Source: Couchioplanes caeruleus (GTDB lineage Bacteria > Actinomycetota > Actinomycetes > Mycobacteriales > Micromonosporaceae). Taken from it: a DNA stretch of 64,000 nucleotides. The translations under genes were made by a program, and so were the position numbers. The stretch is taken from positions 7,954,501-8,018,500 of the forward strand of contig NZ_RJKL01000001.1 of the NCBI RefSeq assembly GCF_003751945.1, given 5' to 3'. Every line of letters begins with the position of its first letter. Positions within the stretch are counted from its first letter, which is position 1. This document shows positions 1-64,000 of this stretch, piece by piece. The notes under the pieces are model-generated. The model did no database searches and was not told the DNA's origin. It was given only the letters and a program-made list of their open reading frames with translations.

Positions 1-608
1 CCGATGACGAACAGCCGCGGCGACAGCAGCATCTCCACGTGCCGCAGGTAGTTCTGGACCCGCGGGGCCCACTGCTCCCAGCTCAGGTCCTCCTGCTCGC
101 GGGCGCGGTCGGAGGCGCGCAGCTCGGCGTCGCCGCCGTCGAGTTCGAGGTGGCCGAGCTCGGTGTTCGGGATCAGGGTGCCGTCGAGGAACAGGGCGCT
201 GCCGATGCCCGTACCGAAGGTCAGCATCATCACCAGGCCGCGCTCGTCGCGCCCGGCGCCGAACGCGACCTCGGCGACGCCCGCGGCGTCGGCGTCGTTG
301 AGCACCGACACCGGCCGGCCGAGCCGCTCGGTGAACAGCCGCGCCGCCGGTGCGCCGATCCATGACTTGTCGACGTTCGCCGCGGTCCGGATGACGCCGT
401 CGACCACCACGCCGGGAAAGGTGACCCCGACCCGGTCGTACCCGTCGAACCGGCCGGCGACCTCCGCGACCGCCTCGACCACGCTCGTCACGTCGGCCGG
501 CTGCGGCGTCGGTACCCGGTATCGCTCCGCGAGCAGCTCGCCCTGCCCGGTGTCGACCGGTGCGCCCTTCACGCCGGACCCGCCGATGTCGATGCCCAGG
601 ATGGCCAT
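1..608 (-). CDS. ppgK: Polyphosphate glucokinase (ROK family), C-terminus cut off by window edge
   Basis: ROK-family sugar kinase that phosphorylates glucose using polyphosphate (and usually ATP) to give glucose-6-phosphate in the cytoplasm. The visible N-terminal ~202 residues begin [15 protein letters not shown], the ROK phosphate-binding loop, followed by a VGVTFPGVV segment, a VLNDADAAG segment and [13 protein letters not shown], which are typical of actinobacterial PpgK rather than ATP-only glucokinases. The ATG at 608-606 is preceded by GGAG about 9 bases upstream. About 50-60 C-terminal residues lie outside the window. It is divergent from the sigma factor at 929. Family assignment is confident; cofactor preference is inferred from the family. 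Confidence 0.9.
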
Positions 609-636
609 GTCCCGTTCTCCGTCCCCGGTGCGTTCC

Positions 637-700
637 GGATGTCGCAGTGCGTTTCTCGGATGTCCCAGTGCGTTGTTTCTCGGATGTCCCAGTGCGTTTC
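637..700. repeat. Three-copy direct repeat between ppgK and the sigma factor gene
   Basis: Three near-identical copies of a 19-24 base unit beginning GGATGTCSCAGTGCG and followed by TTTC lie at 637-657, 658-681 and 682-700, with a fourth truncated GGATCTGTG. They occupy the ppgK-proximal part of the 320-base divergent gap 609-928. The remainder of that gap holds a candidate -10 TAGCGT at about 858 and the GGAGGA ribosome site of the sigma gene. The repeats could be operator half-sites or simple slippage products; nothing decides this. Confidence 0.75.
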
Positions 701-928
701 GGATCTGTGTACCCATGAGCACCCGGGATCGAATCGTGTCATCCGGGCACCCGTGACCGAATCCTGCCATCCGCCGGTGCACACTTCCGAGGCACCTGAT
801 GCAGTTGTCACCCAACGTGACTCATACTTTCGGCTAGTCAACGCTCGTCCGAGCGGCTAGCGTGGGAGGGAGTGAATGGTCGCCGCGCGCGGGCACGGCT
901 CTCTGCCCGCTGATGGAGGACCTCCGTT

Positions 929-1720
929 ATGACCGTTACCGCTCCGAAGGCCGGCACGGGGAGTGACACCGCGTCGGACAGTGCCGCGGACTTGCTCGAC
1001 GCCATGGCCGCCGTGCCCGCCGAGGACCGCCGCCACGCCGCGCTGCGGGACCGGGCGATCGAGGCCTGGCTACCCCTGGCCCGCCACCTCGCCCACCGCT
1101 ACTCCGGCCGCGGCGAACCCACCGACGACCTCATCCAGACCGCCACCGTCGGCCTCATCAAAGCCGTCGACAAGTTCGACCCCACCCGCGGCGTCGACTT
1201 CGCCGGCTACGCCATCCCCACCATCATCGGCGAGATCAAACGCCACTTCCGCGACCGCACCTGGTCCGTCCGCGTCCCCCGCCGCCTCCAGGAACTCCGC
1301 CTGGCCATCACCGAAGCCAACGCCACCCTCACCCACACCCTCGGCCGATCCCCGACCGTCGCCGACATCGCCACCCACCTCGGCGTCACCGAGGAAGACG
1401 TCCTCGAAGGCCTCGAAGGCGCCCGCGCCTACAACGCCACCAGCCTCTCCACCCCGATCAGCGCCGACGGCACCACCGAACTCGGCGACACCCTCGGCAG
1501 CGAGGACCACGAATACGAACTCGCCGAAACCCGCGTCGCCCTCGGCCCCGCCCTGGCCACCCTCGACCCCCGCGAACAGAAGATCCTCACCCTGCGCTTC
1601 TACGGCAACCTCACCCAGTCCCAGATCGCCGACCAGATCGGCATCTCCCAGATGCACGTCAGCCGCCTGCTCACCAAGGCCCTGACCAAGCTGCGCACCC
1701 AGCTCGACGCCGCACGCTGA
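929..1720 (+). CDS. RNA polymerase sigma factor, SigB/SigF/SigG family
   Basis: A 263-residue group 3 sigma factor that would direct RNA polymerase to stress or developmental promoters. Region 2 (about residues 45-115) includes DDLIQTATVGLIKAVDKFD and GEIKRHFRDRTW, the signature of the SigB/F/G group. Region 3 follows (AITEANATLTHTLGRSPT), and region 4 (residues about 205-260) has LTQSQIADQIGISQMHVSRL, the -35 helix-turn-helix. The ATG is preceded by GGAGGA (915-920) at ideal spacing. No anti-sigma gene adjoins it; partner-switch proteins sit 37 kb away in this window. A second relative with an extra STAS domain is encoded at 36839. Confident in family, not in regulon. Confidence 0.93.
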   Translation: MTVTAPKAGTGSDTASDSAADLLDAMAAVPAEDRRHAALRDRAIEAWLPLARHLAHRYSGRGEPTDDLIQTATVGLIKAVDKFDPTRGVDFAGYAIPTIIGEIKRHFRDRTWSVRVPRRLQELRLAITEANATLTHTLGRSPTVADIATHLGVTEEDVLEGLEGARAYNATSLSTPISADGTTELGDTLGSEDHEYELAETRVALGPALATLDPREQKILTLRFYGNLTQSQIADQIGISQMHVSRLLTKALTKLRTQLDAAR

Positions 1721-1725
1721 CACCC

Positions 1726-1750
1726 GCCGCCCCCGCCCACCGGGGGCGGC
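1726..1750 (+). terminator. Hairpin terminator after the sigma factor gene
   Basis: Perfect 10-bp GC stem (GCCGCCCCCG / CGGGGGCGGC) with a CCCAC loop, 5 bases after the stop codon. There is no T-tract, as is common in high-GC actinobacteria. Confidence 0.8.
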
Positions 1751-1845
1751 GCCGTCATGTCCGCCCCCACCCCGGGAGTGCGGCCGTCATGTCCGCCCAC
1801 CGAGGGTGCCGCCGGCGTGTCCAGACCCCCGGCGTGTCCAGACCC
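1751..1845. repeat. Short direct repeats in the 1721-2102 intergenic gap
   Basis: GCCGTCATGTCCGCCC occurs at 1751 and again at 1783. A 17-base unit beginning CCGGCGTGTCCAG is then tandemly duplicated at 1812-1828 and 1829-1845. The rest of this 380-base gap (1846-2054) is GC-rich and I see no gene in it. Probably replication-slippage products downstream of the terminator. Confidence 0.7.
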
Positions 1846-2054
1846 CAACGCCCACGCGGTCCGCGGGACGTCCGGCGCGTGATCCCCGCCGCGGAAGTGG
1901 GGAATCCTCCAGGGGGCGGCGCGTGAGCCTGCGCACCCGCGCTCGCCCTAACCGCGGCGTGCGGCACAGGGGCGTGGACGGGCAGGGGATCGCGTAGCCC
2001 TGAAGGCGTCGGCCCCGACGCGAACGGTCGGCGGCTGTGCACGTACGGAAGAAC

Positions 2055-2083
2055 GCGCCGCCTCCGTGAGGCGGAGACGGCGC
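2055..2083 (-). terminator. Hairpin terminator downstream of the GSP17M-like gene
   Basis: Outer stem GCGCCG/CGGCGC enclosing a smaller CCTC/GAGG stem, 20 bases past the stop codon of the minus-strand gene at 2103. Confidence 0.65.
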
Positions 2084-2102
2084 GCAACCGTGAAACGCCC
2101 GG

Positions 2103-2675
2103 CTACGAGGAAGGCGAATGGGTCTGCCAGTTGAGCCGGGTGAGCAACTGGCGGGCGCCGTCGGCGGCGTCCGCGTCGACGATCACCGCGTACTGGGCGG
2201 CCTGCAGCGAGCTGCGCGACGAGAAGTCCCGCCGGCCGCCGCTCATGGCCTGCGCGATGGCGCCGAAGACGGCGCCCCAGACCGCGCCGACGATCAGGCC
2301 GAGCAGGATCACGCTCACCCAGCTCGAGTCGCTGAAGAGGCCGAAGAAGAGGCCGATGAACAGGCCGAACCAGGCGCCGCTGGCGGCGCCGGCGAGCGCC
2401 GCGCGACCCACGGTCACCCGGCCGAGGACGTTCTCCACCAGCCGCAGGTCGGTGCCGATGATGCTGGTCCGCTCGACCGGGAACTTGTTGTCGGACAGGT
2501 AGTCGACGGCCTGCTGCGCCTGCAGGTAGTTCGGGTATGTCGCCACCGAGACGGTCGGGCCCGGATGCGCGGCCTGGGGGGCCGGGTCGGTGGCGGGCGT
2601 GAACGGCACGCCCGCCGGGCCGGGCGGAACGGTGCCGGACGCGCCCGGCATGGTGGGTTCGGTGGGGGTGGACAT
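2103..2675 (-). CDS. GSP17M-domain (general stress protein 17M-like) membrane-associated protein
   Basis: 190 residues. A disordered Pro-rich N-terminus (1-38) precedes a GSP17M-like domain beginning VSVATYPNYLQAQQAVDYLSD, with the typical FPVERTSIIGTDLRLVENVLGRVT strand-helix. Two hydrophobic glycine-rich segments follow (about 93-115 and 121-143), as in the YflT/heat-induced stress protein family. The molecular role is unknown; homologues are stress-induced and often under SigB/F-type control. The start is an ATG with AGGAGG 6 bases upstream. It follows the PAP2 gene by 19 bases, so the two are probably co-transcribed. No sigma-F-type promoter is visible directly in front. Confidence 0.8.
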   Translation of the reverse strand: MSTPTEPTMPGASGTVPPGPAGVPFTPATDPAPQAAHPGPTVSVATYPNYLQAQQAVDYLSDNKFPVERTSIIGTDLRLVENVLGRVTVGRAALAGAASGAWFGLFIGLFFGLFSDSSWVSVILLGLIVGAVWGAVFGAIAQAMSGGRRDFSSRSSLQAAQYAVIVDADAADGARQLLTRLNWQTHSPSS

Positions 2676-2694
2676 CGGTTCCTCCTACGGGGGT

Positions 2695-3582
2695 TCAGCC
2701 GCGGCGATCGCCTGCGGCGAGACGTATCCAGATCGCGAAGACTCCCGCCACCGCGGCGATGATGGCCGCCACGCCGGCGGCGAACGCGAGGCTGCCGGGG
2801 ACGAGGTCCGGGGCGGCCCAGCGGGCGAGCAGCACGGCGCCGAGGCCGAGCAGCGCGCCGGCGGCGCCGAGCGCGCCCACGGCGGCGAACAGCAGCATCG
2901 CCGTGCGGTTGGGGCGGGCCACGACGCCGGTGATGCCGGCCCGGCGGGCCCGTACCAGGGTCGAACCCAACGCGCCCCAGGCCAGGACGATCAGCAGGGC
3001 GGCGACGGTGTCGCTCGGGCGGTGCCATTCCGCCGAGACGGTGGCGACCGCGATGGTGGCCACGTATCCCGCACCGCCCAGGGCGACCGTCCCACGGATC
3101 GCGAACGGCAGGACCAGCACCAGCGCGAACGCGACCGACGCCGCGGCCGTCGTGTGGCCGCTCGGGAACGAGTTCGGCGCGGGGAAGCCGTCGAGGTCGG
3201 GGCGCTCGAGCCGGGTCTTGAGCAGTTGGGTGGTGACGTTGGCGCCGAGGACCAGGACCGCCGCGGCGACGGCCAGATCGGCCCGGCGCCGGACCACCCC
3301 GATCGCCGCCGCCACGAGGCAGACGGCCACCAGGCTGACCAGCGTCGTGGCGTCGAGCGCGCGCCGCAGGACCTGCTCGATCCGCTCGTGGTGCACGTCC
3401 GCGCCCCGCATGACGAGCGTGTCGACGCTCTGACCGGGCGCGGTGCATACGCACAGGTAGTACACCAGGGCCACGCCCGCGGCGGCCAGCACGGCGACGC
3501 AGGCGTGGGCGATCACGTGCGTCACCCCGCGGCCGGTGCCGGGGGTGGCCGTCCGGGCCGGGCGTGAAGCCAAGGCCGTCAT
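2695..3582 (-). CDS. PAP2-superfamily membrane phosphatase
   Basis: 295-residue integral membrane phosphatase of the PAP2 (lipid phosphatase/chloroperoxidase-like) superfamily. Signature blocks are in order: K122..R126-P127, P140-S-G-H-T144 and S183...H187...D191, giving the histidine nucleophile and proton-donor pair. About six hydrophobic helices are present. The family dephosphorylates phosphatidic acid, undecaprenyl pyrophosphate or similar lipids at the membrane; the substrate here cannot be told. The ATG is preceded by AGGAGG. It heads a two-gene unit with the GSP17M-like gene and is divergent from the GsmA-like hydrolase. Confidence 0.88.
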   Translation of the reverse strand: MTALASRPARTATPGTGRGVTHVIAHACVAVLAAAGVALVYYLCVCTAPGQSVDTLVMRGADVHHERIEQVLRRALDATTLVSLVAVCLVAAAIGVVRRRADLAVAAAVLVLGANVTTQLLKTRLERPDLDGFPAPNSFPSGHTTAAASVAFALVLVLPFAIRGTVALGGAGYVATIAVATVSAEWHRPSDTVAALLIVLAWGALGSTLVRARRAGITGVVARPNRTAMLLFAAVGALGAAGALLGLGAVLLARWAAPDLVPGSLAFAAGVAAIIAAVAGVFAIWIRLAAGDRRG

Positions 3583-3783
3583 CGGCGGATGTCCTCCTGA
3601 ACGTCACGACTGGGCGATTCCGCAATGCCCACCCGGCGCCGATCTCAAGCGCGTGAGTGGGCAGTGCCACCGGCACCACGCAACTCGACTGCACCCGCGG
3701 GCGCTCTCGGCCCGCAACGGCACCCCGAGATCTTCGAACGGAGCCGAAGCAAAGATGCCGACGCCGCGATCGAGGGGACGTAG

Positions 3784-4920
3784 ATGCTGCACACCGCCCG
3801 CCGACTGCTCACCGGGCCGCTGCTGGTCGCCGCCCTTGGCGCCGGAGTGGCCGTGGCACCGGAGGCCGCGATGGCCGCCGGAGTGTCCGCAACCGTCAAG
3901 GTGAGCACCTCGCTCAAGGTGCGCTCCGCGCCGTCGCTCGCCGCCCGGGCGGTCGGCTCCCTGCGCAACGGCGCCAAGGTCACCGTCTCCTGCGTGGTGA
4001 CCGGCCAGAACGTCCGCGGCACGGTCCGCACGACCACGGCCTGGGACCGGCTGAGCACGGGCGGGTACATCTCGCACGCGTACGTGAAGACCACCCGGAC
4101 GCTGTCGCGCTGCGCCACCGGCACGCCGACCGCGGTGCGCACCAAGGCGAAGCCGGTCACGGCCGCCAAGAAGTACGTGGTCGGCACGGTCCGCAGCCTC
4201 GAGGGCCGGGTCAACCTGCGCTCGGGCCCGTCGACCTCGTCGTCGATCCTCGGCTCGGTCGCCAGCGGCACCGAGATCGACCTGGTCTGCGCGGTCGCCG
4301 GGCAGAACGTCGACGGCTCGGTGCGCACCACCACCCAGTGGGACCGGACGTCGACCGGCCGCTACATCTCGCACGGATACATCTACTCGGGCCCGCTCAA
4401 GGCGTGCACCGGCTCGTCGGTCCCCGCGCCGTCGGTGTCGCTCACCCCGGAGCAGTTCATCAAGAACTCGGTGCCGGGCGCGCAGCGCGGCTGGCGCGAG
4501 TACGGCGTCCCCGCCTCGGTGACGATCGCCCAGGCGATCCTCGAATCCGGCTGGGGCCGCAGCGGCCTCGCCTCGGTCGACAAGAACTACTTCGGCATCA
4601 AGTGCCAGAACGGTTCCTACGGGAAGCTGGCGAACGGCTGCCACACGTACCGCACCCAGGAATGCACCAAGGCCGGCAACTGCTTCTCCACCTCGGCCGT
4701 CTTCCGGACGTACGCCACGCAGTCGCACTCGTTCCGGGACCACGGCAGCTTCCTGCGGGTGAACCCGCGCTACAAGCCGGCGTTCGCCTACACCAAGAAC
4801 GCCAACAAGTTCATCTGGAAGGTCTGGAAGGCCGGCTACGCCACGGACCCCAACTACTACACCAAGGTCACCGGCATCATGGCGTCCTGGAACCTCTACC
4901 AGTACGACACCTTCAAGTAG
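3784..4920 (+). CDS. gsmA: Secreted cell-wall hydrolase: two SH3 domains plus glucosaminidase, GsmA-like
   Basis: 378 residues: a signal peptide (1-32, cleavage near AMA-AG), a first bacterial SH3 domain (about 37-105), a second SH3 domain (about 137-208), then a GH73-type endo-N-acetylglucosaminidase domain (about 222-378) with candidate catalytic Glu254 in AILESGWG and the YFGIKC block. This is the architecture described for the Actinoplanes missouriensis sporangiospore maturation hydrolase GsmA, which separates spores inside the sporangium. The start has GAGGGG 6 bases upstream. A GCCGAA hexamer at 3743-3748 resembles a FliA-type -10 element but I find no matching -35. It is followed by a strong terminator. 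Orthology to GsmA is inferred from layout. Confidence 0.82.
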   Translation: MLHTARRLLTGPLLVAALGAGVAVAPEAAMAAGVSATVKVSTSLKVRSAPSLAARAVGSLRNGAKVTVSCVVTGQNVRGTVRTTTAWDRLSTGGYISHAYVKTTRTLSRCATGTPTAVRTKAKPVTAAKKYVVGTVRSLEGRVNLRSGPSTSSSILGSVASGTEIDLVCAVAGQNVDGSVRTTTQWDRTSTGRYISHGYIYSGPLKACTGSSVPAPSVSLTPEQFIKNSVPGAQRGWREYGVPASVTIAQAILESGWGRSGLASVDKNYFGIKCQNGSYGKLANGCHTYRTQECTKAGNCFSTSAVFRTYATQSHSFRDHGSFLRVNPRYKPAFAYTKNANKFIWKVWKAGYATDPNYYTKVTGIMASWNLYQYDTFK

Positions 4921-4931
4921 GTCGCTCGTCC

Positions 4932-4977
4932 TCACCCCCGTCGGCGGAACCTCGCCGACGGGGGTGATTCGCGTTTT
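4932..4977 (+). terminator. Strong rho-independent terminator after gsmA-like gene
   Basis: A perfect 15-bp stem (arms 4932-4946 and 4953-4967) with a GAACCT loop is followed by TTCGCGTTTT. This is the clearest intrinsic terminator in the window. Confidence 0.95.
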
Positions 4978-7332
4978 ATGCTCCGTTCGGTGGGGAGCAG
5001 GGGTACGGCAGCGCAGGACGGCACGGCCGGGACCCGGCGGGCCCGCTTCGTCGGCACCGCCCTGGCCGCTCTGGTCCTCGGGCCCGGCCTCGCCGTCACG
5101 GCGTTCGCCGCCGGGGCGCTGCGCGACAACCAGCGCGCGCAGGCGGACCGGGTCATGGACCAGCGCACGGCGCTCGCCCGCGCCGCCGTCACCGGCGAGA
5201 CCGGGCGCTACCGCGACCTCATCCAGGTCGTCGCCGCCGGCCTGGGCACGAACGTCCGGCTCACCGCCGCCGACTTCGCCGCCGCCACCGCGCCCCTGGA
5301 GCGGGCCGGGCTGGTCGGTGCCACCTCGGTGGCCTTCGTGGTCGCCACCTCGCCCGGACAGATCCCGGCAACCCAGCGACTCTGGCGCTCGCGCGGCGTC
5401 ACCGGCCTGGTCCTGCGGCCGCACGGCACACCGCGGGAGCATCTCTTCTCGGTCCTGCGCCGGGACCTGAACCACGGCGGCGCCGGCACGCTGGGCGTCG
5501 ACGTCGCGTCCGCGCCGGAGGCGGCCGCGGCGCTGGCCGAGTCCCGGCGTACGGGACAGCCCTCGGTGTCGGACGCCTACGTGCTGCTGCGCGACCGCGG
5601 TCTGCCGGCACCGCGGCAGCAGCTCTCGTTCATGTTCGCCGCGCCGGTCTTCGGCGCCGGCGCGCTGCCGGAGTTCCGCGGGTGGCTGGCGCTGGGCCTG
5701 CGTGGCAGGGACTTCCTCGGCGGCGTGCTCGGTACCGCCAGCCAGGGCCTGCTCGACGGCGAGCTGTACGCCACCGACGGCAGCGGTCGCCGCGTCCAGG
5801 TGGCCGCCTACGACGCCCGGGGCGGCCGGGACCTGATCCGGCAGGCCAGCTTCCCGGTCGCCGACCGCCACTGGGCCCTGCTGACCGCCGCCGACGCGCG
5901 CTACCTGCCGGGGGCGCGCAGCAGCACCCCGGCAGCCGTGCTGCACGGCGGCATCGCTGTCAGCGTCATGCTGGCGCTGCTGGTCTGGGTCCTGGCGACC
6001 GGCCGCCACCGGGCCCGCGCCCAGGTACTGCTGGCGACCGCCGACCTGCGCGGCGCCGAGGCGGAGAGCCGTCGCCAGGCCGGCCTGCTGAGCGCCATCA
6101 TGGCGAGCCTGGGCGACGGCGTCGGCGTGGTCGACGACCAGGGGAGGTTCCTGCTGCACAACCCGGCGGCCAAGGCGCTGCTCGGCGTCGCCGACGACAT
6201 CGAGGGGCCCCAGGGCTGGCAGGAGCACTACGGGCTGTTCCGCGCCGACGGCCGGACGCCGTTCCCGGTCGAGGAGCTGCCGCTGGTCCGCGCGCTGCAC
6301 GGCGAGGCGTCCGACGACGTCGAGATGGTGATCCGCAACGAGAACCGTCCGGACGGCATCCTGGTCAGCGTCGACGGCCGCCCTCTCGACCCCAGCGCCG
6401 GGCTGCGCGGCGCGGTGGCGGTCTTCCATGACATCACCGAGCTGCGCCGCTACGAGACCGACCTGGCCGTCTTCGCCGGGGTCGTGGCGCACGACCTCAA
6501 GGCGCCGCTGTCGGTGATCCGCGGGCACTGCGAGACGGCGGCCGACGAGCTCGCCGACGCTGCGCCGGTTCCCGAGGTGACGGCGGCCCGGGCTTCCCTG
6601 GACCGCATCGCGCGGGCCGTCGACCGGATGGCCGCGATGATCGACACGTTGCTGGCATACACGACCGCGCGGGACGCCCCGCTCACCCTGCGGGCCGTCC
6701 CGCTCGGCCCGTTGGTGGCCGAGGTGGTCGAGCACCGGACCGAGCAGCCGCGACCCGCCGGCACGCCGCCGCCGGAGATCTACGTGGGTCCGCTCCCGGT
6801 GGTCGAGGCCGACCCCGCGATGCTGCGGCACGTGCTGGACAACCTGGTCGGCAACGCGCTCAAGTACGTACCGCCGGGCCGGCCGGCCCGTATCGACGTG
6901 GCGGCCACGCCCGCGGATCCGGGCTGGACCCGCGTCGAGGTCGCCGACCGCGGCATCGGGATCCCCGCGGAGGACCAGCCGGCCATCTTCGAGGCCTTCC
7001 ACCGCGCCCGCAGCGCCGCCGGGTACGCCGGCACCGGCCTCGGCCTGGCGATCTGCCGGCGCATCGTGGAGCGTCACGGCGGTGCCATCGGCGTGGCGGA
7101 CAACCCGGGCGGTGGCACCCGCTTCTTCTTCACCCTGCCGCTGGCCGCGACGGCTCCGGACGAGCGGGCCGCCCTCGACCGCGCGTGCGCCGAGCGGGCC
7201 GCGATCGGGCAGGCGGCCCTGCCGCGGCCCGAGGACGACGACGAGCGGCCCCGCGCCGGACCGCTCAGGCCGGCCGGGACGGCATCAGATCCGCCACGCA
7301 CGCGAGAAGCTGGGCCGGCAGGAAGGGCTTGA
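4978..7332 (+). CDS. Membrane sensor histidine kinase (CHASE-type sensor, PAS, HisKA, HATPase)
   Basis: 784 residues. One membrane helix (about 25-47), a ~280-residue extracytoplasmic CHASE-like domain and a second helix (about 325-345) are followed by a PAS domain (about 372-490), a HisKA domain with H505 in VVAHDLKAPLSVIRGH, and an HATPase with N box DNLVGNALKYV, D..G box DRGIGIP and GTGLGLAICRR. The C-terminal tail (after about 730) is charged and probably disordered. It would autophosphorylate on H505 and pass phosphate to a response regulator, plausibly the single-domain one at 7265, whose gene overlaps its 3' end by 68 bases on the other strand. The start follows the terminator T-tract directly with no ribosome site. 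A GTG at 4990 or a leaderless message are alternatives. Confidence 0.85.
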   Translation: MLRSVGSRGTAAQDGTAGTRRARFVGTALAALVLGPGLAVTAFAAGALRDNQRAQADRVMDQRTALARAAVTGETGRYRDLIQVVAAGLGTNVRLTAADFAAATAPLERAGLVGATSVAFVVATSPGQIPATQRLWRSRGVTGLVLRPHGTPREHLFSVLRRDLNHGGAGTLGVDVASAPEAAAALAESRRTGQPSVSDAYVLLRDRGLPAPRQQLSFMFAAPVFGAGALPEFRGWLALGLRGRDFLGGVLGTASQGLLDGELYATDGSGRRVQVAAYDARGGRDLIRQASFPVADRHWALLTAADARYLPGARSSTPAAVLHGGIAVSVMLALLVWVLATGRHRARAQVLLATADLRGAEAESRRQAGLLSAIMASLGDGVGVVDDQGRFLLHNPAAKALLGVADDIEGPQGWQEHYGLFRADGRTPFPVEELPLVRALHGEASDDVEMVIRNENRPDGILVSVDGRPLDPSAGLRGAVAVFHDITELRRYETDLAVFAGVVAHDLKAPLSVIRGHCETAADELADAAPVPEVTAARASLDRIARAVDRMAAMIDTLLAYTTARDAPLTLRAVPLGPLVAEVVEHRTEQPRPAGTPPPEIYVGPLPVVEADPAMLRHVLDNLVGNALKYVPPGRPARIDVAATPADPGWTRVEVADRGIGIPAEDQPAIFEAFHRARSAAGYAGTGLGLAICRRIVERHGGAIGVADNPGGGTRFFFTLPLAATAPDERAALDRACAERAAIGQAALPRPEDDDERPRAGPLRPAGTASDPPRTREAGPAGRA

Positions 7333-7630
7333 GCAGCGTCGCGCTGGCGCCGACCTCCCCGGCACGGGCGTCGCCCGGCAGCAGCGAGCCGCTGGCCAGC
7401 ACCACCGGGATGTGCTCCAGGCCCGGGTCGGCGCGGATCGCCCGGCAGAGCTCGAGCCCGCTCATCCGGGGCATGTCCACGTCGGTGATCACGACGTCCG
7501 GCTTGTGCCGGCGGACGGCTTCGAGGGCCTCCGCGCCGTCGGTGGCCGCGACGACCTCGTGGCCGGCCCGCTCCAGCGCCCGGCGGAGCACGAGCAGGAT
7601 GTCCTCGTGGTCCTCTGCAACAACGATCAT
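7265..7630 (-). CDS. Single-domain response regulator (CheY-like receiver)
   Basis: 121 residues forming only a receiver domain: acidic pocket E6-D7, phosphoacceptor D50 (VVITDVDMP), S80 in VVLASG and K101 in TLLKPF. With no output domain it probably acts by protein contact or as a phosphate shuttle. It is convergent with and overlaps (68 bases) the histidine kinase gene, which makes the kinase its likely partner. GGGAGAGG lies upstream of the ATG. Confident in fold; the partner is an inference. Confidence 0.9.
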   Translation of the reverse strand: MIVVAEDHEDILLVLRRALERAGHEVVAATDGAEALEAVRRHKPDVVITDVDMPRMSGLELCRAIRADPGLEHIPVVLASGSLLPGDARAGEVGASATLLKPFLPAQLLACVADLMPSRPA

Positions 7631-7751
7631 GACGCCTGCCTCTCCCGCGCTCCGCCTGTCGCAGGCACAAAGAGCGACGCGCCCGGGCGGACACGGGCGT
7701 CGGCCGAATCGTTGCCGGATTAATCACCGGGCATTCCGCGAGCGGAGTGCC

Positions 7752-7757
7752 TATTGT
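7752..7757 (+). promoter_or_regulatory. Candidate leaderless -10 element for hrpA
   Basis: TATTGT (TANNNT type) ends 9 bases before the hrpA ATG, and no ribosome site lies between, suggesting leaderless transcription. Confidence 0.45.
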
Positions 7758-7766
7758 TGACCCGCC

Positions 7767-10700
7767 ATGTCTGTCACACCCCTGAGCCAGGACCTCGCCG
7801 AGCTCCGCCGCAGAGTCTCCGATCTCCTTCCCCGCGACGAGCGCCGGCTCCGGCGCCGGCTCGACGGCATCCGCAAGGTGCGTGACGAGGGCGCCCGCGC
7901 GGCCGTGCTCGCCGACATCTCCGGTGAGGTGTCCCAGGCCGAGTCGCGGCGCGAGGCCCGCCTGGCGAACGTCCCCGCGGTGTCGTATCCGGACGAGCTG
8001 CCGGTCAGCCAGCGCAAGGACGACATCCTCGCCGCGATCCGCGACCACCAGGTCGTGGTGGTGGCCGGCGAGACCGGCTCGGGCAAGACCACCCAGATCC
8101 CGAAGATCTGCGTCGAGCTCGGCCGGGGTGTGCGCGGCCAGATCGGGCACACCCAGCCGCGGCGCATCGCCGCCCGCACCGTGGCCGAGCGCATTGCCGA
8201 GGAGCTGGGCACGCCGCTGGGAGCGACGGTCGGCTACAAGGTCCGCTTCACCGACCAGGTGTCCGACGAGACCATGATCAAGGTGATGACGGACGGCATC
8301 CTGCTGGCCGAGATCCAGAACGACCGCCTGCTGCGCCGCTACGACACCCTGATCATCGACGAGGCGCACGAGCGCAGCCTCAACATCGACTTCATCCTCG
8401 GCTATCTCAGGCAGCTGCTGCCGCAGCGGCCCGACCTCAAGCTGATCATCACCTCGGCGACCATCGAGACCGGCCGTTTCGCCGAGCACTTCTCCGGCCC
8501 TCGGGGCCCGGCGCCGGTAATCGAGGTGTCGGGGCGCACCTATCCGGTCGAGGTGCGGTACCGGCCGCTGGTCGAGGAGACCGAGGACAGCCGGGAGGAG
8601 CCGCTCGACCAGGTCGACGGGATCGCCGCCGCGGTCGACGAGCTGGGGCGCGAGGGCAGTGGCGACATCCTGGTCTTCCTCAGCGGCGAGCGGGAGATCC
8701 GCGACACCGCCGACGCCCTGAACCGCCGGAACCTGCGCGACACCGAGATCGTCCCGCTGTACGGCCGGCTGTCCGCCGCCGAGCAGCACCGCGTCTTCGA
8801 ACGCCACACCGGCCGCCGCGTCGTGCTGGCGACCAACGTCGCGGAGACCTCGCTGACCGTGCCGGGCATCCGCTACGTCATCGATCCCGGCACCGCGCGC
8901 ATCTCCCGCTACAGCAACCGGCTCAAGGTACAGCGGCTGCCGATCGAGCCGGTGTCGCAGGCCAGCGCCAACCAGCGCAAGGGCCGCTGCGGCCGGACCA
9001 GCGACGGCATCTGCATCCGGCTCTACTCCGAAGAGGACTTCGCGGCGCGGCCGGAGTTCACCGAGCCGGAGATCCTGCGCACCAACCTGGCCTCGGTCAT
9101 CCTGCAGATGACCAACCTCGGCCTCGGCGACCTGGCCGCTTTCCCATTCATCGACCCGCCGGACCGGCGCAACGTCACCGACGGCGTCAAGCTGCTCGAG
9201 GAACTCGGCGCGCTCGACGCCCGCAAGCTCACCCCGCTGGGACGCAAACTGGCCCAGTTGCCGGTCGACCCGCGGCTGGCCCGCATGGTCATCGAGGCCG
9301 GCGAGCAGGACTGCGCCGCCGAGGTCATGGTGGTCGCCGCCGCGTTGTCCATCCAGGACCCCCGCGAGCGACCCGCCGACCGCCAGCAACAGGCGGACGA
9401 GAAGCACGCCCGGTTCACCGACAAGGAATCCGACTTCTTCACGTACCTCAACCTCTGGCGCTACCTGCGGGAGAAGCAGCGCGAGCTGTCCGGCAACCAG
9501 TTCCGGCGCCTGTGCCGCGCCGAGTTCCTCAACTACCTGCGCGTCCGCGAGTGGCAGGACATCTACTCCCAGCTCAAGCAGGTGGCCCGGAGCCTCGGCC
9601 TGACCATCGTCGAGGACGACGAGCGGACGCCCGACGGCCGCCGCTTCCACACCGCCCTGCTCGCCGGTCTGCTGAGCCACATCGGGCTCAAGGACGTCGA
9701 CAAGCGCGAGTATCTCGGCGCCCGTGGCGCCAAGTTCGCCGTGTTCCCCGGGTCGGCGCTGTTCAAGAAGCAGCCCCGCTGGATCATGGCGGCCGAGCTG
9801 GTCGAGACCTCGCGGCTGTGGGGCCGGGTCAACGCCCGGATCGAGCCGGAGTGGGCCGAGGCCCTCGCGCCGCATCTGGTGAAGCGCAGCTACAGCGAGC
9901 CGCACTGGGAGAAGAAGCAGGGCGCCGTCATGGCGTACGAGAAGGTGACGCTCTACGGTCTACCGATCGTGCCCCGGCGCAAGGTCGGTTACGCCAAGGT
10001 GGACCCCGACATGTGCCGGGAGCTGTTCATCCGCCACGCGCTCGTCGAGGGCGACTGGGACACCCACCACGCGTTCTTCGCCGAGAACGCGGCCCTGCTG
10101 ACGCGCATCGAGGAGATCGAGAACCGGGCCCGGCGCCGCGACATCAAGGTGGACGACGAGACCGTCTTCGCCCTCTACGACGCCCGGATCCCCGCCGACG
10201 TGGTCTCCGCCCGGCACTTCGACGCCTGGTGGAAGAAGGCTCGCCGGGAGAATCCCCAACTGCTCACGTTCACCCGGGAGCTGCTGGTCAACGCCGGGCG
10301 CGACGCGGTGGACCCGGGCGCCTACCCGGATGCGTGGCTCGCCGGCGAGGTCCGTCTACCGCTGAGCTACCAGTTCGAGCCCGGCGCCGCCGCCGACGGG
10401 GTCACCGTGCGCGTGCCGCTGCCGCTGCTCAACAAGCTCGACGCCGACGACTTCGGGTGGAACGTGCCGGGCCTGCGCCGGGAGATCATCGTGGCGCTGA
10501 TCCGCGCTCTGCCGAAGCACCTGCGGACCAGCTTCGTCCCGGTGCCGGACTGGGCCGACGCGGTGCTCGCCCGCATCCCCGCCCGCCGGGGCGCACTGAG
10601 CGACGCCGTCGGCGACGAGCTGCGCCGGCTCACCGGCACGGTCGTGCCGCGCGACGCCTGGCGGCCCGGCCAGGTCCCCGACCATCTGCGGATGAACTTC

Positions 10701-11681
10701 CAGGTGGTCGGCGAGGACGGCGCCGTGGTGGGTGAGGGCCGCGACCTCGACGTGCTGCGCAACAGCCTGGCCCCGAAGGTCCAGGCCACCATCTCCGCGG
10801 CCGCCGGCGACATCGAGCGGCGCGGCATCACCACCAACGAGTTCGGTACGCTGCCCCGCTCGATCCAGCAGGTCCGGGGCGGCTACCAGGTCACCGTGTA
10901 CCCCGCCCTCGCCGACGAGACCGACAGCGTGGCCGTGCGGGTGTTCGAGACCGAGGCCGAGCAGCGGGAGGCGATGCGGGCCGGCACCCGCCGCCTGCTC
11001 CTGCTGACCCTCCCGCCGGCCGCCCGCTACCTGCAGGGCCGCCTGGACAACCGGGCGAAGCTGGAGCTGTCGCGCGGCAACCCGTACCGCTCGATCGCCG
11101 ACCTGCTCGACGACTGCGCGGGTGCGGCGGTCGACCGGCTCGTGCAGGACGCCGGCGGCCCGGCCTGGTCGTCGGAGGAGTTCACCCGGCTGCGCGACGA
11201 GGTCCGGGCCGAGCTCGTGGACGCCACCGCCACGGTCGTCACCCAGGTCCGGGCGGTGCTGGCCACCTCGTACGAGATCGGCCAGCGGCTCGGCACCACC
11301 CGCGACCCGGCGCTGGTCCCGGCCCTCGCCGACATCCGGGCACAGCTCAAGGCCCTGGTGTATCCGGGATTCGTCACCGACACGGGCTGGCGGCAACTGC
11401 ACCACCTGCCCCGCTACCTCAAGGGCGTCGCGTACCGGCTGGACCGGCTGGGCGGCAACCTGGCCCGCGACCGGCAGTTGATGGCCCAGCTCCACGAGGT
11501 CGAGGGGGAGTACCGCGAGCTGCGTGAGGAGCTGGGTGGCGGACCGGCCGACGAGGGCCTGAGGGAGATCCGGTGGATGCTCGAGGAGCTTCGGATCAAC
11601 TTCTTCGCCCAGTCGCTCGGTACGGCGTACGCGGTCTCCGACAAGCGCATCTACAAGGCGATGGACCAGCTCCCGGCCTGA
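7767..11681 (+). CDS. hrpA: ATP-dependent RNA helicase HrpA (DEAH box)
   Basis: 1304 residues, the usual length for HrpA. The N-terminal helicase core has Walker A G101-ETGSGKTT, the DEAH box in LIIDEAHERSL, motif III ITSATIET and motif VI with QRKGRCGR. Helicase-C, HA2 and OB-type segments follow. The long C-terminal half (DUF3418-like) ends near MDQLPA. It unwinds RNA in the cytoplasm and is implicated in mRNA processing and rescue of stalled ribosomes in other bacteria. The gene stands alone, starts without a ribosome site, and is probably leaderless. Confidence 0.95.
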   Translation: MSVTPLSQDLAELRRRVSDLLPRDERRLRRRLDGIRKVRDEGARAAVLADISGEVSQAESRREARLANVPAVSYPDELPVSQRKDDILAAIRDHQVVVVAGETGSGKTTQIPKICVELGRGVRGQIGHTQPRRIAARTVAERIAEELGTPLGATVGYKVRFTDQVSDETMIKVMTDGILLAEIQNDRLLRRYDTLIIDEAHERSLNIDFILGYLRQLLPQRPDLKLIITSATIETGRFAEHFSGPRGPAPVIEVSGRTYPVEVRYRPLVEETEDSREEPLDQVDGIAAAVDELGREGSGDILVFLSGEREIRDTADALNRRNLRDTEIVPLYGRLSAAEQHRVFERHTGRRVVLATNVAETSLTVPGIRYVIDPGTARISRYSNRLKVQRLPIEPVSQASANQRKGRCGRTSDGICIRLYSEEDFAARPEFTEPEILRTNLASVILQMTNLGLGDLAAFPFIDPPDRRNVTDGVKLLEELGALDARKLTPLGRKLAQLPVDPRLARMVIEAGEQDCAAEVMVVAAALSIQDPRERPADRQQQADEKHARFTDKESDFFTYLNLWRYLREKQRELSGNQFRRLCRAEFLNYLRVREWQDIYSQLKQVARSLGLTIVEDDERTPDGRRFHTALLAGLLSHIGLKDVDKREYLGARGAKFAVFPGSALFKKQPRWIMAAELVETSRLWGRVNARIEPEWAEALAPHLVKRSYSEPHWEKKQGAVMAYEKVTLYGLPIVPRRKVGYAKVDPDMCRELFIRHALVEGDWDTHHAFFAENAALLTRIEEIENRARRRDIKVDDETVFALYDARIPADVVSARHFDAWWKKARRENPQLLTFTRELLVNAGRDAVDPGAYPDAWLAGEVRLPLSYQFEPGAAADGVTVRVPLPLLNKLDADDFGWNVPGLRREIIVALIRALPKHLRTSFVPVPDWADAVLARIPARRGALSDAVGDELRRLTGTVVPRDAWRPGQVPDHLRMNFQVVGEDGAVVGEGRDLDVLRNSLAPKVQATISAAAGDIERRGITTNEFGTLPRSIQQVRGGYQVTVYPALADETDSVAVRVFETEAEQREAMRAGTRRLLLLTLPPAARYLQGRLDNRAKLELSRGNPYRSIADLLDDCAGAAVDRLVQDAGGPAWSSEEFTRLRDEVRAELVDATATVVTQVRAVLATSYEIGQRLGTTRDPALVPALADIRAQLKALVYPGFVTDTGWRQLHHLPRYLKGVAYRLDRLGGNLARDRQLMAQLHEVEGEYRELREELGGGPADEGLREIRWMLEELRINFFAQSLGTAYAVSDKRIYKAMDQLPA

Positions 11682-11772
11682 TTTCCGGGCCGATCCGGGG
11701 GCTGCGGGTGCGCTGTGGGGAGCGGTCGGGTGCCGTTCGGTTACCCGCCTGTCCTGGGGCGCCGCGAGGCCA

Positions 11773-11778
11773 TAGCGT
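11773..11778 (+). promoter_or_regulatory. Candidate leaderless -10 element (TAGCGT)
   Basis: TAGCGT ends 7 bases before the ATG at 11786, with no Shine-Dalgarno in between. This is the typical spacing of leaderless actinobacterial promoters. Confidence 0.55.
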
Positions 11779-11785
11779 CCTTCCC

Positions 11786-12166
11786 ATGACGAACGAATTC
11801 CTCGCCTTCGCCCCGGTTTCCGCCGCTCCCGTCGCCGACCCGGCCCGCGCGCTGCTGGACGAGATGATGGCGCGGGTGGGCGTCGACGGCCTCGCCGCCG
11901 CCCTCGGCGACGCCGGCCTGCTCGCCCAGGTCGACCAGCACGCCGCCGCCGTCCGCGACGCGCTGCACCACGCCGGCCGCGAGGTCGACGCGGAGGGGCT
12001 GGCCGCGTACGCGAAGTCGATCGCCGCCGCCGCCGAGCGGATGGGCCGGCCGGTGCCGCAGCCCGGTCACGCCTATGTGTCCGGCACCGCGTGGCTGCGC
12101 GCTGAGTGGCACCTGATGCGCCTGGTGGCCGTCTGCATGATCGCCGAATCGGCCGGTCTGCTCTAG
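11786..12166 (+). CDS. Small helical protein of unknown function (possibly DUF6401-like)
   Basis: 126 residues, Ala-rich and mainly helical, with a recognisable core of LLDEMMARVGVDGLAAALGDAGLLAQVDQH and AVRDALHHAG. It ends in a hydrophobic helix (HLMRLVAVCMIAESAGLL). It resembles short actinobacterial proteins sometimes filed as DUF6401, but I am not certain of that. No catalytic motif or signal peptide is present. The ATG at 11786 is favoured because a TAGCGT element sits just upstream and an in-frame extension would run back into hrpA. It stands alone between hrpA and the LamG gene. Confidence 0.65.
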   Translation: MTNEFLAFAPVSAAPVADPARALLDEMMARVGVDGLAAALGDAGLLAQVDQHAAAVRDALHHAGREVDAEGLAAYAKSIAAAAERMGRPVPQPGHAYVSGTAWLRAEWHLMRLVAVCMIAESAGLL

Positions 12167-12218
12167 ATCCTGTCCGAAACGCCGACTCTATGAGCTTCGC
12201 GAACTTTGTCGGTGAACG

Positions 12219-12224
12219 TACCTT
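12219..12224 (+). promoter_or_regulatory. Candidate leaderless -10 element (TACCTT)
   Basis: TACCTT ends 6 bases before the ATG of the LamG-type gene; no ribosome site is present. Confidence 0.45.
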
Positions 12225-12230
12225 TTCCGA

Positions 12231-12971
12231 ATGCATCGTTCCCCCAGAGTTCTCAGCGCCGTCCTGACCGTCCTCGTCCTACCCGCTGTGGTTCTTCCGG
12301 CGGCCGGTTCCGCGGCCCCCGCCGCGGCCGTCACGGTCGCGCGATACACCTTCGACTCGGGCGCCGTCGCCGCCGGCCGGGTCGCCGACCGGTCCGGTCG
12401 TGGCGCCGCCCTCGTCGTGCGCAGCGCCGATCGGGGCCGCGTCCACTTCAACGGCACGAGCACCGACAAGTACGCCGCCTTCCCGGCGCGTTGCGCTCCC
12501 AAGGCCACCGTCTGTCCCCGCGCCCTGCTGGAAGGCACCGACGATCCGGACCTCGACCCCGGCACCCGCCGGTTCCGCTGGGGTGCCTCGGTACGCCTGA
12601 CGCAGTCCCAGGTCACCGACTCGTCCAACGTCATGCAGAAGGGTGTCGCCGACACCGAGAGCCAGTGGAAGCTGCAGATCGGCGCCCGCCAGGCGAAGGC
12701 ACAGTGCGTCGTGGCAGGCCAGGGCACCAGGCCGGTGATCGTACGGTCCAGCGTCGGCGTCGCCGACAACCGCTGGCACCACGTCATGTGCCAGCGTTCC
12801 GGCAACCGGCTGACCGTCTACGTCGACGGGCGCGACCGCGGCCACGTCACCATCCCCGCGTCGCTGTCCATCCACAACGGCCTGCCGCTGCGCATCGGCG
12901 GCCCGAACTTCCACACCCGCACCGACATGTACCACGGCCTGCTCGACGACGTGTGGGCGCGCCTCGGCTGA
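12231..12971 (+). CDS. Secreted LamG/concanavalin-A-like lectin domain protein
   Basis: 246 residues. A Sec signal peptide (about 1-33, ending near AAP-AAA) is followed by a single LamG-like jelly-roll domain. Blocks include ARYTFDSG, VADRSGRGAAL, the core WKLQIGARQAKAQCVV, NRWHHVMCQRSGNRLTVYVDG and LLDDVWARLG, with paired cysteines at QCVV and VMCQ. Such domains bind carbohydrates or act as accessory modules; no catalytic partner is fused here. It is probably exported and may bind cell wall or polysaccharide. It is monocistronic. Confidence 0.82.
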   Translation: MHRSPRVLSAVLTVLVLPAVVLPAAGSAAPAAAVTVARYTFDSGAVAAGRVADRSGRGAALVVRSADRGRVHFNGTSTDKYAAFPARCAPKATVCPRALLEGTDDPDLDPGTRRFRWGASVRLTQSQVTDSSNVMQKGVADTESQWKLQIGARQAKAQCVVAGQGTRPVIVRSSVGVADNRWHHVMCQRSGNRLTVYVDGRDRGHVTIPASLSIHNGLPLRIGGPNFHTRTDMYHGLLDDVWARLG

Positions 12972-13182
12972 CACGTCGGCCCGTGACGGCCACGGCCCTG
13001 CCGGCGCGCCGCGTCCGTGGTGTCCCGCGCGCCGCGTCCGCGCTGTCCCGCGCGCCGCGCCGGCGATGCGCGCGGCTGTAATCCGTCGGACCGGCCGGGC
13101 GGACCGCGATCCGCTCGGCCGCCCGGACCCGGACCCGCCGTCTCCCACCACCGGCCCGGCACGGCGGCAGGTCCGGACATCA

Positions 13183-13218
13183 GGAAGGCCGGGGCCCCGG
13201 CAAGGGTCCCGGCCTTCC
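13183..13218 (-). terminator. Hairpin terminator for the small basic protein gene
   Basis: A perfect 11-bp stem GGAAGGCCGGG / CCCGGCCTTCC begins 21 bases past the stop of the gene at 13239. The remaining intergenic stretch 12972-13182 holds two copies of TGTCCCGCGCGCCGCG and a CCGGGCGG/CCGCCCGG dyad but no gene. Confidence 0.8.
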
Positions 13219-13238
13219 GCCGTGTGCGGACGAGCGGC

Positions 13239-13469
13239 TCAACTGCGGCGGAACGCGTACGACCGGGCACCGCCGGCCGCCGCGGCGCGCCCGGCGCGAG
13301 CCCGGCCCGAGCGCTCCCGGGCGGCCTGGCGCTCGTCGCGGGCACCGTGGTGCGCCGGGCCCGGCGTCCGGTGCTCGCCCGAGGTCACGCTCGGCACGTC
13401 CAGCGCCGCGGCCAGATCCTGGCGCGCGAGCTCGTCCGGATCGACGGGTACGGAGAAGTCTGCAGGCAT
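13239..13469 (-). CDS. Small basic protein of unknown function
   Basis: 76 residues. An acidic, probably helical N-terminus (MPADFSVPVDPDELARQDLAAALD) leads into an Arg/Ala/Gly-rich tail ending SYAFRRS. I do not recognise the family. Support for a real gene comes from AGGAGG 6 bases before the ATG and a perfect hairpin terminator after the stop. No signal peptide or membrane segment. The basic tail would suit nucleic-acid or acidic-protein binding, which is only a guess. Confidence 0.6.
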   Translation of the reverse strand: MPADFSVPVDPDELARQDLAAALDVPSVTSGEHRTPGPAHHGARDERQAARERSGRARAGRAAAAGGARSYAFRRS

Positions 13470-13650
13470 AAGGGCCTCCTCGGCAGAATCGAGGGGAAAG
13501 CCGTGGCGAAGAAACGATCGTGAGGAGCCCCGGGCACCGGTTGCGGCGGACCCACGGCGGACGGCGCCGCCGGCACTACCCGCTGGGCGAGGATGCGGCA
13601 GAGAGGCAGCGTCTCAGGAGAACATGGGCGTTACCGTAGTCCCGCCCCGT

Positions 13651-13684
13651 GTGGGCGCGCCAACCGTTTATCGGGCGCGCCCAC
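13651..13684 (-). terminator. Palindromic terminator after the B12-binding gene
   Basis: A perfect 11-bp stem GTGGGCGCGCC / GGCGCGCCCAC with a 12-base AT-richer loop lies 35 bases past the stop at 13719. Confidence 0.75.
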
Positions 13685-13718
13685 CGCTTCATCGGGAAGC
13701 CGGGTCGGGCCCGCGCCG

Positions 13719-14761
13719 CTACCGGGCGAGCCGGGACCGGCCCGCGCCGAGGATCGCCGTCGCCGACGGGAAGCCGCGGAGCTGTTCGCAGACCAGGCGC
13801 AGGCCCACGTCCAGGGCCGCCGGCGACACGTGCCGGGCCTCGAGGACCGCGGCCGTCCACTCCACGAATCCGGTGAAGACCTGCGCGTCGTCGACGTAGA
13901 GCGCCGCGGCCAGAAAGTCCACGACGTGGCTCAGGTCCTCGACCGTGGCGTCGTGCTGGCGCTGGTCGTACGCGGCCATCGGCGGATAGGTGGCGGCGAG
14001 CCGATCGAGGGCGGTGCGGACGAGCTCGGCGCGGCGGCGCACCACATAGGTGTATTCCTCGTCGCCCAGGAACGCGGTCTCGTACGGGTCTCCCACCACC
14101 GGCGGCCAGTTGCGGGCGAGCCGGGTCACCGCCTGCGGAGCGGTAGCCGCCCACGCGTCGGCCCGAGCCGCTGGGCCCAGCGCCCGTCCGGGCCGAAGCC
14201 GCGGCCACCGGCGATGACCGGCACCCCGGCGGAGCGGCACGCCGTGATCGCGGCGTGCGCCCGGGGCAGCCGGGTCGCGATGGAGCAGCTCAGCGCGACC
14301 GCGTCCGGACCGGTCTGGTGCAGGTGGGTGACCAGGTGCGGCCCGGGCACGCTCGCGCCGAGGAAGTCGACCCGCCAGCCGTCGAGGCGCAGCATCTCGC
14401 CGAGGATGCGTACGGGCAGGGAGTGCCACTCGCCGTCGACGCAGGCCATGGTGACGCGGCCGCGGGTCGGCCGGGCCGGGAAGCGCGCCGCCACCGCGGC
14501 GAGGGCACGCTCGTTGATCGCCGTCGCCGCGTGCTCGCGGGCGATGGACCACTCGTTGGCGGCCCACAGGTCGCCGACGCGACCCTGGGTCGACGCGATC
14601 AGTTCCAGCATGATCCGTTGCGGCGCCACGCCGTCGTCCAGTAGGCCGGTGACGATCTCGATGGCGCCGTACTCGTCACCGTCGCCCACCAGACGCAGAT
14701 AGTGCTCGTGGAATCCGGGATCGTCGAGCGACCGGGCGGTGGTTCCGGGGGAGATGGTCAT
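13719..14761 (-). pseudogene. Cobalamin-binding-domain sensor protein, interrupted by a one-base frameshift
   Basis: Residues 1-199 in the first frame form a B12-binding cap helix bundle (GDEYGAIEIVTGLLDDGV, VGDLWAANEWSIAREH) and a Rossmann-like cobalamin domain (MACVDGEWHSLPVRILGEML). The reading then shifts: the natural continuation GADAWAATAPQAV...SRLAR (about 146 residues) is in another frame, needing one extra base within 14161-14166. Without it the protein ends early at 14126. The axial-histidine motif reads ExHxxP instead of DxHxxG. The ATG overlaps the TGA of the SpoIIE gene (ATGA), so the two are coupled and likely form one B12- or light-responsive signalling pair. Sequencing error versus real decay cannot be decided here. 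Confidence 0.7.
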
Positions 14762-16485
14762 CAGCGGGCGCGGTTCCTCCGATCGCTGCGCCGGGCGTCG
14801 ATGGCGAAGGGTGATCCGGCCGGGGCGCCGGCACCCATGAGGCTGAGCCGGGTGCGCGCGGGGGCGCGCACGGCCAGCATGGCGATGTCGTCGCGGACAC
14901 CGCCGTGGACCCAGTCGGAGACGAGCTGGCGGATGCGCTCCACGGCGGCGTCGCCCGGCATGCCGTGGCAGCTCGCCAGCGCGTCGCGCAGCCGGGCCTC
15001 GCCGTACTGCTCCTGGCCGGTCGCGCCGCCGCGGGCCTCGGTGAGGCCGTCGCTGTAGAGCAGGCACATCTCGCCCGGGGAGAGGTCGACCGTGCCCGGC
15101 CGTACGGTGATCTGCGGAACGACCCCGATGAGCGTGCCCCGCACCGGCGCCGCCTCGACGGTGCCGTCGGCGCGCAGCACGAGCGGCACGGGGTGACCGC
15201 CGGTGGCCAGGCTCAGCCTCACCCGGCCGTGGTCGCCGCGGCCGATCGCGCCGACGACCAGCGTCACGAACCGGTGCTGGCGGTTGCTTCCGAGCAGGGC
15301 CTGGTTGAGCACCTTGAGCATGGCGGCCGGGTCGTCCTCGACCAGGCTCAGCGCGCGCAGCGTCTGACGGATCTTGCCGGTGAGCACCGCGGCCTCGGGT
15401 CCCTTGCCGCAGACGTCGCCGAGCACCACCACCGTCTCGCCGCCCGGCTCGGCCGGCTCGAAGACGTCGTAGAAGTCGCCGCCGATGCGCAGCGAGTCCC
15501 GGGCCGCCTGATAGGAGCCGATGAGCTCGACCCCGTCCGGCCGGGGCAGTTCGGGCGGCAGCAGATCGGCCTGCAGGATCGCGGTCGTGTCGACCTGGTC
15601 GCGGTAGAGCGCGGCGGCGGAGATGGCGGCACCCGCCCGGGCGGCGAAGATCCGCGCGAGCATCTCGTCCTCGGGCGAGAACGCGGCGCGGGCGCCGTGC
15701 CGGGCCAGAATGAGTGCGCCGGCCGGCTCCGCGTTGCCGGGCAGCGGGGTCACGAGCAGCGCGCCGACCGTACCGAAGTCCTCGGGCAGCAGCCAGGACG
15801 GCACCTGCGACGCGTCCAGCCACCGGCTGGGGATCGGCGGGAAGCCGGCAAGCGCCTCCTCCAGCCCGGGGACCTCGGCGAGCAGCCGCTCGCGCAGCAT
15901 CCCCTCCGCCACGGAACCGCCGGTCACCAGGCGCATCCACTCGCTCTGCCGGCGGCGTGGCGGCAGTACCACCACCGCGGCGTCCGCGAGGTGCGACGCG
16001 GCCAGATCGACCGTCGTACGCAGGCAGCGCCGCTGGTGCAGCGACGCGGAGAGCCGGCGGCCCGCCTCGGCGAGGAACGACGTGCGGGCTCTTTCGGCGC
16101 GGAACTCCTCGGCCCGGCGCATCTCGTCGGTGCAGTCGCGCACGTACCAGGCGTAGTGGTCCTCGTCCAGCGGGCGGCGCCGGCCGTGCACCTGGCGGCC
16201 GGCGTACTCGTCGGTGAAGGTCTCGGCGCCCTCGGCGATGGCGCGGCCGAGACCCGGCGGCGTCCCCGCGGCGGCGCTGTCGCCCGGTCGCAGATCCGGC
16301 AGAAGCTCGGACGCGGCGGGGTTGACCAACAGAATCGTGTCGTCGTCGGCGGCGCACAGGACGATGGCCTCGGCCGAGGCGTCGAGCGCCGCGCGCAGCA
16401 GCGCGGGGGCGGCCACCGGCGGACCGGTCGCTCGACCGTCGCTGTGCTGCCCCTCCGCGTGGAGCGGAAGATGAGCGGTCACCAC
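14761..16485 (-). CDS. SpoIIE-type PP2C phosphatase with PAS and GAF-like sensor domains
   Basis: 574 residues: a PAS-like segment (about 28-130), a GAF-like domain (about 140-310, SFLAEAGRRLSASLHQRRCLRTTVDLA) and a C-terminal SpoIIE/RsbU phosphatase domain (about 325-550) with IGGDFYDVF, LGDVCGKGPEAAVLTGKIR, LATGGHPVPLV, LLYSDGLTEARG and VRDDIAMLAV. Such enzymes dephosphorylate STAS anti-anti-sigma proteins and switch on SigB/F-type factors. Several STAS and sigma proteins are encoded elsewhere in this window. The start is one of two tandem GTGs, with GAGGA upstream. It is translationally coupled to the B12-binding gene. Confidence 0.9.
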   Translation of the reverse strand: MVTAHLPLHAEGQHSDGRATGPPVAAPALLRAALDASAEAIVLCAADDDTILLVNPAASELLPDLRPGDSAAAGTPPGLGRAIAEGAETFTDEYAGRQVHGRRRPLDEDHYAWYVRDCTDEMRRAEEFRAERARTSFLAEAGRRLSASLHQRRCLRTTVDLAASHLADAAVVVLPPRRRQSEWMRLVTGGSVAEGMLRERLLAEVPGLEEALAGFPPIPSRWLDASQVPSWLLPEDFGTVGALLVTPLPGNAEPAGALILARHGARAAFSPEDEMLARIFAARAGAAISAAALYRDQVDTTAILQADLLPPELPRPDGVELIGSYQAARDSLRIGGDFYDVFEPAEPGGETVVVLGDVCGKGPEAAVLTGKIRQTLRALSLVEDDPAAMLKVLNQALLGSNRQHRFVTLVVGAIGRGDHGRVRLSLATGGHPVPLVLRADGTVEAAPVRGTLIGVVPQITVRPGTVDLSPGEMCLLYSDGLTEARGGATGQEQYGEARLRDALASCHGMPGDAAVERIRQLVSDWVHGGVRDDIAMLAVRAPARTRLSLMGAGAPAGSPFAIDARRSDRRNRAR

Positions 16486-16559
16486 GGTCCTCGTCTCTGT
16501 CGCCCTGTCCGGTATGGCACCGAACCCACCCTACGCGCCGCTCGGCCGGGCGTCGCGGC

Positions 16560-17339
16560 TCAGAAGACGGAACCGGGATCGGTGTCGACCACGACGGGGG
16601 CGTGATCCGACGGCCCCTTGCCCTTGCGGGCGTCCCGATCGACCACCGCGTCCCGGACCGCGGACGCCACGTCGGCGGTCGCGTACACGAGGTCGATACG
16701 CATGCCTTTGTTCTGGTGGAACATCCCCGCCCGGTAGTCCCAGTAGGTGAACGGCCGATCGCCCTTCATCGGTCGCGGCACGACATCGGTGAACCCGAGT
16801 TCCCGCAGATCGGCCAGGGCCCGGCGCTCCGGCGGCGTCACGTGCGTCGCGCCGACGAAGACCCCCGGGTCCCACACGTCGTCGTCGGTCGGCGCGACGT
16901 TGAAGTCACCGGCGACCACCGCCGGGCCCGACGACTGCGCCAGCGCGGCCCGCAGGCCCGCGAACCAGGCCAGCTTGTAGACGTAGTGCGGGTCCTCGGG
17001 CGTCCGCCCGTTCGGCACATAGATCGAGGTGAAACGGATACCGCCGCAGGTGGCGGAGATCGCGCGGGCCTCGGGATCGGGGTAGCCGGGCTCGCCGTCG
17101 AAGCCGCGCCGCACGTCGGACAACCCGACCCGGGAGAGTAGGGCGACGCCGTTCCAGCGTCCCTGACCGTACGCGGCGGTCTCGTAGCCCAGCTCGGCGA
17201 CCTCGGCGGACGGGAACGCCTCCGCGCCGACCTTCGTCTCCTGTAGACACAGGACGTCGGGCTTGGTCGCCGCCAGCCATTCGAGCAGGCGGGGAAGGCG
17301 GGCCTTGACCGAATTCACGTTCCAGGTCGCGAAGCGCAT
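16560..17339 (-). CDS. xthA: Exodeoxyribonuclease III
   Basis: 259-residue EEP-family AP endonuclease/3'-5' exonuclease acting in base-excision repair. Diagnostic blocks are MRFATWNVNSVKARL, LCLQETKV (metal-binding Glu), ISIYVPNG-like TSIYVPNG, AGDFNVAPTD, FTYWDYRAGMFHQNKGMRIDLV and the terminal SDHAPVVV (catalytic Asp-His). Length and start match the family. It is monocistronic; a GGGTAG element lies 10-14 bases before the ATG but lacks a matching -35. Confidence 0.95.
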   Translation of the reverse strand: MRFATWNVNSVKARLPRLLEWLAATKPDVLCLQETKVGAEAFPSAEVAELGYETAAYGQGRWNGVALLSRVGLSDVRRGFDGEPGYPDPEARAISATCGGIRFTSIYVPNGRTPEDPHYVYKLAWFAGLRAALAQSSGPAVVAGDFNVAPTDDDVWDPGVFVGATHVTPPERRALADLRELGFTDVVPRPMKGDRPFTYWDYRAGMFHQNKGMRIDLVYATADVASAVRDAVVDRDARKGKGPSDHAPVVVDTDPGSVF

Positions 17340-17349
17340 GAATCAGAAC

Positions 17350-17718
17350 CTACCCGCCCCGCTGCTCCCGCAGAGGGTGGCCTGACCTGCGCTGACGGAG
17401 GTGCTCAGCGCTCCCGCGCAAGGACGGGACATCAGGGCAGGATCGGCCTCGGTGTGGGAAGGCGCGTGGCGTCCGGGTCGCCGTGAATTCGTAGCGGAAT
17501 CCTTCGATGCGGAGGGCGACCTGTCGCATGCCGAGGGTGTGCTCCAGCCGGTCCAGGTAGAGCGGCCGGGCGGCCAAGGCGTCGAGTCGGACGGTGAAGT
17601 AGGCGGCCGTCAGCGAGTCGATGCCGTCGCGCTTGCGGTCGTGCTGCGGGGGAGGTGTGTCGCGCTCGACCGCCCACGGATGGGTGGGCGAGTCAGTCCG
17701 GTGAGCGGCGCGGTGCAC
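17350..17718 (-). CDS. Uncertain short coding region or gene remnant
   Basis: Reading from a GTG at 17718 gives 122 residues. The central part (SLTAAYFTVRLDALAARPLYLDRLEHTLGM... to about RYEFTATRTP) has normal third-position GC bias and looks protein-like. The first ~25 residues overlap the preceding small gene, and the last ~45 have poor codon bias. I do not recognise a family and there is no convincing ribosome site. It could be a decaying gene. Confidence 0.3.
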   Translation of the reverse strand: MHRAAHRTDSPTHPWAVERDTPPPQHDRKRDGIDSLTAAYFTVRLDALAARPLYLDRLEHTLGMRQVALRIEGFRYEFTATRTPRAFPHRGRSCPDVPSLRGSAEHLRQRRSGHPLREQRGG

Positions 17719-17839
17719 GGATCGGCGCGGCCTCCGCGCGGGTGGCCGCGAGCACGGCGCCGGCCAGGCCCGAGGCCAGGAGCATGAGCACGGTCACGAG
17801 CCAGACCACCGAGCCGTCGGTTCCGATCAAAGTCGCCAT
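17693..17839 (-). CDS. 48-residue single-pass membrane peptide (KdpF-like in form)
   Basis: Begins MATLIGTDGSVVWLVTVLML, with one hydrophobic helix at about residues 10-30 and a short basic tail ending RRSPD. A strong GAGGGGGCG ribosome site sits 5-7 bases before the ATG and third positions are GC-rich. Its size and single helix resemble KdpF-type peptides, but no kdp genes are nearby, so that is only a shape similarity. Small membrane peptides of this kind often tune a larger membrane complex. Confidence 0.55.
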   Translation of the reverse strand: MATLIGTDGSVVWLVTVLMLLASGLAGAVLAATRAEAAPIRAPRRSPD

Positions 17840-17970
17840 GTGTCGCCCCCTCGTCCCCATGTGATCGGCAGCGCGGGCATCCGCGCAAGGACCCTGGCCG
17901 TGGGAATAATGCCGGACTTGCGGAAGATACGCCAGGGGCGGATGAGACGTTTGTCACCTCCCGGGGATGT

Positions 17971-20262
17971 TCAGGCGTTGCCGGCGCCCAGCGGTGCCGG
18001 TCCCGGCACGTGGCGGTCCGCGGCCCAGTGCAGCGCGAAGTCGCCGGCGCTGACGCCCGGTCCCCACAGCCAGCCCTGCCCCTGGACGACCCCGACCGCG
18101 GCGAGCGCGTCCCGCTGCGTACGGGTCTCCACGCCCTCGGCGACGATGCTCAGCCCGAGCGCCCGGCTCATCGCCACCACGGCCCGGACGATCTCCTCGT
18201 CCTCGCCGCTCTCGCCCAGGCCGGAGACGAACGACCGGTCGATCTTCACGCCGGTGACCGGGAACCTCCGCAGGTAGCCCAGCGCCGAGAAGCCGGTGCC
18301 GAAGTCGTCGACGAGCAGGCGCAGGCCCAGCTCGCGCAGCTCGAACAGCACCCGCCCGGCGACGCCTCCGCCGTCGGCCATCACGGATTCGGTCATCTCC
18401 AGCGCTACCGCCGACGCCGGCACGCCGTGCTGCTGCAGTTCGCGGGTGACCACCGCGGGGAGATGAGGATCCTCGAGCTGACGGGGTGACACGTTGATCG
18501 AAAGGTAGAAGTCGTCGGTCACGGTGCCGTCGGCGCGCCACCGCGCGAGCTGGCCCAGCGCCTCGTTGCGGACCCAGGTGCCCAGCGCGTCGATCAGCCC
18601 GGCCTCCTCCGCCACCGGGATGAAGGTCATCGGCGGGATCGGCCCGCGCTCGGGATGGTTCCAGCGCACCAGGGCCTCGGCGCCGGTGGGGCGGCCCGTG
18701 TCGAGGCGCACGATGGGCTGGTAGACCACCGTGAGCCCGCCCTCGGCCAGCGCCGCGCGCAGCGCGCCCTCCAGCTCGATGCGTTCGCGGACCCGGTCGT
18801 GCATCGAGACGTCGAAGATGGTCGCGTGGCCGGGGCCTTCGGACTTGGAGCGGTACATCGCCGTGTCCGCGTCGCGCAGCAGCGCCTCCGCGGTCAGGGC
18901 CGGATCGCCGCCGCCCGGCGCGTGGGCCAGCCCGAGCGAGGCGCTGATCACCACCTTGGTGTCGTGCAGCGGCAGCGGCGTGGCGAAGCAGCTCTGGACC
19001 CGCTCCACCAGCCGCAGCGCTTCGGTCTCCTCGCCGACGTGCGCCGCCACGAACTCGTCGCCGCCGACCCGGGCCAGCGTGGTGCCGGCCGGCAGCGCCG
19101 CGCGCAGCCGGGTGGCCACCTCGATGACGAGCTGGTCGCCGGTGTCGTGGCCCCAGGAGTCGTTGACCCACTTGAAGCCGTCGAGGTCGAGGACGCAGAC
19201 CCAGACCCGCCCGTCCGCGGCGGTGCTCGGCGCCGAGACCAGCCGCTCGATCTCGGCGGTGGCCATCCGCCGGTTGGGCAGCCCGGTGAGCGGGTCGTGC
19301 ATCGACTGGTACTCCGAGTGCAGTTGGGCCGCCACCTGCGCCTGTACGGCGGTCACCGCCCGCAGCATGAGCAGCGTGACGATCGCCAGGCCCCCGGCGG
19401 CGAGGAGCGCCCGGTGCCCGCCCGAGCGGCCGCCGACCGCCACCAGCAGGACGAACGGGGTGACGACCGCGGGCACCAGCAGCGACATGCGCCGCCAGGA
19501 CCAGGCCTGGACAGGCTGGCGGTCGGCGCGGACCAGTTCCACCACCGAGGGGTGCAGTGCACTGATCCCGATCAGGGTGTACGAGAGCAGGAACGGCGCG
19601 TCGAACAGCGGGGACGCGTAGGTGAGGCCCGAGACGCCGATGACCGCGTACGCGAGGTCGCCGACGACCATCAGCGCGATGCCGCACACCAGGGCGACCA
19701 GCGACGGCGGCCAGGTCCGCGCGGTGAAGGTGAGATTGACGCCCAGCGCCAGCAGCACCACGTCGAAGAGCGGATAGAGGCCGGCGAGGAAGGACACGAT
19801 CGCCGGGCGGTCCGCGATCTCCGCGGCCGGCGAGGCGAGCAGCAGGGCGCTGGCCAGCCCGCCGGCGAGGCAGACGATGAGCCCGTCGAGCACGGCGTGG
19901 CGCGTGACGCCGCCGCGGGCCCGCAACAGCAGCGCGAAGAAGGTGGCGAGCAGCGCGTACCCCGGCACGGTCGCGGCGTCGGCCAGCAGCGGCTGGTCCG
20001 TGACGTAGGGGCGGACGATCACGCCGACCAGGAAGAACAGCGCGGCCACACCCATGATCGGCCAGGCGGCACGCGGTCGTACCGGGCTGCGCAGCGGGAC
20101 CGTGGCGCAGGCCAGCACGGCGCCGAGGCCGATGAGGGCGAAGGCGGCTCCGTTGACGGAGGGGGACAGGTCGAGCGTGTAGAGGACCGTCGCCACCGCG
20201 CCGGCTCCGCCGAACATCTGCCACCACCGGCGCCCGGCATGCGACGCTGCAGCGGATCGCAC
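17971..20262 (-). CDS. Membrane GGDEF-EAL cyclic-di-GMP protein
   Basis: 763 residues. An N-terminal block of about nine hydrophobic helices (to ~300) is followed by a GGDEF domain (PLTGLPNRR, ARVGGDEFVAAH) and an EAL domain (GAEALVRWNHP, INVSPRQL, EMTESVM, DDFGTGFSALGYL, VKIDRSFV, EGVET). Both active-site motifs look intact, so it could make or degrade c-di-GMP, a regulator of development in actinobacteria. I see no inhibitory RxxD five residues before GGDEF. The GTG at 20262 was chosen because it has a G-rich ribosome site and lies just past the stop of the universal stress protein; the two form a unit. Confidence 0.88.
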   Translation of the reverse strand: MRSAAASHAGRRWWQMFGGAGAVATVLYTLDLSPSVNGAAFALIGLGAVLACATVPLRSPVRPRAAWPIMGVAALFFLVGVIVRPYVTDQPLLADAATVPGYALLATFFALLLRARGGVTRHAVLDGLIVCLAGGLASALLLASPAAEIADRPAIVSFLAGLYPLFDVVLLALGVNLTFTARTWPPSLVALVCGIALMVVGDLAYAVIGVSGLTYASPLFDAPFLLSYTLIGISALHPSVVELVRADRQPVQAWSWRRMSLLVPAVVTPFVLLVAVGGRSGGHRALLAAGGLAIVTLLMLRAVTAVQAQVAAQLHSEYQSMHDPLTGLPNRRMATAEIERLVSAPSTAADGRVWVCVLDLDGFKWVNDSWGHDTGDQLVIEVATRLRAALPAGTTLARVGGDEFVAAHVGEETEALRLVERVQSCFATPLPLHDTKVVISASLGLAHAPGGGDPALTAEALLRDADTAMYRSKSEGPGHATIFDVSMHDRVRERIELEGALRAALAEGGLTVVYQPIVRLDTGRPTGAEALVRWNHPERGPIPPMTFIPVAEEAGLIDALGTWVRNEALGQLARWRADGTVTDDFYLSINVSPRQLEDPHLPAVVTRELQQHGVPASAVALEMTESVMADGGGVAGRVLFELRELGLRLLVDDFGTGFSALGYLRRFPVTGVKIDRSFVSGLGESGEDEEIVRAVVAMSRALGLSIVAEGVETRTQRDALAAVGVVQGQGWLWGPGVSAGDFALHWAADRHVPGPAPLGAGNA

Positions 20263-20285
20263 GCGGCATCGCCCCCCGGCACCGG

Positions 20286-21143
20286 TCAGCTCATCAGCGC
20301 CCCCGCCGGCAGCGCACCGTCCGCCGGGTCGTCCCCGGCGGGGTCGCCGTGGACGAACAGCGTCGGGCACGCACAGTGACGCAGGAGCTCGCCCGCCACG
20401 GCGCCGAGCAGACCTCCGCCGGTGCCGCGCGGGCCCAGGATCATCATGCGGGCTCGGCGCGACGTGCGTACGAGAGTTGGCGCAGGATCTCCGACGAGAA
20501 GCGTGCGCCGGACCTCGACGAGCTCGCCCGGGCACGCGGCGGCGGCGCGGTCCAGCAGTCGCCGGCCGGCCGGTACCGCGGCGTCCGTGGCGGCCACGTG
20601 CGCGATCTCCAGCGTCACGCCGCGCCGCCGGGCCTCGGCGGCGGCCAGGCGCAGCGCCGCCCACGAGCTCGGTGAGCCGTCGACGGCCACCAGCAGCGGC
20701 CCGGCCGGAGGGCGGACGCCGTGGGCCACCACCACCGGGCAGCGGGCCCGGGACACGACCTGCACCAGCACGGGGTCGAGCGGAAGCCGGACGCCCGTCG
20801 CCGGGTCGTCGGCGCCGAGCACCAGCAGGCCCGCCGTCCGGCTGCGCCGCAGCAGCTCCCGCACCGGCTGCCCGTCGACGACCAGGCCCTCGCCCCGGAC
20901 GCCGGGGACGCTGCGGGCGGCCGTCGCCACAGCTTCTTCCACTATTCGCCCGGCTTCCTGTCGCGCCGAGGCGTAATCCGAGGGATCATCGGTGTATCGC
21001 ATGCCCGGCCAGGCGAACACGTGCAGGATCCGCAACGGCTGCCCGCGCGTCACCGCCTCCCGGGCGCCCAGCCGTGCCGCGGCCAGGCCCGCGGCCGTTC
21101 CGTTCACGCCCACGACGACAGGAGCAGGGCCCGGAATCTGCAT
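20286..21143 (-). CDS. Tandem-domain universal stress protein
   Basis: 285 residues with two UspA domains: PVVVGVNGTAAGLAAARLGAREA ... LLVLGADD and PLLVAVDGSPSSWAALRLAAAEA ... MMILGPRGTGG-LGAVAGELLRHCACPTLFVHG. The second keeps the G-2x-G-9x-G-type ATP-binding pattern. The ATG at 21143 is preferred over upstream GTGs because GGAGGTGG sits ahead of it. It is co-directional with the GGDEF-EAL gene (23-base gap) and divergent from citrate synthase. The 182-base divergent gap has AT-rich -10-like stretches (ATAGATAAT toward this gene). Confidence 0.9.
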   Translation of the reverse strand: MQIPGPAPVVVGVNGTAAGLAAARLGAREAVTRGQPLRILHVFAWPGMRYTDDPSDYASARQEAGRIVEEAVATAARSVPGVRGEGLVVDGQPVRELLRRSRTAGLLVLGADDPATGVRLPLDPVLVQVVSRARCPVVVAHGVRPPAGPLLVAVDGSPSSWAALRLAAAEARRRGVTLEIAHVAATDAAVPAGRRLLDRAAAACPGELVEVRRTLLVGDPAPTLVRTSRRARMMILGPRGTGGGLLGAVAGELLRHCACPTLFVHGDPAGDDPADGALPAGALMS

Positions 21144-21325
21144 CGGTTCACCACCTCCGAGCACCACGACGACGCGGTCTACCGACCATTATCTATGGTT
21201 CAACGGCGGAGCCGGTCGTGATCAATACCTCAGCGGTCGACTGTCCTGATGACCCGTTCAGCTCGAGGGTTTACGGTGAACGGCAGATTTATAGGTGACA
21301 TCTGCCGGTGAAGTGAGGGAAATAG

Positions 21326-22609
21326 ATGACGGATGTCAAGCTCGACCACCCCGGTGGCCAGTTGTCCCTGCCGGTGCGCCCGGCGGTCGAAGGCCCGGGT
21401 GGAATCGAGATCAGCGCCCTCCTCAAGGAGACCGGTTACGTCACCCTGGACCAGGGCTTCGTCAACACGGCATCGTGCGCGTCGGGGATCACCTACATCG
21501 ACGGTGATGCCGGCATTCTGCGCTACCGGGGCTTCCCGATCGAGCAGCTCGCGGGCAAGGCCTCCTTCCTGGAGGTCTCCTACCTGCTGATCCACGACGC
21601 GCTGCCGACGCCGGCGCAGCTCGCGGAGTTCGCGGACAAGATCCGCGTGCACACGCTGCTGCAGGAAGAGATGCGCGCCTTCTTCTCGGGCTTCCCCCGC
21701 GACGCGCACCCGATGGCGGTGCTGTCCTCGGCGGTGACCGCGCTGTCGACCTTCTACCAGGACGCGCTCGACCCGACCGACCCCGAGCAGGTCGAGATCT
21801 CCGCGATCCGGCTCATGGCGAAACTGCCGACCATCGCGGCGTACGCGTACAAGAAGTCGATCGGCCACCCGCTGCCGTACCCGGACAACTCGCTCGACTA
21901 CGTCGAGAACTTCCTGCGCATGACCTTCGGGCTGCCCACGGTCGAGTACCCGGTCGACCCGAAGATCGCCAAGATCCTCGACATGCTCTTCGTGCTGCAC
22001 GCCGACCACGAGCAGAACTGCTCCACCTCCACGGTGCGCCTGGTCGGTTCCGCGCAGGCCAACCTCTTCGCCTCGGTCGCCGCGGGCATCAACGCGCTGT
22101 CCGGCCCGTTGCACGGCGGCGCCAACTCGGCGGTGCTGGAGATGCTCGAGCAGATCCGCAACGACGGTGGCGACGTCCAGTCCTTCGTTCGCCGGGTCAA
22201 GGCGAAGGAGAAGGGCGTCAAGCTGATGGGCTTCGGCCACCGGGTCTACAAGAACTACGACCCGCGGGCCGCGATCGTCAAGAAGGCGGCGCAGGAGGTG
22301 CTGGCCACGCTGGAGCGGCCGGACCCGCTGCTGGAGATCGCCTTCCAGCTCGAGGAGATCGCCCTCGCCGACGACTACTTCGTCTCGCGCAAGCTCTACC
22401 CCAACGTGGACTTCTACACGGGCCTGATCTACAAGGCCCTGGGCTTCCCCACGAAGATGTTCACCGTGCTGTTCGCGCTCGGCCGGCTCCCCGGCTGGAT
22501 CGCGCAGTGGGGCGAGATGATGGCCGACCCGACCACGAAGATCGGTCGTCCCCGCCAGCTCTACACCGGCGCGGCGGAGCGGCAGTTCGTGCCGATCACC
22601 GAGCGCTGA
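21326..22609 (+). CDS. gltA: Citrate synthase
   Basis: 427 residues, matching type II (hexameric) bacterial citrate synthase. It condenses oxaloacetate and acetyl-CoA to citrate at the entry of the TCA cycle. Catalytic and substrate blocks are HADHEQNCSTSTVR, GPLHGGANSAV (His), MGFGHRVYKNYDPRA (His) and GLIYKALGFPTKMFTVLFALGR. GAGGGA sits 6 bases before the ATG. It is followed by a near-perfect terminator, so it is monocistronic. Confidence 0.96.
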   Translation: MTDVKLDHPGGQLSLPVRPAVEGPGGIEISALLKETGYVTLDQGFVNTASCASGITYIDGDAGILRYRGFPIEQLAGKASFLEVSYLLIHDALPTPAQLAEFADKIRVHTLLQEEMRAFFSGFPRDAHPMAVLSSAVTALSTFYQDALDPTDPEQVEISAIRLMAKLPTIAAYAYKKSIGHPLPYPDNSLDYVENFLRMTFGLPTVEYPVDPKIAKILDMLFVLHADHEQNCSTSTVRLVGSAQANLFASVAAGINALSGPLHGGANSAVLEMLEQIRNDGGDVQSFVRRVKAKEKGVKLMGFGHRVYKNYDPRAAIVKKAAQEVLATLERPDPLLEIAFQLEEIALADDYFVSRKLYPNVDFYTGLIYKALGFPTKMFTVLFALGRLPGWIAQWGEMMADPTTKIGRPRQLYTGAAERQFVPITER

Positions 22610-22624
22610 GTTCCGTTTCGCTCG

Positions 22625-22655
22625 TCGGCCGCCCCGGCCTCGCCGGGGCGGCCGA
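22625..22655 (+). terminator. Hairpin terminator after gltA
   Basis: A 14-bp perfect stem (22625-22638 with 22642-22655) and a 3-base loop, followed by GTGCGTTT. Confidence 0.9.
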
Positions 22656-22772
22656 GTGCGTTTCCCGGCCCGTCCGGCGACGGACCACTGTGGACGAGCG
22701 GGACGGCGGGGCATGAGTCGGCGCCCGATCGGGCATGTTCCTCGTCCGAGGCGCCGCGCCGGGGGAGGATGC

Positions 22773-24359
22773 ATGGACGTCGTCATCGGGATCGACACCG
22801 GGACCACCGCCACCAAGGCGATCGCGGCCGGCCTCGACGGCGAGGTGCGCGCCCTGACCAGCGTGCACTATCCGTTGTCGGTGCCCGGCCCCGGCCGCGC
22901 CGAGCTCGACCCCGGGCTGCTGCGCGACGCCGCGGTGCAGGCCCTCGTCGCCGTGGCGAGGGCGTGTGACGAGCGCGGCGACCGGGTGCTCGCGGTGAGC
23001 CTCAGCGCCTTCCTGCACGGGCTCGCCCCGATGGACGCCGGCGGTCATCCCACCGGGCCGGTGATCACCTGGGCGGACAACCGCTCGTCGCGGCAGAGCG
23101 AGGAGATCGCCGCCTCCGGCCGCGCCAAGGCTCTGCAGGCGCGCACCGGCACGCCCGTGCACCCGATGGCCCCGCTGGCGAAGCTGGCCTGGTGGCGTGC
23201 CCACGACCCGGCGACGCTGCGGGAGACCCCGCGTTGGGGCGGCGTCAAGGAGATCGTGCTCGGCGGCCTCGCCCGCGAGGGATTCCTGGTCGACCTTTCC
23301 GTCGCCTCCGGCACCGGGCTGTACGACATCCACGAGCGCCGCTGGGATCCGGAGGCACTGGACATCGCCGGCATCGAGGCCGGCCGGCTCGCCGAGGTGG
23401 TGCCGACCACCACCGTGCTGACGCTGCGCGCCGAGGTCGCCTCCGCGGCCGGGCTGCCGCCGGACACCCCGCTGATCATCGGCGCCGCCGACGGGCCACT
23501 GGCGAACCTCGGCGTCGGCGCCACCCCCGCCGGGGTGGCCGCGGTGTCGCTGGGCACCAGCGGGGCGCTGCGGACCGTGGTCGGTGCGCCCACGGCCGAC
23601 GCGGCGGGGCGATTGTTCTGCTACGCCCTCACCGAGGACCGCTGGGTGCTCGGCGGCGCGGTCAACAACGCCGGGTCGGTGGTCCGCTGGGCCGGTCGGA
23701 CGATGGCCGAGGGCATCGACCGCCCGGCGGCCGAGGGCGAGGACGCCGACACCCGCGACGCCGCGCTGCTGGTCGAGGCGGCAGCGGTGGCGCCGGGCAG
23801 CGACGGGCTGCTCTGCCTGCCGTACCTGCTCGGCGAGCGTGCGCCGTGGTGGCGCGGCGGGATGCGCGGGGCGTACCTCGGGCTGCGCCGCGAACACGGT
23901 CGCGCCCATCTCGTCCGCGCCGCGGTCGAGGGGGTCTGCCAGCAACTGGCCCTGGTCCGCGACACCTTCGCCGCCGAGGGCGTCGAGATGCGCGAGGTAC
24001 GGGCGACCGGCGGCGCGGTCGCCTCCGGGCTGTGGATCGGCGTGCTGGCGGCGGCCCTGGACCTGCCGGTGGCGATCGCCGACACCCCGGAGGGCACCGC
24101 CCTGGGCGCATGCCTGCTGGGCCTGCACGCGATCGGCGGCCTGCCGGACCTGGACCGGGCCGCCTCCCTCGTGGACATCACCCGGCACACCCGGCCGGAC
24201 CCGCAGGACGCGGCGCTCTACCGGCGGCTGCGGCCCCTGGTGGAGCGGTCGGCGCTCGCCGTCACCGACGTGGTGACCGAGCTGGACAGGCTGGCACCCT
24301 CCCCGCTGCCGGACACGGAGAAGGCGGTCGGCGCCCCGGGAACCGACACCTCCCGGTGA
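22773..24359 (+). CDS. FGGY-family carbohydrate kinase, gluconokinase type
   Basis: 528 residues of the FGGY fold. The N-terminal ATPase phosphate-1 loop is GIDTGTTATKAIAAGLDGE, the sugar-site block is VITWADNRSS and the C-terminal ATP sites are GAADGPLANLGVGA and SLGTSGALR. The GERAPWW segment is typical of gluconate kinases. It would phosphorylate gluconate (or a related sugar acid) into the pentose-phosphate pathway; substrate is inferred. The ATG at 22773 has GGGGGAGG upstream. Its stop lies immediately before the cobalamin riboswitch. Confidence 0.85.
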   Translation: MDVVIGIDTGTTATKAIAAGLDGEVRALTSVHYPLSVPGPGRAELDPGLLRDAAVQALVAVARACDERGDRVLAVSLSAFLHGLAPMDAGGHPTGPVITWADNRSSRQSEEIAASGRAKALQARTGTPVHPMAPLAKLAWWRAHDPATLRETPRWGGVKEIVLGGLAREGFLVDLSVASGTGLYDIHERRWDPEALDIAGIEAGRLAEVVPTTTVLTLRAEVASAAGLPPDTPLIIGAADGPLANLGVGATPAGVAAVSLGTSGALRTVVGAPTADAAGRLFCYALTEDRWVLGGAVNNAGSVVRWAGRTMAEGIDRPAAEGEDADTRDAALLVEAAAVAPGSDGLLCLPYLLGERAPWWRGGMRGAYLGLRREHGRAHLVRAAVEGVCQQLALVRDTFAAEGVEMREVRATGGAVASGLWIGVLAAALDLPVAIADTPEGTALGACLLGLHAIGGLPDLDRAASLVDITRHTRPDPQDAALYRRLRPLVERSALAVTDVVTELDRLAPSPLPDTEKAVGAPGTDTSR

Positions 24360-24360
24360 A

Positions 24361-24526
24361 GGTGAGCTTGGCCACGACGACCCGCGTTGACGGGGCGGGC
24401 GGCGGTGCGACAGAGTGACCGGCGAGCGGTAGCGGAGGAACCCGGTGCGAGTCCGGGACGGTCCCGCCACTGTGACCGGGCCATCGTGGTGTGCCCGGGA
24501 GTCAGGAGACTCCGGCCGCTCTCACC
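24361..24526 (+). ncRNA. Cobalamin (AdoCbl) riboswitch
   Basis: Contains the conserved cores CCGGTGCGAGTCCGGGAC, GCCACTGTGA (24466-24475) and the B12 box AGTCAGGAGAC (24500-24510). GGTGAG at 24361 can pair with CTCACC at 24521 to close the outer stem. It precedes a four-gene cobalamin biosynthesis operon, so it should repress that operon when B12 is plentiful. Edges are approximate. Confidence 0.93.
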
Positions 24527-24534
24527 CTTGCCCA

Positions 24535-24554
24535 CGCGGGCGTGGACACCCGCG
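24535..24554 (+). promoter_or_regulatory. Candidate riboswitch expression-platform hairpin at the ribosome site
   Basis: CGCGGG/CCCGCG stem whose 3' arm abuts the GGAAAGGA ribosome site (24554-24561) of the chelatase gene. This suggests control of translation initiation rather than termination. Confidence 0.5.
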
Positions 24555-24568
24555 GAAAGGACCGTGGC

Positions 24569-26698
24569 GTGACGCCGTACCCGTTCTCCGCCGTCGTCGG
24601 CCTCGACGATCTGCGCCTCGCCCTGCTGCTCACGGCGGTGTCACCGGCCGTCGGCGGGGTGCTCGTCCGCGGCGAGAAGGGCACCGCCAAGAGCACCGTC
24701 GTGCGGGCGCTCGCCGCGCTGCTGCCCGAGGTCGACGTGGTGCGCGGCTGCCGCTTCGCCTGCGATCCGGCCGCGCCCGATCCCGGCTGTCCCGACGGTC
24801 CGCACGAGGTCGGCGCGCCGCGCGGGCACCGGCCCGCCGCCCTGGTCGAGCTTCCCGTGGGTGCCACCGAGGACCGCGTGGTGGGCACCCTCGACATTCA
24901 GCGCGCGCTGGCCGACGGCGTGAAGGCGTACGAGCCGGGCCTGCTCGCGACGGCGCACCGGGGCGCCCTGTACGTCGACGAGGTCAACCTGCTGCCCGAC
25001 CACCTGGTGGACCTGCTGCTGGACGCGGCGGCGATGGGCCGCGCCCACGTCGAGCGCGACGGGGTGTCCGTCAAGCACGCCTCCCGGTTCCTGCTGGTCG
25101 GCACCATGAACCCGGAGGAGGGCGAGCCACGCCCGCAGCTCGTCGACCGGTTCGGCCTGGTCGTCACCGTGGCCGCGCCCCGCGACGCGGTACAGCGGGC
25201 CGAGGTCGTCCGGCGGCGCCTCGCCTACGAGGCCGACCCGGAGGGTTTCGCCGCCCGCTTCACCGCCGACGAGAGTGCCCTGGCGGCGCGGATCGTGGCG
25301 GCGCGCGCGGCCGTGCCCTCGGTGGCGCTGCCGGACGCCGAGCTGGACCGCATCGCCCGGGTCTGCCTGGCCTACGGCGTCGACGGCATGCGTGCCGACA
25401 TCGTGGTGGCCCGTTGCGCGGTCGCCCTGGCGGCGTGGCACGGCCGCGACCGGGTCACGGCCGGTGACGTCCGCGACGCCGCCCGGCTCGCGCTGCCGCA
25501 TCGCCGCCGCAAGGATCCCCTGGACCCGCCCGGCACCGACGAGCAGCGCCTGGAAGAAGCCCTCGAGCAGGCCGGCGGGGACGACGACCCGGGCGACCCG
25601 CCGCCCCCACCGGAACCCGACGGTGGTCCCGACGACGCCGGCCCCGACGGCGGCCCCCGCGGCCCCGACGGCGGCGGCCGCGACGACAGCCCCCGCGGCC
25701 CGGACGGCGGCGGCCGCGACGACAGCCCCGGCGGCCCCGACGGCGGCGGTCCCGGCGCCGGGCCCGACAACGGGCCGGACGGACGCACGCCGGATAGCGG
25801 CGTCGACCCTCGGGACCAGCGGTCGGACGAGCAGGCCGCGGATGGCGGCGAGCCGCGCCAGGCGTCGGCCTCCGGCGGCCTGGCGCAGGCCGGCGCGGCC
25901 TACCGGCCGCGGACACTGCGGATCGGTGCGCGCGGCGAAGGCGGCCATGCCGGCCGCCGGTCGCCCGCGTTCGCCCGCCGGGGTCGCGTGGTCGGGTCTC
26001 GCGTGCCGCGCGGCAAGCTCTCCGGTGCCCCGCACCTGCCGGCGACCCTGCGGGCAGCGCTGCACCGCGGCGGTTTCGGCACGACCGCGGCGCACCCGAC
26101 CCGCGGAGTCCCCTCGCCTCGCGCCCTCGCCGGGGTGCGGCCGTGCGACCTGCGCGAGTCCGTACACGTGGGACGCGAGGCCAACCTCGTGCTGTTCGTC
26201 GTCGACGCCTCCGGGTCGATGGCGGCCCGCAAGCGGATGACCGTGGTCAAGACCGCCGTACTGTCGCTGCTGCGCGACGCCTACCACCGGCGCGACCGGA
26301 TCGGGATGATCACGTTCCGGGGGTCCGCCGCGGAGCAGGTGCTGCCGCCCACCTCCAGCCACGAGGTGGGGGTGCTGCGCCTGGCGAGCCTGCGGACCGG
26401 GGGGCGTACCCCGCTGGCCGCCGGGCTGCGCACCGCCGCCGCGACCATCGCCACCGAACGCCGCCGCGACCCGCGCCGCAGGCCGCTGCTGGTCGTGGTC
26501 ACCGACGGACGGGCGACCAGCGGGGGTGACCCCGTACGCCTCGCGCCCGCGCTGGCCGGCGTGGCGACCGTCGTGGTCGACTGCGAGTCCGGACCCGTCC
26601 GTCTCGGCCTGGCCCGCCGCCTGGCCGCCGCCCTGAACGCCGACGTCATGCCGCTCGAGGCCCTGGCCGCGAGCGGATTCTCGAGGAGCGCCGCCTGA
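24569..26698 (+). CDS. Magnesium/cobalt-chelatase ChlI-ChlD fusion (AAA+ plus VWA)
   Basis: 709 residues. The AAA+ domain (about 1-330) has Walker A GEKGTAKST and a Walker B-like ALYVDEVNLLPDHLVD. A long acidic Gly/Asp/Pro linker (about 345-445) contains repeated DGGGRDDSP units. The C-terminal VWA domain has a DASGSM MIDAS site and later TDGRATSGG. Such fusions partner with CobN in late (aerobic) cobalt insertion. CobN itself is not in the window. GTG at 24569 was chosen for its ribosome site GGAAAGGA after the riboswitch. It overlaps cobO by one base. Confidence 0.88.
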   Translation: MTPYPFSAVVGLDDLRLALLLTAVSPAVGGVLVRGEKGTAKSTVVRALAALLPEVDVVRGCRFACDPAAPDPGCPDGPHEVGAPRGHRPAALVELPVGATEDRVVGTLDIQRALADGVKAYEPGLLATAHRGALYVDEVNLLPDHLVDLLLDAAAMGRAHVERDGVSVKHASRFLLVGTMNPEEGEPRPQLVDRFGLVVTVAAPRDAVQRAEVVRRRLAYEADPEGFAARFTADESALAARIVAARAAVPSVALPDAELDRIARVCLAYGVDGMRADIVVARCAVALAAWHGRDRVTAGDVRDAARLALPHRRRKDPLDPPGTDEQRLEEALEQAGGDDDPGDPPPPPEPDGGPDDAGPDGGPRGPDGGGRDDSPRGPDGGGRDDSPGGPDGGGPGAGPDNGPDGRTPDSGVDPRDQRSDEQAADGGEPRQASASGGLAQAGAAYRPRTLRIGARGEGGHAGRRSPAFARRGRVVGSRVPRGKLSGAPHLPATLRAALHRGGFGTTAAHPTRGVPSPRALAGVRPCDLRESVHVGREANLVLFVVDASGSMAARKRMTVVKTAVLSLLRDAYHRRDRIGMITFRGSAAEQVLPPTSSHEVGVLRLASLRTGGRTPLAAGLRTAAATIATERRRDPRRRPLLVVVTDGRATSGGDPVRLAPALAGVATVVVDCESGPVRLGLARRLAAALNADVMPLEALAASGFSRSAA

Positions 26699-27300
26699 TG
26701 CCGCAGGGACAGGTCACCACGGTTCCCGACGACGGGCTCACCACCCGCCAGCGCCGCCGCCAGGCCGTCCTGGCCGTCCACACCGGACACGGCAAGGGCA
26801 AGTCCACCGCCGCGTTCGGGATGGCACTGCGCGCGTGGAGCGCCGGCTGGCCGGTCGGCGTCTTCCAGTTCGTCAAGAGCGAGAAGTGGCGGGTCGGCGA
26901 GGAGGCCGCGCTCAAGGCCCTCGGCCAGGTGAGCGGCGGCGCGCCGGTCGCCTGGCACAAGATGGGCGAGGGCTGGTCCTGGATCCAGCGGGCCGGCACC
27001 GAGCGCGACCACGCCGCCGAGGCGGCCGAGGGCTGGGCCCAGATCAAGCGCGACCTCGCCGCCGAGACGCACACGTTCTACGTGCTCGACGAGTTCACCT
27101 ATCCGATGAAGTGGGGCTGGGTCGACGTCGCCGACGTGGTGGAGACCCTGCGGACCCGCCCCGGTACCCAGCACGTCGTCATCACCGGGCGCGACGCCCA
27201 TCCCGACCTGCTCGCGGCGGCCGACCTGGTCACCGAGATGACCAAGGTCAAGCACCCGATGGACGCGGGCCGCAAGGGCCAGCGGGGCATCGAGTGGTGA
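26698..27300 (+). CDS. cobO: Cob(I)yrinic acid a,c-diamide adenosyltransferase
   Basis: 200 residues, CobO/CobA(BtuR) type. P-loop HTGHGKGKSTAAFGMALRA, then GVFQFVKSEKWRVGEE, FYVLDEFTYPMKWGW, HVVITGRDAHPDLL and the C-terminal KHPMDAGRKGQRGIEW, which is diagnostic. It transfers the adenosyl group from ATP to cobalt(I) corrinoid. Its ATG overlaps the chelatase stop (TGATG) and its TGA overlaps the cobB GTG. Confidence 0.96.
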   Translation: MPQGQVTTVPDDGLTTRQRRRQAVLAVHTGHGKGKSTAAFGMALRAWSAGWPVGVFQFVKSEKWRVGEEAALKALGQVSGGAPVAWHKMGEGWSWIQRAGTERDHAAEAAEGWAQIKRDLAAETHTFYVLDEFTYPMKWGWVDVADVVETLRTRPGTQHVVITGRDAHPDLLAAADLVTEMTKVKHPMDAGRKGQRGIEW

Positions 27301-28664
27301 CCGTACCCCGCATCGTCATCGCCGCGCCGGCCTCGGGGCACGGCAAGACCACGGTGGCCACCGGCCTGCTGGCGGCGTACGCGCGCCGGGGTCTGCCGGT
27401 CTCGCCCTTCAAGGTGGGGCCGGACTACATCGATCCCGGCTACCACGCGCTCGCCGCCGGACGGCCGGGACGCAACCTCGACCCGGTCATGGTGGGCGAG
27501 GAGCTGATCGGGCCGCTCTTCGCGCACGGCTCGGCCGGCACGGAGCTGGCCGTGGTCGAGGGCGTCATGGGCCTCTACGACGGGCGCACCGGCGCCGGCG
27601 ACACCGGGTCCACCGCGCACGTGGCGAGCCTGCTCGACGCCCCCGTGGTGCTGGTCGTCAACGCCGCCGCGCAGGGCCGGTCGGTGGCCGCGCTGGTGCA
27701 CGGCTTCCGCAGTTTCGGCACCGTACGCCTCGGCGGCGTCATCCTCAACCAGGTCGGCTCGGACCGGCACGAGGCGCTGCTGCGGGAGGCCTGCGAGGAG
27801 GTCGGCACCCCGGTCCTGGGCGCCCTGCGCCGCGCCGACGCCGTCGAGGCCCCGTCACGGCACCTCGGCCTGGTACCCGCGGCCGAGCGTCGGGCCGAGG
27901 CGCTCGCGTCGGTGGAGGCCCTGGCGGCCCTCGTGGAGTCCTCGGTGGATCTCGACGCGCTGCTGGCGCTCGCCCGCTCGGCGCCGCCGCTGCGGGCCAC
28001 CGCGTGGACCCCGGAGGCCGAGGCGCCGGTGCCGGGCCGTCCGGTGGTCGCGCTCGCCGGTGGTCCGGCGTTCACCTTCGCGTACGCCGAGACGGCCGAA
28101 CTGCTCGCCGGCGCGGGCGCCGAGGTCGTGGTGGTGGACCCGCTGCGCGACGAGGCCCTGCCGGCGGGCACCCGCGCGCTGGTCGTCGGCGGCGGCTTTC
28201 CGGAGGTGTACGCCGCGGAGCTCTCCGCCAACGAGCCGCTGCGCCGGGAGGTCGCGTCGCTGGCGGCGGCGGGCCGGCCGATCGTCGCCGAGTGTGCGGG
28301 CCTGCTGTGGCTCTGCCGCAGCCTGGACGGCGCCCCGATGTGCGGCGTCCTGGACGCGGAAGCCGCGATGACGCGCACCCTGACGCTCGGCTACCGGGAC
28401 GCGGTGGCCCTGACGGACAGCCCGCTGCTGCCGGCGGGTGCCCGGATCACCGGCCACGAGTTCCACCGCACCACCGTCCACCCACGCTCGGGTCTGCTGC
28501 TGGAACCGGCCGGGGGAGCGGCCTGGGCCTGGCGGGAGGCGGACCCGGAGGGCTTCGCGACTCCCGGTCTGCACGCCTCCTACCTGCACCTGCACTGGGC
28601 CGCCGAGAAGGCGCTCGCCCACCGGCTGGTCGCGACCGCGGCGGCCGTTCCCGCCCCGGCGTGA
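27297..28664 (+). CDS. cobB: Cobyrinate a,c-diamide synthase (CobB/CbiA)
   Basis: 455 residues. An N-terminal dethiobiotin-synthetase-like ATPase (P-loop APASGHGKTTVATGLL, KVGPDYIDPGYH) is joined to a C-terminal type I glutamine amidotransferase domain (ALVVGGGFPEVY, nucleophile Cys in AECAGLLWLC, late His in ASYLHLHW). It amidates the a and c carboxylates of (hydrogeno)byrinate using glutamine and ATP. The GTG start overlaps the cobO stop (GTGA), and its stop overlaps the next GTG, so the operon is tightly coupled. Confidence 0.95.
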   Translation: MTVPRIVIAAPASGHGKTTVATGLLAAYARRGLPVSPFKVGPDYIDPGYHALAAGRPGRNLDPVMVGEELIGPLFAHGSAGTELAVVEGVMGLYDGRTGAGDTGSTAHVASLLDAPVVLVVNAAAQGRSVAALVHGFRSFGTVRLGGVILNQVGSDRHEALLREACEEVGTPVLGALRRADAVEAPSRHLGLVPAAERRAEALASVEALAALVESSVDLDALLALARSAPPLRATAWTPEAEAPVPGRPVVALAGGPAFTFAYAETAELLAGAGAEVVVVDPLRDEALPAGTRALVVGGGFPEVYAAELSANEPLRREVASLAAAGRPIVAECAGLLWLCRSLDGAPMCGVLDAEAAMTRTLTLGYRDAVALTDSPLLPAGARITGHEFHRTTVHPRSGLLLEPAGGAAWAWREADPEGFATPGLHASYLHLHWAAEKALAHRLVATAAAVPAPA

Positions 28665-29050
28665 CGGCTACCTCCGCGCCGGTGACGCTCGGCGTCGGTC
28701 TCCGCTCCGGCGTGCCGGCGGCGGCGCTGGACCACGCGGTCGACGCCGCGCTGGCGCTCGCCGGGCTCGCCGTGGCCCGCGTCGCCGCGATCGCCACCCT
28801 CGACCGCCGGGCGCGGCTCGTCGAGCCCGTCGCCACCCGCCGCGGGTGGCCGCTGGTGCTGTTCGCGCCCGAGCTGCTCGCCGGTGTCGAGGTGCCGCAC
28901 CCGTCCGTCCGGGTGGCCGCGGCCGCGGGTGTGCCCAGTGTCGCCGAGGCCGCCGCGCTCAGGGCGGCCGGTCGGGGCGCGGTGCTGCTGCTGCCCAAGC
29001 GGGTGCTGGGGCACGTCACCGTCGCCATCGCGCAGAGCGCTACCGGCTGA
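28661..29050 (+). CDS. CobE / CbiG C-terminal-domain protein
   Basis: 129 residues matching the CobE/GbiG C-terminal fold: TLGVGLRSGVPAAALDHAVDAAL, AAIATLDRRA, HPSVRVAAAAGVPSVAEAAAL and a terminal KRVLGHVTVAIAQS. In other organisms this domain takes part in corrin ring processing (acetaldehyde removal in CbiG; CobE is accessory). The GTG overlaps the cobB stop. Last gene of the riboswitch-controlled operon; it is convergent with the GCS2-type gene 5 bases away. Confidence 0.85.
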   Translation: MTATSAPVTLGVGLRSGVPAAALDHAVDAALALAGLAVARVAAIATLDRRARLVEPVATRRGWPLVLFAPELLAGVEVPHPSVRVAAAAGVPSVAEAAALRAAGRGAVLLLPKRVLGHVTVAIAQSATG

Positions 29051-29055
29051 TCCCG

Positions 29056-30531
29056 TCAGGGCAGCGGCCACTCGTGCACCGGCACGTTCTCGTGCATCGG
29101 CGGCAGATAACGGCGCAGCATCTCGTGCAGGGCGCCCTGCCGATCGAGCCCGTCGCCCTCCAGCGCGTGCAGCGTCTCGACCTGCCAGGTGGCGCCGTTG
29201 CGGCCGGTGAGACAGCGCTGCTCGATGATGCCGAGCAGCCGGTCGCGTTCCGGCTGCGACACCCCCCACTTCTCCAGGCCCTCGTGGGCGAGCGGCAGCA
29301 ACCGGCGCAGCACCAGCTCCGACACCGGCACGTAGCCGAGCCCGGGCCAGAAGACCGAGGCGGCGATGCCGTGCCGGGCGCACGAGTGGAAGTTCTCCTC
29401 CGCCGCGCTGAACGACATCTGGGTCCAGACCGGACGGTCCGCCTCGGCCAGCATCCGCACCAGGCCGTAGTAGAACGCGCCGTTGGCCACGGTGTCCACG
29501 ACCGTCGGGCCGGCCGGCAGCACCCGGTTCTCCACGCGCAGGTGTGGCCGGTCCTTCACCACCGCGTAGATCGGGCGGTTCCAGCGGTAGACCGTGCCGT
29601 TGTGCAGCCGGAGCTCGCTGAGCTGCGGGATGTCGCCGCTCTCCAGGACCTGCTCCGGGTCCTCCTCGTCGCAGATCGGCAGCAGCGCCGGGAAGTAGCG
29701 CACGTTCTCCTCGAACAGGTCGAAGACCGAGGTGATCCAGCGCTCGCCGAACCACACCCGGGGGCGTACGCCCTGGGCGCGGATCTCCTCCGAGCGGGTG
29801 TCGGTCGCCTGCTCGAACAGCGGGATGCGGGTCTCTCGCCACAGCTCCCGCCCGAACAGCAGCGGCGAGTTCGCGCCGAGGGCGACCTGCACCCCGGCGA
29901 TCACCTGGGCCGCGTTCCAGTACGCGGCGAACTGGTGCGGGCTCACCTGCAGGTGGAACTGGGTGCTGGTGCAGGCCGCCTCCGGTGCGATGCTGTCCGT
30001 GGTGACGGCGAGCCGGTCGATGCCGTCGATGCGGATGTCGAGGTCCTCGCCGCGGGCGGCGAAGATCTGCTCGTTGAGCAGCGCATAGCGCGGGTTGGCC
30101 GACAGCGTGTCGCCGGTGAGATGCTCGCGGCGCAGCGTCGGCAGGATGCCGATCATGACCATGTGCGCGCCGACGCCGCGGGCGTGCTGCTCGGCGTTGT
30201 TCAGGCTGGCCCGCAGCTCGCGCTCGAGATCGCTGTTCTCCTCGCCGGAGAGCCGCCGCGGCGCCACGTTGATCTCGATGTTGAACTGGCCCAGCTCGGT
30301 CTGGAAGTCGGGGTCGGCGAGCGCGGCGAGCACCTCGGCGTTGCGCATCGCAGGGTCGGCGTTGTCGTCGACGAGGTTGAGCTCGATCTCCATGCCGGTC
30401 AGCGGCCGCTCGAACTCGAAGCGCGACTCGCGCAGCATCGAGGCGAAGACGTCGAGACTGCGGCGGATCTTGTGCCGGTACCTGGTCCGGTCCTCGCGGG
30501 AGAATTCCCGACGCTCGACCTCTTCGCCCAC
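29056..30531 (-). CDS. Glutamate-cysteine ligase family 2 (GCS2) protein
   Basis: 491 residues of the GCS2 superfamily. Blocks include LTGMEIELNLVDDNADP, FNIEINVAPRRLSGE, HMVMIGILPTLRREHL, APEAACTSTQFHLQVS, and ALGANSPLLFGRELWRETRIPLFEQ. Members form carboxylate-amine bonds using ATP; actinobacterial relatives are annotated as glutamate-cysteine ligases but few are tested. The predicted GTG start has a GGAAGG site about 10 bases upstream. Confident in superfamily, not in substrate. Confidence 0.82.
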   Translation of the reverse strand: MGEEVERREFSREDRTRYRHKIRRSLDVFASMLRESRFEFERPLTGMEIELNLVDDNADPAMRNAEVLAALADPDFQTELGQFNIEINVAPRRLSGEENSDLERELRASLNNAEQHARGVGAHMVMIGILPTLRREHLTGDTLSANPRYALLNEQIFAARGEDLDIRIDGIDRLAVTTDSIAPEAACTSTQFHLQVSPHQFAAYWNAAQVIAGVQVALGANSPLLFGRELWRETRIPLFEQATDTRSEEIRAQGVRPRVWFGERWITSVFDLFEENVRYFPALLPICDEEDPEQVLESGDIPQLSELRLHNGTVYRWNRPIYAVVKDRPHLRVENRVLPAGPTVVDTVANGAFYYGLVRMLAEADRPVWTQMSFSAAEENFHSCARHGIAASVFWPGLGYVPVSELVLRRLLPLAHEGLEKWGVSQPERDRLLGIIEQRCLTGRNGATWQVETLHALEGDGLDRQGALHEMLRRYLPPMHENVPVHEWPLP

Positions 30532-30627
30532 CGCGCACCGCCCTTCCGCGAGCCCACGACTATGATCTGCCAGTCCGCCCCTCGGCGCACGACGGCACGC
30601 GCCGACTCGTCACCAGGAGGTTCGCGC

Positions 30628-30981
30628 GTGCGCCGCATACCTGCCCTCTTCGCGACCGTCGCAATCGCCGAGGCGGTGAGCTGGGCGCTGCTGCTCACCG
30701 GAATGTTCTTCAAGTACGTGGTCGTGCACGACGACATCGGGGTGAAGATCGCCGGTCCGGTCCACGGGGCCCTGTTCGTGGCGTACCTCGGCGTGACGGT
30801 GGTGCAGGCCCGGGCCGGCGGCTGGCGATGGTGGGTGACGCTGCTGGCGTTGGCGAGCTCCGTGCCGCCGTTCGCCACCGTCGTCTTCGAGCGCTGGGCG
30901 CGCGCGAAGGGTCTGGTGCGGACGACGGCAGCGGATCCCGTCACCGGTACTTTACAGAAAGTCACCCAGCATCGACACTGA
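30628..30981 (+). CDS. DUF3817 small integral membrane protein
   Basis: 117 residues, three hydrophobic helices. The DUF3817 pattern is clear: AEAVSWALLLTGMFFKY, VKIAGPVHGALFVAYL and a WWVTLLAL...PFATVVFERWA tail. Function unknown; common in actinobacteria. GTG start with CAGGAGG 7 bases upstream. Divergent from the GCS2-type gene. Confidence 0.85.
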   Translation: MRRIPALFATVAIAEAVSWALLLTGMFFKYVVVHDDIGVKIAGPVHGALFVAYLGVTVVQARAGGWRWWVTLLALASSVPPFATVVFERWARAKGLVRTTAADPVTGTLQKVTQHRH

Positions 30982-31006
30982 TCGCTGCTGTGTCGCTCTG
31001 GCGGGC

Positions 31007-31549
31007 TCAGCTCATCCAGGCGGCGGCCACGGCGGCGGTCACGGTCAGGCCGAGCGCGGCCTGAATCAGCAGTCCCGGGCCGAGGTGCGACCACATCGTG
31101 GGAATCCGCGGCGTGTACGGCTGCAGCGTCTCCAGGTTGATCACCTGGTGCAGCCGTGCCGGCAGATCGGGGTCCTTCTGCGGCACCGTGCGCACCTGCA
31201 CCAGATCCCCGCGGTGCAGCGCCGACTGGGGGAGCTGGCCGTGCATCTCCACCTCGTAGACCTGGCCCAGGTCGTCGCGCAGCCGTACCGGGGTGACCAG
31301 GTATTCGGGGCCTTTCTTCAGATCTTTGAGCGTGCGGCGGGCGGCACCGCGGCCCCCGCCGCGCACAGCGGCCATCACCAGTGAGCCGAGCGCGTGGGCG
31401 ACGGACGCGGTCAGGAAGACGAGGATCACGAGCGGCTTGCCGACCTTGACCTCGCGGGTGTACGAGGCCTGGAAGCCGAGGAGCCGTCCGGTGATGACGG
31501 GCCCGGCATGCCGGAGCACATGTTCGCGGAACAGATCGGAGTCATCCAT
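31007..31549 (-). CDS. Membrane protein of unknown function
   Basis: 180 residues. Hydrophobic segments at about 38-60 and 158-178 flank a soluble middle that contains a strand-rich region (TPVRLRDDLGQVYEVEMHGQL, HRGDLVQVRTV) reminiscent of a small beta-barrel or OB-like fold. I do not recognise the family. The ATG at 31549 is fixed by AGGAGGTGG 7 bases upstream. Confidence 0.65.
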   Translation of the reverse strand: MDDSDLFREHVLRHAGPVITGRLLGFQASYTREVKVGKPLVILVFLTASVAHALGSLVMAAVRGGGRGAARRTLKDLKKGPEYLVTPVRLRDDLGQVYEVEMHGQLPQSALHRGDLVQVRTVPQKDPDLPARLHQVINLETLQPYTPRIPTMWSHLGPGLLIQAALGLTVTAAVAAAWMS

Positions 31550-31708
31550 GGGGACCACCTCCTGGGGGGTGCCTTCAGGGTACGAAGAGCGATAGTGCGA
31601 CCACAGTGAGTGAAATCTCGCCTCACGTTCACGCGTGATCTCGATCGTTTGGCGGACAACGGACCGGGAAACCCTGCGGTCCGAACCCCCTCGATCAGGA
31701 AGTGGCGC

Positions 31709-32662
31709 ATGAAACTTCCCTCTCCCAGAGGCCCCGTGTCGGACGCCGTCATCACCGCGCTCGCCCAGGCGCCGCACGCCTTCACCGCCGGTGACGCCGG
31801 GTCGGACGACGACCTGCACCTGAGCCTGTTCGTCCTCTACGAGCTGCACTACCGCGGCTGGGACGGCGTCGACGACACCTGGGAATGGCACCCGGGCCTG
31901 CTCGGCCTGCGGGCACGCCTCGAGGCCGCCTTCGAGGCCGAGCTCCGCCGGCTTGCCGTACCCGAGATCACCGGCGACGTGCCGCACACCCTGACCGCCA
32001 TGACGAGCGAGACCGGCGGGTCGTCGCTGTCGGGCTACGTGCGCCGCCGCGCCACCTACGAGCAGTTCCGGGAGTTCGCCACCCACCGGTCGATCTACCA
32101 CCTCCGCGAGGCGGACCCGCACACCTTCGCGATACCCCGGCTCGGCGGCGCGGCCAAGGCCGCCCTCATCGAGGTCCAGATCGACGAGTACGGCGCAGGC
32201 GTCGTCCGGCGCATGCACCAGGAGATGTTCAAGGACACGATGAGCGCGCTCGGGCTCGACACCACCTACGGGGCGTACGTGGAGGTGGTGCCCTGGCAGA
32301 CGCTGGCGAACAACAACCTCATGTCGCTGTTCGGCCTGCACCGCCGACGGCGCGGGGCACTGCTCGGGCACCTGGCCGCGTACGAGATGACCTCGACCGG
32401 CCCGAACCGCGCCTACGGCAACGGCCTGCGCCGCCTCGGCGGCGACGAGAAGGCGACCCGCTTCTACGACGAGCACGTCGAGGCGGACGCGGTCCACGAG
32501 CAGATCGCCGCGTTCGACATGTGCGGCTCCTTCTGCGCGGCCGAGCCCGCGCTGGCCGCCGACGTGCTCTTCGGCGCCCGCTGCGCGCTCGCGCTCGAGG
32601 ACCGCTGGGCCGAGTACGTCCTGTCCCGCTGGGAGGCGGGGGAGTCGTCACTGCGCGAGTGA
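31709..32662 (+). CDS. Iron-containing redox enzyme family (heme-oxygenase-like fold)
   Basis: 317 residues matching the Haem_oxygenas_2 / iron-containing redox enzyme group: LSLFVLYELHYRGWDG (metal-binding Glu/His), HLREADPHTFAIPRL, ALIEVQIDEYGAG, MHQEMFKDTMSALGL, EHVEADAVHEQIAAFDM and a final DRWAEYVLSRW. The di-iron ligands would come from the ExxH and ExxxDxxH motifs. Reactions in this family range from oxidative cleavage to N-oxygenation; the substrate is unknown. The ATG at 31709 is preferred (AGGAAG upstream). It is convergent with a CDGSH Fe-S gene. Confidence 0.85.
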   Translation: MKLPSPRGPVSDAVITALAQAPHAFTAGDAGSDDDLHLSLFVLYELHYRGWDGVDDTWEWHPGLLGLRARLEAAFEAELRRLAVPEITGDVPHTLTAMTSETGGSSLSGYVRRRATYEQFREFATHRSIYHLREADPHTFAIPRLGGAAKAALIEVQIDEYGAGVVRRMHQEMFKDTMSALGLDTTYGAYVEVVPWQTLANNNLMSLFGLHRRRRGALLGHLAAYEMTSTGPNRAYGNGLRRLGGDEKATRFYDEHVEADAVHEQIAAFDMCGSFCAAEPALAADVLFGARCALALEDRWAEYVLSRWEAGESSLRE

Positions 32663-32698
32663 CCGGCACGACCGCCCAGCCTTCCGGCTCAGCCCGCA

Positions 32699-32782
32699 GT
32701 TTCCGGCTCGGGGCTGCCAGTTTCCGGCTCGGGGCCGCCAGTTTCCGGCTCGGGGCCGCCGGTTTCCGGCTCGGGCCGGCGC
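32699..32782. repeat. Four tandem 21-bp repeats between two convergent genes
   Basis: Four copies, period 21, each starting GTTTCCGGCTCGGG, at 32699, 32720, 32741 and 32762; the last is degenerate. Related TTCCGGCTC words continue to about 32825. No stop codons interrupt the minus frame, where it reads PEPETGG, but that frame is outside the CDGSH gene. Confidence 0.9.
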
Positions 32783-32836
32783 AGCTTCCCGGCCCGGGGC
32801 CCGGTGCAGCCTTCCGGCTCGGCGTTTCTCGCCTCG

Positions 32837-33088
32837 CTAACGGTCGCGGGGGCCGGGCTTGTCGCGGCCGGTTCCGGCGCGGAAGCCGACGGCCTTGTGC
32901 GTACCGTCGCAGAAGGGCTTGATGGCCGATCTGCCGCACCGGCAGAGCGCCACCGTGGCCCGGCCCGGATCGATGATCTGCCCGTCCGGGGTCCGCAGGG
33001 TGAAGGTGCCACGCAGCAGCAACGGGCCGTCCTCGTAGGGAACGACGACCGCGCCGTGTTCATCGGCGGTCTCGGGCGCAACAGTCAT
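32837..33088 (-). CDS. CDGSH-type iron-sulfur (mitoNEET-like) protein
   Basis: 83 residues. The [2Fe-2S]-binding CDGSH motif is complete: C-R-C-G-R-S-A-I-K-P-F-C-D-G-T-H near residues 48-63. An N-terminal strand segment (EDGPLLLRGTFTLRTPDGQIIDPG) is typical of the family. It probably has an electron-transfer or cluster-transfer role. It faces the iron-containing redox enzyme gene, a frequent pairing, so it may supply electrons to it. No ribosome site is visible before the ATG. Confidence 0.92.
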   Translation of the reverse strand: MTVAPETADEHGAVVVPYEDGPLLLRGTFTLRTPDGQIIDPGRATVALCRCGRSAIKPFCDGTHKAVGFRAGTGRDKPGPRDR

Positions 33089-33218
33089 GCCGCAGCGGTT
33101 GCCCGCAACCCGGCGCAGGGAAACAGCCGCCGACCGGTGGTGGTCCTGACCCCGTCCGTCTACCGATTGGGCGAAAGCGGCCCGGAGCTGCGCGGTTCAC
33201 GGTGAACTTGAGCGTGAA

Positions 33219-33237
33219 CGCCTGTCGCAGGCGAGCT
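33219..33237. repeat. Short palindromic element CGCCTGTCGCAGGCGAGCT
   Basis: A 6-bp stem CGCCTG/CAGGCG with a 3-base loop. An 18/19 match lies at 60581-60599 and a 14-base match at 7653-7666, all between genes. Probably a short dispersed palindrome of this genome. Confidence 0.6.
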
Positions 33238-33253
33238 ACGGGGGTGGAACGGC

Positions 33254-36200
33254 ATGGCCTTGGTCGGCATGAAGTACGTTAATCCGGACAGCGTGCTCGC
33301 ACGCACGGCGTGGGAGATGGTCCAGGCGCACGCGGGCGGCCGGGGCCCGCACGACGGCATCACCATCTGCCCGGTCTGCGGCGAGGCCCTGCCGTGCACC
33401 GCCGGCCGGGCCGCGGCCGAGGTCGTCGCCGCGGCGGGCCTGGCGGAGAGCTCCGGCCTGATCGCGGCGGCCCGAGGCGGCCCCGGCGCCTCCCCACTCG
33501 GACTCCCGGCGGCAGCCATCCAGCAGGCCACGGTCGCCATGCCCCCGAACCCGGCCCCCACCTACTCGCCGTCCGCACCGAGCACCGACCTCCCCCCGCT
33601 CCCCACCGCCACGCCGGCCACGCCCCCGTCGGCGTCGTCGTTCTCCCCGTACGCGTCGGCGCCCGCACTCCCGCCGGCCGACGTCCCGGGCGGCTCGCCG
33701 TCGTTCCCGCTCCCCACGGAACCGCTGCCGACTCCGGCTTATGCATCCCCGGCCGACTCACCGTCCCCGCCGCCCTTCGAGCCGGCCATTTACCCTCGCA
33801 CATCGGCCCCGCACACCACGCCGGACCCGCTGACCGACCCGCTGAGCGCACGCACCCCGTTGACCTCGCTGGACCCACTGACCTCGCCAGACCCGCTGAC
33901 TGCGCCGAACCCGCCCAGCGCGCGCAACTCTCTGACCTCGCCGGGCCCAGTCACCTCGCCGGGCCCGCTGACTGCGCCGGACCCGCTGACCGGGCGGAAT
34001 TCGTTGACCTCGCCAGACCCAGGGACCGCATCGGCGCCGGACCCGCGGACCGCGTCCGATCCGCTGAACCCGAGAGACGGGGGGCCTGCGTCGGCCCTGA
34101 TGGCCGCGTCGGCCCCGCCCGAACCGCTGACGCCGCCCGCCTATAACCGCGTTCCCTATCGGGCCGGTCCCGCGCCGGAGCCGACCGGCCTGTCGTTCTC
34201 GGCGCCCGTATCCTCGCCGCCGGCTCAGGGACCGGTCGTCGACCCCCAGGCGGCCCCGCCGTCGGGCCTTCGCCCGCCGCCGCACGACATGCCCCCATCG
34301 AGCGCTGTGCGCCCAGCCTCTGACTCTCCCGCAACCCCCGCGACTCCCGCAGCCCCCGCGCCTCCCGGCGGCCTCGCCGCTCCTGGCGGCCCTGCCGCTC
34401 GCCCGCCGATGGCTGCGTCCCAAGCATCCCCGCCGACGGCGCTCCCACCAGGATCGGCAGGTCCATCGCCCGCGTCGCCGACCCGCCCGCCGATGGCCCA
34501 GCCGCCGGCAACCGAGCCGTCATCGACCTGGCAGCCGACCCCGCCGGCGGCGCCGCAGGCGGCACCCCACTCATCCGCTCCACCGTCGCCGGCAGGCGAG
34601 CCTTCCGGCCTCAGGCCTGCTCCTTCCGGGCTCCGGCCTGCCTCCTCCGGCCTCCAGCCCACCCCGTCCGGCCCTCCGCCCGGCGCCGCACCCGCCACGT
34701 CCTGGCCCGCCCCGCAAGCCGCGCCGCCGCAGCCGGGCGCCCCGACCCCACCCACCACGCCGTCCGGCCTGGCGCAGCCCGGTCCCGGCCGGCCGGGCGC
34801 CGCGGTTCCGCCCACCGCCCAGCCGGATCTGGCGCACCCCGGTCCCGGCCGGCCGGGCGCCCGCCCGCCCGCCGCGCCACCCGGCGCCGCGATGCCGCCT
34901 GCCGCCCAGCCGGGCGTGCGCCCGGGACCGACCCAGCCGAACGGCTCGATGGCGCCCGCCGCACATCCCGCCGCCGCACATCCCGCCGCCGCGCATAGTG
35001 GTGCCGCCCAGCCGTCGCTGCCGCCCGGAGCCCCACCCGCGGTGCCTGGGGCGCGCCCGTCGCCAGGCCCGGGACAGATGCCGTCCGCAGCGCAGGACGT
35101 GGACCCGCTGTTGCTCGGGCCGCCGCTGTTCGTCCAGCAGAACCGTCCCCTGGATGCACCCCGCTTCACCCCGTCGGCCCGTCCACCGGAAGAACCCGCG
35201 CCGCCGGCCCGGCCCGGCCCGGCGAGGCCGCCCGTGGCTGCCGCAGCGCCGCCGCCCGTCGCCGAACCGACCCCCGGCCCGGCCGTGTCCGACCCGACAA
35301 CACCCGTCGCCGGGGCCGACTCGCCTTCCGGCCTGGCCGGGACCGCCTCGGCCTCCGGCTTGACCCGGACCGCCTCGGTCTCCGGCCTGGCCGGGGGCGA
35401 ACCGGCCTCCGGCCAGGCCGCGCCTGAAGCAGCCGCACCGCCCGCCGCGACCGGCCCTGCTCCGTCGGGACTCAGGCCTCCCCAGGAGCCGGCGCAGGCA
35501 GTCGGAACACCGTCGCCGTCGACTGCGGACAGCGCCTTCCGCACCGCCGACCCGGTCGCCCGTGCGTCCCGCCCGCCGCTCGAACCGCCGCAGCTCGGAC
35601 AGCTCAACCGGCCCGCCGGCGAGCCCGGCGCCGAACCGGCCCACCCGGCCGCACCCGCCGGGGTCCCGCAGGACGGCCCGGCCAAGCCCGCCACCGCACC
35701 CTCCGGCCTTCCGCAGCCGGCAGCCGCCCGATCCGGCCTCGCGCAATCCGCACCCGCTCAGCCGGACGCCGGCCAGTCGGGTCTGGGGCAGTCGGGGCCG
35801 GGCCAGTCGGGACTGGCCCGGTCAGGTCCAGGGCAGGCCGCCGCGCAGGCCCCCGGCCAGGCTTCCGGACAGGCTGCGCCTGGGAAGGCTGCTTCCGGGC
35901 AGGCCGCCGCCCCGCCGCCGGCCGCACCGGACCGCCCGGCTTCCGGCCTGGACCTGGAGTCCGCCTTCCAACGTCCACCGGCGAGAAGCGACTCCCCGTC
36001 CGGGCTGAGCCGCACCGCGCCGGATCGGGCCGCGCCGGGCCCCGGGCGCGAGACATCCGGCTCCGGCGCGCCGTCCGGGCTCTCCCGTCCGGCGGCCGCT
36101 CCCGGCGCGTCGTCCGGTTCGAACCGCCCGCAGCAGGCTCCGCGCCCCGGTCGCCCGCCGCTCGAGCCGCCGCAGATGGGCCAGCTCAACCGCCCGGTGC

Positions 36201-36580
36201 ACGCCACGGGCGAGGGCGCCGGCGGTGCGAACCCGGCCCCGTCGGGCCTGACCGCGCAGGGAGGCGCCCAAGGGGCCCCGTCGGGTCTGGGCGGCCCGGG
36301 AGCCCCGTCGGGCCTGGGTGCGCAGGGACCCGGGCGGGGGGCGCCGTCGGGCCTGGGTGCGCAGGGACCCGGGCGGGGGGCGCCGTCGGGCCTGGGCGCG
36401 CAGGGACCCGGGCGGGGGGCGCCGTCGGGCCCCGGAGTGCAGCAAGCCGGGCAAGGGGCGCCGTCGGGGCTCACCGGGAGAATGCCGGCCGCGGAGGGGG
36501 AGCGTGCCGCCGCGCCGCGGCCCGCCGCGACCGGTGAGGAGGAGGCACCGAGCGGGCTGCCCCGGCGCCCGCAGCCGTAG
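33254..36580 (+). CDS. 1108-residue Pro/Ala/Ser/Gly-rich, largely disordered protein
   Basis: Only the first ~75 residues look folded: MKYVNPDSVLARTAWEMVQAHAGG, then CPVCGEALPC, a possible zinc knuckle, then an Ala-rich helix. The remaining ~1030 residues are low-complexity, first PDPLT-type repeats, then Pro/Ala/Ser, then PSGL and GQ-rich repeats. A motif RPPLEPPQ(L/M)GQLNRP occurs twice (DNA near 35570 and 36150), with a variant near 35120 (LLLGPPLFVQQNRP). No signal peptide. I do not recognise the family. It could be a scaffold presenting short linear motifs. It lies 258 bases upstream of the sigma-STAS gene on the same strand. GGGGTGG precedes the ATG; ATG 33269 is an alternative. Confidence 0.7.
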   Translation: MALVGMKYVNPDSVLARTAWEMVQAHAGGRGPHDGITICPVCGEALPCTAGRAAAEVVAAAGLAESSGLIAAARGGPGASPLGLPAAAIQQATVAMPPNPAPTYSPSAPSTDLPPLPTATPATPPSASSFSPYASAPALPPADVPGGSPSFPLPTEPLPTPAYASPADSPSPPPFEPAIYPRTSAPHTTPDPLTDPLSARTPLTSLDPLTSPDPLTAPNPPSARNSLTSPGPVTSPGPLTAPDPLTGRNSLTSPDPGTASAPDPRTASDPLNPRDGGPASALMAASAPPEPLTPPAYNRVPYRAGPAPEPTGLSFSAPVSSPPAQGPVVDPQAAPPSGLRPPPHDMPPSSAVRPASDSPATPATPAAPAPPGGLAAPGGPAARPPMAASQASPPTALPPGSAGPSPASPTRPPMAQPPATEPSSTWQPTPPAAPQAAPHSSAPPSPAGEPSGLRPAPSGLRPASSGLQPTPSGPPPGAAPATSWPAPQAAPPQPGAPTPPTTPSGLAQPGPGRPGAAVPPTAQPDLAHPGPGRPGARPPAAPPGAAMPPAAQPGVRPGPTQPNGSMAPAAHPAAAHPAAAHSGAAQPSLPPGAPPAVPGARPSPGPGQMPSAAQDVDPLLLGPPLFVQQNRPLDAPRFTPSARPPEEPAPPARPGPARPPVAAAAPPPVAEPTPGPAVSDPTTPVAGADSPSGLAGTASASGLTRTASVSGLAGGEPASGQAAPEAAAPPAATGPAPSGLRPPQEPAQAVGTPSPSTADSAFRTADPVARASRPPLEPPQLGQLNRPAGEPGAEPAHPAAPAGVPQDGPAKPATAPSGLPQPAAARSGLAQSAPAQPDAGQSGLGQSGPGQSGLARSGPGQAAAQAPGQASGQAAPGKAASGQAAAPPPAAPDRPASGLDLESAFQRPPARSDSPSGLSRTAPDRAAPGPGRETSGSGAPSGLSRPAAAPGASSGSNRPQQAPRPGRPPLEPPQMGQLNRPVHATGEGAGGANPAPSGLTAQGGAQGAPSGLGGPGAPSGLGAQGPGRGAPSGLGAQGPGRGAPSGLGAQGPGRGAPSGPGVQQAGQGAPSGLTGRMPAAEGERAAAPRPAATGEEEAPSGLPRRPQP
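36320..36436 (+). repeat. Three 39-bp tandem repeats coding for AQGPGRGAPSGLG
   Basis: In-frame copies at 36320, 36359 and 36398, the first two nearly identical, inside the C-terminal part of the 1108-residue protein. The 13-residue unit alternates Gly/Pro/Gln with PSGL. Confidence 0.9.
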
Positions 36581-36691
36581 TCCCCCGGCGGCGGTCACTC
36601 GGCGGCGCGACACGATGTCGCCTCCGCGTGACAAGCGGGCGGCGAGATCGGTAGCGAGTCGTACACTGAACGTCACCATCGCGGTCGATGT

Positions 36692-36717
36692 GTTTCGGTG
36701 CCGTCCGTGCGGGGCAA
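36692..36717 (+). promoter_or_regulatory. Weak sigma-F-type promoter candidate for the sigma-STAS gene
   Basis: GTTT (36692-36695), a 16-base spacer, then GGGCAA (36712-36717). The -10 deviates from GGGTAT. A TACACT element near 36662 could instead be a housekeeping -10. A dyad GCGACA-CGA-TGTCGC lies at 36607-36621. Confidence 0.35.
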
Positions 36718-36838
36718 CAGCGTCGGCGGAGGCGGCTGCGGGCCGGCCTCCGCCGGATCGCCGCATCGGATGTGGTCCGGTGCGGCCGATGGCGTTTCGG
36801 GCGCACGGGCACACCGTGCCGGTCGAAGGGAAACGGGC

Positions 36839-37972
36839 ATGCCTATACAGGAGGACTCGTCCCGGGTTCTCGAGGATCTGGACGCCGCGGCGGTCGACTA
36901 TGCCGCCCGCGTGGCGGCGGCCTCGGACGCCGAACGTGCCGTCCTGCGGGACCGGCTCACCCGGGTCTGCCTGCCCTTCGCCGGCCGGATGGCCCGCCGC
37001 TACCGGGGCCGCGGCGAGGCCCTGGAGGACCTCGAGCAGGTCGCGCGTCTTGGCCTGATCAAGGCCATCGACCGGTACGACCCCGAGCGCGGCTCCTTCA
37101 CGGCGTACGCGGTCATCACGATCTCCGGCGAGATCAAGCGGCACTTCCGGGACCGGACCTGGGGGGTGCACGTGCCGCGGCGGATCCAGGACCTGAGTCT
37201 CGAGGTCGGGCACGCCTCGATGGTGCTGACCACCGAGTTGTCGCGGACGCCGACCTCGGCCGAGCTCGCCGAGCGGCTCGGGGTGGGCGAGCCGGCCGTG
37301 CGAGAGGCGCTGGAGTCGGCGGCCGGCTATTCGCCGTCGTCGTTGAACGCCCCGGCGGGTGGGGAGGGTACCGCCGAGTTCGGTGACCTGATCGGCGGCG
37401 CGGACAGCGACCTGGAGCTGGTCGACGACCGGCTCACCGTGGCCGGGCTGCTGCTGCGCCTGCCGCCGCGGGAACGGCAGATGCTGGCGATGCGCTTCTA
37501 CGGCAACCGCACCCAGGCCGAGATCGCCACCGAGCTGGGCATCTCGCAGATGCACGTGTCGCGCCTGCTCAGCCGGTCGCTGGCGTGGCTGCGGGAGGCG
37601 ATGCTCAGCGACGGGCCGCCGCGCTGGGAGGGCGCCGGCGGTCCCGCGGATGCGCACGGCATGCGGATCGCGGTGGACCGCGCGGGCGGCGTGCTCACCG
37701 TCCGGGTGCACGGCGAGGTCGACCGGGACACCGCCGATCGCCTGCGGATGTCGTTGCGCCACGCGATCTCGTCGGCCGCCGCGGGGGAGCGGCTGGTGAT
37801 CGACCTGAACGCCGTGCCGCTGGTCGACGCCGCCGGGGTCTCGGTGCTGCTCGACACGGCGTCGGCCGCCGCCGCGGCCGACATGGACCTGGCCCTGACC
37901 GGCGCCCAGCCCTACGTCGCCCGCATTCTCGGCGTCTCCGGCCTGCAGAAGGCGATGGACCCCCGGCGCTGA
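36839..37972 (+). CDS. SigB/F-family sigma factor with C-terminal STAS domain
   Basis: 377 residues. Sigma region 2 (about 42-112: EDLEQVARLGLIKAIDRYD, GEIKRHFRDRTW), region 3 (about 113-190) and region 4 (about 200-255: RTQAEIATELGISQMHVSRLL) are followed by a ~20-residue linker. Then comes a STAS domain (275-373: GGVLTVRVHGEVDRDTADRL, RLVIDLNAVPLVDAAGVSVLLDT). STAS proteins normally bind anti-sigma ATPases and are inactivated by phosphorylation of a Ser in DSSG; here the site reads D330-A-A-G333, with no Ser. The domain may therefore hold off an anti-sigma permanently. The ATG follows GAAGGGAA. It is convergent with a STAS-ATPase gene one base away. Confidence 0.93.
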   Translation: MPIQEDSSRVLEDLDAAAVDYAARVAAASDAERAVLRDRLTRVCLPFAGRMARRYRGRGEALEDLEQVARLGLIKAIDRYDPERGSFTAYAVITISGEIKRHFRDRTWGVHVPRRIQDLSLEVGHASMVLTTELSRTPTSAELAERLGVGEPAVREALESAAGYSPSSLNAPAGGEGTAEFGDLIGGADSDLELVDDRLTVAGLLLRLPPRERQMLAMRFYGNRTQAEIATELGISQMHVSRLLSRSLAWLREAMLSDGPPRWEGAGGPADAHGMRIAVDRAGGVLTVRVHGEVDRDTADRLRMSLRHAISSAAAGERLVIDLNAVPLVDAAGVSVLLDTASAAAAADMDLALTGAQPYVARILGVSGLQKAMDPRR

Positions 37973-38701
37973 TCAGCTCGTCGCCAGCGAGGCCCAGACG
38001 ACCTTGCCGCCGGCGCAGGGCAGCCAGTCCCAGGCGTGGGCGCTGGCGTTCACCAGTATGAGCCCGCGGCCGCCGGGCGCGGTCGGTGACGGCCTCGTCG
38101 GAAGCATCGGTGGCTCGCTGGAGCCGTCGCGAACGGCGATCTGCAGATAGCGGCGGCGCAGCGTCACGCGCAGGGTCATCATCGTGTGCGCGTGGTCGAC
38201 GACGTTGCTGACCAGCTCACTCGCGATGAGGCTGGCCGGGGCCACGAGGTGGGGCAGATCCCACCGCAGGCAGGCTTCGGTGGCGATGTTGCGGGCCTGC
38301 CGGGCGGCTCCGCGGACGGGCAGGAGCTCGTCGCTCAGGCTCGGCCGCACCCGGCGGTCGTCGTCGAGCACCGCACGCGCCGCGTCGAGCGAGGCGAAGA
38401 CGAGCAGCTGCTTGTACGCCGCCAGATGCAGGGACTGGCGGGTGCCGGAGCGCGGGCCGCAGAGCAGCACCGGGATGCCGGGCCAGCGCTCGGCCTGCCG
38501 GGCGACAGCGGCGAAGACGGCGAGGGCGAGCGGCTCTCTGACGTCGAGGGCCGATATGTCGAGCAGAAGTGCGTCGGGCTGCTCGGCCAGGCACTTCAAG
38601 AGCTGTGTGCGTACTTCGGACACGTTGAGCAGCTCGAGGTGGCCGGAGAACACGACGACCAGGCGCCCTCCCTCCGCGCACACCTCCGTCTCGACGCTCA
38701 C
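37973..38701 (-). CDS. STAS-HATPase fusion (anti-sigma regulatory kinase type), copy A
   Basis: 242 residues: a STAS-like domain (about 1-110, RLVVVFSGHLELLNVSEV, ALLLDISALDVREPLALAVF) joined to a GHKL ATPase of the RsbW/anti-sigma type (about 125-242). The ATPase has N box ASELVSNVVDHAH, VRDGSSEPP and GGRGLILVN. The STAS signature Ser is absent (DVREPLAL). RsbW-type ATPases bind and inhibit SigB/F factors and phosphorylate STAS partners; the nearest partner is the sigma-STAS fusion ending one base away on the other strand. GTG start with GGGAGGG upstream, and a strong sigma-F-type promoter at 38735-38759. It shares its layout with copy B at 41649. Confidence 0.88.
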   Translation of the reverse strand: MSVETEVCAEGGRLVVVFSGHLELLNVSEVRTQLLKCLAEQPDALLLDISALDVREPLALAVFAAVARQAERWPGIPVLLCGPRSGTRQSLHLAAYKQLLVFASLDAARAVLDDDRRVRPSLSDELLPVRGAARQARNIATEACLRWDLPHLVAPASLIASELVSNVVDHAHTMMTLRVTLRRRYLQIAVRDGSSEPPMLPTRPSPTAPGGRGLILVNASAHAWDWLPCAGGKVVWASLATS

Positions 38702-38734
38702 GGCGGTCCCTCCCTGCCCACTGGAGCCCCCGGG

Positions 38735-38759
38735 GTACCCGTCACCCCGTCGGCGAAAC
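38735..38759 (-). promoter_or_regulatory. Sigma-F-type promoter for STAS-ATPase copy A
   Basis: On the minus strand: GTTT (38759-38756), 15-base spacer, GGGTAC (38740-38735), predicted start near 38728, 27 bases before the GTG. A close match to the SigB/SigF consensus GTTT-N15-GGGTAT. Confidence 0.75.
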
Positions 38760-38760
38760 C

Positions 38761-40620
38761 TCAGGCGTCGTCGGCTTCCATGACGATGATGGCCCCCCCG
38801 GCCCCGCGGGTGACGTCGAGCCCGCGGAGCGGGGCGCACGCCACCCGGACGACGACCGCACGCCCGCGCCGGTTGATCGCGTCGAGGGTCACCTCGCCGG
38901 ACGAGCCCTCGTCGCCGAGCGCACCCCGCAGGATGGGCCTGAGCTGCTCGAACGGCAGGCCTATGTCCAGGTTGAGGAAGTGCTGGCCGACCACCTCGGA
39001 GGAGCGCAGTCCCCACAGGTCCTCGGCGCGCTGGTTCCACATGCGGACGCGCAGATCCAGGGTGACCACGGCGACGCCGGCGCGCAGGCTGGTCAGCACG
39101 GTCTCCAGGAACGAGTTGGCCTCGTCGAGCTGAGCGCTGCTGACCCTGAGCTGGTCGTTGATGCTCTGGAGCTCGTCGTTGGTGGACTGGAGCTCCTCGT
39201 TCATCGTCTCCAGCTCCTCGTTGGTGGACTGGAGCTCCTCGTTCGTGGTCTCCAGTTCCTCGACGGTCGACTGGAGCTCCTCGTTGGTCGTCTCGAGTTC
39301 CTCGTTGGTGGACTGGAGCTCCTCGTACGCGGCCTCGAGCTGCTGGTTGGCGTGCTCCAGGTCCGCCTGGAGCCGGCGCGCGGCAGTGACGTCATGGAAG
39401 ATCAGGTTGACCCCGAGCAGGCTGCCGTCGTTGCCGGTCAGCGGGCTGACCTGCACCTCGAGGTGGGTGGTCTCGCCGTTGCGGCCGTACTCCACGTCGG
39501 TGACCCGTAGGGTGCGCCGCTCCAGCTGGGCCTGCTCGATGTAGCGGCGCAGCTCGACCGGGCGGTACGACACCTCCAGGTCGCGGAAGGGCCGCCCGAT
39601 GTCGCGTGACGACACCCCGAACATCTTCTCGAGCCGCCGGTTGGTCAGCGCCACCAGCCCGTCGGAGGTGAGGCCGAGCTGCGCGACCGGACTGGCCGCG
39701 AAGGCCTCGTTGCGCAGCTCGTCCAGGCCGACGACCGCGCCGTCGACGGTCTGCAACGGCTCGGAGAAGACCGCGCCGGCGATCGGCATGACGCGGGGGA
39801 CCCGGCGGAACACCCGGCGCTTGAGGTCGATGGGCGTGAAGAGGTTACCGTGGCTGAGGAGCATCTCGGCCTTGCCGAGGAAGAGCACGCCGCCGTCGGC
39901 GAGGGCGAAGTGGAACCGGGACAGGATCTTGGCCTGCGTCTCCGCGTTGAAGTACATCAGCGTGTTGCGGCAGGTCAGCAGGTCGATGCGGGAGATCGGC
40001 GCATCCTGCACCAGGTCGTTGCGGCCGAAGATGATCGAGCGTCGCAGGTCCTTGCGGAAGGTGAAACGGTTGCCGGCCGGCTCGAAGTACTCGGCAGCGA
40101 GCTTGGCCGGCACGGCCTGCATCTCGCGTTCGCCGTAGGTCGCCTGCCGGGCCTCGGCGAGCTGCTCCTCGTCCACATCGGTGGCGTAGATCTTCACCCG
40201 TTCCCGGAAGGCGTCGATGCCCAGCGTCTCGGCGAGCGCCATGGCCAGCGTGTAGGCCTCCTCGCCCGAGGCGCACCCCGCGGACCAGATCCGGATGGGC
40301 GAGTCGGCGGGCTTGGTCGCCACCAGCGGCTCGAGCACCTCCGTGCGCAGGAAGTCCCAGGACTCGGAATCCCGGAAGAAGCCGGTGACATTGATCAGGA
40401 TGGTGTTGAACAGCGTGGTGAACTCGTCCGGGTGGACCTGGAGGAAGTCCAGGTACTCCGGGTAGTCGGCGGCTTCGATCTGCGACATGCGGCGGTTGAC
40501 CCGCCGCATGAGGCTGGATCGCTTGTAGCCGGTGAAGTCGAAACCGCGCGACTCCTTGACATAGACCAGGAGGGCTTCGAAGTCGGGGTCGAAGGGGTTC
40601 ACGGGCAGACCGTATCTCAC
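38761..40620 (-). CDS. CheR-type methyltransferase fused to coiled coil and PAS domains
   Basis: 619 residues. The CheR N-domain (FTGYKRSSLMRRVNRRMSQ) and SAM-binding methyltransferase domain have IRIWSAGCASGEEAYTLAMAL, IYATDVDEEQL and CRNTLMYFN (about 10-275). A PAS domain follows (about 285-400), then a long coiled coil of repeated EELQSTNEELETTN units (about 415-490; DNA near 39150-39350) and a second PAS domain (about 500-610). This resembles CheB/CheR/PAS sensory proteins outside chemotaxis. It would methylate glutamates of an unknown acceptor. No chemoreceptor or cheA gene is in the window. It follows cheB by 12 bases. The GTG start lacks a clear ribosome site. Confidence 0.88.
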   Translation of the reverse strand: MRYGLPVNPFDPDFEALLVYVKESRGFDFTGYKRSSLMRRVNRRMSQIEAADYPEYLDFLQVHPDEFTTLFNTILINVTGFFRDSESWDFLRTEVLEPLVATKPADSPIRIWSAGCASGEEAYTLAMALAETLGIDAFRERVKIYATDVDEEQLAEARQATYGEREMQAVPAKLAAEYFEPAGNRFTFRKDLRRSIIFGRNDLVQDAPISRIDLLTCRNTLMYFNAETQAKILSRFHFALADGGVLFLGKAEMLLSHGNLFTPIDLKRRVFRRVPRVMPIAGAVFSEPLQTVDGAVVGLDELRNEAFAASPVAQLGLTSDGLVALTNRRLEKMFGVSSRDIGRPFRDLEVSYRPVELRRYIEQAQLERRTLRVTDVEYGRNGETTHLEVQVSPLTGNDGSLLGVNLIFHDVTAARRLQADLEHANQQLEAAYEELQSTNEELETTNEELQSTVEELETTNEELQSTNEELETMNEELQSTNDELQSINDQLRVSSAQLDEANSFLETVLTSLRAGVAVVTLDLRVRMWNQRAEDLWGLRSSEVVGQHFLNLDIGLPFEQLRPILRGALGDEGSSGEVTLDAINRRGRAVVVRVACAPLRGLDVTRGAGGAIIVMEADDA

Positions 40621-40632
40621 GGGCTCGGCGGA

Positions 40633-41652
40633 TCAGGACGACGGCGCCGGATCGTCCACCGAGCCCGACGATCCGAGCTGCGCGATCAGCCGGCGGATCG
40701 TCTCGCCGGCCGCTTCCGCGTCGTGTGCCATGTCGTGGAAACGGGCGGTCGTCACCGGGTGCCGGTGGCTGATGGAGCCGGCCATGCGCCGGCTCAGCGC
40801 GGACTTCTCCTCCAGCGCGCGCAGGGCCATCCACAGCGCCCCTTCCAGAGCGATCGCCTGCTCATCCAGCAGACTCTCCGGCGACCAGGCGTGACCGACC
40901 CGGCACCGGTAGCGCGGCACCGGCTTGTCGCCGAGCTGGAACAGGCTCCCGCCGCAGGCGGGACAGCCGAAGCCCGCCGGTGCGGCGTCGAGCTCGTCGG
41001 TGGTCAGCGGGCCGAGTTCGGAGATGGCCACCTCGGCCTCGAGAAGCTGGTCCGCGCGGCGCGGGGGGTGCTCTGGCAGGTCCATGGCGGTGATCCCGGC
41101 GATGAGGGCGCCCATCTTGGCGACGGGCACGATGTGGTCGGGCGTGGCGTGGTCGATCGCGGCGCGGGGCATCGAGGCGTGGAGCGCGTCCTCCGGGGCC
41201 TGGACCACCGTCGTCCCGCCCCGGGCGGCGATGCTGGCCAGCCCGGCGGCGCCGTCGTCGCGGGCTCCGGAGAGGACGACCCCGATCACCCGTTCGGCGT
41301 AGGCCCGGGCCGCGGAGCGGAACAACGGGTCCACGGCGGGACGGTGCCCGTTCTCCGCCGGTCCTCGGGTGAGCCGGATCCGGCCGTCGAGGATCAGCAG
41401 GTGGTGGTCGTTGGGGGCCACATAGACGCGGCCGTGCCGCAGCTCCTCGCCGTCGACGGCGGCCGTCGCCGGAAGGGGGCCGCTGCGCGACAGGATCGCC
41501 GGCAGCGCACTGGGCGAGTCGCGCGGCACGTGCAGGACCACGAGGACCGCGCCGGGATAGTCCGGCGGGAGCCCGCCGACCAGGGCGCGCAGTGCTTCCA
41601 CGCCGCCGGCGGAGGCGCCGACGACGACCACGTCGCGGTGCTCGACCGTCAC
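40633..41652 (-). CDS. CheB-type protein-glutamate methylesterase without receiver domain
   Basis: 339 residues. The methylesterase domain (about 5-190) carries the catalytic Ser in VVGASAGGVEALRALV, the His in VVLHVPRDSPSALP and the Asp in LSGARDDGAAGL. The C-terminal ~130 residues contain a Cys-rich patch (FGCPACGGSLFQ ... YRCRVGHAW) and a helical tail. The usual N-terminal receiver domain is missing, so control must come from elsewhere. The GTG overlaps the stop of STAS-ATPase copy B (GTGA), and the CheR-PAS gene follows. The three genes form one operon. Confidence 0.88.
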   Translation of the reverse strand: MTVEHRDVVVVGASAGGVEALRALVGGLPPDYPGAVLVVLHVPRDSPSALPAILSRSGPLPATAAVDGEELRHGRVYVAPNDHHLLILDGRIRLTRGPAENGHRPAVDPLFRSAARAYAERVIGVVLSGARDDGAAGLASIAARGGTTVVQAPEDALHASMPRAAIDHATPDHIVPVAKMGALIAGITAMDLPEHPPRRADQLLEAEVAISELGPLTTDELDAAPAGFGCPACGGSLFQLGDKPVPRYRCRVGHAWSPESLLDEQAIALEGALWMALRALEEKSALSRRMAGSISHRHPVTTARFHDMAHDAEAAGETIRRLIAQLGSSGSVDDPAPSS

Positions 41653-42386
41653 GCCGCTCCTGCCGTCAACTTCGTCCAGACCACCTTACCGTCTGAGACG
41701 GGCAAAACGCCCCATGCGTCGGTGAGTTCCCGGACGAGGTGCAGCCCGCGCCCGCCCGCTTCGGAGACGCTCGGGGCCTTGGGCCGCGGCAGCAGCCGGC
41801 TGCCGTCGCGGACGGTCAGGCAGACCCGGTCGTCGCGCAGCGCGAGCGTGAACTCCATCGTGGTGTGCGCGTGCCGGACGACATTGGCCACGAGTTCGGT
41901 CGCGACGAGGCTGATCGTGGCGGCGAGCTCCCGGAGCTGCCATGCCGCGCAGGCCTGGGACACGAGCTGGCGGACCTGGCGGCAGGCGTCGGGCACGGGC
42001 CGCAGCCGGACCCGGATCCGCGGCGGTACCGGCTCGTCGAGCTGCTCGGCGAGCGCCTTCTCGCAGCTTTCCTCCGTGGTCACGGTGTGGCAGCCGGGCC
42101 AGTCGCGCAGGGTCCGGGCGGTGTCGGTCTCCGCCCCGCACAGCACGACCGGTACGGCGGGCCACTCGGCGGTACGGCAGACGATGGAGCTCAGTACGTC
42201 CAAGGCGGAGGGTTCGGCGACTTCGAGGGCGCTGATGTCGACGAGCAGTGACTGCGGCTGCGCGGAGAGGGACCGCGCAAGGGCCCGTTCCAGGGCGTCG
42301 CCAGTGACCGCGTCCAGCACTCCGCTGACCCGCAGCACCGCCACCGGAAGGTCCTGTTCAGGCCGGCAGACAAGCTGACTCGACAT
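41649..42386 (-). CDS. STAS-HATPase fusion, copy B
   Basis: 245 residues: STAS-like domain (1-110: LRVSGVLDAVTGDALERAL, SLLVDISALEVAEPSALDVL, which keeps one Ser) and GHKL ATPase (ATELVANVVRHAH, VRDGSRLLP, GGRGLHLVREL). Same layout as copy A, and likely to act on a sigma or STAS partner. The ATG at 42386 is preferred because GGAAGGGGG lies 3-11 bases upstream. It heads the operon with CheB and CheR-PAS. Confidence 0.87.
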   Translation of the reverse strand: MSSQLVCRPEQDLPVAVLRVSGVLDAVTGDALERALARSLSAQPQSLLVDISALEVAEPSALDVLSSIVCRTAEWPAVPVVLCGAETDTARTLRDWPGCHTVTTEESCEKALAEQLDEPVPPRIRVRLRPVPDACRQVRQLVSQACAAWQLRELAATISLVATELVANVVRHAHTTMEFTLALRDDRVCLTVRDGSRLLPRPKAPSVSEAGGRGLHLVRELTDAWGVLPVSDGKVVWTKLTAGAA

Positions 42387-42434
42387 CGGCCCCCTTCCGT
42401 CGTCGCGCCGCACCCGTCACGTCGTTCGCTCCCT

Positions 42435-42460
42435 GTGCCCGGCGGCGGGCCGCGGCAAAC
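42435..42460 (-). promoter_or_regulatory. Sigma-F-type promoter candidate for the STAS-ATPase B/CheB/CheR operon
   Basis: Minus strand: GTTT (42460-42457), 16-base spacer, GGGCAC (42440-42435). The -10 variant GGGCA is shared with the candidate in front of the sigma-STAS gene. Moderate evidence. Confidence 0.4.
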
Positions 42461-42515
42461 GCCCCGCGGTAGGAAAGGGCGCGGGAGTCGGCAACCCCCG
42501 CGCGCGAAAGTGAAG

Positions 42516-42521
42516 TACCGT
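42516..42521 (+). promoter_or_regulatory. Candidate leaderless -10 element (TACCGT) for secA2
   Basis: TACCGT ends 8 bases before the ATG at 42530 with no ribosome site between. Confidence 0.45.
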
Positions 42522-42529
42522 AACGCGCC

Positions 42530-44821
42530 ATGGGTGTGTCTCAGCGGCTGAAGAGCCGGTTCCGCAAGTTTCTGCAGCGTCCGGGCACCACGGTCGATCT
42601 CGCGCCGTTGGAGCGGCGGTTGCCGGCGATCGAGGCCCGCGAGGAGGCCCTGCGGGAGCTGGACGACGATGCGCTGACCGCGGCGGCGGGTGAGGCCACC
42701 AGCTACGAGGAGATCTGCGCGATCGGGCGGGAGGCCGCCCGGCGTGCGCTGGAGCAGCGCCCGTACGACGTCCAGCTCGTCGGCGCGATGGCGCTGCTGT
42801 CCGGCAAGGTGGCCGAGATGGCCACCGGTGAGGGCAAGACGCTCACCGCCACCGTCGCCGCCTACGGCCACGTGCGTCTCGGCAACGGGCCGGTGCACGT
42901 GCTCACGGTCAACGACTACCTGGCCCGTCGCGACGCCACCTGGATGGAGCCCGTCTACCGGCTCCTGGGCCTGACCGTCGGCTGGGTCACCGAGGCGTCC
43001 ACGCCCGAGGAGCGCCGGGAGGCGTACGCCGCCGACGTCACGTACGTCTCGGTCAGCGAGGGGGGCTTCGACTACCTGCGCGACCAGCTCGTCACGTCGG
43101 TCGACGACCGGGTGCAGCGCGAGCGTGCCACCGCCATCGTCGACGAGGCCGACTCGATCCTCATCGACGAGGCCCGCGTCCCGATGGTGCTGGCCGGCAG
43201 CATCGCCGGCGAGGGCGACCCGGTGCACGACGCCGCCGAGCTGGTCCGCGAGCTGCGCGCGGGCAAGCACTACGAGGTCGCCGAGGACGGCCGCAGCGTC
43301 GCCTTCACCGAGGCGGGACTCAAGACCCTCGAGGAGAAGATGGGCCTCGACCTGTACGCCGACGAGAACGTCGCCCAGCTCTCCGCGGTGAACGTGGCCC
43401 TGCACGCCCGGGCCCTGCTGCGCCGCGACGTCGACTACATCGTGCGCGACGGCACCGTCGAGCTGATCGACGAGATGCGCGGCCGGGTCGCCCAGCGCCG
43501 CCGGTGGCCCGACGGCCTCCAGGCGGCCGTGGAGGCGAAGGAGGGGCTGCACGCCACCGCCGAGGGCGAGGTGCTCGACACCATCACCGTGCAGGCGTAC
43601 ATCGCCCTCTACAAGACCGTCTGCGGCATGACGGCGACCGCGGTGCACGTCGGCGAGCAACTGCGTGAGTACTTCAAGCTCGAGGTGGCGGTGATCCCGT
43701 CCAACACCCCGAACATCCGCGAGGACGAGCCCGACAGGATCTACTCGGCCCACGACATGCGCGACGAGGCGCTGGTCGAGGAGATCAAGCTGGCCCACGA
43801 GAAGGGCCGGCCCGTGCTGATCGGCACCCTCGACGTCAAGGCCTCGGAGCTGCTCGCCAAGCAGCTCGCCGCCGCGGGCGTCCCGTCGGTGGTGCTGAAC
43901 GCCAAGAACGACGGCGAGGAGGCCGCGATCATCGCGGAGGCGGGCGCGTACGGCGCCGTCACCGTCTCCACCCAGATGGCCGGCCGCGGCGTCGACATCC
44001 GCCTCGGCGGCAGCGACGAGAAGGACCGGGACAAGGTCGTCGAGCTCGGCGGGCTCTACGTGATCGGCAGCGGCCGGCACGACAGCCGCCGCGTCGACGA
44101 CCAGCTCCGCGGGCGCGCCGGCCGCCAGGGCGACCCGGGCGGCTCGGTCTTCTTCGTCAGCCTCGAGGACGACCTGGTCACCCGGCACGCGGGCGACATC
44201 CTGCCGTCCTCGCCGCGGATGGACATGGACGGCGTGGTGCACGACGACCAGGTCGAGTACGCCGTCGAGCACGCCCAGCGGGTCGCCGAGGGCGTCAACC
44301 ACGAGATCCACCGCAACACCTGGCGCTACAGCGTGGTGATCGAGCAGCAGCGCCTCGCCCTGGCGGAGCGCCGGGAGCGGCTGCTGACCTCCGAGGTCGC
44401 CGCGATCATGCTGCTGGAGAAGTCGCCGGACAAGGCGAAGGAGACCGACGAGGACGTGCTCTCCGAGGCGGCCCGTGCCATCGCCCTGTACCACCTGGAC
44501 CGCCTCTGGGCCGAGCACCTCGCCGAGCTCTCCGAGGTGCGCGAGGGCGTGCACCTGCGGGCCCTGGGCAAGCTCGACCCGCTGGACGAGTTCCACCGCG
44601 CGGCGGTGCCGGCGTTCCAGAACCTCTTCACCGAGATCGAGCGCCGCACCATCGAGACGTTCGAGGAGACCGACCTCTCCGACGGCTGGCAGCCGGACCG
44701 GGCCGAGCTCGTGCGGCCGAGCGCGACGTGGACCTATCTGGTGCACGACAACCCGTTCGGCTCGGAGCTCGACCGGCTCATCGCGGCGGTCGGCCGCCGC
44801 CTCACCTCCGGCGGCAGCTAG
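42530..44821 (+). CDS. secA2: Accessory preprotein translocase ATPase SecA2
   Basis: 763 residues, shorter than housekeeping SecA (~900+) and lacking its C-terminal zinc/SecB tail. Motor motifs are present: VAEMATGEGKTLTATVAAY (Walker A), DYLARRD, VDEADSILIDEARVP (Walker B), MTATAVHVGEQL, STQMAGRGVDIRLGG and LRGRAGRQGDPG. SecA2 exports a subset of proteins through SecYEG in actinobacteria. It appears leaderless. Its stop overlaps the end of the convergent DUF3500 gene by 4 bases. Confidence 0.93.
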   Translation: MGVSQRLKSRFRKFLQRPGTTVDLAPLERRLPAIEAREEALRELDDDALTAAAGEATSYEEICAIGREAARRALEQRPYDVQLVGAMALLSGKVAEMATGEGKTLTATVAAYGHVRLGNGPVHVLTVNDYLARRDATWMEPVYRLLGLTVGWVTEASTPEERREAYAADVTYVSVSEGGFDYLRDQLVTSVDDRVQRERATAIVDEADSILIDEARVPMVLAGSIAGEGDPVHDAAELVRELRAGKHYEVAEDGRSVAFTEAGLKTLEEKMGLDLYADENVAQLSAVNVALHARALLRRDVDYIVRDGTVELIDEMRGRVAQRRRWPDGLQAAVEAKEGLHATAEGEVLDTITVQAYIALYKTVCGMTATAVHVGEQLREYFKLEVAVIPSNTPNIREDEPDRIYSAHDMRDEALVEEIKLAHEKGRPVLIGTLDVKASELLAKQLAAAGVPSVVLNAKNDGEEAAIIAEAGAYGAVTVSTQMAGRGVDIRLGGSDEKDRDKVVELGGLYVIGSGRHDSRRVDDQLRGRAGRQGDPGGSVFFVSLEDDLVTRHAGDILPSSPRMDMDGVVHDDQVEYAVEHAQRVAEGVNHEIHRNTWRYSVVIEQQRLALAERRERLLTSEVAAIMLLEKSPDKAKETDEDVLSEAARAIALYHLDRLWAEHLAELSEVREGVHLRALGKLDPLDEFHRAAVPAFQNLFTEIERRTIETFEETDLSDGWQPDRAELVRPSATWTYLVHDNPFGSELDRLIAAVGRRLTSGGS

Positions 44822-45750
44822 GACGTGTGCGGCTCGCCCGCGTGGTGGGCGGCGAGGATGTCGCCGCCGAACTCGCCGCGCGGGCGCCGCAGCACCGTGT
44901 GCGCATGGTTGCCGTCGTCGGTGGTGTTGTCGAACTCGATGAGTAGATCGTCGCCCTGAATCCGGTAATAGTGCCGGGTCCCGGGCTGCGGCGGCCCCTC
45001 CCAGGCGAAGTGAAGCTCGCCGCCGGCCGGGTCGAGCCCGGCGGCCAGCTCGTCGGGCAGCCGGCCCAGGTAGAGGGAGACGAGCTGGTCGAGTAGCGCG
45101 CGCTCCCCGGGCCGCAGGTCCGCCCGGGCGATGCCCGGCGGTGCGATGGGCGCGCTCCGCGGTTGGGTCGCCGTCCTGATGTCGTACGGCGCGACGTCCG
45201 CCACAACCGCAACACGGCGCGCCCTCGCCGGCAGCGAGAGCAGCAGCTCCCGCCCGAGGTCCTCCTCGACGCCCAGCGGCCGCAGCACGGGCCGCCCCAG
45301 CGCATCCACCCGGGCCGGGTTCGCGCCCAGGAACACCGGCGCGGGCGAGACCCGACCGCCGGAGACCGTCATGCTCACCGACAGGTGATGACCCTCGAAG
45401 CGCCACGCCCACTCGTCGTCGCCGGGCGTGCCGAAGACGATCACCCGGTAGTCCTCGCTGTGCCGGCCGCGCCGGCCGCCCTCCCGGCGGTCCAGCACCT
45501 CCTCGAGCGCGCACACGGCCATGGCCTGGGCGAACGCGGCGGGGCTCAGGCCGGTGGCGAGCAGCCGGTGTGCGGCCTTGCGCGGGCCGGGGGCGAGGTC
45601 GGCGAGCGACAGCCCGGGCCGAGGCTCGGGCCGGTACTCGATCCAGCGGCGCTGCGGGTCACCGAAGGCGACGCCCGCCTCCGGACGGGCCCGCAGCAGG
45701 GCGGTAGCGGCGGCGGCCATGTCGGCGGCGAGGCTCATGTCACTCAGCAT
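44818..45750 (-). CDS. DUF3500 family protein
   Basis: 310 residues. Characteristic DUF3500 blocks are YRVIVFGTPGDDEWAWRFEGHHLSVSM, PVFLGANPARV and the late TRHYYRIQGDDLLIEFDNTTDDGNHAHTVLRRPRGEFGGDIL. Function is unknown; the conserved His/Asp-rich tail could be a metal or substrate site. No signal peptide, although some homologues are secreted. Start ambiguous between the ATG at 45750 and one four codons downstream. Confidence 0.85.
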   Translation of the reverse strand: MLSDMSLAADMAAAATALLRARPEAGVAFGDPQRRWIEYRPEPRPGLSLADLAPGPRKAAHRLLATGLSPAAFAQAMAVCALEEVLDRREGGRRGRHSEDYRVIVFGTPGDDEWAWRFEGHHLSVSMTVSGGRVSPAPVFLGANPARVDALGRPVLRPLGVEEDLGRELLLSLPARARRVAVVADVAPYDIRTATQPRSAPIAPPGIARADLRPGERALLDQLVSLYLGRLPDELAAGLDPAGGELHFAWEGPPQPGTRHYYRIQGDDLLIEFDNTTDDGNHAHTVLRRPRGEFGGDILAAHHAGEPHTS

Positions 45751-45780
45751 GCACCGGACGGTCGCGACCGGTGTCTAGGA

Positions 45781-45952
45781 CGGCGGCGAAGGGCACGTCC
45801 TGCGCCGGGCGGTCGCGAGCGGCGGCCAGGTCGGCGGCGAAGGGCACGTCCTGCGCCGGGCGGTCGCGAGCGGCGGCCAGGTCGGCGGCGAAGGGCACGT
45901 CCTGCACCGGACGGTGGCGGTCGGCGGCCGAGGGCACGTTCTGCACCGCGCG
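45781..45952. repeat. 51-bp tandem repeats between DUF3500 and ankyrin genes
   Basis: Units at 45781, 45832 and 45883 (the third diverging after ~38 bases), with a degenerate fourth to 45952. Each starts CGGCGGCGAAGGGCACGTCC. The 51-base period is a multiple of three and leaves frames open, but no start or ribosome site is linked to it. Intergenic stretch 45751-45981. Confidence 0.9.
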
Positions 45953-45981
45953 GCAGGGGCGGTGGCGGCGGCCGGGAGACC

Positions 45982-46374
45982 TCACGCGCCGCGCAGCAGG
46001 TCGTTCATCTCGGACAGGCCGTAGAACGCGGCGGTCTCCCGCGCGCTGGGAGCGCCGGCGTCCGGATCCGCGCCCGCGTCGAGTAGCATCCGGACCGTCT
46101 CGGCGCATCTGCGGAAGACCGCGGCGGCGAGCGCGGTCTGGCCGCGGTCATTGACCCGGGCCGGGTCGGCGCCGTGCGCGATGAGCGCGGCGACGGTCGG
46201 CGGATGGTTATGGTAAGCGGCCAGAATCAGCAGCGTGTCGCCTTGATCATTCGTCAGGTTGGCGGGCAGGCCCTGGCCGAGGTGGCCGGCGAGTTCCTCG
46301 GTGCCGCCGGAGCGGGCCAGGTCGAACATCCGGTGCGCGTACGCGATCGTTTCGGCGTCCATTTCCTCGGCCAT
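45982..46374 (-). CDS. Ankyrin-repeat protein
   Basis: 130 residues with about three ankyrin repeats: NLTNDQGDTLLILAAYHNHPPTVAALIAHGADP, ARVNDRGQTALAAAVFRRCAETVRMLLDAGADP and a partial SARETAAFYGLSEMNDLL. Cytoplasmic protein-protein interaction module; partner unknown. ATG start. A TTAACAT-like -10 lies in the divergent gap shared with the cupin gene. Confidence 0.88.
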   Translation of the reverse strand: MAEEMDAETIAYAHRMFDLARSGGTEELAGHLGQGLPANLTNDQGDTLLILAAYHNHPPTVAALIAHGADPARVNDRGQTALAAAVFRRCAETVRMLLDAGADPDAGAPSARETAAFYGLSEMNDLLRGA

Positions 46375-46424
46375 GCCGGCAGCCTACGATGTTAATCTCC
46401 CCTGCATTCCGCGAGGGGGGCAGG

Positions 46425-46823
46425 GTGAGCGACGGGGTGTACGTCGGCCGCGCCGGTGAGGACGGCGCGCGCAACCAGGGCTGGTTGCTCGGCCATTTCA
46501 TGCCGGCCGGGGAGCTGCGGCACAGCGATGAAGTCGAGGTGAAGTGGGGTGTGCACCCACCCGGCGACCGCCGCGCCGCCTGGGCCACGCACGAGACGCG
46601 GACGGCTTTGCTCGTGCTCATCCGGGGAACCTTCAACATCGAGTTGAGGGATCGGACCGTGGTGCTGCGCGAACCGGGGGACTACGTGGTCTGGGGCCCA
46701 GGTCACGATCATTCCTGGCGGGCCGGCGAGGAGGAGACGGTGGTGCTGACCGTGCGCTGGCCGTCGGTGCCCGGCTGGCGGCTGCCACCGGCCCTGCCTC
46801 GGGAAACCAGCGTTTATTCATAA
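46425..46823 (+). CDS. Small cupin-fold protein
   Basis: 132 residues. A single cupin barrel: VEVKWGVHPPGDRRAAWATHETRTALLVLIRGTFNIELRD, then VVLREPGDYVVWGPGHDHSWRA. Histidines at WATHE and GHDHSW could bind a metal. Role unknown. The GTG at 46425 is chosen over an upstream ATG because GAGGGGGG sits 5 bases before it. Confidence 0.7.
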   Translation: MSDGVYVGRAGEDGARNQGWLLGHFMPAGELRHSDEVEVKWGVHPPGDRRAAWATHETRTALLVLIRGTFNIELRDRTVVLREPGDYVVWGPGHDHSWRAGEEETVVLTVRWPSVPGWRLPPALPRETSVYS

Positions 46824-47048
46824 CTGCAGGAAACGGATGCCCGTCGTTAACCGGCGTGATGGTAATCGCATTCACGGTGCGGGTAAAGACGATGCATCCG
46901 TTGGTTATGGAACGAGTTTCCCACAGTGTGGTTGCCGCCTTGACCGCTCGGCCGCGGCCCCGGAAATATCGACCGCGGTTTAAGCGTGCATTAATTGGAT
47001 CGTCGTTGTGAACGGCGCCGCACTCATTCTTTCGACGCAGGAGGCTTC

Positions 47049-47630
47049 ATGCCGGTCACCGCCCTGCCGGGGCGCACGGGACGACACGCGATGGGGCCCG
47101 GCCGCCTGGCCACGATCCGGCGCGCCGCGGTAACCCCGCCGCCGGCCGCCGCCGCCCTGACCGTGACGCTGAACATCCCGCTCTCCGGAGACACGCTGCC
47201 ACCGCAGGCCCACCGGCTGATCGAGGCCGTCCGGGAACTGGTCGAGGCCGGCCAGGGCTCGGTCGCCCTCGAGCAGCCCCGTCCCGAGCCGGCGCCGCTC
47301 GCCCCCGAGCCCGTCCGCGACGGTGGCGTCGAGGTCCGCCTGCTCACCGCCTCGCGCCAGGTGCTGCTCGACGGTGTGCTGCTACCGCTCACCCGCCTCG
47401 AGTTCGACCTGCTGCTGTTCCTGGCCGAGCATCCGCGCCGGGTGTTCAGCCGGACCCAGTTGCTCAACGCAGTCTGGGGTTACGAGCACACCGGTGAACG
47501 TACGGTCGACGTCCACGTGCGCCGGCTGCGCGTCAAGATGGGCTCGCACCTGCCGCTGATCACCACCGTCTACGGGGTGGGCTACCGGCTCTCCGACGAG
47601 GCCCGGATCGTGGTGCTGCCCCACGAGTAA
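47049..47630 (+). CDS. Stand-alone OmpR/PhoB-type winged-helix DNA-binding protein
   Basis: 193 residues. The C-terminal ~95 form a trans_reg_C winged helix (VLLPLTRLEFDLLLFLAEHPRRVFSRTQLLNAVWGYEHTGERTVDVHVRRLRVKMG ... TTVYGVGYRL). The N-terminal ~95 residues (ALTVTLNIPLSGDTLPPQAHRLIEAVRELVEAG) show no receiver-domain acidic triad. It is therefore probably not controlled by phosphorylation. GCAGGAGG precedes the ATG. The 225-base region in front (46824-47048) is notably AT-richer than its surroundings. Confidence 0.85.
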   Translation: MPVTALPGRTGRHAMGPGRLATIRRAAVTPPPAAAALTVTLNIPLSGDTLPPQAHRLIEAVRELVEAGQGSVALEQPRPEPAPLAPEPVRDGGVEVRLLTASRQVLLDGVLLPLTRLEFDLLLFLAEHPRRVFSRTQLLNAVWGYEHTGERTVDVHVRRLRVKMGSHLPLITTVYGVGYRLSDEARIVVLPHE

Positions 47631-47673
47631 CCGGTTCATCGGGCAGGTGGCGTACGGCGTTTCGGCCCTGCCC

Positions 47674-47679
47674 TAAGCT
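47674..47679 (+). promoter_or_regulatory. Candidate leaderless -10 element (TAAGCT)
   Basis: TAAGCT ends 6 bases before the GTG at 47686; no ribosome site. Confidence 0.5.
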
Positions 47680-47685
47680 TTCGCG

Positions 47686-48315
47686 GTGCATGTGCGTCCC
47701 GTGTCGACCGAGGTCCTCGTCCAGGAGCTGGCCGACCGGCTCGCCGGCCAGCACCCGGGGGAGCGGCTGCGGGTGGCGATCGACGGCCCGTCCGCCGCGG
47801 ACCCCGGCGTGCTGGCCGCCGCCCTGATCGCTCCGCTGCGGTTGCGGGGGCGCCCGGCGGTGCACGTGTCCACGGCCGACTTCCTGCGCCCCGCCTCGCT
47901 GCGGCTGGAGTTCGGGCGGACCAACCCGGACTCCTTCTACGCCGGCTGGATCGATGAAGCGGGGCTGCGCCGTGAGGTGCTCGACCCGGCCGGCCCGCTC
48001 GGCAGCGGCCGGATCGTGACCCGGCTGTGGAACGCCGCCACCGACCGGGCCGCCCGGGAGCCGTACGCGGAGCTCCCGCCGGAGGCCGTGGTGCTCGTCA
48101 GCGGCTCGCTCCTGCTCGGCGCCGGACTGCCGTTCGACGTGACGGTCCATCTCGCACTCTCGCCGGCGGCCCTGGCCCGCCGCACCGACCCGGCCGAGCA
48201 TTGGACGCTGCCCGCCTTCGCGCGCTACGCGGCCGAGGTCGACCCCGCCGCATTCGCCGACGTCGTTGTCCGCCTGGATGATCCCCGGAGGCCCGCGATG
48301 GTCCTCCGCGCATGA
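47686..48315 (+). CDS. Uridine-kinase-like P-loop protein with degenerate Walker A
   Basis: 209 residues aligned by eye with uridine/nucleoside kinases: LRVAIDGPSAADPGVLAAAL sits where GPSxxGKTTLA is expected, followed by VHVSTADFLRPASLRLEFGRTNPDSFYAGWIDEAGLRREVLDP, VVLVSGSLLL and PFDVTVHLALSPAALARRTD. The Gly-Lys-Thr of the P-loop is lost, so ATP binding and kinase activity are doubtful. The DFxxxxxxRxxxxPxSFYxxxxD segment is well kept. GTG start, probably leaderless. Confidence 0.72.
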   Translation: MHVRPVSTEVLVQELADRLAGQHPGERLRVAIDGPSAADPGVLAAALIAPLRLRGRPAVHVSTADFLRPASLRLEFGRTNPDSFYAGWIDEAGLRREVLDPAGPLGSGRIVTRLWNAATDRAAREPYAELPPEAVVLVSGSLLLGAGLPFDVTVHLALSPAALARRTDPAEHWTLPAFARYAAEVDPAAFADVVVRLDDPRRPAMVLRA

Positions 48316-48427
48316 GTGAATCTCCGGCCGCACCCCCGTGACCTGCGACGCGAAAGCAGGTTCGCGCAGTCCGTGGCGGTTACGAGCACTGACAGTTATG
48401 CTGCGGTTACTTTTTTGCGGGGATCGA

Positions 48428-48452
48428 GTTTCCGATCTTCGGCGGTGGGTAT
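48428..48452 (+). promoter_or_regulatory. Sigma-F-type promoter for the DksA-like gene
   Basis: GTTT (48428-48431), 15-base spacer, GGGTAT (48447-48452), an exact match to the SigB/SigF consensus. Predicted start near 48459, giving a ~74-base leader. Confidence 0.8.
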
Positions 48453-48532
48453 GAGCGGACCCCACGGTGCGACACCGGCGGGCCGGCAGGGGGAGTCCAC
48501 CGGCAGGGGCAGAGGGAAGGGCAGGGGAGCAC

Positions 48533-48955
48533 ATGCTCGTCAACAGTGCGGTCATCACGGGTAAAGGTGCCGACACCGCCAAGGGACGCTCGACGGACGA
48601 GATCGAGCAGATCCGGGCATTGCTGCAGTCCCGGTTCGACGATCTGAACGCCGAATACGAGGAGGCCGTGGCCGAGAACCAGCGGCTCCGGCTGGTCGAG
48701 ATCGGCGACGCCGCCGGCGACGACCAGGCCGACAGCGGCTCCAAGACCGCCGAGCGCGACGCGGCGACGTCGCTGCTGCGCACCCTGCTCGACCGGCGTA
48801 CGCAGGCGGAGATCGCCATGCAGCGACTCGACGAGGGCTCGTACGGCAACTGCGAGAGCTGCCACAACCCGATCCCGGTCGAGCGGCTCGAAGTGTTCCC
48901 GTCGGCCACCACGTGCGTGCACTGCAAGGCCAACCGCGAGCGTCGCGCGGGCTGA
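48533..48955 (+). CDS. DksA/TraR-type C4 zinc-finger protein
   Basis: 140 residues. A long coiled-coil helix pair (IEQIRALLQSRFDDLNAEYEEAV ... AEIAMQRLDEGSYG) precedes a four-cysteine zinc finger NCESCHNPIP ... TTCVHC. Such proteins bind the RNA polymerase secondary channel and tune stress transcription, often with ppGpp. The ATG at 48533 has AGGGGAG upstream. A consensus sigma-F-type promoter 81 bases upstream ties it to the stress sigma network. Confidence 0.88.
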   Translation: MLVNSAVITGKGADTAKGRSTDEIEQIRALLQSRFDDLNAEYEEAVAENQRLRLVEIGDAAGDDQADSGSKTAERDAATSLLRTLLDRRTQAEIAMQRLDEGSYGNCESCHNPIPVERLEVFPSATTCVHCKANRERRAG

Positions 48956-49028
48956 TCCTCCTCGTCGCGCACCGGTCCGCCGCCCGTTCGGACGGCGGAT
49001 CGCTCGCATCGCCGACTACCGTGGACTC

Positions 49029-49895
49029 ATGGGCGAGATCCAGGTCGGCACGGCGTCGTGGACCGACAAGACGCTGCTCGACTCGGGCTGGTATCCCAAG
49101 GCGGCGGACACCGCGGAGAAGCGCCTCGCCTACTACGCGAAGCAGTTCCCCGTGGTCGAGGTCGACGCGACGTACTACGGGCCCCCGGCGGAGCAGACCA
49201 CGAAGCTGTGGGCCGAGCGCACGCCGGACGGATTCACCTTCAACATCAAGGCCTTCAGCCTGCTGACCGGCCATCCGACCAAGGTCTCGGCGATCTACAA
49301 AGACCTGCGGCCGGAGACCGACAAGAAGACGGTCTATCCGGACGACCTGCCGCCGCAGGCATACGAGGAGATCTGGACGCGGTTCCTGTCCGCGCTCGAT
49401 CCCCTGGTGTCGGCCGGCAAGCTGGGCGCGCTGCTGTTCCAGTTCCCGCCGTGGTGGGGCATCCGGCGCTCGCACAAGGACTACCTGTGCGAGGTCGCGG
49501 CCCGGTGCAAGCCGCTGCGGCCGGTCTTCGAGTTCCGCAACGCGTCGTGGTTCTCGGGCGACAATGCCGCGGAGACCCTCGGCTTCCTGCGCGAGCACGA
49601 GCTGCCCCTGGTCTGCGTCGACATGCCCCAGGGCCACAAGTCGTCGGTGCCGCCCCTGGTCGCGGCCACCGCGGATCTGGCCGTGGTCCGTTTTCACGGT
49701 CACAGCGACAAGTGGACCAGTAAGGACATCCACGAGAAGTTCGGCTACGACTATTCGCGCATGGAGCTCCAGGAGTGGGTGCCGAAGCTGCGCACCCTCG
49801 CCGACGAGGCCGCGAAGACCCAGGTCTTCATGAACAACTGCTGCATGGACTTCGCCCAGCGCAACGCCGCAACCCTGATCGAACTGCTCGACTAG
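49029..49895 (+). CDS. DUF72 family protein, copy 1
   Basis: 288 residues. TIM-barrel DUF72 (YecE-like): IQVGTASWTDKTL, AYYAKQFPVVEVDATYYGPP, RTPDGFTFNIKAFSLLTGHP, LGALLFQFPPWW, PVFEFRNASWF and the tail VFMNNCCMDFAQRNA. Function unproven; homologues are associated with nucleic acids and Fe-S proteins. It is convergent with a second DUF72 gene, overlapping by 4 bases. Confidence 0.9.
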   Translation: MGEIQVGTASWTDKTLLDSGWYPKAADTAEKRLAYYAKQFPVVEVDATYYGPPAEQTTKLWAERTPDGFTFNIKAFSLLTGHPTKVSAIYKDLRPETDKKTVYPDDLPPQAYEEIWTRFLSALDPLVSAGKLGALLFQFPPWWGIRRSHKDYLCEVAARCKPLRPVFEFRNASWFSGDNAAETLGFLREHELPLVCVDMPQGHKSSVPPLVAATADLAVVRFHGHSDKWTSKDIHEKFGYDYSRMELQEWVPKLRTLADEAAKTQVFMNNCCMDFAQRNAATLIELLD

Positions 49896-50656
49896 CCGGG
49901 GGTCCGGGTCACCCGCAAGCCGCGGCGGCGGGCCATCTTGGCCATCGCGGTCGCGTCGACGACCGCCGCGCCGCCGGGGTCGTTGTTGAAGTAGACGTAC
50001 GCCGGCATGTCGGGCAGCCGGTCCAGCCACGACGACAGGGACGCGCGCCCGTAGCGGGGCCACGGCTGCGCTCGCCCCTCGTGCATCCGCAGGTAGGCGA
50101 AGTCGGCCGTGAGCCACAGCGGGGTCATCGCTCGCCCCTTGCGGTCCGCCCAGGAGAGCGCGGCGTTGTGGCGCGTGAGCACCTCGCGGACCTCGTCGAT
50201 CCACCAGCTTTCGTGCCGCGGCTCGACGGCGACCTTCACGCCGCGGGGAAAGAGGCCGAGGGTCTCCTCCAGCGCCGCCACGTCCACCTTCAGCGTCGGC
50301 GGCAACTGGATCAGCACCGGCCCGAGCTTGTCGCCGAGGGCGTCGGCGCGTCCCAGGAAGCGGGCGACCGGCTCGGCCGGCTCCTTGAGCCGCTTGATGT
50401 GGGTCAGGTAGCGGCTCATCTTCACCGCGAAGCAGAAGTCGTCCGGCGTCCGCTCGCGCCACTGGGCGAACGTGTCGCGCTCGGGCAGCCGGTAGAACGC
50501 GTTGTTGATCTCGACCGTGGCGAAGGACTCGGTGAAGGTCTCCAGCCAGAGCCGCTGCGGCAGGCCCTCCGGATAGAGGTACGGCCGGGTGTCGTCGCCT
50601 CCCTTCGGGGGACGCCAGTCCTTGTACTGCCACCCCGAGGTACCCATCACCAGCAC
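49892..50656 (-). CDS. DUF72 family protein, copy 2
   Basis: 254 residues: MGTSGWQYKDWRPP, ETFTESFATVEINNAFYRLPERDTF, RTPDDFCFAVKMSRYLTH, LGPVLIQLPPTLK, VAVEPRHESWW and YVYFNNDPGGAAVVDA. It is the more canonical YecE/DUF72 form; copy 1 is divergent. The GTG at 50656 is favoured by GGGGAG ~9 bases upstream; GTG 50650 and ATG 50647 are alternatives. It diverges from the repeat-protein/JmjC unit. Confidence 0.9.
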   Translation of the reverse strand: MLVMGTSGWQYKDWRPPKGGDDTRPYLYPEGLPQRLWLETFTESFATVEINNAFYRLPERDTFAQWRERTPDDFCFAVKMSRYLTHIKRLKEPAEPVARFLGRADALGDKLGPVLIQLPPTLKVDVAALEETLGLFPRGVKVAVEPRHESWWIDEVREVLTRHNAALSWADRKGRAMTPLWLTADFAYLRMHEGRAQPWPRYGRASLSSWLDRLPDMPAYVYFNNDPGGAAVVDATAMAKMARRRGLRVTRTPG

Positions 50657-50672
50657 GCTGATGGTCTCCCCG

Positions 50673-50697
50673 GTTAGCGATGATCGAAACCGGGTAC
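50673..50697 (+). promoter_or_regulatory. Sigma-F-type promoter for the repeat-protein/JmjC pair
   Basis: GTTA (50673-50676), 15-base spacer, GGGTAC (50692-50697), predicted start near 50704, followed by an AAGGGAAA ribosome site and the ATG at 50732. Confidence 0.65.
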
Positions 50698-50731
50698 CGC
50701 GGGTGTCTCCATCACGAAGGGAAACTCGATC

Positions 50732-51064
50732 ATGCGACTCAGCGACGACGACATCACCGGCGGCAGCGGCGTCTCGGGCGAGGGCGTGGCCGACGGCGGC
50801 GCCAACGCGGATGGCCAGGACGGCGGCGCGGACGGCGGCGCGGGCGTGGGCCCGGCGGACGGCGGCGCGAACCCCGCCGGTCACGACGGCGGCGCGGACG
50901 GCGCGGCCTCGGGCGAGGGCCCGGCCGACGGCGGCGCGAACCCGGGTGCGGTCGACGGCGGTGCGGACGGCGGCGCCTCGGGCGAGGGCCCGGCCGACGG
51001 CGGCGCGAACCCGGGTGCCGTCGACGGCGGCGCCGACGGCGGCGCCGACGGCGGCGCCTCCTAG
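50732..51064 (+). CDS. Asp-Gly repeat protein, candidate substrate/precursor of the adjacent oxygenase
   Basis: 110 residues. A short leader MRLSDDDITGG is followed by four ~23-residue repeats: residues 14-36, 37-58, 59-81 and 82-104, then ADGGAS. Repeats 3 and 4 are identical in protein and come from 69-bp DNA repeats at 50906 and 50975. Each repeat has the words ADGGAN and DGGADGG; there are about 13 Asp-Gly pairs and no Cys, Lys, Phe, Tyr or Trp. No signal peptide. It could be a RiPP-like precursor, an acidic storage or metal-binding polymer, or a structural protein. The JmjC-type oxygenase gene starts 10 bases later. AAGGGAAA precedes the ATG. Confidence 0.72.
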   Translation: MRLSDDDITGGSGVSGEGVADGGANADGQDGGADGGAGVGPADGGANPAGHDGGADGAASGEGPADGGANPGAVDGGADGGASGEGPADGGANPGAVDGGADGGADGGAS

Positions 51065-51074
51065 GGCCTGCGCG

Positions 51075-52322
51075 ATGACCAACCCGTCGCCGGACGGCAC
51101 CGGGGACCGTCCGGCTCTCGGCCGGGTCGTCGCCGTCGACCCGGACAAGTTCGCCGAGGCGTACTGGGGGCGCCAGCCGCTGCTCACCCGCGCCGACGAG
51201 CTGGCCGGGCCGGACGGCTTCCGTGACCTGCTGTCCCCGGAGGCGGTCGACGAACTACTCAGCGAGCGCGGGCTGCGTACCCCGTTTCTGCGGGTGGCCA
51301 ACCAGGGCACCGTGCTGCCGGCCTCGGCGTTCACCGCCTCCGGCGGCGCCGGCGCCGAGATCGCCGACCAGGTCGCCGACGATAAGATCATGCGCCTGTA
51401 CGCCGACGGCGCCACCCTCGTGCTGCAGGGCCTGCACCGCCTCTGGCCGCCGCTGATCCGATACGCGGGCCGCCTCGGCGAGGAACTGCGCCAGCCGCTT
51501 CAGGTCAACGCCTACCTGACGCCGGCCGGCAACAAGGGCTTCGCGACCCACTACGACACCCACGACGTCTTCGTGCTGCAGGTCGACGGGACCAAGCGCT
51601 GGCGCATCCACGAGCCGGTACTGCCCGAGCCGCTGGAACGCCAGGCCTGGGGCGGCCGCGCCGACGAGGTCGATGCCGTCGCCGAGGGCCCCGCCGCGCT
51701 GGACGTCGTCCTCGCCCCGGGCGACGCCCTCTACCTGCCGCGCGGCTGGCTCCACTCGGCGCGGGCGCAGGGGGAGCGGTCGCTGCATCTGACCTTCGGC
51801 GTCCGGGCACTCACCCGGTACGCGATCGTCGAGGAACTGCTCACCCTCGCGGCCCGGAACCAGCGGCTGCGCGCGACGCTGCCGTACAGGATGGACGTGG
51901 CGGACGCCGGCCAGGTCGCCCCGGAGCTCACCGAGACGGTCGCGGTGCTGCGGGAGTGGCTGCTCACCGCCGAACCGGCCGAGATCGCCGAGCGGCTGCG
52001 GGAGCGGGCGTGGCCCGCGAAGCGCCCGGCGCCGGTGCGTCCGCTGGCTCAGCTCGCCCACGCCGAGGGCCTCGGCCCCGGCGGCCTGGTCACGGTCCGC
52101 GAGGGACTGCGCTGGGACCTGAGCGAGGACGGTCCGGACCATGTGGTGCTGCGGCTGACCGGGCGCACGCTGCGCCTGCCGGCGTATTGTGCGCCGGCCG
52201 TACGGACGGCGCTCGACGGCCGGACCCACCGGGTGGGCGACCTGCCCGGCCTCGACGACGACGCCGACCGCCTGGTCCTGGCCCGCCGCCTGCTGCGCGA
52301 GGCCGTCCTGGTCCCGGCCTGA
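51075..52322 (+). CDS. JmjC/cupin 2-oxoglutarate oxygenase, ribosomal-oxygenase (ROX/YcfD) type
   Basis: 415 residues. The N-terminal half matches ROX enzymes: FAEAYWGRQPLLTRADEL, LQGLHRLWPPLIRYAGRLGEEL and VNAYLTPAGNKGFATHYDTHDVFVLQVDGTKRWRIHEP. The iron facial triad is H159-x-D161 and H227 in LYLPRGWLHSA. A dimer/winged-helix-like C-terminus follows. Known relatives hydroxylate Arg or His on ribosomal proteins. Here it is 10 bases downstream of an Asp-Gly repeat protein, so that protein is a candidate substrate (inference). No strong ribosome site, consistent with coupling. Confidence 0.85.
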   Translation: MTNPSPDGTGDRPALGRVVAVDPDKFAEAYWGRQPLLTRADELAGPDGFRDLLSPEAVDELLSERGLRTPFLRVANQGTVLPASAFTASGGAGAEIADQVADDKIMRLYADGATLVLQGLHRLWPPLIRYAGRLGEELRQPLQVNAYLTPAGNKGFATHYDTHDVFVLQVDGTKRWRIHEPVLPEPLERQAWGGRADEVDAVAEGPAALDVVLAPGDALYLPRGWLHSARAQGERSLHLTFGVRALTRYAIVEELLTLAARNQRLRATLPYRMDVADAGQVAPELTETVAVLREWLLTAEPAEIAERLRERAWPAKRPAPVRPLAQLAHAEGLGPGGLVTVREGLRWDLSEDGPDHVVLRLTGRTLRLPAYCAPAVRTALDGRTHRVGDLPGLDDDADRLVLARRLLREAVLVPA

Positions 52323-52394
52323 CCGGCCCGGCCGGTGGCGTGCGCCGCGGGGCCATGCGCCCGCGCGACGCGCGGCTCGCCCGCCTGGGTGGAG

Positions 52395-53102
52395 TCAGCC
52401 GGCGCCCGCGTTGGCGCGGACGGCGGCGAGGATGATGCCGGCCGTGACCAGGGCGGCGATGAGGACCGTGGCGACCGCCGAGGCGTCGAGCGGGGTACCG
52501 CCGCGGTCCGCGACCCGCTTGGCCGCGACGACCGCGAGGATCGGACCGAGCAGTGCCACGATCAGCGCCACCACCGGCAGTCCCACGGCCAGGTCGCCGC
52601 CGCCCTCGCGGCCCGCCCAGCGCAGCAGCGACCATGCCGCGAGCCCGATGGCACCGCCGAGGGCACCGAGTCCCGTGTACAGGAAGGTCGCGCCCTTCAG
52701 CGGCTTGGCCGGCGGCGCCCAGGCCGCGGTGGTCGCCGCCTCCTGCAGATAATCCTCCGCGTCGCGGTCCCGCTGCCGGGGGACCGCCGGCTGCGGCGCC
52801 CGGGCGAAGCGGTCCGCCACGCGCCCGGCCCGGTGCGAGAACTCCGCCCACAGGACGGCGACGCGAGCGTCGACCTCCTCGAGGCCGCGCTGCGCCGACC
52901 GGACGGCCGCCCTCGCCTCCTCGACCCGCCGGTCGGCCTGGCGCACCGCCTCGTCGGTCTCCCGCGCGCGGGTGTCGTGCCAGGTCCGCGCCTCGGCGCG
53001 GTGCGCCGCCGCCTCCTCGTCGAGGTGGGTCAGCTTGCGGATCACGCCACGATAGTCCGGGATACTGCGTTCGAGCACGCCGTCGTGGTCGGGAGCGGTC
53101 AT
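52395..53102 (-). CDS. Membrane protein with coiled-coil N-terminus, FtsK-operon member
   Basis: 235 residues. The soluble N-terminal ~120 residues are strongly helical/charged (EEAAAHRAEARTWHDTRARETDEAVRQADRRVEEARAAVRSAQRGLEEVDARV). Three to four hydrophobic helices follow (about 140-235). I do not recognise the family. Its ATG overlaps the FtsK stop (ATGA), so it is coupled to it; it may anchor the ATPase to the membrane. Confidence 0.7.
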   Translation of the reverse strand: MTAPDHDGVLERSIPDYRGVIRKLTHLDEEAAAHRAEARTWHDTRARETDEAVRQADRRVEEARAAVRSAQRGLEEVDARVAVLWAEFSHRAGRVADRFARAPQPAVPRQRDRDAEDYLQEAATTAAWAPPAKPLKGATFLYTGLGALGGAIGLAAWSLLRWAGREGGGDLAVGLPVVALIVALLGPILAVVAAKRVADRGGTPLDASAVATVLIAALVTAGIILAAVRANAGAG

Positions 53103-55741
53103 GAGGGTCCATAGGGGATGATGACCTCGGCGCCACGGTGCACCGAGCGGTCGAAGTGCAGCGCCCGCCACGGTCTCGGATACCAGACGGGCGAGCCGTG
53201 CCCGGGGTAGTACGGCGCCAGTTCGCTGCCGTGCACGTCGAGCGCCACCCACGCGCCGATGACATCGGTCCGGGACGCCTGCCCGCCCAGCGTGTCGCGC
53301 AGCAGCGACGCCCCGCGCCACCACCCGAGGACGTGGACGCGCCGTTCAGGCCCCTGGCGCAGGATTCGGCGTAGCAGCTCGTGGGTGGCCGCAGGCGCGG
53401 CGTCGACCGCGTAGAGCAGCAGATGCAGCGGGCGGTCGGCGGCGGTGCCCTCGGTGGCCCGGGACGCCGCGTCCTCGAGCAGGAAGTCGACCGTGTCGCC
53501 GTCGTAGTAGCCGGTGTCGGCCGGTAGGACGCCGCGGAGCGCCTCGACCGCGGCGTGCGCGTCGGCGTCCAGGCAGGCCACCGCGAACTGCGCCGCACCC
53601 GGAGTGAACTGTGCGGCCAGTGAGCGCGCCGCGGTGTGCAGGATCGCGCACGCCTCGTCCACCCGCGTACCTATGATGGCGATGTTGCGGCCCGGCGCCC
53701 GGCGCAGCACCGTGCGCGCGGAGCGGGCCTCGACGTCGATGGTCTCGCCGAGCAGGACCACCGGCGCGGCCTGCGTCCCGGCCGCGAATCCCCGGAAGTC
53801 CGGGCTGTCGTCGAGGCGGGGGATCGCGTCGCCGTCGAAGAGCCGGGGCGGGGGAAGCTCCTGCGGACGCCGCCGCCACAACCGGTGCTGCAGGTCGCTC
53901 CAGCGTTCCCGGTCGCCGGCGTCCGGCACCCGGACCACCCGGTTGGCCTCCGTCGCGCCGGAGTCGGCGTTCACCACCGCGTGGTAGCGCGGCAGGACGT
54001 CGGCGGCGGTGTTCTGCTCTGCCAGCACCCGGCGGGCCCGGGGCAGGGCGATCCGCAGCGAGAACTGCGCCACCAGCGCCGGGCGGCCCCAGAGCGCCTC
54101 GATGCCCGACACGTCCTGGCTGGCCAGCACCAGATGGATGCCCTGGGAACGGCCTCGGCGGGCCAGGTCCTCCAGCAGTTCGACGGCCTCGGCGGCGACG
54201 GCGTCCCGGCCAGCGAGCAGCACCTGGAACTCGTCGACGACCGCCACGATCCGCGGCCACGCGCCGCCGGGATCCTCGGCGCGCAGCTCCGCCAGGTTGG
54301 TGACCTCGTGGCGCTTGGCGGCGTCGGCCCGGCCGCGCAGCTCGGCGCCGAGGAAACGCAGCAGGGCCAGGCCGAACTCGCGGTCGGTGTTGACGTTGAC
54401 GCCGACCAGGCGGACGTGGGGCAGCCAACTCGGATCGCGCCGGCCCGGCGCGAACCGCGCGAAGGACACGCCCTCCTTGAAGTCCAACAGATAGAACGCC
54501 AGCTCGGCTGGGGAGTAGCGGGCGGCGAGCGCGCCCATCCAGGCGTAGATCAGGTTGGTCTTGCCGGTGCCCGACGGGCCGGCGATCAGCGCGTGCGGCG
54601 GATAGTCGGAGAGCGTCACGTGCACCGGGGCGCCCTGGGGGCTGTCGCCCAGCGGGGCGGTCAGCGCCCGGGCCGAACTCTCCTGCCACTCGCGCTCGGG
54701 CAGCAGGCTGTCCAGGGCGACCGGCGCGGGACCCGCCGCGACCGTGTCGGCGATCTGCCGGCAGGTGCGGGTGACCACCGTCGGGGGCGGGCCGGGGTCG
54801 AGCCGGACGGGCAGGTCGCCGGTGCCGCCCAGCCGCGCCCCGTCGCCGGGCACCGCGTCGACGATCTCGATGCCCGGACCGGCCGTCACGGGCAGGTCGC
54901 GCACGATCAGGTGCACGCCGCACGCCGCCCCGGTGCGCAGGATCCGGTCGAGCTGGCCGCGCTCGTGCCGGGACAGCTCGTCGGGGCGGCCGCCGCCGAG
55001 CAGGATCGCGACCCGCCAGGGTTCGGGCCGGCGGCCCGTCGCGGCCGCCAGCTCCCGCAGCGAGGAGTGCTCACCGGCCAGGACCGTCTCGTTGATCCGG
55101 CGTACGTGGTCGACCAGCTCGTCGAGCAGGGCGCCGAGCCCGCCCGGCCCGACGAAGCGCAGCACGCCGGCCGGGGCCAGCGGGGCGAAGCCGGCCAGCC
55201 CGCCGCCGAGCTGCTCGGGGTCGTACCCGGTGAGCGTGATCCGGCCCGGCTCGGCGCCGCCGAGCGCGCGCAGCAGCAGCCCGGCCACCACGTCGTCGCC
55301 GGTCGCGTCGTGGCCGCGGACCACGACGTGTCCGTGGTCCAGCAGCGGCACCAGGGCGGGCACCTCGTCGTCGTACGGCAGCAGCAGGCGCCCCACCCGC
55401 AGCTCCGGGGCGGGCGCGGGCGAGCCGGCCGGCGTGGGCCGCCAGCGCGACCAGGGCATCCCCGCCGCGCCGGGTGCGGCGAGGCGCGCGGTCTCGACGG
55501 CCGCGCCGGCCAGCTCGGCCAGCTCGCGTTCGCGCTGCTCGTCGATCTCCCGCAGCCGCTTGTCCCGCTCGTGGGCGAGGCGCTTGCGGCGCTCGCGGGC
55601 GGCGCCGGCGATCCGGGCCCGCCGGGTGACCGCCGCGTCGTGCTCCGTACGGGCCGCCTCCAGGGTGGCCTCGGCGACGCCGAGCGCGTGGGACAGCGCG
55701 GCACGGACCTCGACGACCTGCTGGGCGGTCGAGTCAGGCAT
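53099..55741 (-). CDS. FtsK/SpoIIIE-domain ATPase (EssC/EccC-like, soluble)
   Basis: 880 residues. The N-terminus (about 10-90) is a charged coiled coil (RERRKRLAHERDKRLREIDEQRERELAEL) with no transmembrane helix. A middle ATPase-like domain follows (about 115-320). The FtsK/SpoIIIE core has Walker A IAGPSGTGKTNLI (Lys394), FKEGVSFARFAP, Walker B RIVAVVDEFQVLLAG and RRGRSQGIHLVLASQDVSG. A further degenerate ATPase-like domain follows (about 660-880). Type VII secretion ATPases have this multi-ATPase order. It overlaps both neighbours, sitting between the 292-residue and the membrane protein genes. Confidence 0.85.
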   Translation of the reverse strand: MPDSTAQQVVEVRAALSHALGVAEATLEAARTEHDAAVTRRARIAGAARERRKRLAHERDKRLREIDEQRERELAELAGAAVETARLAAPGAAGMPWSRWRPTPAGSPAPAPELRVGRLLLPYDDEVPALVPLLDHGHVVVRGHDATGDDVVAGLLLRALGGAEPGRITLTGYDPEQLGGGLAGFAPLAPAGVLRFVGPGGLGALLDELVDHVRRINETVLAGEHSSLRELAAATGRRPEPWRVAILLGGGRPDELSRHERGQLDRILRTGAACGVHLIVRDLPVTAGPGIEIVDAVPGDGARLGGTGDLPVRLDPGPPPTVVTRTCRQIADTVAAGPAPVALDSLLPEREWQESSARALTAPLGDSPQGAPVHVTLSDYPPHALIAGPSGTGKTNLIYAWMGALAARYSPAELAFYLLDFKEGVSFARFAPGRRDPSWLPHVRLVGVNVNTDREFGLALLRFLGAELRGRADAAKRHEVTNLAELRAEDPGGAWPRIVAVVDEFQVLLAGRDAVAAEAVELLEDLARRGRSQGIHLVLASQDVSGIEALWGRPALVAQFSLRIALPRARRVLAEQNTAADVLPRYHAVVNADSGATEANRVVRVPDAGDRERWSDLQHRLWRRRPQELPPPRLFDGDAIPRLDDSPDFRGFAAGTQAAPVVLLGETIDVEARSARTVLRRAPGRNIAIIGTRVDEACAILHTAARSLAAQFTPGAAQFAVACLDADAHAAVEALRGVLPADTGYYDGDTVDFLLEDAASRATEGTAADRPLHLLLYAVDAAPAATHELLRRILRQGPERRVHVLGWWRGASLLRDTLGGQASRTDVIGAWVALDVHGSELAPYYPGHGSPVWYPRPWRALHFDRSVHRGAEVIIPYGPS

Positions 55742-56612
55742 CGGCGCCCCGGGTCCGCAGCGGCTCGGGCGCGTCCGGGTCCAGAGTGGCCGGATCGCGG
55801 CCCAGGCGGGCCAGCAGGACGCCGGTCAGCACGCTCGCGGTGACCGCCGAGTCGGCGGGGTGCGCGGGCGCCTGCGCCGTGGCCGGCGCCCGGCAGATGC
55901 GGGCGAGCAGGGTGTCGAGGACGGCCGGTGGGGTGCCCGGCAGCAGCGACTTGACCCGGCCCCCGGCAGCCGTCCGCAGCCGCGGAAGGTCCTCCGGCCG
56001 GGGCTCGTGGCCGAGCAGGTCACCGGCGAGCCGGTGCAGCACCGGGTTGCTGGCCGCGGAGAGGCCCAGGCCGGTGGCGGCGTCGACCCGGTGCAGGTCG
56101 CGGCCGAGCCGGGCGCGGTCGCCGGAGCGCACCCCGGCGGCGACCCGGCGCAGCAGCTCGGCGGTGCCGTTGGCGCGCCCGCCCGCGGCGCCGGCCTCCT
56201 GCGGCGGGGGCGGCGCCTCGCCGGTGAGCGTGGCGACCCGCTCCTGCCACCACGGTCCGAGCCGTTCCGACGGCGGCTCGTGCTGCTCGGGCCGGGGCGG
56301 GACCGGCTCGTCGTCCCTCAGGCCCGCCCGGTAGTCGTCGCCCGCCGCCGGCGCACCGCCGGACAGACCGAGCGCGGCCAGGTAGGCGGCGATCGCGTCC
56401 TGGGTGAGGCGCAACGCGGCGGCGGCGTGCTCGGCGTGCTCGGTGGCATTGCCGAGCTGGGGTACGCCCATCGGGTCCACGGACGTCTGGCGCACCCAGT
56501 TCAGCAGCTCGGAGGCGCTGCGCAGCCGTTCCATGGCCACCGACACGAGGCCGGTCGGCAGCTCGTCCGACGTGGACCTGAGCTGGGCGCCGAGTTCCTG
56601 CAGGAGTGACAT
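55734..56612 (-). CDS. FtsK-operon protein of unknown function
   Basis: 292 residues. The N-terminus (1-95: LLQELGAQLRSTSDELPTGLVSVAMERLRSASELLNWVRQTS) is helical and resembles in length a WXG100-like bundle. A Pro/Glu-rich linker (~110-170) and an Ala/Leu/Arg-rich helical C-terminus follow. I do not recognise a family. It lies 4 bases after the small helical gene and overlaps the FtsK gene by 8 bases. Confidence 0.65.
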   Translation of the reverse strand: MSLLQELGAQLRSTSDELPTGLVSVAMERLRSASELLNWVRQTSVDPMGVPQLGNATEHAEHAAAALRLTQDAIAAYLAALGLSGGAPAAGDDYRAGLRDDEPVPPRPEQHEPPSERLGPWWQERVATLTGEAPPPPQEAGAAGGRANGTAELLRRVAAGVRSGDRARLGRDLHRVDAATGLGLSAASNPVLHRLAGDLLGHEPRPEDLPRLRTAAGGRVKSLLPGTPPAVLDTLLARICRAPATAQAPAHPADSAVTASVLTGVLLARLGRDPATLDPDAPEPLRTRGADA

Positions 56613-56616
56613 CGGG

Positions 56617-56877
56617 TCAGAGGGTCGCCGTGTAGATCTGGGCCTGCTCGACCGCCAGCAGCGTGGCGCCGAGGCAATCCTCGAGCTGCTGGTCGGCCTG
56701 GGCGAGGGAGGCGTGTGCGGCGCCGACGGCGTCGTTGGCCGAGCCGTCGAGCGCGGCGGCCAGGCTCTGCTGGGCCTCACCGAGCTTCTCCCGGGCCGCC
56801 TGGATGGCCGCCTGTCCCTCGGTGACCTGGTGGAGCGCGGCGTCCACGGCCGCTCTGACCTCGGCGACGCTGGCCAC
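56617..56877 (-). CDS. Small helical (WXG100-like in size) protein
   Basis: 86 residues. Two long helices, VAEVRAAVDAALHQVTEGQAAIQAAREKLGEAQQSL and AVGAAHASLAQADQQLEDCLGATLLAVEQAQIY, are joined by AAALDGSAND where ESX substrates carry WxG. Size, hairpin shape and linkage to an FtsK-like ATPase suggest a type VII-like partner or substrate, but the Trp is missing. GTG start with GGGAGG 8 bases upstream. Confidence 0.7.
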   Translation of the reverse strand: MASVAEVRAAVDAALHQVTEGQAAIQAAREKLGEAQQSLAAALDGSANDAVGAAHASLAQADQQLEDCLGATLLAVEQAQIYTATL

Positions 56878-56923
56878 TCGTGCAGCCTCCCGGTGAAATC
56901 GTCACGGTGTTACGCGCCCCAGC

Positions 56924-57340
56924 TTAGTCGTCCCTGATGGGCGGGTCGTCCCCCCGTGCGGAGTTTCCGCGCGGAACGCTGGTGGGGCCCCGTACTTCGG
57001 CGCCGAGGGTTGTCACCCGTTCGCGCAGACCGCGGTCGGCGGTGACCACGACGACCCGGCGGCCGGCACCCTCGGCGGCCACGAGCGCCACGATCGCGTC
57101 GTCACCGGAGCCGGTGGCGCGCTCGATGCGTACGCCCGGCGCGGCGGCGATGTCGCGGGCCCGGCCCTCCACGACCAGGACGAGTTCGACGGGGCCGGGC
57201 AGGTCCGGCAGCCCCGCGGCGGGCAGGAGGCGCAGCGCGTCCCGCAGCCGCGCGGTGGCTCCGGCGCGGTCCCTCCACCAGCCGTCCGGCTGCGAGCCGA
57301 CGACGTTAGCGGCGTCCATGACCAGCAGCGGCACCGACAT
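56924..57340 (-). CDS. NYN/YacP-like PIN-fold nuclease
   Basis: 138 residues. An Asp-rich PIN/NYN core: LLVMDAANVVGSQPDGWW, ELVLVVEG, GSGDDAIVALVA and VVVVTADRGLRERV, resembling YacP/Rae1-type RNases. Acidic residues at DAAN, GDD and TADR would bind the metal. Probable cytoplasmic ribonuclease. It is the first gene of the run, 46 bases before the small helical gene; shared function with the FtsK genes is an inference. Confidence 0.75.
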   Translation of the reverse strand: MSVPLLVMDAANVVGSQPDGWWRDRAGATARLRDALRLLPAAGLPDLPGPVELVLVVEGRARDIAAAPGVRIERATGSGDDAIVALVAAEGAGRRVVVVTADRGLRERVTTLGAEVRGPTSVPRGNSARGDDPPIRDD

Positions 57341-57414
57341 CCCAGCAGCGTCTCACACCCGCCACCGACGCCGGCTCTGACGCCGCGCCTCGCGGCGGCT
57401 TTCGGGCTGCGGTT

Positions 57415-57440
57415 GACGCCGGCTCTCCTGGGCCGGCGTC
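57415..57440 (-). terminator. Hairpin terminator downstream of the LysR gene
   Basis: A 9-bp stem GACGCCGGC / GCCGGCGTC with an 8-base loop, 17 bases past the stop at 57457. A second copy of GACGCCGGCTCT lies at 57367. Confidence 0.6.
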
Positions 57441-57456
57441 GGGTGGCGGCTCCCGC

Positions 57457-58434
57457 TCAGGCGGCGGTGAGCTGCTCGGCGCCGAGGTGCGGGTGGTCCT
57501 CGAGCCAGGCGAGGTAGCCGGGGTTGCGGGCCGAGGCCTCCAGGTACGCGTCCCGGGCCATGGTCATCAGGCGCGGGGCGACCTGCGCCGCCGGGCTGTC
57601 CGGATGCCAGCCCAGCACCTGCCGCCAGCGCAGCGGCGCGCCCTTGATCGGCAGGTGCACCAGTCCGGCCGGCGGTCGGAAGGTCGGCTGGCACAGCGCC
57701 AGCGCGACGCCGGACTCGGCCATGTCGACGCAGCCGCGGATGTCGGTCTCCAGGATCCGCCGGGGGGTGAAGCCGGCCCGGGCGCAGGCCGCCGCGAAGC
57801 AGTCGCCGAAGCAACCGCCGCCGGGGCCGCCCGCCCACTGTTCCTCGGCCAGCTCGGCGAGGTCGACCTCGACGCCCTTGGCCTGCGGATGGTCCTCCTG
57901 CATCAGCACGCAGACGCCGTCGACCGCGATGGTCTGCCAGACCAGCCCGTAGTCGGCCGAGGGGATGGCGTCGCCGCAGACCCCGACCTGGGCGTAGTCG
58001 AGCTTGCCCGCCAGCACCATGGTGGCCAGATCGTCCACGTAGTACGAGGCGTGGGTGGTGATCTGCGCCTCGGGCTGGGCCACGGACAGCCGGTGCACCA
58101 TGCCGCCGATGACCGGGCCGCCGATCGAGCCGATCCGGTACCGGCTCATGGCGTTGTCCGAGCCGGCCCCGGCCAGCCGGGCCGCCTCGTCCTGCAGGCC
58201 CTTCATGGCCGGTAGCAGGACCCGGGCGCGAGAGAGCACGAGCTCGCCCAGCGCGGTGGGCCGTGCGCCCCGCCGGTCGCGTTCGAAGAGTGGTCCGCCC
58301 AGCGTTCGCTCGATGCGTTGCAGCTGCGCGGTCAGGGCCGGCTGGGCGAGCCCGAGCAGCGACGCCGCCTTCGTCACGCTGCCCGTCTCGGCGATGGCAC
58401 AGACCACCTTGAGATGCCGCAGCTCCAGGTTCAT
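57457..58434 (-). CDS. LysR-family transcriptional regulator
   Basis: 325 residues. The N-terminal winged helix-turn-helix is MNLELRHLKVVCAIAETGSVTKAASLLGLAQPALTAQLQRIERTLGGPLFERDRRG. A periplasmic-binding-like effector domain follows (RYRIGSIGGPVIGGMVHRL ... LGWHPDSP). The ATG at 58434 is supported by a TACCGT element 6 bases upstream and by alignment of the helix-turn-helix. Its effector and targets are unknown; the AT-rich gap upstream may hold its own operator. Confidence 0.9.
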   Translation of the reverse strand: MNLELRHLKVVCAIAETGSVTKAASLLGLAQPALTAQLQRIERTLGGPLFERDRRGARPTALGELVLSRARVLLPAMKGLQDEAARLAGAGSDNAMSRYRIGSIGGPVIGGMVHRLSVAQPEAQITTHASYYVDDLATMVLAGKLDYAQVGVCGDAIPSADYGLVWQTIAVDGVCVLMQEDHPQAKGVEVDLAELAEEQWAGGPGGGCFGDCFAAACARAGFTPRRILETDIRGCVDMAESGVALALCQPTFRPPAGLVHLPIKGAPLRWRQVLGWHPDSPAAQVAPRLMTMARDAYLEASARNPGYLAWLEDHPHLGAEQLTAA

Positions 58435-58440
58435 AGCGTG

Positions 58441-58446
58441 ACGGTA
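58441..58446 (-). promoter_or_regulatory. Candidate leaderless -10 element (TACCGT) for the LysR gene
   Basis: On the minus strand TACCGT ends 6 bases before the ATG at 58434; no ribosome site. Confidence 0.45.
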
Positions 58447-58540
58447 GGACGTTCGCGGGATATCGGCTAGACCTTCAGCCGATCGAAGATCCTCCACTTG
58501 TGACAAACGGGTTAACCAAAAGGACAGAAGCAGCTAACCA

Positions 58541-58552
58541 GTACGTTCGTAC
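58541..58552. promoter_or_regulatory. Inverted repeat GTACG-TT-CGTAC in an AT-rich gap
   Basis: A 12-base perfect dyad within 58447-58590, which is much richer in A+T than the surrounding genes and lies upstream of the LysR gene. Plausible regulator-binding site. Confidence 0.45.
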
Positions 58553-58590
58553 GGAAACATTATGTACGCCATTTATCACTATCAGTAAAG

Positions 58591-59196
58591 TTAGAGATCT
58601 TGGGGGTACGTGGTCCGCCCGCCGGCCACGTCCCGGACCTTGTCCACGATGGCCACCGCGGGGTCCACGACCTTGTTCCACGGCGGCGTCGCCGGGGTGC
58701 CCGGGTGCGGCCGGGTCGGCGCCGCCTCCTCCGCCAGCTCCACCCGGTTGCCCAGCCGGATCAGCTCCTCGGCCGACGCCATCCGCTGCAGCAGCGGCAG
58801 CAGCTCACCGGCGGCGGCGTCCGCGTGCCGGCGCAGCCGCCGCTCCACGTCCCGCGCCCGCTCGCGCCGCTCGCCGTCCCCGGCGGCCTCCAACAGCCGA
58901 AGCGACTCCAGCAGTGCCCGATCCTCGGCGATCTCCCGGATGACGAGCTGATCGCCGTCCGGCACGGCGGCGCGGACGGCGGGATAGACATACTGCTCCT
59001 CAGCGGACAGGTGCCGCGACAGCGCGGCGCTGACCACCTGCGCGAGCGCGCGTCGCCGTCCCGCGGCGGTGCCGTCGGAGATCAGCTCGTCGCAGAGCGC
59101 CAGTAGCTCGCGATGCTCACGGGACACCACGTCGGCCACGTTCGGGCCGGTGGACTCGCCGCCGACCGGCGGCAGCGGAGGCAGATGTACGGACAC
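58591..59196 (-). CDS. Hemerythrin HHE-domain protein
   Basis: 201 residues. HHE cation-binding motifs: VVSREHRELLALCDEL, LSRHLSAEEQYVYPAV (HxxxE) and LRRHADAAAGELLPLLQ (HxxxxxxE) on a four-helix bundle, followed by a Pro-rich tail (to ~201). Likely a di-iron oxygen, NO or redox sensor or store. The GTG at 59196 is a tentative start. It is co-directional with the LysR gene 156 bases downstream. Confidence 0.82.
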   Translation of the reverse strand: MSVHLPPLPPVGGESTGPNVADVVSREHRELLALCDELISDGTAAGRRRALAQVVSAALSRHLSAEEQYVYPAVRAAVPDGDQLVIREIAEDRALLESLRLLEAAGDGERRERARDVERRLRRHADAAAGELLPLLQRMASAEELIRLGNRVELAEEAAPTRPHPGTPATPPWNKVVDPAVAIVDKVRDVAGGRTTYPQDL

Positions 59197-59263
59197 GCCC
59201 GCCTGGTACCCGCACCCGATCTCCGGCCAAACGCGCCGTGCGGAGAGCTGGTAAGAAGAGCGG

Positions 59264-60574
59264 ATGGAACCAGTCAGCGCCGCCGACGAGGTCGTACGCA
59301 TCTGCCGCGACCTGCTCCGGATCGACACCAGCAACACGGGCGACCCCCGGACCACCACCGGCGAGCGAGTCGCCGCCGAATACGTCGCCGCGCAGCTCAC
59401 CGAGGTCGGCGTCGACGTCGCACTGCACGAGTCGGCGCCCCGGCGGGCGAACCTCGTCGCCCGGATCCCGGGCCGCGACCCGTCCCGCGGCGCCCTGCTC
59501 GTGCACGGTCACCTCGACGTCGTCCCCGCCGACGCGAGCGAATGGTCGGTGCCCCCGTTCTCCGGCGAGGAGAAGGACGGCTACCTGTGGGGCCGCGGCG
59601 CGATCGACATGAAGGACTTCGACGCGATGATGCTCGCCGTCGTCCGCAACTGGAAGCGCACCGGCGTCGTCCCTCCCCGCGACATCGTCCTCGCCTTCAC
59701 CGCGGACGAGGAGGCGGGCATGGAGTACGGCTCCCAGTTCCTCGTCCGCGAGCACGCCGACCTGTTCGACGGCTGCACCGAGGCGATCGGCGAGGTGGGC
59801 GGGTTCTCGTACACGGTCAACGACGACCTGCGTCTCTACCTGGTCGAGACCGCCGAGAAGGGCATCGACTGGCTGCGCCTGCACGCCAAGGGCCGCCCCG
59901 GGCACGGCTCGTTCGTGCACGACGACAATGCCGTCACCGCCCTCGCCGAGGCCGTGGCCGCCGTCGGCCGGCACAAGTTCCCGATGGTCATCACCCCGAC
60001 CGTGCGATCCTTCCTGGAACAGGCCTCCGAGGCCCTCGGTATCGAGCTCGACCCCGACGAGCCCGAGCTCGCCATCGCCAAGCTCGGGCCCATCGCCAAC
60101 CTCATCGGCGCCACCGTGCGCAACACCGCCAACCCCACCCGGCTCGAGGCCGGCTACAAGGACAACGTCATCCCCGGCCGGGCGTCGGCCACCATCGACT
60201 GCCGCACCCTGCCCGGCCAGGCGGAACTCTTCCTCGAACAGCTCCGCGACGTGATCGGCCCGGACATCGAGATCGAGCACCTGCAGCGGCAGGCGGCCCT
60301 CGAGACCGGCTTCGACGGCGCCCTCGTCGAAGCCATGGGCGCCGCGCTGCGCGCCGAGGACCCGGGGGCGCGCGCCGTGCCGTACATGCTCTCCGGCGGC
60401 ACCGACGCCAAGGCCTTCACCACCCTGGGCATCCGCTGCTTCGGCTTCGCCCCCCTCAAACTCCCCGCCGACCTGAACTTCTCCGCTTTGTTCCATGGCG
60501 TCGACGAGCGCGTCCCGGTCGAAGGACTACAGTTCGGCGTGCGTGTGCTCGACCGCCTGCTCCAGGCAAGCTGA
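59264..60574 (+). CDS. M20-family metallopeptidase/amidohydrolase
   Basis: 436 residues of the M20/M25/M40 family. Metal-binding blocks are LLVHGHLDVVPAD (His-x-Asp), GRGAIDMKDFDAM (Asp) and LAFTADEEAGMEYGSQFL (catalytic Glu and metal Glu). A dimerisation domain and the final SGGTDAKAF / GVDERVP (His/Glu region) complete it. A cytoplasmic peptidase or deacylase (dipeptidase, succinyl-diaminopimelate type); substrate not determined. AGAAGAG lies upstream of the ATG. Confidence 0.92.
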   Translation: MEPVSAADEVVRICRDLLRIDTSNTGDPRTTTGERVAAEYVAAQLTEVGVDVALHESAPRRANLVARIPGRDPSRGALLVHGHLDVVPADASEWSVPPFSGEEKDGYLWGRGAIDMKDFDAMMLAVVRNWKRTGVVPPRDIVLAFTADEEAGMEYGSQFLVREHADLFDGCTEAIGEVGGFSYTVNDDLRLYLVETAEKGIDWLRLHAKGRPGHGSFVHDDNAVTALAEAVAAVGRHKFPMVITPTVRSFLEQASEALGIELDPDEPELAIAKLGPIANLIGATVRNTANPTRLEAGYKDNVIPGRASATIDCRTLPGQAELFLEQLRDVIGPDIEIEHLQRQAALETGFDGALVEAMGAALRAEDPGARAVPYMLSGGTDAKAFTTLGIRCFGFAPLKLPADLNFSALFHGVDERVPVEGLQFGVRVLDRLLQAS

Positions 60575-60601
60575 CTCGACCGCCTGACGCAGGCGAGCTG
60601 A
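60548..60601 (+). repeat. 27-bp tandem duplication spanning the M20 gene stop codon
   Basis: The last nine codons including TGA (60548-60574) are followed at once by a second copy (60575-60601) differing at four bases. Translated, LDRLLQAS-stop is followed by LDRLTQAS-stop. The second copy has become a better palindrome (CGCCTG-ACG-CAGGCG). Confidence 0.9.
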
Positions 60602-60620
60602 TGAGAGGACTTTGCTGACC

Positions 60621-61286
60621 ATGACCGACCAGTACGCGGAGCTCGAAGCCGCCCTCGACCGTGTCGTGGAGGCCGCCAGGGCGCACCTGGCGGCGGTCAA
60701 GGCCGCCCAGGGCCGGGTGGACGACGACGACGTGTGGCAGGCCTACGTCGCCCTGAACAACACCTCCTACGCCTACGACGAGCAACTGCTCGACGCGTTC
60801 GGCGAAGTGACGCCGTGGGACGTCGAATCGATCGACCCCGACGAGGCCGACGCCCGCTTCGGCGCGTCCGCCGGCGCCGACGGCCACGCCTCCGCCGATC
60901 CGTACGCCCAGGTCATCTCGGTCCGCCAGCGCCGCGACTACCGGGTCCCGAGCGTGGCGGCCCTGCTGCGGGTCGCGGACGCCGCCCGCCGCAACCTGGT
61001 CCCGGAGGACGAGGAGCCCGGCGCGGTCGAGTCGGTCGGCGAGGCCGTCCTCGAACTGCTCCAGGCCGGCGACGGGTCACTGTCGTCGCTCGACGTGCCG
61101 GAGCTGGAGCCGCTCGACGGCCTGCTGACCGTGTCCGAGGTCAAGGAGCCCCTCGACCTGGAGGCGTTCCCGGACGAGGACGGCGCCGGCCCGTTCACCC
61201 CGGGCGCCGACGACCAGCTCGTCGGGCGGCTGGACGAGCACCCGTTCCTGCCCGATGAAGAAGACGAGCACGCGGGTCATCACTGA
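60621..61286 (+). CDS. Acidic actinobacterial protein of unknown function
   Basis: 221 residues. An N-terminal helical region (YAELEAALDRVVEAARAHLAAVKAAQG, VDDDDVWQAYVALNNTSYAYDEQLLDAFGEVTPWDVESIDPDEAD) looks conserved; the C-terminal third is Asp/Glu-rich and ends HAGHH. No membrane segment or catalytic motif. I do not recognise a named family. The ATG at 60621 is preferred (GAGAGGAC 10 bases upstream) over a TTG at 60612. Confidence 0.72.
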   Translation: MTDQYAELEAALDRVVEAARAHLAAVKAAQGRVDDDDVWQAYVALNNTSYAYDEQLLDAFGEVTPWDVESIDPDEADARFGASAGADGHASADPYAQVISVRQRRDYRVPSVAALLRVADAARRNLVPEDEEPGAVESVGEAVLELLQAGDGSLSSLDVPELEPLDGLLTVSEVKEPLDLEAFPDEDGAGPFTPGADDQLVGRLDEHPFLPDEEDEHAGHH

Positions 61287-61330
61287 TACATGGCCTCGCT
61301 GCGCTCGGCGGGCACTGCGCCCAAGGGCAG

Positions 61331-61402
61331 GTCGGTGTCGAGGACACCAAAACAGACCACGGCAAAGGGCGCCTAGTCTGTTTTGGCGCCCTCGACACCG
61401 AC
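61331..61402. repeat. Large imperfect palindrome (27-base arms)
   Basis: Left arm 61331-61357 and right arm 61376-61402 pair with only two mismatches around an 18-base loop. The arms read GTCGGTGTCGAGG...CCAAAACAGAC and its complement. It lies 45 bases after the 221-residue protein gene and could act as a terminator, but is far longer than needed. Confidence 0.9.
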
Positions 61403-61623
61403 GGGCGCAGTGCGACTTTGGTCGCGGTCGAGACCGGCGTGCGACTTTTGGCGCCCTCGACACCGGCGGGCGCAGTGCGACTTTGGTCGCGGTCGAGACC
61501 GGCGTGCGACTTTTGGCGCCCTCGACACCGGCGGGCGCAGTGCGACTTTGGTCGCGGTCGAGACCGGCGTGCGACTTTTGGCGCCCTCGACACCGGCGGG
61601 CGCAGTGCGACTTTGGTCGCGGT
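61381..61623. repeat. 65-bp tandem repeats (about 3.7 copies)
   Basis: Units begin TTTTGGCGCCCTCGACACCG at 61381, 61446, 61511 and 61576. The first unit starts inside the right arm of the palindrome. Each has GCGCCC/GGGCGC and CGGTC-GA-GACCG dyads. The period is not a multiple of three, so it is unlikely to encode protein. The rest of the gap (61624-61714) shows nothing. Confidence 0.92.
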
Positions 61624-61714
61624 GAGATCGTGCGCCGGGCCGGGCCGTTGTCAGGTGATCGACCCGTGGGGCTTGGCGGGGGCTGGAGGTGGCGGTCGCC
61701 CCTGAAGAGACGGA

Positions 61715-61744
61715 AGCCGGGCCCTCAAAGAGAGAGACCCGGCT
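61715..61744 (-). terminator. Possible terminator overlapping the end of the DUF5703 gene
   Basis: Inverted repeat AGCCGGG/CCCGGCT (61715-61721, 61738-61744) straddles the stop codon at 61725. Confidence 0.4.
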
Positions 61745-61916
61745 GGGGGGTGCTGCCGACCTTGCGGCGGAGCATCACCTGCCGGGTTCCGTCGCGGAAG
61801 AGCTGGACTCGGGCCAGCTCCCATCCGGAGAACTCTGCCTGGATGGATAGCTGCGCCGTGGCGGTCAGACGATCGACATTCGAGGGCAACCGCAGCGGCG
61901 CGTATTCGTAGTCCAT
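61725..61916 (-). CDS. DUF5703 family small protein
   Basis: 63 residues: MDYEYAPLRLPSNVDRLTATAQLSIQAEFSGWELARVQLFRDGTRQVMLRRKV, the standard actinobacterial DUF5703 sequence. Function unknown. Starts 5 bases after the stop of the aldo/keto reductase gene and is probably co-transcribed; no good ribosome site is visible. Confidence 0.88.
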   Translation of the reverse strand: MDYEYAPLRLPSNVDRLTATAQLSIQAEFSGWELARVQLFRDGTRQVMLRRKVGSTPQPGLSL

Positions 61917-61921
61917 GGGTC

Positions 61922-62938
61922 TTAATATGCGTCAGCGGCGGGTGTGCCACCAGCCCCCGGGCCGGTCAGACCCTCACGTTCCGGGTAGCCGATCGGCACC
62001 GCCGAGACGTCGTCGAGGGCTCGGGCGATCTCGGCCGGCAGGGTGAGCTGCTCGCTGAGCAGTGCGCCCTGGAGCTGGCCGGCGGTGCGGGCACCCAGGA
62101 TGGGCGCCGCCACGCCCGGGCGGTCACGGATCCACGCCAGCGCCACCTCCAGGGGTTCGACGCCCAGGCCGGAGGCGGCCGTCACCACCGCCTCGACGAT
62201 GCTGGAGCTGCGGGGCTCGAGATAGGTCCGTACGAACGGCGCCAGATGTTCCGTCGCGGCGCGGGAGTCCAGCGGGCGGCCGTTGCGGTACTTGCCGGTC
62301 AGCACGCCGCGGCCCAGCGGCGACCAGGGCAGCACGCCGATGCCCAGGGCCGCCGCGGCCGGCAGGACCTCGCGTTCGATGCCGCGTTCGAGCAGCGAGT
62401 ATTCGACCTGGGTGGCCACGATGGGGGTGCGGCCCGGGAAGGCCCGCTGCCAGGTGGCGACCTGCGCGGTCTGCCAGCCGGCGAGGTTCGACACGCCCAC
62501 GTAGCGGACCCGGCCGGTGTGCACGGCGTGGTCCAGCGCGGCGAGGGTCTCCTCCAGTGGGGTGTGCGGGTCGTAGCCGTGCAACTGCCACAGGTCCACG
62601 TAGTCGGTGCCCAGCCGGCGCAGCGACGCGTCAAGGGTGCGCAGCAGATGCCCCCGGGAGCTGTCGCGCCGCCGGTGCGGCGTGTGGCCCAGCCCGGCCT
62701 TGGTGGCGATCAGCAGCTCGTCGCGGGGCGCCAGGGGGCCGAGCAACGAGCCGATGACCGCTTCGGCGTCGCCGTCGCCGTACACGTCGGCGGTGTCGAC
62801 CAGCGTGCCGCCGGCGTCCAGGAAGAGCTTGAGTTGTGCGGCCGCGTCGTCGGCGTCCGTGTCGCGTCCCCAGGTCATGGTGCCGAGGGCGAGCCGGGAG
62901 ACCGCCAACCCGCTTCGGCCGAGCGGTCGCTGTTGCAT
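61922..62938 (-). CDS. Aldo/keto reductase
   Basis: 338 residues of the AKR superfamily TIM barrel. Catalytic Asp and Tyr are in LVDTADVYGDGDAE, Lys in LLIATKAG and His in LWQLHGYDPHTP; NADPH-binding segments VGVSNLAGWQ and LPWSPLGRGVLTGKY follow. Reduces aldehydes or ketones with NADPH; substrate unknown. ATG start. Upstream of DUF5703 in one unit. Confidence 0.93.
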   Translation of the reverse strand: MQQRPLGRSGLAVSRLALGTMTWGRDTDADDAAAQLKLFLDAGGTLVDTADVYGDGDAEAVIGSLLGPLAPRDELLIATKAGLGHTPHRRRDSSRGHLLRTLDASLRRLGTDYVDLWQLHGYDPHTPLEETLAALDHAVHTGRVRYVGVSNLAGWQTAQVATWQRAFPGRTPIVATQVEYSLLERGIEREVLPAAAALGIGVLPWSPLGRGVLTGKYRNGRPLDSRAATEHLAPFVRTYLEPRSSSIVEAVVTAASGLGVEPLEVALAWIRDRPGVAAPILGARTAGQLQGALLSEQLTLPAEIARALDDVSAVPIGYPEREGLTGPGAGGTPAADAY

Positions 62939-63096
62939 GGGTGAACCTTATTCAGGCGCGGTCACCGGCGGAACGCCCGTGGCAGGTCGATGAGGCGTCG
63001 GGTACGCGACCAAGTCCGGCGAAGATCACACTGTGTGTTCGCCTAGGCTGCTTATTGCGGAGTATTGGTGCTCCGGCAGCAGGAACGGGAGGATCC

Positions 63097-64000
63097 GTGC
63101 GGCTCGGACTCAACCTCGGTTACCAGACCTCGTGGACCACACCCGCCGATCACCTGGCGATGGCCCAGGAGGCCGACCGGCTCGGTTACTCGGTGGTGTG
63201 GACGGCGGAGGCGTACGGCTCGGATTCTCCCAGCATGCTGGCGTGGATCGCCGGGCAGACCGAACGCATCGACGTCGGCGCCGCGGTCATGCAGATCCCG
63301 GCCCGCACGCCGGCGATGACCGCGATGACCGCCGCGACCATCGACACGCTCTCCGGCGGCCGGTTCCGCCTCGGCCTCGGCGTGTCCGGCCCGCAGGTCT
63401 CCGAGGGCTGGCACGGCGTACGGTTCGCCAAGCCGCTGGCCCGCACCCGCGAGTACGTCGACATCGTCAAGCTCGCCATCGCGCGCAAGCCCGTCGCGTA
63501 CGACGGGGAGCACTACCGGCTCCCGCTGCCGGACGGGGCCGGGAAGGCGCTGCGGCTGGGCTTCCACCCGCCGCGCAAGGCCGTACCCATCTATCTCGCG
63601 GCCGTGGGACCCAAGAACCTGGAGCTGGCCGGCGAGATCTCCGACGGCTGGCTGGCGGTCTTCTTCGCGCCGGACGCCGCGGAGGAGAGCCTGCAGCACA
63701 TCCGGCGCGGGCGGGAGAAGATCGGGGCCGGGCTCGACGGCTTCGACGTCTGCCCCAGCGTGCCCGTCATGATCGGCGACGACATCGCCGCGTGCGCCGA
63801 CGTGATCCGCTTCTACGCCGCGCTCTACGTCGGTGGCATGGGCAGCCGGGAGCAGAACTTCTACAACCAGCTCGCGGTGCGGATGGGCTACGCGGACGAG
63901 GCCAGGAAGGTCCAGGACCTCTACCTCGCCGGCAACCACCGCGAGGCGGCCGAGGCCGTGCCGCAGGAGTTCATCGAGCGTACGTCCCTGATCGGCCCGA
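63097..64000 (+). CDS. LLM-class F420-dependent oxidoreductase (partial, 3' end outside window)
   Basis: About 301 residues visible. Luciferase-like TIM barrel: RLGLNLGYQTSW, AQEADRLGYSVVWTAEAYGSDSPSML, ERIDVGAAVMQIPARTPAMTAMTAATIDTLSGGRFRLGLGVSGPQVSEGWHG and PIYLAAVGPKNLELAGEISDGWL. These match F420-dependent LLM enzymes of actinobacteria. GTG start with GGGAGG 5 bases upstream. A CACAC-T-GTGTG dyad at 63027-63037 lies in its promoter region. Confidence 0.9.
   Translation, partial: MRLGLNLGYQTSWTTPADHLAMAQEADRLGYSVVWTAEAYGSDSPSMLAWIAGQTERIDVGAAVMQIPARTPAMTAMTAATIDTLSGGRFRLGLGVSGPQVSEGWHGVRFAKPLARTREYVDIVKLAIARKPVAYDGEHYRLPLPDGAGKALRLGFHPPRKAVPIYLAAVGPKNLELAGEISDGWLAVFFAPDAAEESLQHIRRGREKIGAGLDGFDVCPSVPVMIGDDIAACADVIRFYAALYVGGMGSREQNFYNQLAVRMGYADEARKVQDLYLAGNHREAAEAVPQEFIERTSLIGP

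Follow-up and report, generated by a model that had tools for sequence, protein, structure and literature searches.

The locus studied here raises the question of what a STAS (anti-anti-sigma) domain without a phosphorylatable residue does at the end of a sigma factor: does it shield that factor from inhibition, or does it offer the inhibitor a place to dock? The window, the whole stretch of 64,000 nucleotides of Couchioplanes caeruleus DNA that was analysed, contains on its forward strand a gene (36839..37972) that translates into 377 aa with no internal stop. A sigma domain of residues 36-255 (regions 2, 3 and 4; 36944..37603), scoring above the cut-off of the NCBIfam SigB/SigF/SigG family, is joined by a linker of residues 256-274 (37604..37660) to a STAS domain of residues 275-375 (37661..37963), delimited by Pfam, structure alignment and predicted structure. 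The Pfam matches fell at residues 45-108 (Sigma70_r2), 123-185 (r3), 205-253 (r4) and 277-372 (STAS, 1.2e-14). The first-pass annotation had described a full SigB/F sigma factor and a STAS domain in one 377-codon frame, and translation, Pfam and NCBIfam all agreed with it. In the predicted structure (mean pLDDT 84.8, pTM 0.40) the STAS fold was confident, with a helix from residue 331 onwards, while the linker scored low; a fold search with the model listed RNA polymerase sigma factors. Autoinhibition through a fixed packing of the STAS onto the sigma domain found no support in this single-chain model, given its pTM and its low-confidence linker. An artefact, in which a sequencing error joins two genes, had been named as what would overturn the reading; its probability is negligible, and it was ruled out in practice by the presence of the fusion in 109 of the 120 related loci fetched, from many assemblies. 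These loci were chosen from the matches, with four genomes contributing two loci each, and may overlap with the 120 database proteins listed of 6339 matches, all of which (query included) carried the STAS family.

The STAS domain aligned with the solved structures of SpoIIAA, TM1442 and RsbS-type proteins. The D-S-S-G of SpoIIAA fell on D330-A331-A332-G333 (37826..37837), a switch loop with no Ser or Thr, and the earlier observation of DAAG in place of DSSG, without the phosphoacceptor serine, was thereby upheld. We take the first Ser of the SpoIIAA DSSG to be the phosphorylated residue, consistent with RsbV Ser56. Measured against RsbV and SpoIIAA, the C-terminus of the sigma factor has the STAS fold, lacks the Ser/Thr acceptor (A331) and is not a stand-alone small protein. 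A second loop, G292-E-V-D-R-D297 (37712..37729), aligned with the GE-D loop of SpoIIAA and probably corresponds to the RsbV Asp23 loop. In the RsbV-RsbW crystal, the acceptor Ser56 of RsbV bonds Glu49 of RsbW, and RsbV Asp23 bonds RsbW Arg23. Residues G292, E293, D295, R296, D297, A331, A332 and G333, D330 not among them, were nearly invariant in an alignment of 41 rows. Ala followed Asp in 120/120 listed database proteins, none of which had Ser or Thr at the acceptor column, and Ser/Thr was found in 0 of the 109 STAS-bearing loci (Ala 98, Gly 7, Pro 2, His 1, Met 1). Among 50 Pfam STAS matches of the genome, a set without the STAS encoded at 37973, the residue after Asp was Ser in 29 (one without the Asp), Ala in 8, Thr in 5, Val in 3, Ile in 2, Pro in 2 and Leu in 1. 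Exact DAAG occurred in five of these 50, the window sigma factor included; a STAS domain without Ser is a minority state in this genome, neither rare nor unique.

A fusion of this kind and its inhibitor are already in print, as sigma-SsdA and SipA of Actinoplanes missouriensis (Tezuka et al. 2023, PMC10733313; statements taken from it refer to passages of its main text), and the window protein is a further member of this known system. We identified the A. missouriensis orthologue by matching two lengths and five residues: at locus L166, one frame of 379 aa carries D68, F91, S100 and L372, as published for sigma-SsdA, and the adjoining convergent frame of 243 aa carries S229, as published for SipA. 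Its switch loop reads VDAAG, and the window protein is ~70% identical to it. Like members of the sigma-SsdA family, which combine SigB/F/G and STAS domains in one protein of ~379 aa, the window gene encodes both in 377 aa. It has an adjacent, convergent sipA homologue (37973-38701), as in Actinoplanes, Pseudosporangium and Couchioplanes, and it grouped with the A. missouriensis protein away from STAS-less SigF-type factors. In the tree, both proteins belonged to one 22-row group with support 100/96, five outgroup rows lying apart, in a bootstrap that was not fully settled. The two loci also have a common gene order, namely sigma-STAS, convergent sipA, cheR, cheB (a weak match in L166) and a second STAS-ATPase; secA2 then follows in the window and several other relatives. 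By these features, the window gene is an orthologue of sigma-SsdA. The two systems are alike in domain order, size, convergent SipA, DAAG loop and SigB-type promoter, but the sigma factors are only ~70% identical, and the experiments concern the A. missouriensis pair whereas the window orthologue is known from its sequence.

The first-pass annotation had proposed two roles for the altered STAS domain: a permanently active cis antagonist shielding its own sigma factor, or a decoy drawing kinases away from other sigma factors. Work on SpoIIAA and RsbV leads one to expect an always-binding antagonist when the acceptor Ser is changed to Ala. In line with this, the SpoIIAA chain of 1TID and 1TIL, entries for complexes with SpoIIAB, reads DASG, and a decoy could meet 80 HATPase_c_2 matches in the genome at E<=1e-3, histidine kinases probably among them. 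The experiments on the A. missouriensis orthologue point the other way. There, two-hybrid analysis indicated that the RsbW-like domain of SipA binds the STAS domain of SsdA and not its sigma domain, and genetics indicated that SipA restrains sigma-SsdA, the phenotype of a sipA deletion needing ssdA (PMC10733313). Inhibition of the orthologue thus goes through the STAS domain, which contradicts self-protection, and we consider a shield or decoy very improbable, although the domain may still act as a decoy. Because of the same two-hybrid and genetic results, we regard the STAS domain as a docking site for the inhibitor.

Our preferred reading, which we hold to be likely, is that the STAS domain is a docking handle for SipA which gives a phosphorylation-proof grip, and that the sigma factor in turn drives sipA. 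In this scheme SipA, encoded next door, would use its RsbW-like domain to grip the STAS domain and thereby keep the attached sigma factor inactive. With Ala at the acceptor site, phosphorylation there could not serve SipA as a means of letting go, and release would have to come by another route, with either SipA itself changing or a free STAS protein competing for it. The freed sigma factor would then drive sipA, yielding more captor and a negative feedback. This reading rests on the STAS-SipA binding, the restraint by SipA and the promoter consensus reported for the A. missouriensis pair (PMC10733313), from which binding of SipA to the window STAS, and inhibition by it, are extrapolated; the orthology, the lack of Ser/Thr among the relatives examined and the conservation of the sipA promoter come from the sequences compared here. 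We infer that the window orthologue behaves as the A. missouriensis one does, that phosphorylation cannot undo the grip because the Ser is missing and that the feedback operates. Compared with RsbV-RsbW-SigB and SpoIIAA-SpoIIAB-SigF of B. subtilis, the STAS and RsbW-like ATPase folds are alike and the contact loops are probably the same. However, RsbV and SpoIIAA are free, Ser-phosphorylated STAS antagonists that release sigma, whereas the window STAS belongs to the sigma factor itself, has neither Ser nor Thr at the acceptor site and, in the orthologue, is used for inhibition. Rv1364c-type multidomain regulators of M. tuberculosis, which we take to carry an RsbW-like domain fused to other pathway regulators and no sigma domain, are alike in having that domain fused; 3ke6 was among the structure matches listed.

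The SipA orthologue of the window (37973..38701, reverse strand) consists of a STAS-like part and an RsbW-like ATPase. Its GTG start was taken by homology at 38701, giving 242 aa, instead of the start of the 355-aa ORF. The STAS-ATPases noted at 37973 and 41649 both proved real, and the proposal of the first as the likely partner of the STAS domain gains support, by analogy, from the published SipA-STAS two-hybrid of the A. missouriensis orthologue. The ATPase part, a HATPase_c_2 match, contains E162, N166, D192-G193 and G211-R-G-L214; it has the fold together with the N-box Glu/Asn, G1 and G2, as these motifs are named in RsbW and SpoIIAB ATPases. E162, N166, D192, G193 and G211-L214 were invariant in 27/27 aligned Actinoplanes-type SipA sequences, and SipA may still bind ATP because the N-box Glu/Asn is kept. 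In the same 27 sequences the acceptor column of SipA's own STAS is always Pro, which rules out phosphorylation of that STAS there. The predicted structure (pLDDT 87.4, pTM 0.76) matched STAS antagonists and SpoIIAB/RsbW-type chains in Foldseek, and the nearest named relative of the window SipA is from Couchioplanes azureus. A convergent SipA adjoins the sigma gene in 19/20 Actinoplanes-type loci. A search for SipA in 30 chosen genomes left 7 without a match at E<=1e-15, fusion-bearing ones among them, while distant paralogues blur the rest.

The conservation of SipA's ATPase also bears on another explanation, partner switching at one remove, which we judge possible but doubtful. SipA would hold the Ser-less STAS domain until a free STAS protein that has the acceptor Ser loses its phosphate, binds SipA in competition and thereby liberates the sigma factor; the kinase residues of SipA would serve this free partner. 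Both published STAS partners of SipA lack the acceptor in the sequences examined here, and retention of the N-box Glu/Asn in every aligned SipA speaks for such switching, as does Ser at the acceptor column in 29 of the 50 genome STAS matches. Yet these SipA residues may have been retained for nothing more than ATP binding. To our knowledge, no free STAS switching partner of SipA is known, and none is named in the main text of PMC10733313.

Several other genes surround this pair. Upstream of sipA and in the same direction lie a CheR methyltransferase with PAS domains (38761..40620), a CheB methylesterase (40633..41652), both assigned by Pfam and NCBIfam, and a second STAS-ATPase, the SipA paralogue SipA2 (41649..42413; Pfam, homology). 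On the reverse strand from 37973 to 42413, sipA2, cheB, cheR-PAS and sipA1 are thus arranged with the STAS-ATPases flanking CheB/CheR, an order kept in many Actinoplanes-type loci; it may tie methylation-type signalling to the anti-sigma factor. Just upstream of the sigma gene is a 1108-aa Pro/Ala/Ser-rich frame (33254-36580, forward strand) without a Pfam match, the first 120 residues of which were matched upstream of the sigma gene in 11/20 Actinoplanes-type loci. A further SigB/F/G-family match above the cut-off lies in a 268-aa open frame at 1037-1705 (forward strand).

A motif search identified a promoter-like GTTT-N15-GGGTA site at 38736..38759 (reverse strand), 34 bases before the sipA start. 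It is one of two exact GTTT-N14-16-GGGTA sites in the window (0.09 expected), to which GnTT adds a third at 50672, and it fits the published sigma-SsdA consensus GnTT-n14-CGGGTA (PMC10733313). The promoter type GTTT-N15-GGGTAT suggested from the sequence is consistent with both this consensus and this site, from which recognition by the window sigma factor is predicted. When the looser GnTT-N14-16-GGGTA was searched up to 250 bases upstream of sipA in relatives, it was found before intact sipA in 17/19 Actinoplanes-type and 50/50 Micromonospora-type loci, the latter being close relatives and not independent cases. Controls gave 0/19 for SipA2, 0/120 for the sigma gene and 430/24,000 for random windows. 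Collectively, these data indicate that the sigma factor probably drives sipA from 38736-38759, which would establish a negative feedback. Two results count against it: the site preceded only 2/16 SipA-like genes of more distant lineages, and the strict published form fitted 0/50 Micromonospora-type loci, of which 49 have a spacer of 16 and one has a spacer of 15. Other SigF-type sigma factors could also read sipA-type promoters, and three further sigma factors of the genome score above the SigB/F/G family cut-off. The published RNA-seq regulon was defined by comparing a strain deleted for sipA alone with one deleted for both sipA and ssdA (PMC10733313); since sipA is absent from both strains, it could not appear in that regulon. 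Words starting with feedback or autoregulat do not occur in the main text of that paper.

A SigF-type sigma factor may have another target at the second exact GTTT-N15-GGGTA site (48428-48451, forward strand): a dksA/traR zinc-finger gene (48533-48955, Pfam PF01258) begins ~80 bases beyond it. At two Micromonospora-type loci (L095, 8082-10085; L090, ~7605-9812; both reverse strand), the space between the sigma gene and sipA holds a cytochrome c oxidase subunit I gene, downstream of sipA and on its strand, and selection on the promoter may therefore act via the oxidase gene. At L083, L300 and L304, sipA lies only ~100 bases from the sigma gene. A cytochrome oxidase gene at such loci is also named in PMC10733313, and SigF of M. 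smegmatis is tied to the aa3 oxidase in the abstract of PMC10950880.

Natural losses of the STAS domain were found in 11 Micromonospora-type loci, in which the sigma factor ends soon after region 4; the sample comprised all 11 STAS-less loci fetched and 45 of the 49 listed STAS-bearing ones. In the tree, eight of the 11 form one group and the other three have no settled placement, giving at least two and at most four independent losses. In six of the 11 loci, visual inspection of all three forward frames beyond the sigma gene showed no STAS remnant, which argues against a frameshift with the STAS remnant still in place. The STAS-less loci have sipA intact in 8, in two frames in 1 and not nearby in 2, and the 45 STAS-bearing loci have it intact in 42, split in 2 and not nearby in 1. 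The eight intact sipA genes keep the promoter. Their products retain the N-box ELVGN (8/8), one having lost the Gly of the DGS motif, and their dN/dS values, averaged over non-independent pairs, were 0.26 against 0.33 in STAS-bearing strains for the ATPase part, and 0.45 against 0.40 for the STAS part. An intact, constrained SipA in these strains implies a role there that is independent of the STAS handle.

These losses would be expected if the STAS domain were a weakly constrained accessory, able to decay or vanish while the sigma factor is controlled elsewhere. The same idea could account for the broken switch loop in 15/109 STAS-bearing loci, 12 of which have no adjacent SipA, and for a dN/dS of 0.166 in the STAS domain against 0.024 in the sigma part of the 45 Micromonospora-type loci (0.41 and 0.22 in 21 Actinoplanes-type sequences). 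However, 0.166 still denotes purifying selection, SipA adjoins 73 of the 94 loci with an intact loop, and L372P in the STAS domain abolishes sigma function, as concluded in PMC10733313. A dispensable accessory is therefore improbable, slightly less so than a shield or decoy. The docking-handle reading must itself accommodate the eight STAS-less loci with intact SipA and the 21/94 intact-loop loci in which the convergent SipA directly downstream is missing (19) or split (2); SipA-like genes lie on the other side in 4 of those 19. Co-loss of SipA and STAS was rejected as proof of the handle: the lean of 12/15 comes from a small number of lineages, and SipA is mostly retained where the STAS was lost cleanly.

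The fusion appears to be confined to the family of Couchioplanes in the samples searched, one fusion in Nonomuraea (PMC10733313) excepted, although weaker independent fusions could be missed. Only three matches spanned the STAS domain among 394 genomes of the class (E<=1e-72), all in that family, and among the matches listed for 396 genomes of the phylum (1e-60) two did so, in the window's genome and one of the same family. A scan of named genomes found it spanned in 32 of the 80 loci kept, whose genera are presumably members of the family.

Our literature search on SsdA and SipA returned only PMC10733313, and neither the missing Ser nor the sipA promoter was found in print, supplements aside. 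No discussion of the missing Ser was found in the main text of that paper, where words with "phosphorylat" occur four times, in the introduction and on another system. What is new here is that relatives also lack the acceptor, that sipA has a promoter of the sigma-SsdA type and that some strains have no STAS domain on this sigma factor. We tentatively propose, with a confidence just short of even, that this sigma factor family turned an anti-anti-sigma domain into a phosphorylation-proof cis handle and drives its own captor, and that some Micromonospora-type lineages dropped the handle and kept captor and promoter, so that the captor would hold sigma directly or have changed its target. The missing acceptor Ser would explain why the STAS domain serves inhibition instead of release. 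The releasing signal must then enter elsewhere, a point left open in the main text of the 2023 paper, and the sipA promoter together with the natural STAS-less strains makes the mechanism directly testable.
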